Assembly: GCA_028283345.1 (NCBI GenBank)
Contig: JAPOGE010000003.1
Span: forward strand, 1 to 46,381
Source of the DNA: Candidatus Poseidoniales archaeon
Lineage (GTDB): Archaea > Thermoplasmatota > Poseidoniia > Poseidoniales > Poseidoniaceae
Direction: 5' to 3'
DNA length: 46,381 nucleotides
Positions 1 through 46,381 of the stretch are shown in pieces. The notes beneath the pieces were generated by a model that did not search any database, was not told the origin of the DNA, and worked only from the letters and a program-made list of their open reading frames with translations. A program made the position numbers and the translations under genes. Each line of letters begins with the position of its first letter. The stretch's first letter is position 1.

Positions 1-81
1 GCGGCCCACCGCCCAGCGGCCCACCCAGCGGCCCACCCAGCGGCCCACCACCCAGCGGCCCACCACCCAGCGGCCCACCCT
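1..81 (+). repeat. Short tandem repeat (units GGCCCACCCAGC / GGCCCACCACCCAGC) coding for GPPS/GPPPS repeats
   Basis: Direct reading: cggcccacc(acc)cag units repeated about 6 times; in frame 3 they translate as GPPPSGPPSGPPSGPPPSGPPPSGPP. Confidence 0.9.
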
Positions 82-1154
82 CCTCTGCTGACGAAGATAG
101 CGAAGCCGAAGGTGACAGTGATGAAGAGTCTGAGGCTGGTGCCGGGGATGGCGGCGAGGACGGTGCTGCGGCTGAGGCCAAGGCCAAGGAAGAGTCTGGT
201 GACGAATCTGAAACCGGCCAAGAGTCCGACGATGATGACGAATTCGACGAGGAACTCATCGCCAGTCTCACCCATTCGATGGGAAACGATAAAGGGAAAA
301 TCGGAGTACCTGATTATGATGAAGCGATCGAATACACCGGTGATTCGGCAGGGGACGGAGAATATGATGCGGGCACTGATACGGAAGAATCCACCTCGGA
401 TGAACCCGAGGTGGAGATGAAAATCTCCGACTCGGAACGAGTCAAACAATTGGAATCAGAGGTGGCCCGCCTGCGCGATGGATTAGCCGGGGCGGCGGAG
501 GTGATACAAGAAATTGAAAATCCTCCGATGCCCCCCATCGTCGGGGAAGACTTCGTAATCCCCGACCACCTAGTCAGTGATTTCGTTCGTCTTGGTCGCC
601 AATTACATCGTGAGGGGATGGTGAAGGCAACCCAAGGGGCAATCGCGATTCTCGACCCCGACCAGCCGGGTTTGGTACATTCGACCAGCAAATCCTGCGC
701 CCTCTCCCAAGCCACGGAATTGGATATTGTCTCGGGTCGGCTCGGTCAAGCCGCACCCCCCGGTGCCCCGGATGAATGGCGAGTGATTGAGATTCTCATC
801 GCCGCAACTTCTCTACACAACGGTGGGCCGGCGGCGTGTATCCATGTCCAGCCACCATATGCCACTACTGTGGCGATGGAAAAAGACCGAATTGTGTTAC
901 AGCCCATCGACCACTACGGCAAGGAGAATCTCGGTAAGGCGGTAATCGTTGACCCTGACCTTGAGGATATGGATGAATATCTACGTCAAGTTGCCGAAGC
1001 CCTGCAACAAGGCAATATGAAGTGTGTCGTGATTCGTGGTCTGGGTATCTTCTCGGTCGGAAGAAATTTCAACGAAGCCTGGCACTGGGCGGCTACACTG
1101 GAACATAGTATGCAGGTGCTGTTATTGGCGCGTCAGGCAGGAATGAAGACTTGA
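3..1154 (+). CDS. Class II aldolase/adducin-like domain protein with N-terminal Pro-rich repeat and acidic linker (5'-truncated by window edge)
   Basis: Frame 3 is open from the window start through the ORF-track start at 279. C-terminal domain: LGRQLHREGMVKATQGAIAIL...CIHVQPPYATTVAM...CVVIRGLGIFSVGRNFNEAWHWAATLEHSMQVLLLAR, typical of AraD/aldolase II. Confidence 0.7.
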   Translation, partial: GPPPSGPPSGPPSGPPPSGPPPSGPPSSADEDSEAEGDSDEESEAGAGDGGEDGAAAEAKAKEESGDESETGQESDDDDEFDEELIASLTHSMGNDKGKIGVPDYDEAIEYTGDSAGDGEYDAGTDTEESTSDEPEVEMKISDSERVKQLESEVARLRDGLAGAAEVIQEIENPPMPPIVGEDFVIPDHLVSDFVRLGRQLHREGMVKATQGAIAILDPDQPGLVHSTSKSCALSQATELDIVSGRLGQAAPPGAPDEWRVIEILIAATSLHNGGPAACIHVQPPYATTVAMEKDRIVLQPIDHYGKENLGKAVIVDPDLEDMDEYLRQVAEALQQGNMKCVVIRGLGIFSVGRNFNEAWHWAATLEHSMQVLLLARQAGMKT

Positions 1155-1175
1155 TAAACTCCAATAAATCACTGC

Positions 1176-1745
1176 TCACTGCTCACTGCAGAAAGTGACG
1201 AAGTTACTCATCATTTCTGCACCGAATTCCGAGTCGTTGACCTCGGGGTGGAATTGCAGGCCGAAACGGCGGCGTCCGACATCCTCCATGCCTTGGACCC
1301 GGCAAGAATCGGAACTTGCGGTGATGCTGAACCCAACCGGCACCTCAACTATTTCGTCGTTGTGGGATTCCCACACGGTTTGCTTTTCCGGGGTTCCGGA
1401 AAAAATAACCCCACCACCTTCGATCACCGAGATTTCCATCGCCCCGAATTCCGGGGTCGGCGCCTCGGCGCAGTCACCGCCGTAATGGCGGGCCATGAAT
1501 TGATGCCCGGCACAGATCCCCAGCACCGGTAGATCGAGTTCGAGGTAAGCCGCACAATTACCCAATTCACCGGTCAAGCCAACCCTTTCAGCTCCTCCAG
1601 AGAGCAATAACCCATCCAACTCTCGTAACTCATCCACCGTGGTGGTATTGTCGATAATCTGGGTATCAACTCCGAGATAGCGCAACATTCTCCACTCGCG
1701 GTGCGTCCATTGACCACCATTATCGACCACGTCAATCACCAACAC
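1176..1745 (-). CDS. guaAa: GMP synthase glutamine amidotransferase subunit (class I GATase)
   Basis: VLVIDVVDNGGQWTHREWR, LLLSGGAERVG, LPVLGICAGHQFMA, FGLQFHPEVNDSEFG. Start reset from 1931 to GTG at 1745 because the longer ORF overlaps rpoP and its first 62 residues do not look like the family. Confidence 0.85.
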   Translation of the reverse strand: MLVIDVVDNGGQWTHREWRMLRYLGVDTQIIDNTTTVDELRELDGLLLSGGAERVGLTGELGNCAAYLELDLPVLGICAGHQFMARHYGGDCAEAPTPEFGAMEISVIEGGGVIFSGTPEKQTVWESHNDEIVEVPVGFSITASSDSCRVQGMEDVGRRRFGLQFHPEVNDSEFGAEMMSNFVTFCSEQ

Positions 1746-1877
1746 CTTCTCACCGACCAAGACCTCACCCAAACCTCCTCCATTGCCGACAACCCATGAA
1801 TATGACCCTTGACCGATTTCTCCAATGATGAACAGGTTCAAAGAGGAGCGGTGGGTCGCGGGCGATTGGAGAGATAG

Positions 1878-2030
1878 ATGACTGGAGCACCAATTCCCTA
1901 CAAGTGTATCGTTTGCGGCGAGATTGAACACGTCTCATCAGACCGTCCCGGACTCTCTTGTCGTAGTTGTGGTGGCCGCATCTTCTCAAAGCCGAGAAAT
2001 AAGGGTCATAAGATTCTCGACGCTAACTGA
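1878..2030 (+). CDS. rpoP: DNA-directed RNA polymerase subunit P (Rpo12/RPB12-like), 50 aa, absent from ORF track
   Basis: Manual translation MTGAPIPYKCIVCGEIEHVSSDRPGLSCRSCGGRIFSKPRNKGHKILDAN*; CxxC...CxxCGxRIxxKxR zinc ribbon typical of archaeal RpoP. Confidence 0.85.
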   Translation: MTGAPIPYKCIVCGEIEHVSSDRPGLSCRSCGGRIFSKPRNKGHKILDAN

Positions 2031-2079
2031 GAGCACCCCACCTTTGATGAACCGCTACGCCTGAAGCCCGGCGGAGAGC

Positions 2080-3225
2080 ATGGTAAGTTGGTTGGTTACT
2101 CACGCGCCACGGCGCTTTGACGCTTTGGCGGTACCACCGGAGATAATTGCCCAATTCACCGCTGTTGCATGCAATGCTAATCCTCCCCATCTACTGATTG
2201 CCGGCCCCTCCGGGGTCGGGAAAACCGCGGCGTGGAGGTTGATTGCCAGACAGGTTCTCGGTGTCGGTTGGCAGGCAACCACCCATGTGCTACAAGCGCG
2301 CGATCTGGCTCGCTCCAGTGGGGCGATGGGTAAGTTTGAGGATTTTCTGCGCCCGGCCGGAAGCGACAGCGGAGATACCTTGGCGAGCCGGACCAGTTTG
2401 GAGGCCTTCGACCGGGGTATGTTTCTCGGCACCGGAGGTGACGAGGCTCCGGCCGGAGCCGAGACCGAAGAGATATTGGCGGGCCGGAAGATGGCGCCGG
2501 TCAGTCGTTTGATAATCATCGAAGATGCAGACCATCTCGGCCCTAAACGGCAACCATATCTTCGCCGCATGATGGAGCGAGAATCCCACACCTCTCGCTT
2601 CATTTTCACCGCCCGAGCGCCGAGTCGCTTGATCGATGCCCTGCGTTCACGCACCCAATTCATCCGCTTACCGACGACCACTGCTGAGATGATTTCAGCC
2701 AGGTTGGAACAGATAGCAGATGCGGAAGCATTGCAACCGGCGCCAGGCTTGCTCGGAGACCTTACCCATATCGCCGCAGGAAATCTCCGTCGGGCGATAT
2801 TCCTGCTCGAAATTCTCACCCTCAAAAATCGCCTCGACGACCGCTCCCAGCTACAGGAATTGGTGGCGGCAACAACTTTCAGTACCACCCAACGAGTATT
2901 CGAGGCGGCATTGCGGGGACGAATCCACCAGTGGAAATGGCAACAGGTCGAGGGGCGCAACCGTCGCGTTCTGCACGGTGCGATGGGGCAATTCGACCGT
3001 CTTCTCAGCGACCACTCCTTACAACCGGAAGACGTCATCGAGCAATTGCATTCCTTACTGGTGAGCGGTAGATTACTGTTGTCGGCGGGAGCCATCATCG
3101 GATTGTTGGAAGCGTTATCGGCATGCGACATCCGCCTGCAGCGGAGTATGCATCCGCGTATCCAGTTCGAACAACTATTCCATGAAGTTGCAGAAATAGG
3201 GCGCAGATTCGGCTTGGCAGTATAG
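2080..3225 (+). CDS. AAA+ ATPase, replication factor C small-subunit-like clamp loader
   Basis: Walker A GPSGVGKT, Walker B-like LIIIEDADHL, sensor/Arg-finger-like region FTARAPSRLIDALRSRTQFIRL, followed by GNLRRAIFLLE. Confidence 0.75.
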   Translation: MVSWLVTHAPRRFDALAVPPEIIAQFTAVACNANPPHLLIAGPSGVGKTAAWRLIARQVLGVGWQATTHVLQARDLARSSGAMGKFEDFLRPAGSDSGDTLASRTSLEAFDRGMFLGTGGDEAPAGAETEEILAGRKMAPVSRLIIIEDADHLGPKRQPYLRRMMERESHTSRFIFTARAPSRLIDALRSRTQFIRLPTTTAEMISARLEQIADAEALQPAPGLLGDLTHIAAGNLRRAIFLLEILTLKNRLDDRSQLQELVAATTFSTTQRVFEAALRGRIHQWKWQQVEGRNRRVLHGAMGQFDRLLSDHSLQPEDVIEQLHSLLVSGRLLLSAGAIIGLLEALSACDIRLQRSMHPRIQFEQLFHEVAEIGRRFGLAV

Positions 3226-3264
3226 GTGCGAAGCCTCAAGGCAGGTAAGCACCGCCCGAGTCTA

Positions 3265-3342
3265 GGGCGTGTAGCAGAGCGTGGATAATGCACCGGCCTC
3301 CTAAGCCGGGGATCGCGGGTTCAAATCCTGCCGCGCCCGCCA
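3265..3342 (+). tRNA. tRNA-Arg (anticodon CCT), 3' CCA encoded
   Basis: Hand fold: acceptor GGGCGTG/CGCGCCC, anticodon arm CCGGC-CTCCTAA-GCCGG, T arm GCGGG-TTCAAAT-CCTGC, discriminator G followed by CCA. Confidence 0.93.
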
Positions 3343-3377
3343 ACACCATATCGTCACGCCTCTTCGCCAAGGTGAAT

Positions 3378-4865
3378 ATGCCTACTGACGTAGATGATAC
3401 CGCACAACCCCTGCCGCGTCCGTATGGCGTCGGGTTTGAGGAAAATTTGGGGGCGATTGAGAAATTGGTCGAGATCTTGGCGACCCGCGAATCAACCCGC
3501 ATTTACTGGGGTCGGCTGTCGTGGTGGGGGCCGATGCGAATTCTCAGGCAGAGTTTCGGTCTGTTGATATTCTTAGCATCGTTCGCTGGTATAATCGCCC
3601 CGGTTCTAGCTCCGGATTCCCCATGGCAAGTACTGGTGGTATGGTTCCCACTCCTCTTTCTCGCGCTTGGCCCCAGCCTGATAGGTGCCGAGGCAGCCAT
3701 GTTTTCAGCCGAAGCCAGATTTAAACTGAGTGCCCGCCAAGGCAATGACCATCGAGCAACCCCCGGTTCGGACCGGATAATGGAATCATTGCGCGACAGC
3801 AGGAGAAATGGCTGGTTGCAAATAGTCCTCGGGTTATTTGCAATAGGTATGATGACATTCAGTATTTTCAATGAAAAAGGCTCGATTTCATGGAACATGG
3901 CATTATTGATAGCGATGGTGAGCGGCCTGGGAATGTCGATTCATACGCGAATGACGATGGATGATGTACTGAATCACGCCGACGCATTGCCCTTCCTCGC
4001 ACTCTATGCGCCTACCCACCATCCGACCGGCATCACCCCGGCCATGAGTTCGCTGATTCGCGCTCACCTCGACCCGGTGCTCGCCGGCGAGTGGGACATA
4101 TGGTCGAGGCGGGTATGTGAGGCAGCAAACCCAGAAATGAGCAAGGATGAGGTTTTGGAGCGACTGATACTCCTGCTTTATCTGCAGGAATCCGGCGCCT
4201 TACCCGAAGGAAAAATGCAGAGTGAACTCGGAGAATTCCTCGACCAGACCTGCTTGAATGACCTGCGAGAGCATCACTTATTCAACCGAGGTACTTTGTT
4301 GCGAATGATAGCCCACGCCAAGGCTTGGCAACCCGGGCTGTTTCGGGTATTGGCACGCCTTCAGGGTGATTTACTCGACCACGCTCAAGTCATAGCCGAT
4401 GAGGGTTGGAGACTCGATGTCGAGTTTGAAAACGTGTGCTTCGATGGCCAAGGACATCTATTCATCGCCTTGAATAATCAACGCCAACAGCCACAACGAG
4501 TCAGCATCGAAGTACATGTTCCCGGCGGCCAGCCGGAGACCCAGACCTTCCGTCTGGAGGCGCCACCCTGCGCCGCACCATCCAGCACCTTGGCGTTGTT
4601 TTCCTCGAGTGGGGATGACGTGGTAACCTGGCTCCCTCGTTACCTCTGTCTCGGGGTCTACCTGTGGCTCGGGGTGGCGTGGGAGCCGAATGAATCCGGA
4701 TTGAGAACGGTACAGGTGACACTGCGCTCTGAAGACGGCGATTTGATTACCTCACGGATAATCCATTCAAAGGTCCATCGCCGCCTTGGATCTGGTGACC
4801 GGAGAAGGCGGCGAAGACTGCGTCGGGCGCGTAAATTGGGCCTCGCCGATGGCAGCAATGGTTGA
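3378..4865 (+). CDS. Membrane protein of unknown function (about 4 predicted TM segments in the N-terminal half)
   Basis: ORF; hydrophobic segments ILRQSFGLLIFLASFAGIIAPVLA, VLVVWFPLLFLALGPSLIGA, LQIVLGLFAIGMMTFSIF, NMALLIAMVSGLGMSI; start reset downstream of the tRNA (ATG at 3378). Confidence 0.7.
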   Translation: MPTDVDDTAQPLPRPYGVGFEENLGAIEKLVEILATRESTRIYWGRLSWWGPMRILRQSFGLLIFLASFAGIIAPVLAPDSPWQVLVVWFPLLFLALGPSLIGAEAAMFSAEARFKLSARQGNDHRATPGSDRIMESLRDSRRNGWLQIVLGLFAIGMMTFSIFNEKGSISWNMALLIAMVSGLGMSIHTRMTMDDVLNHADALPFLALYAPTHHPTGITPAMSSLIRAHLDPVLAGEWDIWSRRVCEAANPEMSKDEVLERLILLLYLQESGALPEGKMQSELGEFLDQTCLNDLREHHLFNRGTLLRMIAHAKAWQPGLFRVLARLQGDLLDHAQVIADEGWRLDVEFENVCFDGQGHLFIALNNQRQQPQRVSIEVHVPGGQPETQTFRLEAPPCAAPSSTLALFSSSGDDVVTWLPRYLCLGVYLWLGVAWEPNESGLRTVQVTLRSEDGDLITSRIIHSKVHRRLGSGDRRRRRRLRRARKLGLADGSNG

Positions 4866-4939
4866 CCTGTGAAACCATGCTCTGACGTCGGCGTGTTTAT
4901 CGTCATAATAATCATCGGCGATTTACACGAGGGTTGCAA

Positions 4940-6580
4940 ATGGAGGCATGGGAGGTCATCATCATCGGCGGTGGGCATGCTGCACTCCGTTCAGCCATCG
5001 CCGCAAAAGAGGATAATGCATCGGTCATCGTGGTTTCAGCAGATGGCACCGGGAATAGTGGCGACGGCGACTCCACCGGCATCTCTTCTTCGATTTCCGA
5101 AACATCTTCCCGGGGCCACCGCAATGATACGATTCGTTGTGGTGATTTCCTTTGCGACCAGGACATCGTCTCCTCCCGTACCGGCACAGCTAGTAATCAC
5201 TTGGCTGATTTAGAGCGATGGGGGGTTAACTTCAGGCGTAACTCAGAGGGGATACCCCGGACCGACATCCTCCCCGGACACCATATGCCCAGGGTGTCGG
5301 GGTGCGGCGATACCACCGACGTTGAGGTGCAGCAGGTTTTGGCTGAGCAGTGCATGAAAAGCGGCATCTCTCGACGAGGAGACACCTTGGTATTGAGAAT
5401 CATAAGCACCGCAAACAAGGTTCATGGAATCACAACATTAGATCTGACCAGCGGCAAAGTCACCGCTATGCAGTGCAAGGCACTGATTATCGCCGACGAT
5501 GGCTTTGAGGGGGCCTGGACCTCATCCTCTATCGGCGGCCGAGGAATGCACTTGGCGATGCAATCGGGGGTCTCTCTGCGCGACCTTGAATTCCAATCGT
5601 GGACCCCGTTTGGTATTCCCGACTCAGAGGTCATCCTACCACTTGGTCTGCTCAGCGAGGGTGCTGTTCTCGCCGGCCCTGGAGGAGAGATGGACGCCGA
5701 ATCAGCCTCACCCTCGGCGATGGCGGCAGAGATGGCTGCAGGCGGTGAGGGCTGGTCTCTGGATCTGCGCAATATTGATTCATCAGCGGCCGCATGGTAT
5801 TCCGCCACCTTCAACCACACCAATCTCCGTCTCGGCCTTGATTCTTCATCAGAACCACTTCCGGTAGAGCCCCGAGTCGTCGGCACCCTTGGAGGGATAC
5901 CCGTCGATATCGATGGCCGCGTCATGGTCGGGAATTGGCAACTGGTATTCACCGGTCTATATGCGGCCGGGGAGGCGGCATGTTCAGGTTTGCACGGTGC
6001 TGGGGTGGCGGCTGGAAACCGGATGCTGGATGCGCTCTCCGGCGGTACCGCGGCCGGCACCCATGCCGGCTCATATGCTGGTGTGAGCAAATACAGCGGT
6101 AGTGACAAACTCCTTCACCAACTCAGCGAAGACGAATCAACCCTCGACACCATCTTATCGGTAGTAGCCGGCGTTGATGCACCCCGCGTCGGGGAAATCC
6201 GCTCCACCCTCAGCAACATCATGACAGATCACATGGGCCTCAAACGCAGTGAGGCTGGCCTGAAGACAGCGGCTGAGCAGTTATCTGATCTAGCCGGTAG
6301 GGCCGCAGGGTTGAGATTGGATTATTGCAACAGTTTGCTGATGAATCAAAACCTGGTTAAAAATATTCACCTCCGTTCGATTATTAACATTGCTCAGGCC
6401 GCGGTGACCGCGGCCTTACTGCGGCAAGAGAGCCGCGGTACCCATTGCCGAGAAGATTTTACTGATCGTGATGATGAGAACTTCCTGAAACACAGTCTGG
6501 TCGGCGCCGATGGCGCCGGAGAATGGCTGCCGCTACGCAAAAGCACCCGTGGCTCATGGCTCTTGGCACCGGATGCTTAA
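4940..6580 (+). CDS. FAD-binding protein of the succinate dehydrogenase/fumarate reductase flavoprotein family, divergent
   Basis: MEAWEVIIIGGGHAALRSAIAA dinucleotide-binding motif; GGIPVDIDGRVM...LVFTGLYAAGEAACSGLHGAGVAAGNRMLDALSGG resembles the SdhA C-terminal FAD motif. Confidence 0.75.
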   Translation: MEAWEVIIIGGGHAALRSAIAAKEDNASVIVVSADGTGNSGDGDSTGISSSISETSSRGHRNDTIRCGDFLCDQDIVSSRTGTASNHLADLERWGVNFRRNSEGIPRTDILPGHHMPRVSGCGDTTDVEVQQVLAEQCMKSGISRRGDTLVLRIISTANKVHGITTLDLTSGKVTAMQCKALIIADDGFEGAWTSSSIGGRGMHLAMQSGVSLRDLEFQSWTPFGIPDSEVILPLGLLSEGAVLAGPGGEMDAESASPSAMAAEMAAGGEGWSLDLRNIDSSAAAWYSATFNHTNLRLGLDSSSEPLPVEPRVVGTLGGIPVDIDGRVMVGNWQLVFTGLYAAGEAACSGLHGAGVAAGNRMLDALSGGTAAGTHAGSYAGVSKYSGSDKLLHQLSEDESTLDTILSVVAGVDAPRVGEIRSTLSNIMTDHMGLKRSEAGLKTAAEQLSDLAGRAAGLRLDYCNSLLMNQNLVKNIHLRSIINIAQAAVTAALLRQESRGTHCREDFTDRDDENFLKHSLVGADGAGEWLPLRKSTRGSWLLAPDA

Positions 6581-6618
6581 GCCCGAACCTTCATTTCAAT
6601 TTGCCAGCAGCCCTCAGC

Positions 6619-7077
6619 ATGGCAGGTGAGGTGACCCTCTTCACAAAGATAATCTCCGGAGACATTCCCTGTTGTGAAGTTGCCAAGGGCGAATCGTGGC
6701 TCGCCTTCCTCGATATCAACCCACGCCGGCCGGGACATACCCTGGTTGTCCCGCACGAAGCCAAGAAGCATCTGGCAGAATTATCCCTGCCTCAATTGTC
6801 CGCATTATGGCTAGGTGTGATGGAGGCTCAACGCCGGCTCAAAGCGCACTTTCAAACCGATGATTTCTCAATTGGCATTCATGATGGCCCAATTGCTGGA
6901 CAGGAGGTGCCACATGTCCATATCCACCTCCTCCCCCGGACTGAAGGTGATGGTGGGCTCTCTATGCTCGCCTGTTGGCCCGAGGCTCTGCCCCCCGGGT
7001 CTGTGGAACCGGACTTTACCGCACTGAATGAATTGGCTGAAGCCCTACGAGATATAGGTGAAGGCCATGGTGGATGA
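6619..7077 (+). CDS. HIT family hydrolase
   Basis: TLFTKIISGDIPC...AFLDINPRRPGHTLVVPHEAKKH...GQEVPHVHIHLLPR (HxHxH histidine triad). Confidence 0.9.
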   Translation: MAGEVTLFTKIISGDIPCCEVAKGESWLAFLDINPRRPGHTLVVPHEAKKHLAELSLPQLSALWLGVMEAQRRLKAHFQTDDFSIGIHDGPIAGQEVPHVHIHLLPRTEGDGGLSMLACWPEALPPGSVEPDFTALNELAEALRDIGEGHGG

Positions 7078-8662
7078 TGGCAAGCAGATGGTGTTCGGTG
7101 AAGATGGCGCCCTAGATGCCCATGGAAACCCATTACCGGTATTATCCAAATCAGCATCGAAGATGAAAATCGACCGGTTGATGAATACTCCTCTCCCGAC
7201 CTTTCACGGGTCAACCCCAGGTTCACGATTATGGACCTGGATTGCGACTAATATGCTCAGAGTAACATTATTTTTCCAGTTTCGCAGATATCAGGTCAGC
7301 GGTCGCGAAAACATTCCACAAGAAGGGGGAACCCTATGTTGTGGTTGGCATACCAACGGCTTGATCGACCCGGCGACGATAATGACTACACACCCCAAGA
7401 ATTTCGTCATCGGTGGTAGGCACGACCTGGTGACCCGCCCCCTCATCGGATTCTGGGCACGTAAGATGGCGGTACAACCGGTTGTCAGACAAGCAGAACT
7501 GATCCGAGGTGGTTGCTCGAAAGAGGTGGCTGCAACCCTGAATGGACGTAGTCTTCTCAACCTATCAACTGGAATATCATATGGATTCGGATGTTTTCTC
7601 TTCCCCGAGGGGACCAGCCATGATGAATCACACATGCTCCGCTTCAAGACCGGGCCGATGCGAACTGCGCTTTCAGCCGCGGCGATGGCGAAAGGTAGTG
7701 GAAAACCTGCTCCATCCATCATTCCCATCGGCTTACATTGGCGGGTACGTCATCATTGGCGTACCGATGCTTGGATTGAATATGGTAAACCCATAAAGAT
7801 CGATGCCGAATCTATCGGAGCGGAGGTTGCCGAAAAGTTGTTGCGTGGGGAATGGGTTGAGCCACCCGCTGAAACCGTCAATTCCCTACGCGATGAATTA
7901 CGCCTACGGCTCCAGCCGATGACCCCAGATGCCCCTGACTGGCCGACCCACCGAGCTTGGCATTTACTCGGTCATCTGGAAGGTGGGGCGATAGGGCGAC
8001 GGCCGAAGACTTGGCGTGACGAGGTATCCGCGGCTCGCGCGGTTAGAGATAGATTGTCCACCACCCCGGACCAAGCGCGGCTTGCAAAGGCCAGAGAAGT
8101 GGCCGAAACCCTGGAGGACAACCGGTTGGACGCCCGGGACATAACCGCTACCGGCGCGGTGAGAAGGGCGAGCATTATCAGGGCACCGATAAATACGCTC
8201 AAACTCCTTATCGGGTTACTGATGTTACCTTTTTTCCTCCCCTCATCCGGGATTCTCGTGATATCGGGAAAATACCTCGGTGATAAGAACATCGAAAACG
8301 AGGGATTGGATGCCCGCACCTCGTACCACTTGCTCGTGTCGATGTTCGGCTCATTCTTTTTGTGGCCACCGATTGCATTGATAATCTCATTGCTATCGGT
8401 TTTTGTTGCCGGTTCAACCGCGCCGATGAGCACTGCGGTGGGGGTGTTTGGAAACGAATGGATTACGGTGTTGTTGATGACGCCGACCCTGGTGATTCTG
8501 TTCTTCCTCTCAGCCATGGCCACGGTCAATGCGTGGGATAGTGTCGAAGACATCAAGCGTGCCAGGCGACGCTCGACCCTGCGGTGCAGCCGCACCGGAG
8601 CAGAATTACAGAAACTATGCCAAGAACTTCTTTCCAATTCCCCAAAGAGTGAAACCTGCTAA
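7067..8662 (+). CDS. PlsC-type glycerolipid acyltransferase with C-terminal TM region
   Basis: PlsC blocks GGTLCCGWHTNGLIDPATIM, ...WARKMAVQPVVRQAE, FLFPEGTSHDESHMLRFKTG, SIIPIGLHW; two C-terminal hydrophobic pairs. Start may be 7058. Confidence 0.82.
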   Translation: MVDDGKQMVFGEDGALDAHGNPLPVLSKSASKMKIDRLMNTPLPTFHGSTPGSRLWTWIATNMLRVTLFFQFRRYQVSGRENIPQEGGTLCCGWHTNGLIDPATIMTTHPKNFVIGGRHDLVTRPLIGFWARKMAVQPVVRQAELIRGGCSKEVAATLNGRSLLNLSTGISYGFGCFLFPEGTSHDESHMLRFKTGPMRTALSAAAMAKGSGKPAPSIIPIGLHWRVRHHWRTDAWIEYGKPIKIDAESIGAEVAEKLLRGEWVEPPAETVNSLRDELRLRLQPMTPDAPDWPTHRAWHLLGHLEGGAIGRRPKTWRDEVSAARAVRDRLSTTPDQARLAKAREVAETLEDNRLDARDITATGAVRRASIIRAPINTLKLLIGLLMLPFFLPSSGILVISGKYLGDKNIENEGLDARTSYHLLVSMFGSFFLWPPIALIISLLSVFVAGSTAPMSTAVGVFGNEWITVLLMTPTLVILFFLSAMATVNAWDSVEDIKRARRRSTLRCSRTGAELQKLCQELLSNSPKSETC

Positions 8663-8700
8663 TCCAACGGATTGATGAAGGGTCATTCACTCGCCACCCC

Positions 8701-9321
8701 ATGGGAGATGACCTGCAGGGCGAAGTCAACTCCTGGCTCAAAGACGAGGGTCTGGCCCCGCGCCAACAGCTCGATAGCCGGGCCGAATTCCATTATATGG
8801 TCAGATATCCTGCTGGAAAGAATGGGCACGCATTCAATATCATCCACCCCAAAGGACGCGACCTTGTCGCCATCTCCAGTTTGACCAGAGTCGATGCAGG
8901 TCAACAGGAAGAGATGCAATCTCACGCCGATGCAGATTTGGAGGGTTGGCAAGATTGGATGCACACAATACGTACTTCGCTCATCATGACCGGGGTGGAT
9001 TGGGGTCTTCACGTCGGTGGTGACAAGGTATTGGGTAACGGGCCCTTACAAGCCTTCAATGTCAGCGAGCCGATTTGGCTTGATGGTCTGAGTAAGAATG
9101 CACTGATGCAAGGCTTGCGCAAACTGTGGTTGGCAAAACTAGGAATTATTCATGAGATAAAACATTACTACGGACAAGGTAGTGGTAAGCCGGGCCCAGT
9201 CGATGATTTCAAAGATAAAAAAGGCCCCAGGCCACCTTCCGGAAGTGACGAACCAAAACAGGTGGAGACCGATGACAGCGGCACTTTCGGCTCTGGTTTC
9301 GATCCCTCGGAATGGATCTAG
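8701..9321 (+). CDS. Conserved-type hypothetical protein with acidic/Pro-rich tail
   Basis: ORF with coding-like composition; no family recognised with confidence. Confidence 0.55.
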   Translation: MGDDLQGEVNSWLKDEGLAPRQQLDSRAEFHYMVRYPAGKNGHAFNIIHPKGRDLVAISSLTRVDAGQQEEMQSHADADLEGWQDWMHTIRTSLIMTGVDWGLHVGGDKVLGNGPLQAFNVSEPIWLDGLSKNALMQGLRKLWLAKLGIIHEIKHYYGQGSGKPGPVDDFKDKKGPRPPSGSDEPKQVETDDSGTFGSGFDPSEWI

Positions 9322-9459
9322 AGCAGAGGAAAACCGCGGCCGGGACGGGTGATGACTTTTCATCGACAACAAAGAAGAATCATGACCCCAGAGGGGCGCG
9401 GTTAAGTAGGTTGAAAGGAACCCCCAAATCACTTAGTATGGCGACCTTGAGGTGCTGAA

Positions 9460-12400
9460 ATGAATAACAGAATGAAATCCATCTTTTTAACAATGATAAT
9501 GATAATCTCGGCTGGAGCAGGAATGGTGGCGGTGCCACTGGCCGGTGCCACCCAAGTAGTAATCACCGAAGCGGTCCAAGTGGTCGATGACGGTGCCAAT
9601 TCCCGTCAGTCCGCAATCGTTGCGGACTCGGAAGGCAATGTCCATCTGGTCTGGGCGAAGAATAACCGAGAACTCCTTTACACCATGATGGACCCGCGCG
9701 GCAACACACTGATTGCGCCGACCCAACTTAATGATAATGGTGCGGCGCGAACCTGGCACCCGGACATAGCTATCGACAGCCTCGACCGAGTACACATCAC
9801 TTGGGCTGATAAGAGCGGCCAGCACGCCATCATGTACACCGCCATCAATCCATTCAAGGATGACCGTGATGGCAGCGCTGCCACCGATGGCTCGATTACC
9901 GTGGTTCAGGACACCATTGTCGAGAAGCGCTCAAACAACCGCGACTGGCCCGCCATCGCCATCGATTCACGCGACAATGTACACATAACCTGGGAAGACA
10001 ATTATGACCTGTTGGACAAGTTCTTCCAACAGCCGCAGATATACTATGCAATGTTTGAGCCACAGGTGAATATTAACCCGGAGCTCACCCATGCCGTGGT
10101 GATATTTGATTCAACCCTGCTGACTCCAATCATCGGCCACAAAGGCCATCCTGATATCGCCATCGACGCTGACGACAAGGTGCAGGTGGTTTGGGATGAT
10201 ACCCGGGGTGGCAAGGTTGAACTCACCTTCATCATCGACACCTCCGGTTCGATGTATTCCGAGTGGGCCGATGTCTGCACCGTCGTCTACGGTGGAACCT
10301 TTTCCAGTGGTGGCTCGTTCCAAGGCATCAAACCGATGCTCAAGAACGCTAACATGACTGTCTATGAAACCCTTTACGGGCTCGGTAATTACATGCCCGG
10401 CGCCGCCAGCAGCGGCGACTGTAGCGGCGTCAGTCCTAATGGCGCCAACGCCCAAGGGCCCCGTAACACCCCGCTCGGACTATACCCTGGTGATGACAGT
10501 GGTGGAATCCGTAAGTTACCTGGTACAGTATACAACGGCCAGACCTACTCGGGTTATTCCGGCGAGGACTGGGGCCCTGGAAGCAACTGGGCCTGTTTGT
10601 CCTGGCGCGATGCTCAAGGCAGCATCCCTGGAAATCCTCCTACCAGTTCCGACCATCACTGGAATCCCAACGCCACTAAGATTGTGATTCCAATCTCCGA
10701 TGAGGGTCCCAAGGACGGCGACCCAGCCGGCCAATCCGATGACCACCAAGCAATCCTAGAGGCGCACAACTCATGCGTACGCGCCGACATCATCCCCCTC
10801 GGTCTATACGGACAGAGTTATGGAGGTGCGACCACGGTACAATCCCATTTCAAGGACTTATCACAGTGTACGGATGGCCAGCAGGGTACCCATACCCGAA
10901 GTTGTCCCGGCACCACCATCGCCAATACCGACGCAGGTGGCCAAGTATACGAATTCCCCTCCTCATCATCGAGCACGACCCAGATGCAACTACTGGTAGA
11001 GGCACTGGTCTACATCTCGACCAATAACTCGCGGGAAATATACACCACGATACTCGACCCATATGGGAAGATTGAGAACACCCCTGGTTTCGTCCGTGGA
11101 GAGCCCGGCCACATCACCTCTGGAAACTCATACACGGAAGACCTCGGGAGGGGCAGCGAAGGCCATCTCGTAGTGGTAAATGATACCCGTATCACCATTG
11201 ACGATGCATATTCCTTCCATCCTTCAATTGCCATTGACCTTGAGGGAAATACCCACATTGTTTGGATGGATGGGCGCGACTATGGATTTGAGAAGGACGT
11301 CAACTACGAAGTCTACTATACCAAACTGAAGATGCAGGGTGCTGGAGAATGGGATGGTGTTTCCGGTGGGCTGTCGACCTATGCGATAAAGAAGATCGAT
11401 GATACGGCAATCTCCAATGTCGAAGGACCGGGTGGACTGGCCCAAGGTCTGCCCTTCAGTGGAATGAGTGCATATCCCGTCATCCTGACCGATGACCAAG
11501 ACCATATCCACATCGCCTGGCACGATTTCGGCAATATCTCTGCGCAAGAGGAAATCGTTTATGTGCGCCTTAATTCGACCACCCTGACCGGACCTGGAGA
11601 AACCGCTCTCGACCCATGGGAGCCGGTCATCGTGACCCATTGGGAGAGTTACAAACTTGGCCCCAATTCGTTCAGCCGCCCCGACTTGGGAACACCACCA
11701 GCCTTTGCCAACGATCTGGGCAGCGGTGCCCATCTGGCATGGTCTGATACCAATAAGTGTAGTGATGAGGGAAATAACTTCCAATGGACCTTGTGTTATA
11801 CCCATGTCCTGACCGGGCAGGTCGATGTTGAATACGATGAGGGCGAGACTTACTATCACGTCATCGAACCTGGTGAACAGACGATGTACAACCTCACTAT
11901 GAACAATACCACACCCGGGCCTACCGAATTGGTTTCCGACACCTACTCGATGAACCTGTCTGGGGTTCCGAGTAATTGGTCAGCAACCCTGTATTTCACC
12001 AGCAATGACACGGCGATCTTCCCCGAGACACCGATATTCCTCAAAGGAGGCGAGATGATACCATTCTACCTGCGTGTACGCGCCCCGTCAATCTATCAAG
12101 CCACCGGAGACCAGCGGGCAACCATCACCATCTCGGCAATCAGTCACAAGGACCCGGCAATCCGCTCTGATCTGGCGACCGTCACCGACATGGACGTGGT
12201 GCACGGCATCAACCTCGATACGAGCCATCGTATGGCCGATGTCGAACAGGGTCAGGTGGCTATTTTCTCAATTACCATCACCAATACCGGTAATGTATAC
12301 GACTCGTTCTCCTTCTATGACTCGAACAGTCTGGAAGGTCAGGCCGAATGGTTTCTACCGTTTGGCTGGCAGGTGAGCTTCCCGCTTGAGGTAAGCCTTG

Positions 12401-14466
12401 ACCCAGGGCAATCAGTGACCAAGAACCTCGAGGTCACCATCCCGATGTCCGAAGACCCAGGCACCTTTGTCATTTATCTCAAGGGCTGGTCGCAGGGTGA
12501 GCCATTCCTCGATATCAACCGTGGGACCTACGACGTGCTTGAGTTGTGGATCAACGTCAGCATCCGCTCTACGGGAAACATTGTCTTCACCATCTTCGAT
12601 ACCACTGAGTACATTCTCCCGGGAGACTGTGCAGAGTACGATATCGAAGTTTGGAAGAACTTCGCTCCCGGCTTCTTGGTATTCTCAACCCCCGGTGCTC
12701 CAGAGGCAATGCCTGATGATACCACCATCGATGATTGGCGTCAGGAACACTGGACCGTCGAGTTGGACTTCTCCAATGCTCCACCAGACCCGGATGGCGA
12801 CGGTAAGCGCCGCTGGGAGGTCGGTGTTGCATATACTGTGACCGCGATTGTTTGCGCCCCTTACAACGCCAGCGCCGGGCTGGGCCCTGCGGTAGCAGTC
12901 AAAGCCAATCTCTATGGCCACAGCCGAGTCTCTGATTCGGTCATTCTTTCGACCAACGTAATCCACAAGTACGAACTTGAATTGGTGCCGCTGGTCAACA
13001 CCACTATCATGATCAATCCCGGTGAACGCTGGATTGTACCACTTCAGACCTTCAATACCGGCAATGGCCCCGACCGCTACGACCTGCGCCTGGCGAGTAT
13101 TTCTGATTCCGAGGGTAGTTCCGTACAATGGCAGGTCGACGTACCGCGCGAGGAATTGGTAGAATTAGGCCGCAATGACTGGCAAGAGATTGAAGTGGAT
13201 ATCCAGATTCCAAATCAAGTCGATGCCGGAACCTACACCATCCGCATCGATGCATTATCGGAGGAAGTATATCCCCAGACTGGCCCGACATCGACCAAAC
13301 TCCGCGATTTCATCGAGTTGACGGTGATTGTCAACGAATTCCACGACATGCAGATTTACTTGGATGATACGGTTGAGAACGAGGTCAAGACCACCGCCCC
13401 GGGCAAGATAGTTCGCTACACCTTGAACATCACCAATAACGGTAATATCGCCGACACCCCGAGCCTTCACAACCACACCGGAAGCCGCGATGGTGATACT
13501 TGGATAATGTCTGAGATACCAGGTATGAGTATCCTTTCGGAGTGGCAGGTGACCTGGGCCATCGTCCGTAATTTCGACAATTCCCAGACCGAGGTCGAAG
13601 AGGAGTGTGTCGAAGTCCTGTCCGGAGAGACCATACCCGAGGGTCAGTGTGTTTACATCGCCGATATAGGCGAGTTTGTTCTGCCGCAGATGGAGCCTTA
13701 CACTACTTTGACCATGCGGGCGATAATCAAGATCGGTGCCAATGCGAAGTTGGAGACCCGACCACTTGGACTCAAAGTAACATCGATGTATGGTGACATG
13801 GCGGAGGAAAACGGTGATTATGATGACAGCCCATCGTGGTCTGGTGATCTGCTCGATAGCAATGAGCTCATCGTCACACTGCGGCTACGAGCACCGAATC
13901 TGGAAATTGTTGAGGCCAGCATTTCTGAAAACGATGCAAGCGCTGATGTGGGTGAGACCATCCCGATACGTGTAGTGGTGCAGAACACCGGCAACGTCCA
14001 CGCGGTTAAGGTCGAGATAATTCTCTGTGTGGACCAGACTGTCGAGGAAATTGACGAGCGTGGTTGCGACGATGAGAATATCGTCTATCGCCAGATCATC
14101 GGCGCCCTTCTACCACCTGATGATACCGGTATTCCCAATCAAGTCGAGACCTACCTATTGTATCCGGTCACCGCCGGAAGTCACCGTGTGGTCGTGGTGC
14201 TAGACCCGAATGATAACGTGGTCGAACAGCGAGAATCCGATAACACCCTTGAGGTCAGCAACGAACTCAGCAGTAGTAATCCCCTGCTCGATATCGCCGG
14301 ACAGGTCGTCGGCAAGTGGGCGCTGCCGACTGGGGTGCTACTCCTGACGCTATCCCTGCTCAGCGTCGTCTACATGGTCGGCCGAGGCCGAACCCAGGAA
14401 GCGGCGCAGAGAGTAGCCGAGCAGAGCAGTCTCATCAACGTCATGAAGAATGAAGACGAACTCTGA
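9460..14466 (+). CDS. Large secreted/surface protein: signal peptide, beta-propeller-like repeats, inserted VWA domain, NEW3/CARDB-like domains, C-terminal TM anchor
   Basis: N-terminal signal segment; repeats such as IAIDSLDRVHITWAD, IAIDSRDNVHITWED, IAIDLEGNTHIVWMD; MIDAS motif FIIDTSGSMYS; TNTGN repeats; C-terminal WALPTGVLLLTLSLLSVVYMVGRGR. RBS-like gaggtg upstream of ATG. Confidence 0.85.
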   Translation: MNNRMKSIFLTMIMIISAGAGMVAVPLAGATQVVITEAVQVVDDGANSRQSAIVADSEGNVHLVWAKNNRELLYTMMDPRGNTLIAPTQLNDNGAARTWHPDIAIDSLDRVHITWADKSGQHAIMYTAINPFKDDRDGSAATDGSITVVQDTIVEKRSNNRDWPAIAIDSRDNVHITWEDNYDLLDKFFQQPQIYYAMFEPQVNINPELTHAVVIFDSTLLTPIIGHKGHPDIAIDADDKVQVVWDDTRGGKVELTFIIDTSGSMYSEWADVCTVVYGGTFSSGGSFQGIKPMLKNANMTVYETLYGLGNYMPGAASSGDCSGVSPNGANAQGPRNTPLGLYPGDDSGGIRKLPGTVYNGQTYSGYSGEDWGPGSNWACLSWRDAQGSIPGNPPTSSDHHWNPNATKIVIPISDEGPKDGDPAGQSDDHQAILEAHNSCVRADIIPLGLYGQSYGGATTVQSHFKDLSQCTDGQQGTHTRSCPGTTIANTDAGGQVYEFPSSSSSTTQMQLLVEALVYISTNNSREIYTTILDPYGKIENTPGFVRGEPGHITSGNSYTEDLGRGSEGHLVVVNDTRITIDDAYSFHPSIAIDLEGNTHIVWMDGRDYGFEKDVNYEVYYTKLKMQGAGEWDGVSGGLSTYAIKKIDDTAISNVEGPGGLAQGLPFSGMSAYPVILTDDQDHIHIAWHDFGNISAQEEIVYVRLNSTTLTGPGETALDPWEPVIVTHWESYKLGPNSFSRPDLGTPPAFANDLGSGAHLAWSDTNKCSDEGNNFQWTLCYTHVLTGQVDVEYDEGETYYHVIEPGEQTMYNLTMNNTTPGPTELVSDTYSMNLSGVPSNWSATLYFTSNDTAIFPETPIFLKGGEMIPFYLRVRAPSIYQATGDQRATITISAISHKDPAIRSDLATVTDMDVVHGINLDTSHRMADVEQGQVAIFSITITNTGNVYDSFSFYDSNSLEGQAEWFLPFGWQVSFPLEVSLDPGQSVTKNLEVTIPMSEDPGTFVIYLKGWSQGEPFLDINRGTYDVLELWINVSIRSTGNIVFTIFDTTEYILPGDCAEYDIEVWKNFAPGFLVFSTPGAPEAMPDDTTIDDWRQEHWTVELDFSNAPPDPDGDGKRRWEVGVAYTVTAIVCAPYNASAGLGPAVAVKANLYGHSRVSDSVILSTNVIHKYELELVPLVNTTIMINPGERWIVPLQTFNTGNGPDRYDLRLASISDSEGSSVQWQVDVPREELVELGRNDWQEIEVDIQIPNQVDAGTYTIRIDALSEEVYPQTGPTSTKLRDFIELTVIVNEFHDMQIYLDDTVENEVKTTAPGKIVRYTLNITNNGNIADTPSLHNHTGSRDGDTWIMSEIPGMSILSEWQVTWAIVRNFDNSQTEVEEECVEVLSGETIPEGQCVYIADIGEFVLPQMEPYTTLTMRAIIKIGANAKLETRPLGLKVTSMYGDMAEENGDYDDSPSWSGDLLDSNELIVTLRLRAPNLEIVEASISENDASADVGETIPIRVVVQNTGNVHAVKVEIILCVDQTVEEIDERGCDDENIVYRQIIGALLPPDDTGIPNQVETYLLYPVTAGSHRVVVVLDPNDNVVEQRESDNTLEVSNELSSSNPLLDIAGQVVGKWALPTGVLLLTLSLLSVVYMVGRGRTQEAAQRVAEQSSLINVMKNEDEL

Positions 14467-14639
14467 ATCAGGGTAGGTACGCGCCACCACCTCTTCGGCT
14501 CTGGCGGTCTCTCCGTGTCGTTTGACCCTGAAGACTGACCCGACACGGCCCTAGCAGGGGAATCCACAGAGTATAGGCAATTGCTGGCGGTTTGGCGGCG
14601 GTGTTCAAGGCTATCAGGCGGGATGGATGAATACATCAC

Positions 14640-14969
14640 CTAAGGTCGTCCCTGTGGGGGGTCGTTTGAACCGTTCGTCTCACTGCGGTCAGCATCATAT
14701 CCCTTCCACACCTCGGGCTCGTGGTAACAATCGGGGTCATCTCGGTCAGCTTTGCCGCCTCCATCATTATCCTCGCCATCACCACAATTCCCCCCGATTC
14801 CCCCTGCGCCATCATCGCCGAACAATCCCCCATCACCGCCACCGAACAGGGATAGCGCAATTCCGACTCCGACCACTATCACCACCGCGGCGACCAGCAT
14901 GGTCTTGGTCGAATCATTATTGACTTCGACATTGACGGTGATTTCGGTTTTCTCTTCATCATCGGACAT
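14640..14969 (-). CDS. Small single-TM protein with extracellular acidic/Cys motif
   Basis: TM TMLVAAVVIVVGVGIALSLF followed by NCGDGEDNDGGGKADRDDPDCY, resembling CxDGxDNDxDGxxDxxDPxC motifs of surface proteins. Confidence 0.6.
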   Translation of the reverse strand: MSDDEEKTEITVNVEVNNDSTKTMLVAAVVIVVGVGIALSLFGGGDGGLFGDDGAGGIGGNCGDGEDNDGGGKADRDDPDCYHEPEVWKGYDADRSETNGSNDPPQGRP

Positions 14970-15017
14970 CGGCTTCGCGAGTGCGAGGACACCTTTGGTG
15001 ATGAAAGTTCACATCGG

Positions 15018-15770
15018 TTATTTCTGCTCTTTTGGCAGGATTGCCCACCAAGGTAACTTGGTACCGCTAGGGGCTGATATGATATGCCCTGAGGAATGGG
15101 ATAGAACCCGCATCATACGCTTCTGGAAACTGGATAATAGCGCTTCATAGTGTGTCTCATCGGAGGCCATCTTGCGGATTATTGCGGTGAGGTCTATCTC
15201 TCTGCGAGGATTTTCGAGCATGCGATGGACGAGATGCCTCTCCTCATAGGTCTCAAAGTCGACATCGACAACCTTCGAGGCACGGTGTTTGATGTGTTGG
15301 TGCAGTGATATCAGCGCATCACGCTGGCAGTCCAAAACCTCGAGTGCATCATCCAATTCCCCGAGAAGATATACTGCCTCTGTGAAAGGAATCTTCTTCC
15401 TTCCCGAAACCTGTTCAGCGATATCTCCCATTCCCGGTGGTAATTTGCTGGCGAGTCGCATCGGGCCGCCTTTGGGAAGAATACGCTGCTCGATATTGAA
15501 TAGGTCGGGGCCAAGGTCAATCCGCATTGAAAACGATTGCAGCACCAGATATATTCGCTTCGGTGGCCCACCCTTTTCAGAGGGTACCATCTCACTATCG
15601 ACGAAGCCGGATTTTTCCAGCACTTTGAGGTGCTTCATCACCGCTTGTTGACTCACACCGATCAATTCGGCTAGTTGTAAAGGGTAATGCGGCTCTCTTA
15701 CCAGATGTTGTAGGATGTCGCGCCGAACCTTGTTTTCAAGCAACATCAACGCTTGGTCGGCATCTGCCAT
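15018..15770 (-). CDS. ArsR-type winged-helix transcriptional regulator
   Basis: LENKVRRDILQHLVREPHYPLQLAELIGVSQQAVMKHLKVLEKSGFVDSE. Confidence 0.82.
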   Translation of the reverse strand: MADADQALMLLENKVRRDILQHLVREPHYPLQLAELIGVSQQAVMKHLKVLEKSGFVDSEMVPSEKGGPPKRIYLVLQSFSMRIDLGPDLFNIEQRILPKGGPMRLASKLPPGMGDIAEQVSGRKKIPFTEAVYLLGELDDALEVLDCQRDALISLHQHIKHRASKVVDVDFETYEERHLVHRMLENPRREIDLTAIIRKMASDETHYEALLSSFQKRMMRVLSHSSGHIISAPSGTKLPWWAILPKEQK

Positions 15771-15829
15771 GACTGGTCAACCCGAGGTTACCTAGTAAGG
15801 AGTGTCCTAAAAATGCACGGTTATGAATT

Positions 15830-16990
15830 TCAACCCTCATCCCAGTCTTTCCACGAAACATTTCGGCCCAACGGGTCATTCCCCTCATCTCCACCCGAGG
15901 TCGAGACAGTCGCAGCCCCACTCTCACCCTCAATCACCCCAGTTGCGGCTTTACCTGGAGCCGAGGACTTGGCCGAAGGGATGGTGAATGGCGAGGAGGT
16001 GAAGCCGGTACCGCGGTATTGGGAATCGACAAAGGGGTCTGGTACACCCGAATCGACCTGCAGTGTTTCGGTATGTTGTTGGAAGGAACTTTCCACCACC
16101 TTCACCTTATCCTGCTCACTTCCGTGCATCAGCAAATAGATCTGGTCGGTGGTCATCAATCCCTCTGTGTCGACCGGCTCGCCAGCCATCCCCCCATCCA
16201 ACCCTCCACCGGGAATTTTTTTCGTTCCTTCAGCCACTCCGTCCGAAATCCCATCCGCCGCCTCCCCGGTGGTTGAGTCGGGGTAATTGCCTGTGGGGGT
16301 TTGTGGCCGTGTTGACCGACCTTCACCATCGACGATATAGGGTTGTAATTTCCCGGTTTGTTGGTTGATGACCATCATGGTTCGGCGGTTTTTCAGTTGA
16401 CCCCGACTAGCCATTTTATGAAGAATCCCTCCCACAGGTAGAAGCACGATACCCATCATACAAACTAGACAGGACAACCAGAATTCATAATCATTGAAGA
16501 TTTCACCCAATGCATCATCATAGTCTAGCAACATCACTTCTCCTTCACTGCATGAGCCATCAATCTCAGAGTCACAGATGGCATGAATATCGTAGGTTCC
16601 TTCAGCCAGTCTCCACGAACCTATTCGATTGAATTCGGTTCCTTTTTCATCCATCGCCTCAAGCTCATATCCACATCCGCTCTGATTCACCACCTCACCG
16701 TGGGAATCATAGACAATGAATTCTATATCGTCACTCATATTTTCGGACCATGCAACATAGCACGATTTGGTGAGATCAACGCTTTCCTGTTCGCCAATTC
16801 CAACATTTGCCACATTATTCTTGTTCGGGTCGGCTATTTCTATGAAGTCAGGATATTGTGAGATTAAGAAAATCCCCCCCAGTAGAAAACAGACCACCCC
16901 GGCGATGAGCAGACGGCGACCCCAAGAGGACTGCTTTTGATACTCATCGCTGGGCTGCACGGTAACTGCCAAACTGTTCTTGTCCTTCAA
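15830..16990 (-). CDS. Two-TM membrane protein with long hydrophilic C-terminal tail
   Basis: RRLLIAGVVCFLLGGIFLISQYP and FWLSCLVCMMGIVLLPVGGILHKMA; start reset to TTG at 16990 to avoid a long overlap with Top6A. Confidence 0.6.
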   Translation of the reverse strand: MKDKNSLAVTVQPSDEYQKQSSWGRRLLIAGVVCFLLGGIFLISQYPDFIEIADPNKNNVANVGIGEQESVDLTKSCYVAWSENMSDDIEFIVYDSHGEVVNQSGCGYELEAMDEKGTEFNRIGSWRLAEGTYDIHAICDSEIDGSCSEGEVMLLDYDDALGEIFNDYEFWLSCLVCMMGIVLLPVGGILHKMASRGQLKNRRTMMVINQQTGKLQPYIVDGEGRSTRPQTPTGNYPDSTTGEAADGISDGVAEGTKKIPGGGLDGGMAGEPVDTEGLMTTDQIYLLMHGSEQDKVKVVESSFQQHTETLQVDSGVPDPFVDSQYRGTGFTSSPFTIPSAKSSAPGKAATGVIEGESGAATVSTSGGDEGNDPLGRNVSWKDWDEG

Positions 16991-16997
16991 TCCGGCG

Positions 16998-18092
16998 CTA
17001 ATGACCCATCTCAGCCAGTTTCTCCGGAAGGTAGGTATCGGTGACGAAATCAAGTCCATACTTCGCCAGTGATTGCTGTTCGGCCTTCTTCCCGAGGTCG
17101 AGCATCATATTGATTTGTTCCTGCCACCAACTATCGGCGAACCGGGGGTCGGTCAACTCGGCTTTGAGAGCCTCGACATCTTTTCTCGATAAGTCATCGC
17201 TGGGCAGGTCATAAGCGACGATATCATCGGCGGTGATGCCGAGATATGAGGCACTGGGGGTCGCTAGATATTCTGATATGTGGGCGGTTTTTATCGCCCC
17301 GTATGCGATGGAAGCGTAGATTCGAAACGACCACGGGTCACCGTCGAGGAAAACCACGACAGGAAGATTCCACTCCTCATTCATCCGCTTGAGGATTCTC
17401 CGGGTCGAGCGTGCTGGCTGACCCTTGAGGTGTAGTAGGGCGCAGCGATGCTCCTCATCGAAACCATTCTCGACCAGCCGGTCAAACATCCCACCGGTCT
17501 CGATGGCCATGATGAAGTCGACATCGTGTTCGAGCAGCTGGATTTTTTCGGCTTCGACATTGTAAGGGACACCATAACCCGAATCACCGACATCGTCACG
17601 GGCATTGATGCGCATCCACTCCCCGCGGCGGTTTCTTTCATTGAGGGTGATATCACCGATCATCCGAGCGCCATCTTCCTCGGGCCGTAACTTGAAGTCT
17701 TCACGCAGGCATTTGGTGACGATCTCCAGATCCTCTGCGAGATTATTGCTTTCGTTCTGTGAACTGAAATGTCCATGCCCCCAACCTTCGGAGATGTAGT
17801 ACATTTCACGCAAGGTGCTCGATTTACCGGCATCAATCATCTCTTCGATGAACTCGATGACGTGCAGAGCTCGTAGCAATTGTTTGGCACTCCCTAGGCT
17901 CTTAGCATCCCGAATCGAACGTTTCTTACCGTATTTGTATACTCCGAGTTTGCTATCAAAACCGATATTCTTCTTGGTTCGCACCGGTAGGGTCATCGTC
18001 GGCGCCTCGCCCTTCATCATCCGATCATACATCTCGAGGACGACTTCGTGCATCGCCGCTTTGGTTTCCTCAGGGGTATGTGTCCTCGTCAT
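16998..18092 (-). CDS. top6A: Type II DNA topoisomerase VI subunit A (Spo11-like)
   Basis: Catalytic Tyr region SSTLREMYYISEGWG; Toprim region FIMAIETGGMFDRL...VVVFLDGDPWSFRIYASIAYG. Confidence 0.95.
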   Translation of the reverse strand: MTRTHTPEETKAAMHEVVLEMYDRMMKGEAPTMTLPVRTKKNIGFDSKLGVYKYGKKRSIRDAKSLGSAKQLLRALHVIEFIEEMIDAGKSSTLREMYYISEGWGHGHFSSQNESNNLAEDLEIVTKCLREDFKLRPEEDGARMIGDITLNERNRRGEWMRINARDDVGDSGYGVPYNVEAEKIQLLEHDVDFIMAIETGGMFDRLVENGFDEEHRCALLHLKGQPARSTRRILKRMNEEWNLPVVVFLDGDPWSFRIYASIAYGAIKTAHISEYLATPSASYLGITADDIVAYDLPSDDLSRKDVEALKAELTDPRFADSWWQEQINMMLDLGKKAEQQSLAKYGLDFVTDTYLPEKLAEMGH

Positions 18093-20365
18093 TGAGCATC
18101 CCCTCCATCGAATAGTTTCTGTTGCTTGAACAGGTCGGTGGTCTTGTTCATCACCGCTTGGCCGAGATCATCAGCCCCGGTGACGGCAGGGGCGCTTAGG
18201 CTGGGGCTGGCGTTGGTGCTGGCGTCCCCGGGAGGGCTCGACTCCGCCAGCACATCGGCTTCCAGATCGGAATCTATCGGCTCCGGCGGTACATTATCGG
18301 ATTCTGAAATATTCTCTGCATCCACTTCCAAGGGAGCGGATGTGGATGAACCATTCCCAATTGGATTTTCATTTAATTCAATTGGAACATCTTGATCCTC
18401 GGTAGGGGTGATATCAAGACCTCCCCTCTCTTGTTTACGAATCTCCGCGAGAATCTTCTCGTCCAATACACTGGCGCCGATGACATCTCCGGCGCCGCGA
18501 TAGAAGACCTCGGTCTCATTCCAATCCCCCTTATCCAGACCGGTAAGTGAATAGGTGACTTCAGCCCGCATTCCGGGCTCTATGGTCTCTAATTTCCATG
18601 CCCACAAACCCAATGCCTCTTTGCGCCCACCCCGCTCATTGGCAACCATTTCCGCCAACCTCTCGGGCCAACTCACCAGAATGGTGTACGAGCGTGGTCG
18701 CGCGGTGTAATTGTACAGTATTATCGATATGTCGGTCTGCTTGGTCGCCTTATTCCATTCGGTGGTTTCCTGACATATCACGGCATTCATGATTCTGGTA
18801 ATAGCTCCACTTAGGGCTGGGACTGGCTTATTGAGTAGAGCAGCTGATTTCTCGGCTATCGCCGGCAGAATATCGTTTATCAGTTCGAATTTCTCCTTGG
18901 TTTTCGCCATCTTCCTGCGCTTCTCCAGATGACGGCGCAAACCCCTCCCCATCTCCAGGGCCGCCCTGCGGACTTCGCCGAAGACCTCTTCATTGTCGGC
19001 GAGCGCTTCCTTGGCCTCGCTGGTGAATTGAACATAGGTACTGGCGAGATGGATCAGAATGGCCGCCGGGCCTTTTGGAACGCCTTTGCCGCCAGCCTGC
19101 TCAAGGCCATATTGACGCCAATCAACACTCTCAATCGCCTTGGTCAGCAGACAACCACCCTGTTGGTACATCAGCGGAACGCGGTTGGCGAAACGGAGAA
19201 TCTCTACCGGTTTGTCGGCGGGCATCCCACCACCGAAAATCAGTCCGACCTCAACTTGGTAAGGATTTCCCTGGCTGACGACCGGGGGGCGGGTCAAGGT
19301 GGCGATGAAGCGTGAATCAATGGTTTTTGATAGACCCTTTTTAATCAGCATCTCTTCGATAGGCGACAGGCAATTGGTCGGCGGAGGCAGGAGTTTGACC
19401 GGTTTACCCTTGCTGCCGTTGCGCTTCCCATTCATCGCCTCCAACAGTGCTTGTGCATCATCTGGCTTGATTAATTTCGGTTTATTGAACTCTTCCAATT
19501 CGGCCGCGGCAACCAATTCCTTGGCGGCGCGTTTGCTGACCCCACTGAAATTATGGCGCAGGAATGAGGTTAGTTTTCTCTCATCACTAGATTTCAGCAT
19601 CCGCTGTAATTGACCGAGGTGTAACCCACTGGGATGCGGCTTGATGGCATCGACGATGCGTGGCAATTTTTCCGTCACCCGGGGGAAATGGGTGGTTTCA
19701 CCATCCGGGTCGGTGAAGAATATCTCGGCGTGAGGATTGACGATTGAAGTCATCCGCAGGTACTGGTATACAGATTGACGGCCGCGTTGGTACTTGGCTT
19801 TCATTTTGGTGCTTATCCGCACCCCCTGTTCTATCAATTCACCATCCTCATCGGTCCAGGTAATGCGCTCCTGCTTTGTCTTCAGCGCCTTGTTCTTCTG
19901 GGTATCAATGCCGATGTTCACCTGTACAGCGGTCTCCTCAGTGGCGATTTTAGAGATTATCCGGCTCGGTTTTCCGGTCGTTAATTGACCATACATCACC
20001 ACTCCGGTGATGCCGATTCCCTGCTGGCCGCGCGATTGGCGGATTACATGAAAACGACTACCGTACAGTAATTTTCCGAAGACATTCTCCAGTGACTTCA
20101 TCGGGATTCCCGGGCCATTGTCCTGCACTTCGAGAAGAATGATGTCGCGCTTGGCATCGTGTTTTGAAATTTTAATGTTGATGGTCGGCAGGATGCGCGC
20201 CTCTTCACAAGCATCGAGAGCATTGTCGACAGCTTCCTTCACCGCGGTGATGAGCGCCCTGGTGTCGGTGTCGAAGCCGAGAAAGTGTTTATTTTTCTCA
20301 AAGAATTCAGAAATGGCAATCTGCTTATGTGCCGAAGCCATTCTTTCTGCAATGCCCATGTGCAT
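18089..20365 (-). CDS. top6B: DNA topoisomerase VI subunit B (GHKL ATPase)
   Basis: ALITAVKEAVDNALDACEEARILP, VQDNGPGIP, FGKLLYGSRFHVIRQSRGQQGIGI; ATGA overlap with top6A start (18089-18092). Confidence 0.96.
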   Translation of the reverse strand: MHMGIAERMASAHKQIAISEFFEKNKHFLGFDTDTRALITAVKEAVDNALDACEEARILPTINIKISKHDAKRDIILLEVQDNGPGIPMKSLENVFGKLLYGSRFHVIRQSRGQQGIGITGVVMYGQLTTGKPSRIISKIATEETAVQVNIGIDTQKNKALKTKQERITWTDEDGELIEQGVRISTKMKAKYQRGRQSVYQYLRMTSIVNPHAEIFFTDPDGETTHFPRVTEKLPRIVDAIKPHPSGLHLGQLQRMLKSSDERKLTSFLRHNFSGVSKRAAKELVAAAELEEFNKPKLIKPDDAQALLEAMNGKRNGSKGKPVKLLPPPTNCLSPIEEMLIKKGLSKTIDSRFIATLTRPPVVSQGNPYQVEVGLIFGGGMPADKPVEILRFANRVPLMYQQGGCLLTKAIESVDWRQYGLEQAGGKGVPKGPAAILIHLASTYVQFTSEAKEALADNEEVFGEVRRAALEMGRGLRRHLEKRRKMAKTKEKFELINDILPAIAEKSAALLNKPVPALSGAITRIMNAVICQETTEWNKATKQTDISIILYNYTARPRSYTILVSWPERLAEMVANERGGRKEALGLWAWKLETIEPGMRAEVTYSLTGLDKGDWNETEVFYRGAGDVIGASVLDEKILAEIRKQERGGLDITPTEDQDVPIELNENPIGNGSSTSAPLEVDAENISESDNVPPEPIDSDLEADVLAESSPPGDASTNASPSLSAPAVTGADDLGQAVMNKTTDLFKQQKLFDGGDAQ

Positions 20366-20501
20366 TCACTCTCCCGCCTCCGGTCCTCCTGAGTCCTGAT
20401 GACACAGGGCCAGTAAGCGACAAAGGGAGGCGCAGGTCGACGGTTCTAAAGCAATACCCCTTCTATGCAGATAAATCCAAGGTATTGAGTGGTGATGGTT
20501 T

Positions 20502-21212
20502 TCATTCGGCCTCGGTAATCAGACTTTCGAGGTAGGTACGTGAGATTCTATCCATCCAGATGATTCCACCGACCGTGATGACGATGCTGGTTATCATCGT
20601 CGACCACCACAGCGCATCCCGAGGGGGGCCGGTGCCATCACCGATGGCGATGATATCTCCCAAGCGTGAGCCCCACCAGGCATAGAGGATGGTCGGGAAA
20701 ACCGTGGCGACATTGCCGAGGGCATAATCACGAGTTTTCATCTTTGAAGGTCCGAGTGCCCAATTCACCATATTGTATGGTATGACCAAGGATAGGCGAA
20801 TCATGATCGTCACCACCAACCCATGCTCCTCGACAACCTTGTCCAAGGAGACCATCTTCGGGTGTTCAGCCACCCATGATTGCACTTTTTCACTCAGCAG
20901 ATGTCGCCCGATCAGAAATGCGAGCAGAGCCCCTCCCATCGCCCCCAGCCAACCTGCAAACAACCCACCAGTAAAACCGAATAGTGCCCCTGCAACCAAT
21001 TTCATGAACGAGGATGGCACCATCAACGTCGCTAGGATTGTGAACATCAGGGCAAATGACATCGGGCCGGCGAGATAACCCCATTCCCCCATCGGTTGCG
21101 ACCACTTGGCCAGTAATGCGACGACGGGAATCGATATTGCGGTGTAGATGGCGAATAGGATGAGGATTGCCAAGAGCGCAAAACCACGGCCATGCCGTCC
21201 TTGTATCACCAT
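20502..21212 (-). CDS. TVP38/TMEM64 (VTT/DedA-like) family membrane protein
   Basis: MVPSSFMKLVAGALFGFTGGLFAGWLGAMGGALLAFLIGRHLL...RLSLVIPYNMVNWALG; start reset to internal ATG at 21212. Confidence 0.85.
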   Translation of the reverse strand: MVIQGRHGRGFALLAILILFAIYTAISIPVVALLAKWSQPMGEWGYLAGPMSFALMFTILATLMVPSSFMKLVAGALFGFTGGLFAGWLGAMGGALLAFLIGRHLLSEKVQSWVAEHPKMVSLDKVVEEHGLVVTIMIRLSLVIPYNMVNWALGPSKMKTRDYALGNVATVFPTILYAWWGSRLGDIIAIGDGTGPPRDALWWSTMITSIVITVGGIIWMDRISRTYLESLITEAE

Positions 21213-21217
21213 ACCTC

Positions 21218-23206
21218 TCACTCTTCGAAGATGGTAGGTGCCCATGCGGTGATGCGACCGGTGAAAGCCGAAGCAGCTACGGTGAGCGGGCTGGCGAGAT
21301 ACAACTTCCCAGGTCCTGAGCGGCCTTGGAAATTACGGTTTATCGCCGATACTGTAACTTGGTCAGGCGAGGTCGAGACCCCCGGGCCCGCGCCGATACA
21401 GGCACCGCACCCCGGGTCGATGACGTTTACACCAACCCGGCGAAAGAGAGCATCCCATCCCTGTTCCAGCGCATATTCCTTGACCAGACCACTACCGTAT
21501 TGGATATAGAAATCGACCGCTTCAGCCACGGTCATTCCCGCCGCTTCGGCGGCTGCACATACTTCGGCATAGTAGGCGATGTCGTCGATTTTTCCGGCGG
21601 TGCAGGAGCCACCATAGGCGATATCGATATCGACCGTGCCAATCTCTGATACCAGCGCCCCATTGGTCGGATCACTGGGAATCCCTTCGTCCGGATCACC
21701 CGGGTGGGCTACCATCGGAACGATAGCTGATAGGTCGATGTGGTGGGTTCCGCCATCGTATATTGCCCCTTCATCCGGAGCGACAATCTTCTCCCAGACC
21801 TGACTGGCGGATAATTCCGGGCGCATCATGAGCATCCATTCCACCGTCATCTCATCACCTTCGCAGATGCCGTTACGGGCGCTGCATTCGGTCGCCATAT
21901 TGCAAAGTGTCGCCCGCTCATCCATCGACAGGTAGGCCAATCCCGGCCCACCGTATTCCATCGAGCGGTTCAAGGTCATTTCCTTGCGAGCGTGGTCGGA
22001 GAGAATGTGTAGCATGACGTCTTTGGCAGTACAACCGGGGTGTAATTTCCCAACTAACTCAAAACGGATACTCTCGGGAACTTTGACGAAAGTGAAACCG
22101 GAATAAATCAGACTGGCATATTCTGTCGCCCCGACCCCGTAGGTGAGAGCATTGGATACCCCTCCCATGCAGGTGTGGGAATCAGTGGCTTGGATGAAAT
22201 CTCCGACATCGATGAATTCTTCGCGCGCGACCTGATGGCAGATACCGGGAGATACCCCATTGACCGCTGAATAGTCACGCACTCCGGTATGGCGTTGGAA
22301 TGTGACCTGCAGGTCGCGCAGAGTCTGTACCTTGTCCATATAGGGGAGGAATTTGGGATTATGATGGGCGTACAGCAGATGGTCTTCAAACACCGCGAAT
22401 TTACTCGGCTGGGGAAGGGTGTAATCATCACCATATTCAGCGACTAGGAAATTATGCACCTGAGCGGTGGTGAATTCATGTGAATATCCACCCTGTACCT
22501 TGGCGATGACCGGGTCGTGCGGTCGTACGCAAGAACCCTCTGCCTGGCCGACCAAGTTGTTGGCAATAATCTTCTCAGTCATCGTCATCGGGCGCCACGT
22601 AGCAGATAATTTCGGTACCACGATTTCACCGGCCTGCATCTTCTTGGCGAATGAAAAGAGCCCTCCCGATTCAATTATCAATCTAGTCACCGGGTCGTAG
22701 CGGTCGGTGAATTCATCACGGTTGATGGCCTCACCTGCCTGCAGTCGCAGTAACAGTTCGTGGTCACCCATCAACTGCCCGAGGTTGATGTTATTTCGCT
22801 CGTGGATAGGGGCGAAAGATGCGGCGATGACCAAGCGGATACCCGACCACCGTTCGCACTGTGCCGCGGTCTCACGACTCGAACCGGTGCCCTTGCGGTA
22901 GCCCGAGACAATGCACTCGAAGTCACCCTCTTTGAGCATGTTCTCGCCGATCACCCGCATGCCATGATGCATTAATCCAGCATATGCGTTCTTGGCGATC
23001 TCAGCCGGGTCATGGTCGAAGCAGACCCATGCCGGAGTCATCACGTCGGTGTTGATATCGTCGAGTAAATCGTCGACCGACAAATCTTCCATTCGCAGGT
23101 TCAGGCCATCGTAAACCTGTTTTCTGATCAGTTCAAGGTCCTTGGTCAGGAACAGCACTCTCTTTTCAGGGTGCAGCGCGATTTCCTGTGGTGGCCATCC
23201 AGTCAT
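21218..23206 (-). CDS. Aconitase/3-isopropylmalate dehydratase family protein with N-terminal swivel (LeuD-like) and C-terminal catalytic (LeuC-like) domains
   Basis: N-terminal DINTDVMTPA...ECIVSGYRKGTGSSRETAAQ...VIAASFAPIHERNNINLGQL; C-terminal FAVFEDHLLYAHH...TDSHTCMGGVSNALTYGVGATE, PGCGACIGAGPG. Confidence 0.88.
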   Translation of the reverse strand: MTGWPPQEIALHPEKRVLFLTKDLELIRKQVYDGLNLRMEDLSVDDLLDDINTDVMTPAWVCFDHDPAEIAKNAYAGLMHHGMRVIGENMLKEGDFECIVSGYRKGTGSSRETAAQCERWSGIRLVIAASFAPIHERNNINLGQLMGDHELLLRLQAGEAINRDEFTDRYDPVTRLIIESGGLFSFAKKMQAGEIVVPKLSATWRPMTMTEKIIANNLVGQAEGSCVRPHDPVIAKVQGGYSHEFTTAQVHNFLVAEYGDDYTLPQPSKFAVFEDHLLYAHHNPKFLPYMDKVQTLRDLQVTFQRHTGVRDYSAVNGVSPGICHQVAREEFIDVGDFIQATDSHTCMGGVSNALTYGVGATEYASLIYSGFTFVKVPESIRFELVGKLHPGCTAKDVMLHILSDHARKEMTLNRSMEYGGPGLAYLSMDERATLCNMATECSARNGICEGDEMTVEWMLMMRPELSASQVWEKIVAPDEGAIYDGGTHHIDLSAIVPMVAHPGDPDEGIPSDPTNGALVSEIGTVDIDIAYGGSCTAGKIDDIAYYAEVCAAAEAAGMTVAEAVDFYIQYGSGLVKEYALEQGWDALFRRVGVNVIDPGCGACIGAGPGVSTSPDQVTVSAINRNFQGRSGPGKLYLASPLTVAASAFTGRITAWAPTIFEE

Positions 23207-23396
23207 GTTTACCCCAAACCGCTCACGTGGTCGAGCATATATGACGGCATCGATAAGGACCGAACAGGGAAAACTTCGTTCCAGAGAAATAAATACCATT
23301 GACAATAACCTCTCAGTGGTGCGATAAACTGAACTGAAGAGGACTGATGTAGGGCGAGAATTATTCCGAATGGTTTAATAATGGTATCTAAACCGC

Positions 23397-23404
23397 TTAT
23401 AATA
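23397..23404 (+). promoter_or_regulatory. Candidate TATA box of tfb gene (TTATAATA)
   Basis: AT-rich TATA-like octamer about 40 nt upstream of the proposed ATG at 23444 in a divergent intergenic region. Confidence 0.35.
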
Positions 23405-23443
23405 ACTGGGATGGGTTTTCTCCGGTTTAGGCGGGTATATATT

Positions 23444-24373
23444 ATGGTAGAAGAACAACAGGTTGAAGATATTGTAAAATGCATAGAGTGCGGCAGTAGA
23501 AACCTGAATCGCGACGAGACCCGCGGCGAAGTGGTCTGTGATGATTGCGGTTTGGTGCTGGAGGACAATGTAATCGACCAAGGCGCCGAGTGGCGAGTAT
23601 TCAGTCCAGAACAGGGCGACCAGAGGGCGCGCACCGGTGCGCCGATGACGGTGATGCTGCACGATAAGGGACTATCCACCGACATCGATTGGCAGAACAA
23701 GGATTATTCTGGAAAGACCATCAACAGCCGTTATCGCAGTCAATTCTACCGCATGCGAAAGTGGCAGAAGCGTAGCCGTGTAAGCAATGCCACCGAAAGG
23801 AATCTGGCGATGGCTCTGGCGGAACTTGATCGGATGGCGAGTCGGCTTGAACTACCGAAATCGGTACGCGAAGCCGCGGCTGTGAATTACAAGAAAGCGG
23901 TGGAGAAGCGCTTGATTCGTGGCCGCTCGATCGAAGGGGTGGCCGCCGCCAGCCTATACGCGGCCTGCCGACAATGCGGGGTGCCAAGAACTCTCGATGA
24001 AATCGGCCAAGCCAGCCGTACCGGACGTAAAGAAATCGGTCGCACCTACCGTTTCATGGTGCGCGAGTTGAAGATGAAGATAATGCCGACAGGACCTGAG
24101 GATTACATCTCGAGATTCTGTTCCGGTCTGGGCTTGGATGCCGAGGTCGAAGCCAAGGCTCACGAGTTGATCAAGGCCGCCCAAGAGCGGGAACTGACCA
24201 GTGGCCGTGGTCCGACTGGAATCGCCGCCTCGATTATTTACATCGCCAGTGTGCTGTGTGGTAAGCGCCGCACCCAGCGAGAGGTTGCGGAAGTGGCAGG
24301 AGTGACCGAGGTCACGATTCGTAATCGTTACAAGGAATTGATTCAAAACTTGAATATCGAACTCGATATTTGA
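23444..24373 (+). CDS. tfb: Transcription initiation factor TFB (TFIIB)
   Basis: [44 protein letters not shown] zinc ribbon/B-finger plus two cyclin repeats; start reset to ATG at 23444. Confidence 0.95.
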
Positions 24374-24393
24374 GTGATATCGAGGCCAATATA

Positions 24394-24714
24394 ATGGCTG
24401 ATGTAGCTGAGTTGAAAGCGGCACTCATCGCCGCCCTATCCCCTTTGGAGGGAATCACTTGGAAACGAATGTTCGGTTGTGATGCTGTGTTTCACAACGA
24501 CGTGATATTCGCCTTGGTCTGGAAGGAAGGCCGTCTCGGGTTGAAATACACCGAACCAGAGGATTTTGCCGCGCGAATGGTACATTCTGGTAGCGACAGG
24601 TGGAGCCCGGGAGGGAGGACGACCAAACATTGGGTATTGATTCCAAATTTGGTCGCTGAATCAGCATCACAATTGAGCGAATGGTCGAACATCTCCCATT
24701 CTACGGTATTATGA
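24394..24714 (+). CDS. TfoX N-terminal-domain-like protein
   Basis: ITWKRMFGCDAVFHNDVIFALVWKEGRLGLKY...FAARMVHSGSDRWSPGGRTTKHWVLIP. Confidence 0.65.
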   Translation: MADVAELKAALIAALSPLEGITWKRMFGCDAVFHNDVIFALVWKEGRLGLKYTEPEDFAARMVHSGSDRWSPGGRTTKHWVLIPNLVAESASQLSEWSNISHSTVL

Positions 24715-24754
24715 GGCCATGCGCTGAGAGAAACGGTAAAAGAAAACGAGGGAT

Positions 24755-26233
24755 TTGATGAAGGCCAAGAAACGAGTTGTAGAAGCGGTGCTGCAACGCA
24801 CCACTGCAGCCCTAGTTACAGCCATGGAGAGCAGTATTTCTTACTGGCCACTACCGCTACCACCGCGTCAAGACGCCGATTTTCCGACCTTGGTGCCAAG
24901 CCGACCCGAGCAACTGGTAAAGCAGGCTCTCGGCTTATTCCAAGCCGACCGCGGCGGGTTTGAGCGCCATCTCATCTCGACGGTCGAACTGGTCGTCCCG
25001 TATCGGATGGGACTTTCTGAAAATGTATTCGAGGAGCATGAGAAATGGTTGATGCGCAGACTCGATGATGTCAGCGAGCGCATTCTCTTCGCCACCTGTA
25101 CCGCCTGGCTTGCAGAAGCCCTCGACCCGAACACTCCGGATACCGATAAATGGTGGCTTTCGATTTCCCTTCTCTGTGGGTTGGCGAATAAACCGGCCGG
25201 CCAACCGGTGCACCAAGGCTATCATCTGCTCGAGAGTATCGCCCTGGCCGAGCGACCTGGGACCTGGCACACCCAACCGGAAGACGGGCCTCATAACGTT
25301 GGCTGGGATCCACATGCCATCGTTCCCAGAAGTGCCTTGACAGCCCACCATGAAGGGGCTCAGGCGGCGTGCTGGATGCTCGAGAAACTCGAGCAAGGAG
25401 ATACCTTGAGGCGCTTATTATTGATTGAATGGATAATGCTGCTGCTCGAACGACGTGAATTGGTCGAGCCTTTGGCACTCCCTGAAATAATCTTACGAAG
25501 AGCCGCTGACCCGGATGATTCGGTGGCTGCTCGCCTGGTAGCAACCCTGCCACGGCTGTTGGAATCCGACAAAGAATCGGGATTGGCGGCAATCAAGATA
25601 CTCAGTGCTAGAGAAGATGTCTCGGTACAGCGCGCGCTGGCAGATGTTCTGACCCGATTATTCCGGCGAATAGAGTGGGATGCAGTACCTCTTTTGGAAA
25701 AGATGCTTGCCAGTGATGATGAGAACATTCTCGCCGCAGCATCATCTACAGTCGGCGACCTGCGGTTTCTCGATGATACGAGATATGCCGATGAGGTCTC
25801 GAATCTGGCCGATCATCCGGTTCCCATCGTGCGGCGAAATCTGGTTTCAACCCTGCGTTATTACATCACTAATTTTCCCGAGGATGAGCGCCGGGTGATT
25901 TTGAGATTGTGGTTGGATGGTGACGAGGTCGTCGCCGCCCGCCTGCGAGAATTATTCATTCGCATGGAAGAGGTCGACCCCGACAGTTTCGGCCAACAGA
26001 TTTCTCGTATCGATGCCGAGGACAAGTCGGCCCTTGAGTATCTGTGGAAAATATTGGAAATTCGCAATGCCGGGCGCCCACAGGCGTGGATGAAATGGCT
26101 GTCAGGGGAGGGCGAAGTACCGGCCACAACCCCACCGAAGCCGGTGGAACGGGGGCCTCAGACCAATATCGAGGTCGACCTTCCACAATTATCGGACGCT
26201 CTGGATACCCTTGATGGTGGAAATCCCGATTAG
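24755..26233 (+). CDS. HEAT-repeat-like helical protein
   Basis: Alpha-helical repeats: ILRRAADPDDSVAARLVATLPRLLESDKESGLAAIKILSAREDVSVQRALADVLTRLF..., LADHPVPIVRRNLVSTLRYY. Confidence 0.6.
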   Translation: MMKAKKRVVEAVLQRTTAALVTAMESSISYWPLPLPPRQDADFPTLVPSRPEQLVKQALGLFQADRGGFERHLISTVELVVPYRMGLSENVFEEHEKWLMRRLDDVSERILFATCTAWLAEALDPNTPDTDKWWLSISLLCGLANKPAGQPVHQGYHLLESIALAERPGTWHTQPEDGPHNVGWDPHAIVPRSALTAHHEGAQAACWMLEKLEQGDTLRRLLLIEWIMLLLERRELVEPLALPEIILRRAADPDDSVAARLVATLPRLLESDKESGLAAIKILSAREDVSVQRALADVLTRLFRRIEWDAVPLLEKMLASDDENILAAASSTVGDLRFLDDTRYADEVSNLADHPVPIVRRNLVSTLRYYITNFPEDERRVILRLWLDGDEVVAARLRELFIRMEEVDPDSFGQQISRIDAEDKSALEYLWKILEIRNAGRPQAWMKWLSGEGEVPATTPPKPVERGPQTNIEVDLPQLSDALDTLDGGNPD

Positions 26234-26289
26234 CCCCCCCCTCATGTCAATGTCCGAAAGGTGATAATGGCGCGAGGAATCTGCGCGCC

Positions 26290-28695
26290 ATGCGCCGCTA
26301 CACTGGAGTTGCGACCACACAGGTAATCATCGTCCTGCTCATCCTGCCGAGTTTGGCCTTCACGGTCCTTGCCGATGAGGAGGCGGATACCACATTGGAA
26401 GCGCGTGACATCTCCGCATCATTTTCCGCTGACGAGATGGTTACCCTCACTTGGCGTAACATCAACACCACCGATACAGTCCTGCTCGATGCCCTGCACG
26501 CTGCCACCTACGAGGTTGAGCGATTCGCCATGAACGATACCACCATCGAGCAACTGACGACCATCTCCAGCGGAATTGCCGCGTGCGATGGTGGTGACAA
26601 TAACGCCGCTTGTTCAGCCAAGAACCACAGTCTGTCCTGGGCACCACCCGAAGGTACAGATGGGGATTTCTTCTACCGCATCACAACCCATCAATCCAGT
26701 GGCTCAACCACAACATTCACACCCGGGTTGTCGCAGACTGAAAATCCGCAGTCGGAGTTCACCAGCCCTCATTGGGGACCGGTAAATGTCAGTGCCACCT
26801 ATAACTCCCAGAGCCAGAGCACGACCATCGTCTGGGATAATCTGCCCGGCACCGGCGTCGACCATCAGATCTGGATCTGGCGACACTCTGAACCGGCGAA
26901 TAGAGATAATTGGGATTCTATCAGTAAATCTATAACAAAGATATTACCCACCCCAACCAGTTCCAGTTTTATCAAGAATATCGAGGCTGGAGTGGAGCGC
27001 TCGGTTTACTATTCGGTCACCTATGACAATGGCACCTTCAGCGATGCCAGATTCCTGCGTGATAACACCATGACGGCCCCGGTGTACGAAGATACCATAG
27101 TTCCGGAATTAATCGCCCATCTGACCGCTGACCATGATGTAGGGTCGGGAATCACCTCCTTGAGTTGGGATTCGGGAGCGGCCGAGAGCGGGTTATCGAC
27201 AAATATCTGGCGTGCACCTCGACCGATAACCGATATCGGCGAAAATACAGTAGTTAATGTTGCCACCATCGAAGGGCAATTGACCAGTTATGACCACATC
27301 GTCGGGGAAGGAGAATTGGGTAATTTCTGGTACGCACTCACACTAGAGGATTCGGTGGGCAACCAGATCTCCACCATTTCACCACAACACCCGAACATCG
27401 GGCCGATTTTCGAGAGTACGGTGGGGCTGGTCAGCGCAACCATCCCAGCCAACGTCAGTGCCGTGCAGTCGCTAGGGATGATGACCACGGTCGCATGGGA
27501 AGATGTCGCAATAGTCACCAATGCCATCTACCATATCTGGGCTGCATACGATGGGGCGGTCACCCAAGCAATTCTCGATGAGGGCAATGCGACCTATCTG
27601 GGAAATGTCAGTGCCGGTATCATGTCGTTCAACTCACCGATACCCGGAGGCATCGAGCGCGGGGCCTGGTACGCGGTCACTGTCGAAGGGGCGTGGGGAG
27701 GGGCTGCGGCCACCTACGATAATCACCTGATAATACTCGGGCAGAATTCAATGATCACCCCTCTGGCCGAGGACAATCTGGTGCCGCCTCAAGTCACTGA
27801 CTTCACCGCCACCTTCGATGGCCCCAGTACGACTATTTCGCTGCTCTGGGAAGACGTACCGGCAGCGCAGACATACCAGTTATGGATGCGCACAGGAATC
27901 GGCCTACTCGGCCCCTGGTGGAACATCAGTGAAGATAGCGGCTGGGTGCTTATCGAGACCTATGATGCCACAGGTGGAGAGATTTCAACGAGTATGGTTC
28001 ACGCTGCAGATCAAGGTCAATACGCGTACTTGGCGCTGGTCACCGCCGATGCCGCGGGCAATATCGATTATCACCTCTACGGCGGGGGGCCGGTCGAGGC
28101 TGTCTTCCTGGATTCGAGCCCACCACAAGGGGTCTTTGAGGTATCCGTAAATCAGATATTGTTGCACCGATGGGTCAGCAGTAATGGCTCGATAATCAAC
28201 TTGGGTGAATTTCCTGATGGTGATGATGTTAGTGTTCGCATATCGTCAAATGAGTCCATCTCAGAATCATCTTCTCGTGTCGCGGGAACGACGACTTGGC
28301 AGACTCACAATATCTCAGTCCTGGGAGCCTCACTCTCTCTACCAGGCTCGAATGGTGGACAATCTCTTCATCATTCGCTTGAGATAATGCTGGTCGACGA
28401 CAATAACAATCCTTCGACCTTCACCCTCAATTATTCTTGGGTAATTGCTCAGACCGAGGAAGAATGTCCGCCTCCGGAGGACTATTGTGACAAAGTCTGC
28501 AATGCGCAAACCTTGGACACTGCCCCGGCTGGCTGCTCACCGCCACCCTGCGATTGTGAAGTCATCTCAATGGGTGGCGCGAGTGATTACATCTTCCCGG
28601 GATTCGCCACCGCCATATTGGTATTTGTGATAATATCGACCATGGTTGCCGGGAGAACCACCGAGAACGAGGAAAAAGTGTACGAAGAGGAGTGA
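26290..28695 (+). CDS. Secreted/surface protein with about 5 FN3-like repeats, Cys-rich segment and C-terminal TM
   Basis: Signal peptide; recurrent TLTWRNI / TTIVWDNLPG / TSLSWDSG / TTVAWEDV / TISLLWEDVPAAQTYQLWMR; C-terminal CPPPEDYCDKVCNAQ...CSPPPCDCEV then YIFPGFATAILVFVIISTMVAG. Confidence 0.75.
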   Translation: MRRYTGVATTQVIIVLLILPSLAFTVLADEEADTTLEARDISASFSADEMVTLTWRNINTTDTVLLDALHAATYEVERFAMNDTTIEQLTTISSGIAACDGGDNNAACSAKNHSLSWAPPEGTDGDFFYRITTHQSSGSTTTFTPGLSQTENPQSEFTSPHWGPVNVSATYNSQSQSTTIVWDNLPGTGVDHQIWIWRHSEPANRDNWDSISKSITKILPTPTSSSFIKNIEAGVERSVYYSVTYDNGTFSDARFLRDNTMTAPVYEDTIVPELIAHLTADHDVGSGITSLSWDSGAAESGLSTNIWRAPRPITDIGENTVVNVATIEGQLTSYDHIVGEGELGNFWYALTLEDSVGNQISTISPQHPNIGPIFESTVGLVSATIPANVSAVQSLGMMTTVAWEDVAIVTNAIYHIWAAYDGAVTQAILDEGNATYLGNVSAGIMSFNSPIPGGIERGAWYAVTVEGAWGGAAATYDNHLIILGQNSMITPLAEDNLVPPQVTDFTATFDGPSTTISLLWEDVPAAQTYQLWMRTGIGLLGPWWNISEDSGWVLIETYDATGGEISTSMVHAADQGQYAYLALVTADAAGNIDYHLYGGGPVEAVFLDSSPPQGVFEVSVNQILLHRWVSSNGSIINLGEFPDGDDVSVRISSNESISESSSRVAGTTTWQTHNISVLGASLSLPGSNGGQSLHHSLEIMLVDDNNNPSTFTLNYSWVIAQTEEECPPPEDYCDKVCNAQTLDTAPAGCSPPPCDCEVISMGGASDYIFPGFATAILVFVIISTMVAGRTTENEEKVYEEE

Positions 28696-28811
28696 TGGTG
28701 ACCGTACGAAAACGAAGGCCACCAGGATTAGCCTTCAGGCACGGCTTACGTAATTTGGGTTAATCTCCGAACAACCTATCCCCCGAAGGCCGAGTGTCGT
28801 AACAACATCTG

Positions 28812-29390
28812 GTGGCCGGTGATGATGAGAGCATCACGAACTTCTCCGGCCATGGTGGGCCATCGACCACAGGGTTTCAAGTCCGCGCCCCCCACGAGGT
28901 GGCAATGGGCGATTCACAATCCGTCACCGAGGCACCGGAGTGGCGACATTTTCTCGGATTGGGAATCATTCTGGTGGCGCAATCATGGTATGATTTCACC
29001 CCATCTGGCCCATGGGATAGCCGGCCGTTCTCAAGAGGGGTCATTGGCCTGATTGGACTCGGATTGATTTATCTGTCCTGGTTCAGATACACCTTTGCTC
29101 TGAAGGGCCGAGTTATACCTACTATCGACCTGTGGAAAAATCCCGATTCCAGTCTCCCACTGCTCGCCATCACCGGTGCGGCTTTCGTCGCTGCGGCATG
29201 GTTGGCAGGTAATGTATTGGGTGACTACCTGCCCGAACCGACCGGGCTGTTGCTAAATTTATTTGGTCTGATGATGCTACTACAGGCGCTCTATGTGTGG
29301 ATGGTTCTTTTCGGCCCTCTGGCCGAGGATGACCCTGAGCCCAAACCATATTCAAAAGCCGACTTGGGAAACGATTCCGAGTCTGAATGA
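28812..29390 (+). CDS. Multi-TM membrane protein of unknown function
   Basis: About 4 hydrophobic segments; start may be ATG at 28905 instead of GTG at 28812. Confidence 0.65.
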   Translation: MAGDDESITNFSGHGGPSTTGFQVRAPHEVAMGDSQSVTEAPEWRHFLGLGIILVAQSWYDFTPSGPWDSRPFSRGVIGLIGLGLIYLSWFRYTFALKGRVIPTIDLWKNPDSSLPLLAITGAAFVAAAWLAGNVLGDYLPEPTGLLLNLFGLMMLLQALYVWMVLFGPLAEDDPEPKPYSKADLGNDSESE

Positions 29391-29391
29391 T

Positions 29392-29931
29392 TCAGCGCAT
29401 CCCCGGTTTCCAGAAAGTGAAGGGTACCGGCGCCTCATCAGCCGCAGCCCTGGCGGCCAAATGATCAGCCCGCTCATTCCAGCGATGCCCGCGATGCGCT
29501 CGCACATGCTTCCACTCCACCCCACCAACCGATTGCACTTCATCCCACAAGGCCCTTGCCCGGGTGACCAGAGCGAGATTCGCCTTGGCCCTCCAAGTTC
29601 CATCGGTGATGTTTCCAGCATAGTTTGAATCGGTGCGAATAATGTATTCACCAGTACCATCTCGCGAGAGAATCCACCTCAACGCGTGGGCGAATGCCGA
29701 CAATTCACCGGTATTATTGGAGCCGATTTCAGCGCCGATGAAGTCCTCATCCCTGGTATCGGTGATGACCTTACCAGACTTTTCCTCGAACAATTCACCG
29801 CTGCCTTTGCCCAGCCCGGTATCACCTGTCACGATTACCACTCCCCAGCCGGCCGGGGTTTGTGAATCAACATTCTGGTTACCCAGGCATGAGCCGTCGA
29901 CGTAGAGATGAATCACCCCAGCCGCAGCCAA
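29392..29931 (-). CDS. rnhA: Ribonuclease HI family protein
   Basis: IHLYVDGSCLGNQ...GWGVVIVTGD...NNTGELSAFAHALRWIL...IIRTDSNYAGNITDGTW...WKHVRAHRGHRWNERADHLAARAA. Confidence 0.87.
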   Translation of the reverse strand: MAAAGVIHLYVDGSCLGNQNVDSQTPAGWGVVIVTGDTGLGKGSGELFEEKSGKVITDTRDEDFIGAEIGSNNTGELSAFAHALRWILSRDGTGEYIIRTDSNYAGNITDGTWRAKANLALVTRARALWDEVQSVGGVEWKHVRAHRGHRWNERADHLAARAAADEAPVPFTFWKPGMR

Positions 29932-29940
29932 AACAATCCC

Positions 29941-30321
29941 TCAAGCAATTATCACCCGATAGTCATCAGCCGCCATCAAACCCTCGGTGGCGTTACTATT
30001 GGACCGCTTGAAGCGGATAATCCATCCCGCTCCATATGGGTCTTGATTAATCAGTTCTGGAGCATCTTCCAAGGCCTGGTTCACCGCTAGTATTTCTCCG
30101 CCCATCGGGGCGAAGATCGGCGAAGCAGATTTCACCGATTCGACCAGGGCGAACTCATCCATTTCGCCAAACTCCTCGCCGACCTCGGGCAGTTCGATGT
30201 AGACGATATCGGTGAGCGCCTCCTGTGCATGGTCGGTGATGCCGACGACGACCTCATCTCCTTCGATGCGCAACCACTCGTGTTCCTTGGTGTAGAATAA
30301 ATTTTCTGGCACCTCACTCAT
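29941..30321 (-). CDS. gcvH: Glycine cleavage system H protein (lipoyl carrier)
   Basis: YTKEHEWLRIEGDEVVVGITDHAQEALTDIVYIELPEVGEEF...FALVESVKSASPIFAPMGGEILAVN (lipoyl-Lys in ESVKSA). Confidence 0.95.
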   Translation of the reverse strand: MSEVPENLFYTKEHEWLRIEGDEVVVGITDHAQEALTDIVYIELPEVGEEFGEMDEFALVESVKSASPIFAPMGGEILAVNQALEDAPELINQDPYGAGWIIRFKRSNSNATEGLMAADDYRVIIA

Positions 30322-30387
30322 CTCTATCCCTATTCCTTGCGCAGAGTGGGGAGAGGGTCAATGTTTCCCCTTCGGGATAGCGCCAAT

Positions 30388-30732
30388 CTATTCATCCTCG
30401 CCGACTTCGGTCGATAGGAGGTCAACTTCCAGTTGTGCCCATGCACCACCGATTTCCGCCTCCTTTTCCTCTGATTCGACCTGCTCTTGCACTCGTTCCA
30501 CCAATTCATCTCGGCCTTCATCAGGAAATAATCCAGACAGCAATCCAGACTTCCCCTCGCCCATGGTAAGGCCGATTCCGATGCACACTAGGGCGGCGAG
30601 AGGAATCAACCAGCCGAGACTGAATTCATCACCGCTCAGCATCCCTCGCTGAAGCGACAGACCACTGACCAGCAACAACCCCAGACCTGAACCGAGCAAT
30701 AGCCGCTGAGCGGCGGCGGAGGGGTTATCCAT
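30388..30732 (-). CDS. Small two-TM protein of unknown function
   Basis: LLLGSGLGLLLVSGLSL and LGWLIPLAALVCIGIGLTMG followed by an acidic tail. Confidence 0.55.
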   Translation of the reverse strand: MDNPSAAAQRLLLGSGLGLLLVSGLSLQRGMLSGDEFSLGWLIPLAALVCIGIGLTMGEGKSGLLSGLFPDEGRDELVERVQEQVESEEKEAEIGGAWAQLEVDLLSTEVGEDE

Positions 30733-30779
30733 GACTCAGTGCCGGTACTGACCTGCAAATGAAACCAACGCCGCGGGAA

Positions 30780-31379
30780 TCAGTATGTCTCGTGCATCAA
30801 TTTATGAATCTTGTATGGTAATAAGGCCCGATTCACCGGCGTCACCTCAAGAATTCGGGCATCGTCGCGCCGACGAATATCTTGCAAAAGTGGGTGGCGA
30901 CTCTTTTTGTGCAGCGCCAGAATTGTCGGTTTGTCGACTTCAAGTGCCAAGCGTACCGCATCGACGAAGGCTTCAGATTCAACCGCGAATTTACCGATTT
31001 CATCGATAACAATCATCTCACATTCCTCATGGGCGAATTCGATTGCGGGAACGGCCACCCGTTCCAATTCTTCCAGATTGAGTCCATAACCGAGAACCCG
31101 TAAACGGGTGTCGATGTCTTTGTGGGCGATTATCCCCTCTTCTCCGGTGTTGATGTCGATACACTTGTAACCGACCCGCTCACCATTCTCGACCAAAGGT
31201 TCGGTACGCATTCCGCCGATGATATTGAATTCACTCAAATCACCTCCGCGTTGGAGAATCTCCGATTTACGCTCGGACATGAGCATATCCACCACCTTTT
31301 CCATTACCGCGCTTTTTCCACTTCGCGGCAGGCCGGTAATGCCTATTTTCGGATGAATTCCCATTTCCCAAACCCCCAC
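30780..31379 (-). CDS. NTPase, THEP1 family (nucleoside-triphosphatase)
   Basis: KIGITGLPRSGKSAVMEKVVDML (Walker A), CEMIVIDEIGKFAVESEAFVDAV (Walker B). Confidence 0.88.
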   Translation of the reverse strand: MGVWEMGIHPKIGITGLPRSGKSAVMEKVVDMLMSERKSEILQRGGDLSEFNIIGGMRTEPLVENGERVGYKCIDINTGEEGIIAHKDIDTRLRVLGYGLNLEELERVAVPAIEFAHEECEMIVIDEIGKFAVESEAFVDAVRLALEVDKPTILALHKKSRHPLLQDIRRRDDARILEVTPVNRALLPYKIHKLMHETY

Positions 31380-31484
31380 TTATCTTCGACTTCGAATACT
31401 AATCCTGTAAGAAGTATATGATAAAGGATACGGTATGTGGAAACAGCAACACTTGTTCCGGAAAAACCCTACAAAAAGAGCAAT

Positions 31485-33482
31485 TCAATTGCTTATTTCA
31501 GCCTTTACCTCCGGGAAATCCAGTGGTAACATCTCGAGCTCGTAGTTATTCACATTGTTATTGGCAGCCCACGCGCGCGCCCATTCATCCAACTTATCGT
31601 CGTTGAGACGAGCACATAGCCAAGTAAGACCATCGGTGAGGGAACCGTGCTCATCGGCAAGGCGTTCCCGTACGGTCTGAGGAATTTCGATGTGGTTGAC
31701 ACTATTACCCAGAACACACCCGCTGGGCATGACTACCCAGCGCAGGCGGCGTTGCTGATGGGCATTGACTATCGCTTGACAAGCCAGCCTGGGCTCGGCC
31801 GGAGATTTCATTTCCCCGGTCCAACGCGCCTGTTGCCGCTCATTCGCCCGTGAAGGGATTCCCTTCTCGAATGCAGGGTGGCGCAGACTGATTGCCCCTT
31901 CACCATCATCGGTGAAGTGCACCCCGCGAATGAAGGGAGTCCCCTTACCACCACCATTCCACGGCTTGATGTAAGAAGCATGGCTGGTCTGGTCGATTTC
32001 ACCGACCCTCACCTTGACGCTCTCGCCGTCAACGGTGAGTAATCCAAAAGGTTCCGTCAATCTAGGTTTGTATGACAGGTCGTCGACCGTGGTGAGTAGA
32101 TTTTGTCGTAGAAGTGGTGAGCGGGGAAGGCGGGGGACCCCCCATTCACCGCGGGTCCAGCGTTCCCAGCGATCGATATCCAGGGTCAGGGTGGGAACCT
32201 TGCTGGCGAAGCCCTTGCCATCAGAGCGAAGGTCGGTGCGGTCCATCGGGCCGATCATACACAATCCAGAAGTCGTTCCTTGGGCGATTACCGAGATGAC
32301 CACAACCCCTTGACTGATCCCGGAGAACAGGCAGTTGCCCTCGTCGAAGAACCAGATATTCTCCCACTCGTGTTTGCTTACCAGCAGTTGCCGCAGAGGC
32401 GAGCTACTCTGTTCACGTAGCAGGCTGTCGGGAACGATGATTCTCAAGCGCCCCTCCGGCATCAGAATCTGTAACCCACGCTCGATGAACAGGCGGTACA
32501 GGTTGACGTTGCCACGCATCGTCGAGAAGCGCTTTACCTCCCCGTCGCGCAGAGAGCGCAGTGCTTCACCCAATTCCTTGCGCAGACTACTGCCTTCCGG
32601 ATGACCGCGGAAGCGGTCCTTGATTCGCAACCAAGGCGGATTGGCAAAGAGAAGGCGAGGTCGGGCCGCGAACGGCCATTCACCTTGCAAGGTGTCAGCC
32701 ACCCGGACAACCCCATCAATTAATTTCACCGCTTCTTTACGGCCGAGTCTTCCTTCATCCCCATCATCGTCCAAGGTCGCAAGATTATAGCGTACCAGTT
32801 CCAGGAATATCCGTTGCTTGGTTATGTCGACAACCAGTGGCGATACATCACACAACTGCAGATTACGTAGAAGTAGACGGGTATCATCGAGGCGAATCTC
32901 GCCACTCCATTTCTTACTGATGGCTGAATGTTGCTTTAGAATTCGTGCCGCGAAAAGTCCACCACCCGTAGCCGGGTCAGCCATCGGTAGCAGGACTCCA
33001 CTTCTGGTACGAACACCATTCTCGACATCTTCCAGAGCCGCAGCGTCAGATTCAGGAGCAACATCATTTTTCAGGTGGGCGAGATTGAGCAAGGCGATTT
33101 GTTGGCGGAAGCCAGGGGGGAGGGCATCTAGTGGTAGAACGGGAGTGTCTTCCTCCTCCTCGATCTCCTCTTGCACCGCCTCGATCAGTTCAGAGATGAT
33201 GATTGAGTCCGCCAACTTCGGCGGGGTCGGATGGGCGCCTCTAGGGCTACGGCCATCGAGCTCGGCGTCGTGTCGAGCCAGCAGGTGGTCAAGCACATTC
33301 CCGGGGTCGGTAAGAAGGGTTGCTGGTAGTGTCGGCCAGTCTTCGGGGAGGTGGGCTGCGACAGGTATTTTCTTGCGTAGGGATTGTTCCCAAGCAGACA
33401 ACCAAATTTGTATCTGTTCAGGCCGGTCATCAATCACGCGGTCGAGTCTGGCATACCATCCACTTACCCCATCATGTCTCAT
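31485..33482 (-). CDS. N6-adenine DNA methyltransferase-like protein (Eco57I/TaqI-type fold) without an evident nuclease domain
   Basis: Motif I MADPATGGGLFAARIL; motif IV RLLFANPPWLRIKDRF; GRLRIIVPDSLLREQSSSPLRQLL; C-terminal region resembling a TaqI-like specificity domain. Confidence 0.82.
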   Translation of the reverse strand: MRHDGVSGWYARLDRVIDDRPEQIQIWLSAWEQSLRKKIPVAAHLPEDWPTLPATLLTDPGNVLDHLLARHDAELDGRSPRGAHPTPPKLADSIIISELIEAVQEEIEEEEDTPVLPLDALPPGFRQQIALLNLAHLKNDVAPESDAAALEDVENGVRTRSGVLLPMADPATGGGLFAARILKQHSAISKKWSGEIRLDDTRLLLRNLQLCDVSPLVVDITKQRIFLELVRYNLATLDDDGDEGRLGRKEAVKLIDGVVRVADTLQGEWPFAARPRLLFANPPWLRIKDRFRGHPEGSSLRKELGEALRSLRDGEVKRFSTMRGNVNLYRLFIERGLQILMPEGRLRIIVPDSLLREQSSSPLRQLLVSKHEWENIWFFDEGNCLFSGISQGVVVISVIAQGTTSGLCMIGPMDRTDLRSDGKGFASKVPTLTLDIDRWERWTRGEWGVPRLPRSPLLRQNLLTTVDDLSYKPRLTEPFGLLTVDGESVKVRVGEIDQTSHASYIKPWNGGGKGTPFIRGVHFTDDGEGAISLRHPAFEKGIPSRANERQQARWTGEMKSPAEPRLACQAIVNAHQQRRLRWVVMPSGCVLGNSVNHIEIPQTVRERLADEHGSLTDGLTWLCARLNDDKLDEWARAWAANNNVNNYELEMLPLDFPEVKAEISN

Positions 33483-33580
33483 TGCCGTCCCCGTTCAAGA
33501 TGGAGAGGCCATTGCATATGAATACCTACGGCGCGTATGCGCAGCCCCGAAAAACATGCACCACCGAGGAGGAAAAAACC

Positions 33581-34036
33581 TCAGTTATCCAGAACCGATT
33601 CATCGCCCAGAATCGGCGATGAAACCAATTCTCTACCATGCGCAGATTGCCGCCATTGGGTAGACACCCATTCGATAAGTTGGTCGATTACGATTTCATC
33701 CAATCCAGATTTTTTGTGCACCTCTGCCAAGATTGATAATTCCCTTGCATCATAGTCGCCATCACACGCGGCAATTAAGAAACCATCGCGCAAAGTCAGA
33801 CGCGCGGTAGCCTCATCCAAGCGACCGAGGAGGTCATCTCGGTTTGGCGGATTTGCCAGTAATTGGCGCATCTGACTACGTGATTCCGGGTGCACCAAGG
33901 CCCGCCCCATCGCCTGCTCCAACGCCGACACCTCTTCACGAACCAATTCACCATCGGCCGAACATATCAATGCCAATATAGAAATGTAGAGGCGCTTCTG
34001 CTCCTCGCCGAGGTTATCGACCGCGTCGGGCAGCAT
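33581..34036 (-). CDS. TerB-like domain protein (copy 2)
   Basis: LYISILALICSADGELVREEVSALEQAMG...LTLRDGFLIAACDGDYDARELSILAEVHKKSGL. Confidence 0.65.
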   Translation of the reverse strand: MLPDAVDNLGEEQKRLYISILALICSADGELVREEVSALEQAMGRALVHPESRSQMRQLLANPPNRDDLLGRLDEATARLTLRDGFLIAACDGDYDARELSILAEVHKKSGLDEIVIDQLIEWVSTQWRQSAHGRELVSSPILGDESVLDN

Positions 34037-34044
34037 GACAATCC

Positions 34045-34470
34045 TCAGAGTTCGTTCAGTAACTCAAAACCGGCTTGCATCCAGTTATACCCATCGCGTA
34101 CCCAAGCGAGCATCCGATTGATAGCTCCATCTTCAAGGTCGAGAAGGCTGGCCAATTCTCTGAGGGCTTCCATCTCGGAATCATCAACGGTTCCATCGGC
34201 GGCACTCATCAGCACCGCATCTCGGAATGCCAACCTACCACCCTCGGGACTCAGTTTAGATAGCGATTCGGCAAGAGGCGGTGGAGATTTCAGTGAAACC
34301 CGCACTTCCTTACGCTGACTGGGAGAAAGAAGCGCGGTTCCCAGACGCTGTTCAAACATTGCCATTTCCTCAATCGTCACTTCATTGTCTACTCGGCTCA
34401 TGTATGCCAGAACCTTGGCATAGGCGAAGCGCTCGACTTGGGGTAACTTGTGCAGGGTATCGGGTAGCAT
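34045..34470 (-). CDS. TerB-like domain protein (copy 1), tandem paralog
   Basis: FAYAKVLAYMSRVDNEVTIEEMAMFEQRLG...LAFRDAVLMSAADGTVDDSEMEALRELASLLDL; same length and MLPD... start as its neighbour. Confidence 0.65.
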   Translation of the reverse strand: MLPDTLHKLPQVERFAYAKVLAYMSRVDNEVTIEEMAMFEQRLGTALLSPSQRKEVRVSLKSPPPLAESLSKLSPEGGRLAFRDAVLMSAADGTVDDSEMEALRELASLLDLEDGAINRMLAWVRDGYNWMQAGFELLNEL

Positions 34471-34562
34471 GTCTCACCACATACAGCCGCGCCTCAAGAG
34501 ACTATCGCTATTCACCAATCGAAAGTAAATTCATCCCCAGGTGACCTTGCGAGTGAACTAAT

Positions 34563-35387
34563 TCAGTCGTCGGCGGTTTCGACATCACTGGGCTTACCGG
34601 TAAGAATTGTACGCAGTCTAGCATTATCGCGCTGAATGGCCGCCATCCAATCGTACTTCACACCCAACTCCTCTGCCAATACCCCCAAGGCCACCGAGTC
34701 TTTGGGCAAGCACTTACCTCCAAATCCTCGATTCAGGCCGAAGATGGGGTCGAGGTGTGATTTGCCTATCGGCTGTGCCTGTTGGGCGGTGATGATATCA
34801 CTTATCGCATACCAATCCTCGCCCAGCGCTTCGCAGATATCGTATAATTGGTTGGCGAATATCACCTTCATGGCATAGAAGGTATTTTTCGTATACTTCA
34901 CCAATTCGGCTTGGGTGGGAGTGACGTGGAAACACTGGTCCCGCCGCAGGACTCCCGCTTCCCGGTGTTGTTGAAATACTCTCTCAGCCAAGTCGGGGTG
35001 ATGCGTGCCACAAACCAGAATGTCCTGATTTCCAAAGTCCTCCAGATGTCTGCGCTCGACTAGAAATTCTGGTGAATAAGCTATTTTCAATGCTGGATAT
35101 CCAAGGTGATATGATTGGGTGGTGCCGGGAATGACAGTGCTCTTTATCACCGCAGAAAATCCATCGGGTAATTCATCGAGCACGCTCTCGACAATTCTGG
35201 TATCACAGGCTCCGGTCTCGGGATGGGGTGGGGTCGGCACCGCGATGTAGGCCATATCGACATTATCGGTAACGTCACAGAGGGTGGTGCCGCGCACCGG
35301 GTCGTGGATGAACAATTCATGGTGGTCACTAAAGTGGTGTTCAATCGCTCCTCCGACGATTCCAGCACCGATTATTCCAACTTTCAC
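34563..35387 (-). CDS. UDP-glucose/GDP-mannose 6-dehydrogenase family protein, short form
   Basis: [82 protein letters not shown] (catalytic Cys); ends soon after. Confidence 0.85.
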
Positions 35388-35421
35388 CGAAATTCCCCCT
35401 TACCCTACATCCCATCGTTTC

Positions 35422-36198
35422 TCAAGAATCCAAGTCCGCATCGCCTTCCCGAAAGTTGCACGGTTCAGGATTCAGCAGACCATCCTTTGCCATTTTTGCC
35501 GCCGCTAACAGCGCGTCGGGAGTGCCACAATCGAGCCAGGTTTCATCCTCGAGAATTCGTAATTCCGCCGACCCATCTTCGACATATAGACGATTGACAT
35601 CGGTGATTGAGATCTCGCCCTCTTTCTCGTCCACCACCCGGTCCAAAAAATGCCAAAAGCGCTCATCGTAAAGGTATATTCCGCCGATGGCGATATTTGA
35701 GGGGGGGTCGACAGGCTTTTCGACGATATCTGACAAGACGCCATCCTCATTCAATATCGCTACCCCGAAGCATTGTGGATTTTTGACTTCCCGGGCCAGT
35801 AATACACAGCCGGGGGGCTTTTCTGAATTGCGAAACCTCTCGGCATCGGCGAAGATTTCTGCGGTGGTGATATTATCGGAGAAGTAGATCAGCAGGCGAC
35901 AATCCTGCGTGTGTGGTCGAGCCAGATTCAGAGCATGTTGAACCCCTTTCGGCTGTTCTTCGATGACATAGTGAATGTTCTCACCTTCAAGCCCGCTCCC
36001 GACGTGCTGGGCGATCTGGCCGATGAAACGGTTGCCGATGATGGTGATGTCGGTGATTCCGGCCCGGCGAATCGTGCCCAGGGCATAATCGATCACTGGT
36101 CGACGATGTAATGGTAGCAATGTTTTATGGGTATAACGGGTGAATGGATACAACCTCGAGCCATGGCCGCCGGCCACTATTATCGCCTTTATCCGCAT
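35422..36198 (-). CDS. Sugar-1-phosphate nucleotidylyltransferase (RfbA/GlmU-N-like)
   Basis: KAIIVAGGHGSRLYPFTRYTHKTLLPLHRRPVIDYALGTI...YFSDNITTAEIF; start reset to ATG at 36198. Confidence 0.9.
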   Translation of the reverse strand: MRIKAIIVAGGHGSRLYPFTRYTHKTLLPLHRRPVIDYALGTIRRAGITDITIIGNRFIGQIAQHVGSGLEGENIHYVIEEQPKGVQHALNLARPHTQDCRLLIYFSDNITTAEIFADAERFRNSEKPPGCVLLAREVKNPQCFGVAILNEDGVLSDIVEKPVDPPSNIAIGGIYLYDERFWHFLDRVVDEKEGEISITDVNRLYVEDGSAELRILEDETWLDCGTPDALLAAAKMAKDGLLNPEPCNFREGDADLDS

Positions 36199-36262
36199 CT
36201 TATCCGAAGCGTGGCGCAAGGTACTACTTCTTGAGATTCACCCTAGATCAGAAAAGTCCCGA

Positions 36263-37003
36263 TTACTCTTCCTCAGAGATACCTCCGGTCAATCTTAGCA
36301 TCGCTCCTTCATCCGCAGTCCGCTCGAAATGACCTTCTCTCACCAAGTCACCCAGGCGCTCAACCCCCGCTTCAATCATCTCAGGGTCGTTTAACTCAGC
36401 CGCTTCCCATCTCCGTTGCGCCTGCACCGCGGCGAGATCATCTGCAGTAGCGACCATTATCTCGCCCTTGGTCAATTCTCCTTCCATCCCCTCATATTTT
36501 TTACCATGGCGAATCGCATCTCGACGCAGCATCCGCTTCGACATCTCCGAATCACTTCGTCCCCAATCGGGTCCCTTCAGGTCGTCGCCTCTGGTGACAT
36601 ACATTGCCGCTCCAGTGGTTTCATCGAAATCTTTGGCGAGTTTTCCGGCACGGTTATTTTCAACCAATTCAATAATCCATTCCAGGTCCATCGCTTCTTC
36701 TTCATCCCACGCGATATCGATGCTATCGAGTAGTGAGATGACCTTCCGACGGTGATAGGACTGAATTGAAATGATAAGAAAGACACAGACGATGATTCCG
36801 ATTGCACTGGAGATATGGAAGGAGATTAATTCGTCACCCTTGAAAACGTTGAGAAAAATCGCGGTGATTGGGAATAGGGCGGTTACCCCGCCACATACCG
36901 CCAGCACCGAGGTCATATTATTGGTTAAATTATACGACCTTTCAATCTGCATCGCCACGTTCGGGGAGGCATCGTTTGGTGAAGCCTCAGCCAATTCCCC
37001 CAT
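36263..37003 (-). CDS. Two-TM membrane protein of unknown function
   Basis: Hydrophobic SVLAVCGGVTALFPITAIFLNVF and ISSAIGIIVCVFLIISI followed by a charged C-terminal domain. Confidence 0.6.
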   Translation of the reverse strand: MGELAEASPNDASPNVAMQIERSYNLTNNMTSVLAVCGGVTALFPITAIFLNVFKGDELISFHISSAIGIIVCVFLIISIQSYHRRKVISLLDSIDIAWDEEEAMDLEWIIELVENNRAGKLAKDFDETTGAAMYVTRGDDLKGPDWGRSDSEMSKRMLRRDAIRHGKKYEGMEGELTKGEIMVATADDLAAVQAQRRWEAAELNDPEMIEAGVERLGDLVREGHFERTADEGAMLRLTGGISEEE

Positions 37004-37131
37004 ACCCCCTCCAATATCATCTATGATGAGAAGGTTGCTAGGGTAATCCCCTCACCCCGACATCCTACATTTGATGTAAATCGGTCGGACAAACACACCG
37101 TTCCATGGCCGAATCATGCTTTACCCGCTCA

Positions 37132-37371
37132 TCATTCATCCGGGCGCGGTTTGACAATGGCCAGCAATGCTACTCCAGCCCAGATTATCGATAGGACGAC
37201 GAACGGCCATTCTCCGGTGTCGTAGGCCCGGGCACCGAGCAGAATTTGGCCGACCGCCATGCTGGTGAGATAAACCACGGAGCGACTTGAGACGTGGCCG
37301 CGGGTTTCCAAAGAGAAAGCGATGACCACCATGCCCATACCGAAATAGGCACCGAGCATCGTCCAATCCAT
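37132..37371 (-). CDS. Small 3-TM membrane protein
   Basis: MLGAYFGMGMVVIAFSLE..., YLTSMAVGQILLGARAY..., FVVLSIIWAGVALLAIVKPRP. Confidence 0.55.
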   Translation of the reverse strand: MDWTMLGAYFGMGMVVIAFSLETRGHVSSRSVVYLTSMAVGQILLGARAYDTGEWPFVVLSIIWAGVALLAIVKPRPDE

Positions 37372-37489
37372 ATTCCCACCTGACGGATGATGGGCCGGTC
37401 CTGATGTCTATTTGAAGAATTGCCAGCAATTCACCCATAACTATTGTTGCCACAGCCAATCATTCCCAACCAGGCAACCCCCTTAGAGA

Positions 37490-38131
37490 CTATTTCTCAG
37501 CGATGAAGCAGTTGTCATCGACCTCGTGAATCTCACCTTGCATCAGCAGATGGTCGAGCGCCTCTTCGATTTCTTCCTCGCTTATCTTGCGCGCAAGGAG
37601 GGTCTCTGCGATCATCTCCAGAGGGGCCGAATCCCTACCTTTGCCGATGATTCGGTGGATTTCAAATAGGATTGATTGGGCGGTTATCGCCAGAAACGGG
37701 TCATCGCTGGGCTCGCCCGGCAACAGGGCGGTCAGATAACTGGCGGGGTGCGGCTCAAGTTCGTCCTCATCGGTTTGGTGAAGATGATTTTGCTTCTGGT
37801 TGTTGGCCCGGCTGCGCTCAACGATATCAAAGCAATCAAACAGATTCCGCTGCTCCCTTCCATCCCCACCAACCTCATCGGCTACCTCGAGTCGCTGTGC
37901 CAGCGACTCGATTCTGAATAAGCGTTGTTCGGCCTGTAATCGGGCGCGCTGCAAATCAATGTCGAGAATCTCTAAATCACCCTCGGCTTTTTCCTGCAAC
38001 CAATCATCAATACACCAATTCGCATCGATTCCAATCATCACATCAGCTAATCGTCGTACCGCCTCTGGGAGGTCGGTGAAGCGGGCTTCCGCTTCGTTTC
38101 CTTCCGAACTATTGTCGTCTCTCACGAACAA
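37490..38131 (-). CDS. Hypothetical protein with possible C-terminal winged-helix domain
   Basis: ORF; C-terminal AETLLARKISEEEIEEALDHLLMQGEIHEVDDNCFIAEK looks like a wHTH. Confidence 0.5.
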   Translation of the reverse strand: MFVRDDNSSEGNEAEARFTDLPEAVRRLADVMIGIDANWCIDDWLQEKAEGDLEILDIDLQRARLQAEQRLFRIESLAQRLEVADEVGGDGREQRNLFDCFDIVERSRANNQKQNHLHQTDEDELEPHPASYLTALLPGEPSDDPFLAITAQSILFEIHRIIGKGRDSAPLEMIAETLLARKISEEEIEEALDHLLMQGEIHEVDDNCFIAEK

Positions 38132-38269
38132 CCTACCTACTGGTGACGGTGTAAGAACCCTACCCCACTAGGGCAACCTTTACTTCCATTGCAACTATAC
38201 TTTCAGTAGGCCGGAAGTACGGCTTTTCAGGTTCCATTGGAAGCAGACCCCAACAGTCCTCCGCCGATA

Positions 38270-38415
38270 GAGGTGAGCACCGGACTGAGGAGCTAATGAC
38301 GAGGGAAGTGCGAAGTGTAGTTACAGGCAGTTCTCCCAGAAGGTGAGCACCGGACAGCCAGATTGAAGGAAGTGCGAAGTATAGTAAGAAGCAGTAATCC
38401 TGAGACGAGAGCACC
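38270..38415 (+). repeat. Tandem imperfect repeat (about 2.5 units of 64-70 nt): GGTGAGCACCGGAC...GGAAGTGCGAAGTRTAGT...AGCAGT...
   Basis: Units at 38271 and 38341 share ggtgagcaccggac, ggaagtgcgaagt(g/a)tagt and agcagt; partial third unit acgagagcacc near 38405. Confidence 0.85.
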
Positions 38416-38505
38416 ACAACCCGAGGATTAATTCATAGGTGTGTGCTGTGAATGAAGTATCTGCATGACGGTCGCGTTCATGTAGGGGGTTTCGGTCGAG
38501 GCAGC

Positions 38506-39684
38506 ATGGTCGACTACCGCATCACCGTACTTCCCGGCGACGGAACCGGCAGAGAGGTCATGGCCGAGGCGGTGCGAATACTCGATGCGATTTCGCAAAG
38601 CACAAATCTCGGATTTGATAAAACCGTCATTCAATGTGGCGGACAACATTTTCTTCAGACCGGCGAGGTCTGGGCTGAAGGCTCCTATGCGGTATGTCGC
38701 GATGACTCCGATGCCATTCTACTCGGTGCAATTGGCTGGCCCGGGGCGCAACTTGAGAATGGTGATATGGCTGGGGGTGAAGTGATTCTGGGTCTGCGCT
38801 CTGGTCTAGACCTCTTTGCGAACATCCGGCCGATAAAACTCTACGAGGGAGTGAAACACAAGATTCATGGCAATTTTTCTCAACAGTGGGATCCTGACAA
38901 GGTCGATCTAGTCGTGCTGAGGGAGAATACCGAGGGGTTGTACCACAGCCTCCTCTGCCGTTCAGCCGCCGCCGCTCAGGGCTTGGAGGAATATGAACCT
39001 CCGGAGCTTGAATTTCCCGGGCTTCATGGCGAGGTGGCGTGGGACCCCCGGCCGATTTCCAAATTCGGCAGTCGTCGTCTGATCGATGCCGGATTCCGCT
39101 TGGCCGGGCGCCGCAATGGCAATCCCGCCGGTGAGACGGTGGTGCATTGTGTCGACAAGAGCAACGTGACCAGAGGTTGCCAATTATTCCGCAAGACCTT
39201 CCATGAGGTTGCTTCAACCTACCCTGAAATCAATGCTGAGCACGCTTATATCGATGCCTTCACCATGTGGTTGGTGCGTAATCCCGAGTGGTTCGACGTA
39301 GTGGTCACGACGAATATGTTCGGCGACATCGTCACCGATCTCGGCAGTGTTCTACAGGGGGGTATGGGTATGGCAGCCAGCGCCAATGTCGGCGACGAGC
39401 ATGGTATGTTTGAGCCGGTGCACGGCTCAGCACCCAAGTACGCCGGACAGAACAAGGTCAACCCGATTGCATCAATTCTCTCGGTGCAGCAGATGCTCGG
39501 CTGGCTCGGCCGGAGAAAGAATGACGAAGCCCTGAACAATGCTTCAAGGGTTGTTGACCAAGCTGTGGCCGAACACCTGATCGAGGGTAAGCAGGTCACC
39601 TACGACCTGGGTGGTAGTTCGACCACCGAGGCGGTCGGGGTTGCTATCGCAGAGCGGGTCAGGTCTATCCTTTCAGAGCAATAG
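38506..39684 (+). CDS. Isocitrate/isopropylmalate dehydrogenase family protein
   Basis: [80 protein letters not shown]...[26 protein letters not shown]; start reset to ATG at 38506. Confidence 0.92.
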
Positions 39685-39718
39685 TCCGATAACTCACTAA
39701 ACCTTCTCGATTTGTTCG

Positions 39719-40474
39719 ATGCCGATGGCAATCAGGGTCGAGGGTCTGGTTCGCGGCTACGGGCGGGGCAAGAAGCGGATTGAAGTTCTGCAGGATTACT
39801 CGATGCGGGTTGAGCGCGGCGAGATTTACGGTTTACTCGGCCCCTCCGGTTGCGGTAAGACAACGATGCTCAAGGTGATTCTAGGAAGACTTCGACCCGA
39901 GGCCGGCAGCGTCGCGGTGCTCGGAGCAGAAGTTGGCACCACCGAATGTACGGTCCCGGGCTCTGCGGTTGGCTATTCACCACAGGAAATCGCACTCTAT
40001 GAAGACCTCACCATCGCTGAGACCCTGCTTTTTCACGGTCGCCTACAGCAGATGTTACCACAGCAGATTGCCGAACGCCAAGAGTGGTTGATAGAATTTC
40101 TCGACCTACCCCCGGCAGGTCGCCAAGTCGGTAAATTATCGGGAGGACAGAAGCGCCGGACCTCGCTTGCAGTTGCGCTTCTGCATCAACCTGAACTGCT
40201 ACTTCTGGATGAACCGACGGTCGGCGTCGACCCTGAACTGAGATATCGAATCTGGCAGCATCTGCGCGAGATTGCCGATGCCGGCACAACCGTCATCATC
40301 ACCACCCATTACATCGATGAGGCCAGCCAGGCCGATTGTGTCGGCCTGATGCGAGATGGCGTATTACTCGCCGAAGGACGGCCACAGGAATTGATGGTGC
40401 AATATGGTCATACTTCACTGGAGGAGACCTTCCTCCACCTATGTCGCCGTAGTAATGTGAAGGAGGTGGAATAA
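39719..40474 (+). CDS. ABC transporter ATP-binding protein
   Basis: Walker A GPSGCGKTT, signature GKLSGGQKRRTSLAVALLHQPELLLLDEPTVGVDP, H-loop TTHYIDEA. Confidence 0.96.
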   Translation: MPMAIRVEGLVRGYGRGKKRIEVLQDYSMRVERGEIYGLLGPSGCGKTTMLKVILGRLRPEAGSVAVLGAEVGTTECTVPGSAVGYSPQEIALYEDLTIAETLLFHGRLQQMLPQQIAERQEWLIEFLDLPPAGRQVGKLSGGQKRRTSLAVALLHQPELLLLDEPTVGVDPELRYRIWQHLREIADAGTTVIITTHYIDEASQADCVGLMRDGVLLAEGRPQELMVQYGHTSLEETFLHLCRRSNVKEVE

Positions 40475-41544
40475 TGAATCTTGGACGGGTTAGGGCGATA
40501 GCGGCGAGAAAGTTTGCTTCGCTGAAGCGTGACCACCGGACTTTCGCCTTCATCATCATCATGCCGGCGATACAGATTCTGTTGTTCGGTATCGCCATCG
40601 GCCAACCCCCGGTGGGTTTGGGGGTCGCCTTGATCGGTAACGAGGCCACCGATATCGACGATGACCTGATGATTAAACTCGGTGCCTCAGAGAGTCTCAT
40701 CATTCACGACGAGTACACCTCGGCCGAAGAGGCGCGCAGCGCGATCGGCGAGGGAGAACTTTGGGCGGCGATAGTGGTTTCGGACAATGGGGTTATCGAA
40801 GTTCATCTCGATAACTCTAATCAACAAGTGTCTTCGACGATAATGGTGGAAGTACGAAATGCCTTGACCGAAATAATGGAGGAAAAGGGGATCACTCCCC
40901 CCGTGGAAATCGCCGACCCGGTCTATGGCGACAAAGAGCCGGCCTTCATCAATTTCCTCGCCCCCGGAATCATCACCCTCGTCTGTTTCATGTTCAGCCT
41001 GATTCTGACCACGATGTCCTTTGTCGGTGAACGTTACGATGGTACACTCGACCGGGTATTCGCCGCCGGAACCCAACCCTCTGAGGTGCTGATTGGGCAT
41101 ATGATCGCATTCACATCGATATTGATCGGGCAGGTCTCGACGGTGATTCTCATCGCCGTCTATGGCTTTGACATTCCGCTGAACGGTAACCCGTTGATGG
41201 TATTCGTGTTGGCAATGTTACTCGGCTGGTCGGCGATGTGCATCGGCATGTTCATCTCAACCAAGGCGACCTCGGAATTCCAGGCCATCCAACTGAATAT
41301 GCCGTTCATGTTCCTGGTGTTGTTGATTTCAGGAATATTGTGGCCGGTCGAAGCCCTTCCCGGATGGTTACAACCGATATCGTGGAGCTTGCCGACCACC
41401 TGGACCGCCGAGGCCTTCCGTAGTATCATGATTCGCGGCTGGGGCTTTGAACAGACTGTCGTAGCCGGCGCTTTCGTCTACAATATCGTCTTTGCCGCCA
41501 TCATGTTGATGGTGGCGGCAAAATCACTCAAGACTCAGGACTAG
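40474..41544 (+). CDS. ABC-2 type transporter permease
   Basis: Overlaps ATPase stop (TAATG); six hydrophobic segments; FVGERYDGTLDRVFAAGTQPSEVLIGHM typical of ABC-2 permeases. Confidence 0.93.
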   Translation: MNLGRVRAIAARKFASLKRDHRTFAFIIIMPAIQILLFGIAIGQPPVGLGVALIGNEATDIDDDLMIKLGASESLIIHDEYTSAEEARSAIGEGELWAAIVVSDNGVIEVHLDNSNQQVSSTIMVEVRNALTEIMEEKGITPPVEIADPVYGDKEPAFINFLAPGIITLVCFMFSLILTTMSFVGERYDGTLDRVFAAGTQPSEVLIGHMIAFTSILIGQVSTVILIAVYGFDIPLNGNPLMVFVLAMLLGWSAMCIGMFISTKATSEFQAIQLNMPFMFLVLLISGILWPVEALPGWLQPISWSLPTTWTAEAFRSIMIRGWGFEQTVVAGAFVYNIVFAAIMLMVAAKSLKTQD

Positions 41545-42349
41545 AATCCGCACGGCTGATATTCCGGCATATTTCATCAAGCGAGGATTGCAGGTTGGCC
41601 AGATTATCCCACTCCCGGTTCACAGCCGGCGCACCGGTTATCAGAGTGGCGAGCAGGTTGGCACAGAATCTGGTTAATTCATCGACGATTGTCACATTTC
41701 CCATCTTTGCACTGCGTGAGAGGGGATTGAGGTCGACCACAAGGACATCTTTACCCATTGCGACCAAGGCCTCGCACCTATCTCCGTCTTCAAGTGGAAC
41801 CAGGATGACATCCGAATCCAGAATCCCCTCGCGGTGGCATTTCGCCCGAGGTCCTTCCAGGCCCGGGATGGAGGCGTCGGGCTCGGCCCCAAGAATACGA
41901 ACCCCTCTCACCGTCTCGGCCCAGGTCTGCTCATCATCATCCCGCCACCCGTGGGGGGGAGGGGTTTCGGCGACCACGGCTTGACGTTCAGACATGTGCT
42001 CCAGAAGCGCGCTCATTCTTTCTGGAGTACGATAGAATATGTTGATTTCAAGCGGACAATCCAGTAGTGCTGAACAGCGAATCAAATCGTCAGCCGCTAG
42101 CGCCGCGACATTGCCATTGATGCTGATCACCACCCGGCCCCCGGCACTCAATCTGGCGGCAGCCTCTGTGGTCGCCTCCAGTGCGGTGGCGGTGGTCATC
42201 TCACCCAGCAGGTAGTCGAAGGCTTCGCCACGACCGTGGGCGATCAACGCCGATGCAGCGAGCATTCCCTTGGCCGCGGCATCTTCGAGCATCGCTCGCT
42301 TGAGTAGAGATGCATAACGAGGGTGGCTCGGGTCTGCTGCGTGGCTCAC
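41528..42349 (-). CDS. Archaeal 4-phosphopantoate--beta-alanine ligase (phosphopantothenate synthetase)
   Basis: HPRYASLLKRAMLEDA, SALIAHGRGEAFDYLLGEMTT, VVISINGNVAALAADDL, EINIFYRTPERM, DSDVILVPLEDGDRCEALVAMGKDVLVVDLNPLSRSAKMGNVTIVDEL. Confidence 0.92.
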   Translation of the reverse strand: MSHAADPSHPRYASLLKRAMLEDAAAKGMLAASALIAHGRGEAFDYLLGEMTTATALEATTEAAARLSAGGRVVISINGNVAALAADDLIRCSALLDCPLEINIFYRTPERMSALLEHMSERQAVVAETPPPHGWRDDDEQTWAETVRGVRILGAEPDASIPGLEGPRAKCHREGILDSDVILVPLEDGDRCEALVAMGKDVLVVDLNPLSRSAKMGNVTIVDELTRFCANLLATLITGAPAVNREWDNLANLQSSLDEICRNISRADSSPES

Positions 42350-42358
42350 AATATCACC

Positions 42359-43360
42359 TCATGCACCTTCTATCAGCAATGAAAAATCATGTGGCTGGGT
42401 GCCGCGATTAATGGCACTGGTCGAAATCACATCGATGCCACAATTCTCCCACTCAGCTAGAGTTGCGAATGTTATCCCACCACTGGCCTCAAGAATCACC
42501 TCATTGCGTAGACCAGCCTCTCGCAGGGCGACGTCGGCCTCCCTGGCGCCATCCGCGCCCAGGTTATCCAGCATGATGACACAGGGCTTGTGGATGGTCT
42601 TCTGCTGCCATGCTGACGCGGCACTCACCGCTTCTTCGACCGAGCGGACTTCGATGGTGAGGAATGCTCCGACATCAGCCTCATCCAAGTTGATGATTCG
42701 CTGATGAATAACCCCTTTTTCTCCGACCTCGTTTTCATCTTTCCGGGAATCACCGGCCGGCGCGACCAGGTCATTCTCCTTCAGCATACACGCATCCCGC
42801 TTGCTCAGCCGATGGGTGAGTCCACCACCGAGGTGAACCGCCCACTTGTCGAGCAGTCCCCATGCGGTCTTGCGGGTGCAGGCCACCGGAATTGGGCTGG
42901 CGCTGGACCACTTGGCCGAATTGGTGGCGATTCCCGAGAGTTGGCCGATGAGGTTCAGAATACTTCTTTCCAACATCAGGATTGTATTGCGCCCACCACT
43001 GAGCACAGCCACCACATCGTCTTGGCCGATGGCATCACCATCACCGAGGTACCATAGGGAATCGATGTCGGTGGTTCTGGTTGCGATGATGTAGTCAGCG
43101 GCCCAGGCGCCGGCGAGGATTCCGGCCTGACGAGAGATGATGGTGAAACTGGCGATATCGTCATCAGCCGCGAGTTGACCGATGACCTCGTCATCGGAAA
43201 GCATTGCAAAGGCCCAGCGCTCGATACTCTCCTCCAGCCAACGTGTGCCTTCTTCTGCTCGCCAAAGCATGAAGCCGCGGTCGTGCGGCAATCGCCAACC
43301 ATCCTTGTTCGTCACGATTATCCCAAGCCGCTCGCATCTAAGGATTGTCGCCTTGCCCAC
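42359..43360 (-). CDS. nadC: Nicotinate-nucleotide pyrophosphorylase (quinolinate phosphoribosyltransferase)
   Basis: ERSILNLIGQLSGIATNSAKW, ACTRKTAWGLLDKWAVHLGGGLTHRLSKRDACMLKENDL, EASGGITFATLAEWENCGIDVISTSAI. Confidence 0.92.
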   Translation of the reverse strand: MGKATILRCERLGIIVTNKDGWRLPHDRGFMLWRAEEGTRWLEESIERWAFAMLSDDEVIGQLAADDDIASFTIISRQAGILAGAWAADYIIATRTTDIDSLWYLGDGDAIGQDDVVAVLSGGRNTILMLERSILNLIGQLSGIATNSAKWSSASPIPVACTRKTAWGLLDKWAVHLGGGLTHRLSKRDACMLKENDLVAPAGDSRKDENEVGEKGVIHQRIINLDEADVGAFLTIEVRSVEEAVSAASAWQQKTIHKPCVIMLDNLGADGAREADVALREAGLRNEVILEASGGITFATLAEWENCGIDVISTSAINRGTQPHDFSLLIEGA

Positions 43361-43398
43361 CCCGACGCTTTCTTCATATCGTCGAGACTGGCGAGGTC

Positions 43399-44634
43399 GT
43401 GGCCGAGGTTGTAGTGGTCGGGGGAGGCTTGGCGGGACTTGCCGCGGCCTTTGAGGCGGCGAGGAGAGGACACTTCGTCACCGTCCTGGAGGCGAGCGGC
43501 ACAATCGGCGGGCGCGGCACCAGTGTCGTGGAAAAGGGCAATCCCCTCTCCGCTGGCCCCCACCTGCTCAATTATCGTGGCCCGTTGCATGTACTGTTGA
43601 CAAAGGCGAGCAAGGTTGCAGTGCGCGGCAGGAGGCTGCGCAGTGACCAATTCCATCATCGCAGTGGCGGACGCTGGATACCCCTTGCGCTATCATCGAA
43701 GGCGATTAGTCAAAGTGAGATGCCGGCGGCGCAGAAACTCGAACTCCTGCGTCTTCGCCGTACCCTGAAGAAGGCTGCAATTGCCGAACCCGGGCGCCGA
43801 TTTGACGATTGGATTGCTACCCAGTCGGAAGAATTACAAGATGAATTGGCGGTGTGGGCGAAGATGAGCACCTGGCTGTCTCCGGCTTGCGGCTGCACAT
43901 TGGCATTCCATGCTAATCGTGCTCTTCACGGGCTGTGGAAGCGCGGCTTCCTGAGGGCTGACCACGGCTGGGCCGATATGGTGGGCAGGCTACTCTCGGG
44001 CCTCGATAAGTTGGGTGTAGATGTACGTTCAGGGGCGAGAATCTCGGCGCTGAAGTGCGATGGGAATGGGAAGGTGAAGAAGGTACAAGTCGAAGGTGGG
44101 CGGCGAATTCCCGCCGAAATCGTGATTCTGGCACTACCACGAAAAGCCACTGCCAAGATACTTCAGGCCTCGGCAATCGATTCACCGGGGGATGAGAACA
44201 CTCCACTTGAGGCGAGCCTGCTCGATCTGGTGCTCAAGGGTCGCTTCCTGTGTGAGGGGATGATGTATGACCAGAACAACGACGTCATTCTGCTCAATCA
44301 TTATCGTGATGATGCCAACAGCTTCCGCTCAGTCATCTCGGCGATGGCGACCGACGAGGTTGCAGGCGACGGTGCCGCAAGGATTGCCAGAATAGAGACC
44401 ACCCTCGACCAGACCGCCAGCGGCTGGCGCCAGCAGATTGAACTCCGCCGCCAAACCAACTCTATTTCCATCGCTGGAGCACTCCCAAGTCAGAATCGTC
44501 CGCAGGTCGACCACTTTGCTGAACGCGGCATTCTGCTGGCCGGGGATTGGCTTGAATCAGAACATTGGCTCGCCGATGCTGCGGTCGATACCGGCCTGCG
44601 GGCCGGGGCGATGATTCAAGGACGGTCGCCGTAG
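43399..44634 (+). CDS. FAD-dependent amine oxidase/phytoene desaturase-like oxidoreductase
   Basis: VAEVVVVGGGLAGLAAAFEAARRGHFVTVLEASGTIGGRGTS; C-terminal RGILLAGDWLESEHWLADAAVDTGLRAG. GTG start at 43399 avoids overlap with nadC. Confidence 0.87.
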   Translation: MAEVVVVGGGLAGLAAAFEAARRGHFVTVLEASGTIGGRGTSVVEKGNPLSAGPHLLNYRGPLHVLLTKASKVAVRGRRLRSDQFHHRSGGRWIPLALSSKAISQSEMPAAQKLELLRLRRTLKKAAIAEPGRRFDDWIATQSEELQDELAVWAKMSTWLSPACGCTLAFHANRALHGLWKRGFLRADHGWADMVGRLLSGLDKLGVDVRSGARISALKCDGNGKVKKVQVEGGRRIPAEIVILALPRKATAKILQASAIDSPGDENTPLEASLLDLVLKGRFLCEGMMYDQNNDVILLNHYRDDANSFRSVISAMATDEVAGDGAARIARIETTLDQTASGWRQQIELRRQTNSISIAGALPSQNRPQVDHFAERGILLAGDWLESEHWLADAAVDTGLRAGAMIQGRSP

Positions 44635-44644
44635 CCGGGTAAGC

Positions 44645-45433
44645 ATGCGTATCGTCACGTGGAACGTCAACGGCATCCGGGCGGCGATTCGCAAAGGTCT
44701 GGATGAATTCGTCGAGCGAATCGCCCCCGACATCCTCCTGCTGCAGGAGGTGCGGGCGTTTGAGGAGCAACTCCCCAATGGTTGGAAGCCAGAAATGGAC
44801 GAAACAGTTTGGAATCCGGCTGAGAAAAAGGGCTACTCGGGAACAGCGACTTGGGCGAATCGAGAATTCGTCGAAATCGGCCGAGGGATGGAATCGTCAT
44901 TGGACCGAGACGATTCGGAAGGTCGAATCATTCACACCAAACATCCGTTCGCCAACACTTCTCTACATTGTATCAACGTCTACCTCCCCAGCGGCTCGAG
45001 CAAGGAGGAGCGGCAGTTGTACAAGGAGGGCTGGATGGAGGATCTGCTGAACTGGGCACAGCGTTTCACCGACCACGATGAGCCGGTGCTATTGTGCGGC
45101 GACCTGAATATCGCCCATACCGAGAACGATATCTGGAACCCTTCCGGAAACCGTTTCACCTCGGGCTTTCTCCCGCAAGAGAGAGAGTGGTTCAGCAGAT
45201 TACTGGCCAGCGGCTGGCACGACCTGTTCAGGATTAAGGTCGGTGACCAAAAGGGACCCTATTCATGGTGGTCCAATCGTGGCCAGGCCCGTGCTAAGGA
45301 CCGCGGCTGGCGCATCGACTATGTCCTGGCCAATGCCGTGGCGCGGCCAATGCTTGCAGGTGCTGAGATAATGCGAGAAGGTGGATTGGTGGTCAGCGAC
45401 CACGCTCCGGTGATAATTGACTTGGCCGAATAG
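44645..45433 (+). CDS. xthA: Exodeoxyribonuclease III / AP endonuclease
   Basis: MRIVTWNVNGIRAAIRKGLDEFV, ILLLQEVRA, GYSGTATWA, VLLCGDLNIAHTENDIWNP, YSWWSNRGQARAKDRGWRIDYVLA, VVSDHAPVIIDL. Confidence 0.96.
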   Translation: MRIVTWNVNGIRAAIRKGLDEFVERIAPDILLLQEVRAFEEQLPNGWKPEMDETVWNPAEKKGYSGTATWANREFVEIGRGMESSLDRDDSEGRIIHTKHPFANTSLHCINVYLPSGSSKEERQLYKEGWMEDLLNWAQRFTDHDEPVLLCGDLNIAHTENDIWNPSGNRFTSGFLPQEREWFSRLLASGWHDLFRIKVGDQKGPYSWWSNRGQARAKDRGWRIDYVLANAVARPMLAGAEIMREGGLVVSDHAPVIIDLAE

Positions 45434-45482
45434 TCACCACCGTGTCCGAAAACATTATCCATTGAAAATCAAACCCACGGAT

Positions 45483-45599
45483 ATGGAGAGCGACGGTATA
45501 CCTGGGTTTGAATTTTGGATAGGGGTGGCTTCTATATTGTTGGCCGTTTTTTACACTTATAGAAATCAAGTAATTAATCACCAGACTGAATTTGAATAG
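45483..45599 (+). CDS. Tiny ORF (38 aa) resembling an orphan PGF-CTERM-type tail
   Basis: Manual translation MESDGIPGFEFWIGVASILLAVFYTYRNQVINHQTEFE*: PGF followed by one hydrophobic helix and a basic residue. Confidence 0.35.
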   Translation: MESDGIPGFEFWIGVASILLAVFYTYRNQVINHQTEFE

Positions 45600-45616
45600 C
45601 CAATAAAAATGGCGTA

Positions 45617-45647
45617 TCCCAACATAGGTCACCCTATGTTCCTGGGA
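45617..45647. terminator. Strong inverted repeat/hairpin: AACATAGG-TCAC-CCTATGTT, extendable with TCCC/GGGA past a 3-nt bulge
   Basis: Direct reading of 45621-45640 (perfect 8-bp stem, 4-nt loop); function as a terminator is a guess. Confidence 0.5.
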
Positions 45648-45667
45648 AAAACGTGTTAAAATCTCGG
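45636..45667 (+). repeat. Direct repeat R1 copy 1: ATGTTCCTGGGAAAAACGTGTTAAAATCTCGG
   Basis: 30/32 identical to 46330-46361. Confidence 0.95.
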
Positions 45668-45696
45668 CGCGAGCACTCTACATTGAGAAGCATAAA

Positions 45697-45781
45697 GCGT
45701 GCTCGTGCCTCAGGAATATTGAATTCTACTGTACTTCGCACTTCCTTCGCCACTGCGTGGCTCAGTCCAGTGCTCACCTCC
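45697..45781 (-). repeat. Inverted copy of the 38.27-38.42 kb repeat family
   Basis: Reverse complement reads gaggtgagcactggactgag...ggaagtgcgaagtacagtag...tcctgaggcacgagcac; first 20 and central 13 nt nearly identical to 38270-38320. Confidence 0.88.
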
Positions 45782-45784
45782 CGA

Positions 45785-45803
45785 GTTTAGACGCACAAGC
45801 GTC
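45785..45803 (+). repeat. Direct repeat R2 copy 1: GTTTAGACGCACAAGCGTC (hairpin GACGC-ACAA-GCGTC)
   Basis: 19/19 identical to 46362-46380. Confidence 0.95.
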
Positions 45804-45832
45804 GAATATCACCAGAAATACGGAAAGGTCAG

Positions 45833-46291
45833 TTAGTTATCGTCCATCTTCTTGGGAAATGGCCAACTATCTGGACTCATCCTGGAGTAACGCTTATACC
45901 ACCAAAATACCATGATAATGGCATAAACAGGCATTTGCATTACAAATAATACATGACCGCTGTTATTCCAGTCGAAATATTCTCCTTTCTTCCACATCCA
46001 TGTATAAATCTCCACCGCCCAAAAGAGCCACACGACTGCCCCGGTTAGTAACATCAAACCTTCAAAATAGTAAGCCCCTTTAATCCACGCTTTCGCATTT
46101 ACCATACATTCTGCACAAAACCTTGGTTTCGTATCAACAGTAACTTCCACACCACAGGATCTGCAGTGCAGATGGCCGTCTTGTAGTGAAATTCTGTCAC
46201 GGACTATAGGAGGTAGCATCGCTGACTGTTCGTCTTCGGCCATACCAATCAAAATGTCGGGTAAGGTTGCTACAAATAGTATTTTCATCAT
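45833..46291 (-). CDS. Zinc-ribbon membrane protein (CxxC...CxxC plus two TM helices), unknown function
   Basis: LHCRSCGVEVTVDTKPRFCAECMVNAKAW, then YYFEGLMLLTGAVVWLFWAVEIY and GHVLFVMQMPVYAIIMVFWWY. Start reset because the track start (46330) lies beyond a repeat. Confidence 0.6.
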   Translation of the reverse strand: MMKILFVATLPDILIGMAEDEQSAMLPPIVRDRISLQDGHLHCRSCGVEVTVDTKPRFCAECMVNAKAWIKGAYYFEGLMLLTGAVVWLFWAVEIYTWMWKKGEYFDWNNSGHVLFVMQMPVYAIIMVFWWYKRYSRMSPDSWPFPKKMDDN

Positions 46292-46307
46292 TTCAGGGAT
46301 TTGAGGT

Positions 46308-46321
46308 GACGCACAAGCGTC
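46308..46321 (+). repeat. R2 core hairpin GACGCACAAGCGTC, additional copy
   Basis: Exact 14-nt match to the R2 cores at 45790-45803 and 46367-46380. Confidence 0.93.
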
Positions 46322-46329
46322 CAGAACCA

Positions 46330-46380
46330 ATGTTCCCGGGAAAAACGTGTTAAAATCCCGGGTTTAGACGCACAAGCGTC
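46330..46380 (+). repeat. R1 copy 2 plus adjoining R2 copy 2: ATGTTCCCGGGAAAAACGTGTTAAAATCCCGG + GTTTAGACGCACAAGCGTC
   Basis: Direct reading; R1 and R2 are directly adjacent here but about 117 nt apart in the first occurrence. Confidence 0.95.
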
Positions 46381-46381
46381 C

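Follow-up and report, generated by a model that had tools for sequence, protein, structure and literature searches.

The right-hand end of the window (46,381 nt, the entire contig C135 of G000, a 2.1-Mb, 91%-complete MAG of 201 contigs) is probably the edge of an integron-like array of gene cassettes that rests on dif-like sites in a marine Group II archaeon and depends on an enzyme whose identity is unknown. Its assignment to Candidatus Poseidoniales (marine Group II) is an inference that agrees with gene content and genome sizes. The earlier note on this DNA had proposed a gene-cassette array bracketed by repeats, a reading that was largely right and can now be sharpened to a dispersed 28-bp site centred on a hairpin. 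No paper describing such a system in Poseidoniales was found in the open-access literature.

Little is understood of gene flow in marine Group II archaea, which are abundant and uncultured. If real, a system of cassettes at several loci would explain why small membrane, transport and metabolic genes come and go quickly and why Poseidoniales assemblies tend to break at the sites, and it would mean that integron-like arrays can rest on Xer-type sites in Archaea. The 28-bp site can serve as a query for searching long-read metagenomes and can be tested with XerA.

Repeats and probable cassettes at the contig end

The left border of the array is a conserved chromosomal gene on the forward strand, the xthA-like exonuclease III gene (44645-45433), which has 93% DNA identity to its counterpart in the sister genome G001 (locus L108) until the identity stops 8 nt past the stop codon. 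Between xthA and the first long repeat, a forward open reading frame (45488-45601) possibly encodes a short membrane peptide (MESDGIPGFEFW...) and is missing at this location in G001. The first copy of the long repeat, box A (45633-45667, forward), ends in approximately 16 nt that resemble the 3′ half of the tRNA-Glu T-arm, and a geneless unit (45652-45783, forward) consists of a tRNA-Glu 3′ remnant and the flank that follows it, matching that of the intact tRNA-Glu(TTC) gene on contig C182 at 91% identity. Three forward copies of the 28-bp site follow. Site 1 (45783-45810, core 45790-45804, matrix score 30.8) and site 2 (46301-46328, core 46308-46322, matrix score 29.0) enclose a cassette of approximately 518 bp with a single gene, which runs antisense to the sites (45833-46288, reverse strand) and encodes an orphan zinc-ribbon protein of approximately 151 amino acids with two transmembrane segments and no Pfam match; an alternative upstream start would extend this reading frame to 46330. 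The second copy of box A (46327-46361, forward) constitutes a 59-nt geneless mini-unit between site 2 and site 3 (46360-46381, core 46367-46381), the latter being truncated by the end of the contig (matrix score 33.6, with the missing bases taken as N). An Rfam search returned tRNAs only.

The repeat coordinates in the earlier note were all correct, and both repeat families are far above chance in a shuffle test. Its 32-nt repeat is real and extends in truth to the 35 nt of box A, the two copies being 91% identical; its 19-nt repeat is found at 45785-45803 and 46362-46380, and the hairpin core GACGCACAAGCGTC starts at 45790, 46308 and 46367, which makes three copies as claimed. In 100 dinucleotide shuffles of the window, 0.01 copies of the hairpin core were expected with one mismatch allowed (three found) and 0.01 copies of a 20-nt core of the long repeat with three mismatches allowed (two found). 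The array does run off the edge of the window, in that contig C135 itself stops within the repeat.

The proposal would have been refuted if the repeats were found only here, if they were scattered at random positions without any link to small ORFs, or if the unit were fixed in all relatives, and these checks favoured a cassette array. G000 has 13 copies of the hairpin core with no more than one mismatch and seven of the 20-nt core of the long repeat, and none of either reversed pattern; the copies are intergenic and share one direction on each contig; the sister species G001 carries other cargo 3′ of xthA, and comparison between genomes locates the end of homology at the hairpin. No relative of the zinc-ribbon membrane gene was detected in 113 other genomes of the family, in Pfam, in PADLOC or among viral contigs.

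The 28-bp site and its distribution

The site consists of a left arm (approximately KKGTNYRGACG), the centre CACAAG and a right arm (approximately SGTCCRNACYC), that is, two imperfect 11-bp inverted arms around an asymmetric 6-bp centre, and this is the layout of a Xer (dif) site. In a dif site, inverted repeats of 11 nt flank a 6-nt spacer, and cleavage occurs at the spacer ends (PMC8371274), and in dif-type sites the inner palindrome is highly conserved and the arms are unequal (PMC6449649). Identification of the site as an integron attC was rejected in favour of this 11-6-11 layout.

The 46 copies identified come from eight Poseidoniales genomes, which represent four genera in two families: G000 and G001 (genus g1), G022, G030, G036 and G042 (g6), G038 (g10), and G289 (g17, of the second family). 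G000 was searched by pattern, which located copies on contigs C32, C42, C46, C115, C135, C151, C163 and C182; a later search added C193. An exact match to GACRCACAAGSGTCC is present in 11 of 320 genomes. The remaining genomes of the order are without the site except for single hits that look coding, such as those in G037, G164 and G228, which were set aside as chance matches. A viral origin was likewise rejected: the 14 matches of a 16-mer on viral contigs carry unrelated flanks, box A and the two commonest right flanks have no matches on viral contigs, and phage records are also without matches.

Information content was computed after related flanks had been removed, with 36 left and 30 right flanks kept. 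Conservation reaches position 21 on the right (A18, C19 and C21) and approximately position -4 on the left (R0, Y-1, T-3 and G-4), beyond which it falls to zero or background; the left end of the site is approximate, its two outermost columns being weak. Neither column -2 nor column 17 carries information, so that the two mirror each other, and over seven columns the left side mirrors the complement of the right with a mean profile correlation of 0.66, compared with 0.02 to 0.56 in shifted registers. Because the columns outside the 15-bp core played no part in finding the sites, their conservation is an independent result, whereas the invariance of CACAAG is partly imposed, the centre having been largely within the search pattern. 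Within the hairpin, only 28 of 44 sites can form stem pair 4-11, without compensation in the others; the remaining stem pairs are nearly invariant. Compensating hairpin pairing was rejected as the basis of conservation, and the inverted repeat probably gives rise to the hairpin incidentally. Extended tail-head cruciforms can be drawn for a few sites only (on G038:C32 and G000:C182) and are not general.

Exchange of flanks and variation between genomes

When the alignments between genomes were inspected for internal ends, nine of 38 ends lay within 10 nt of the core, where approximately 0.5 would be expected (P of approximately 7e-10 under uniform placement); the loci had been selected for containing sites, and the ends are not fully independent. 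Exchange of flanks at the site is seen in individual comparisons. On the left side, the crtISO loci of G000 and G001 are 97% identical over 616 nt up to position +15 and unrelated beyond the site, and the left flank at a DsbA-like gene is 86% identical between G030 and G022 until it stops at +18. On the right side, flanks are alike from core base 1 between G000:C151 and G030:C61 (141 nt, 91%), between G042 and G036 (230 nt, 93%) and between G022 and G036 (89 nt). A DUF4190 cassette is common to G000 and G022, of two genera, and its 412 nt of homology also have core base 1 as their exact start.

The most clear-cut example is the junction on G000:C193, where 113 nt on the left align with contig C42 (88%) and 153 nt on the right with G001:C116 (92%); the overlap of these two alignments is precisely the 15-bp core. 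An overlap of 15 bp is shorter than the usual k-mers of assemblers and too short for ordinary homologous recombination. The C193 joint is hard to explain as a misassembly because its overlap is below those k-mer lengths; less trust can be placed in joints within box A, a longer repeat.

In all ten contigs with at least two sites, every site points in one direction. The sites are intergenic, and the genes between them run in either direction relative to the site. Nineteen of 44 sites lie no more than 600 nt from a contig end, compared with 6.9 expected. Module order varies within genus g6: G022 has DsbA, DUF4190, a zinc ribbon and a 430-aa gene, G030 has DUF7669, a zinc ribbon and amt, and G036 has the 430-aa gene and then other cargo. 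The amt gene is present in only two of 82 genomes of the family, with a site on either side in G000 and bounded by sites in G030, where the right-hand one is degenerate and overlaps the stop codon; the two copies are 87% identical, compared with 65-74% for core segments of these genera. At the xthA locus, G001 has box A approximately 20 nt past the xthA stop codon and then different cargo, and the window has in addition approximately 190 nt, the tRNA-Glu 3′ remnant and the membrane-gene cassette. Cargo elsewhere includes a short-chain dehydrogenase, a TauD-like dioxygenase, a methyltransferase, a choline kinase, a SAP-domain protein and many unknown membrane proteins. All of the genomes are MAGs and the variation is observed between species, not from reads at strain level; because most are fragmented at the sites, whole arrays and any integrase platform are not visible.

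These arrays are similar to those of integrons and CALINs, including archaeal ones (PMC9668308), in being one-directional, in carrying short, diverse and often orphan genes with a shared site, in having geneless units, and in lying at the contig ends of MAGs. They differ in having neither the attC consensus and geometry nor IntI, in occupying several dispersed loci instead of one platform, and in having genes that run either way relative to the site.

As envisaged here, cassettes would be short units of one, two or no genes between directly repeated 28-bp sites, and a Xer/integrase-type tyrosine recombinase would bind the two arms, with strand exchange at either end of the 6-bp centre. Since the CACAAG centre is asymmetric, sites would be expected to join head-to-tail only, so that units would leave as circles between direct sites, enter at any site, and build one-directional arrays. 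What the sequences show is the site and its direction, the exchange of flanks there, differences between species and movement across genera; the class of the enzyme, the circular intermediate and the exact base of crossover are inferences. A fuller version, in which a dedicated and as yet unseen tyrosine recombinase acts on double-stranded dif-like direct sites and collects and reorders small genes and exchanges them among Poseidoniales of different genera and families as a separately arisen archaeal counterpart of the integron, is offered as a tentative hypothesis with somewhat less than even chances.

Candidate enzymes and competing explanations

The only PF00589 protein of G000 is XerA-like (C115:612-1697); its best model is the archaeal XerA family NF040815, at 195.5 bits under a cut-off of 220. 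The earlier note had called for a search for a linked integrase, and none was found: no dedicated recombinase was detected near any site, and no PF00589 match was seen inside a site-bounded unit. The Y1 transposase family PF01797 is absent from all 14 genomes searched, with control genomes positive. No serine recombinase is linked to the sites; the one copy in G000 (C179) has no site nearby, and the distribution of these enzymes does not follow that of the sites. Solitary and closely similar serine recombinase genes (MADHIA.KSTFTSA...) were observed in unrelated places in different Poseidoniales genera (L170, L171 and L173, on G042:C20, G038:C13 and G009:C15, respectively), the G038 copy being split into two overlapping frames.

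The cassette array with an enzyme named would have the host Xer protein moving units bounded by copies or mimics of the chromosomal dif, which is possible but rather unlikely. The site resembles dif in its 11-6-11 layout, its conserved inner palindrome and its one stronger and one weaker arm (PMC8371274, PMC6449649), and XerA, the sole tyrosine recombinase of G000, is encoded once per genome in nearly all genomes of the family. However, XerA is universal and the sites are patchy, and in G011, a relative assembled as a single contig that has XerA, the 2.0 of 2.06 Mb searched (97%) are without the site, the best match being coding and near the random maximum; no chromosomal dif of the 28-bp sequence was found in this part of G011, a result that does not extend to the dif of the window's own genus. 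Resolution of archaeal chromosomes by XerA and dif (PMC8371274) offers the same site architecture and an available enzyme, but dif is a single-copy site of the chromosome, whereas the 28-bp sites are multicopy, patchy and absent from this near-complete relative. The pdif modules of Acinetobacter plasmids are alike in having a 28-bp 11+6+11 site with a conserved inner palindrome and unequal arms, and discrete gene modules in varied contexts with no integrase of their own. In contrast, the Poseidoniales sites are on an archaeal chromosome, have another sequence, share one 6-bp centre in the copies found, and are all direct where pdif sites are described as inversely oriented; there is a single XerA in place of XerC and XerD, and its use is unproven. 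Because XerA fits the layout but the XerA-bearing G011 is without the site, the enzyme is left open as XerA, an integrase of the tRNA-Glu type described below, or a protein lost in assembly gaps. The xerA gene of G001 (G001:C85:17930-18388) was observed to contain an in-frame TAG and has an open frame of just 191 aa; either the assembly is probably in error here or the copy has decayed.

An origin from integrative elements that insert at tRNA-Glu by means of an integrase of their own, left behind as tandem remnants with the repeats as att scars, is improbable. The tRNA-Glu 3′ fragment at 45652-45783 and the T-arm-like end of box A are as this explanation would have them, an integrase occupies the tRNA-Glu locus of G030:C43 and G036:C88, and in G038 a site lies approximately 110 nt downstream of that locus. 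Yet most sites are away from tRNA genes and have no tRNA fragment, the conserved 28-bp site is not tRNA sequence, and the stretches with the integrase have no site. Islands that target tRNA genes, such as Charybdis integrated in Poseidoniales (PMC12324425), share with the cassettes the host order, the tRNA-Glu 3′ fragment and the T-arm-like box A, but the cassettes lack both integrase and structural genes, and the majority of sites lie away from tRNA genes. The tRNA-Glu-adjacent tyrosine integrase of G030 and G036 has 22% identity to XerA and no 28-bp site in the stretch that was read; it is a candidate for acting on the sites in trans.

A dispersed REP-like or terminator-like hairpin at gene ends, with joints produced by homologous recombination or misassembly, would account for the hairpin-like, intergenic copies in fragmented MAG assemblies, but it is very unlikely given joints that share only the 15-bp core, the lack of Y1 transposase in 14 genomes, the two conserved arms about an asymmetric centre, and the uniform direction. 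Least credible of all is a true integron (CALIN) with divergent attC sites that recombine as folded single strands and with an integrase that dropped out of the assembly: it would suit the array layout, the small and often orphan cargo, the variable flanks and the many sites per MAG, and archaeal CALINs are known (PMC9668308), but the attC geometry RYYYAAC ... GTTRRRY occurs in none of the 46 sites (0.3 expected after shuffling), the only recombinase of G000 scores 99.8 bits against the IntI model TIGR02249 with its cut-off of 265, inner stem pair 4-11 is often unpaired without compensation, and genes run in both directions.

Returning to the cassette array on dif-like sites, its geneless units include one of 59 nt in the window (box A, between sites 2 and 3), one of 60 nt on C163, and one of 39 nt around ACATCCACTCAGGAGACTCCAAC that occurs twice in G030 and also in G036. 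Box A acts like a small unit without genes, or else like an extension of the site. A second kind of joint, at AAATCCCGG, must exist because two copies of box A run straight into a tRNA-Glu 3′ end (at 45668 in the window and on C32); this joint is unexplained. In two sister genomes, another element of approximately 59 nt (GCGTGGGGGGCCCTTTGATTCA.GGG, 93% identity) stands ahead of the 28-bp site (L025, 1060-1004; L107, 5610-5675), which together with box A suggests several classes of left flank. Between two GGGTTCGGAC repeats, G000 has approximately 90 nt (L024, 9640-9560) that are lacking in G001 (L109, 9653-9610); this small insertion is at a box A joint where no 28-bp site can be recognised.

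An integration hot spot lies at the tRNA-Glu gene that follows a DedA-like gene, with a XerA-related tyrosine integrase in two genomes (L145, G036:C88, 4030-5657; L147, G030:C43, 1510-3182) and in G030 an additional small MetJ/Arc-like protein; the 3′ end of this tRNA-Glu recurs as a fragment in the window. Downstream of tRNA-Glu genes, the sequences GTGCTCGCG and GTGCTCGTG are complementary to the 3′ acceptor strand of the tRNA itself (window 45668-45700; L025, 5976-5930; L051, 1566-1610), forming an alternative hairpin that could compete with folding or processing of the tRNA.
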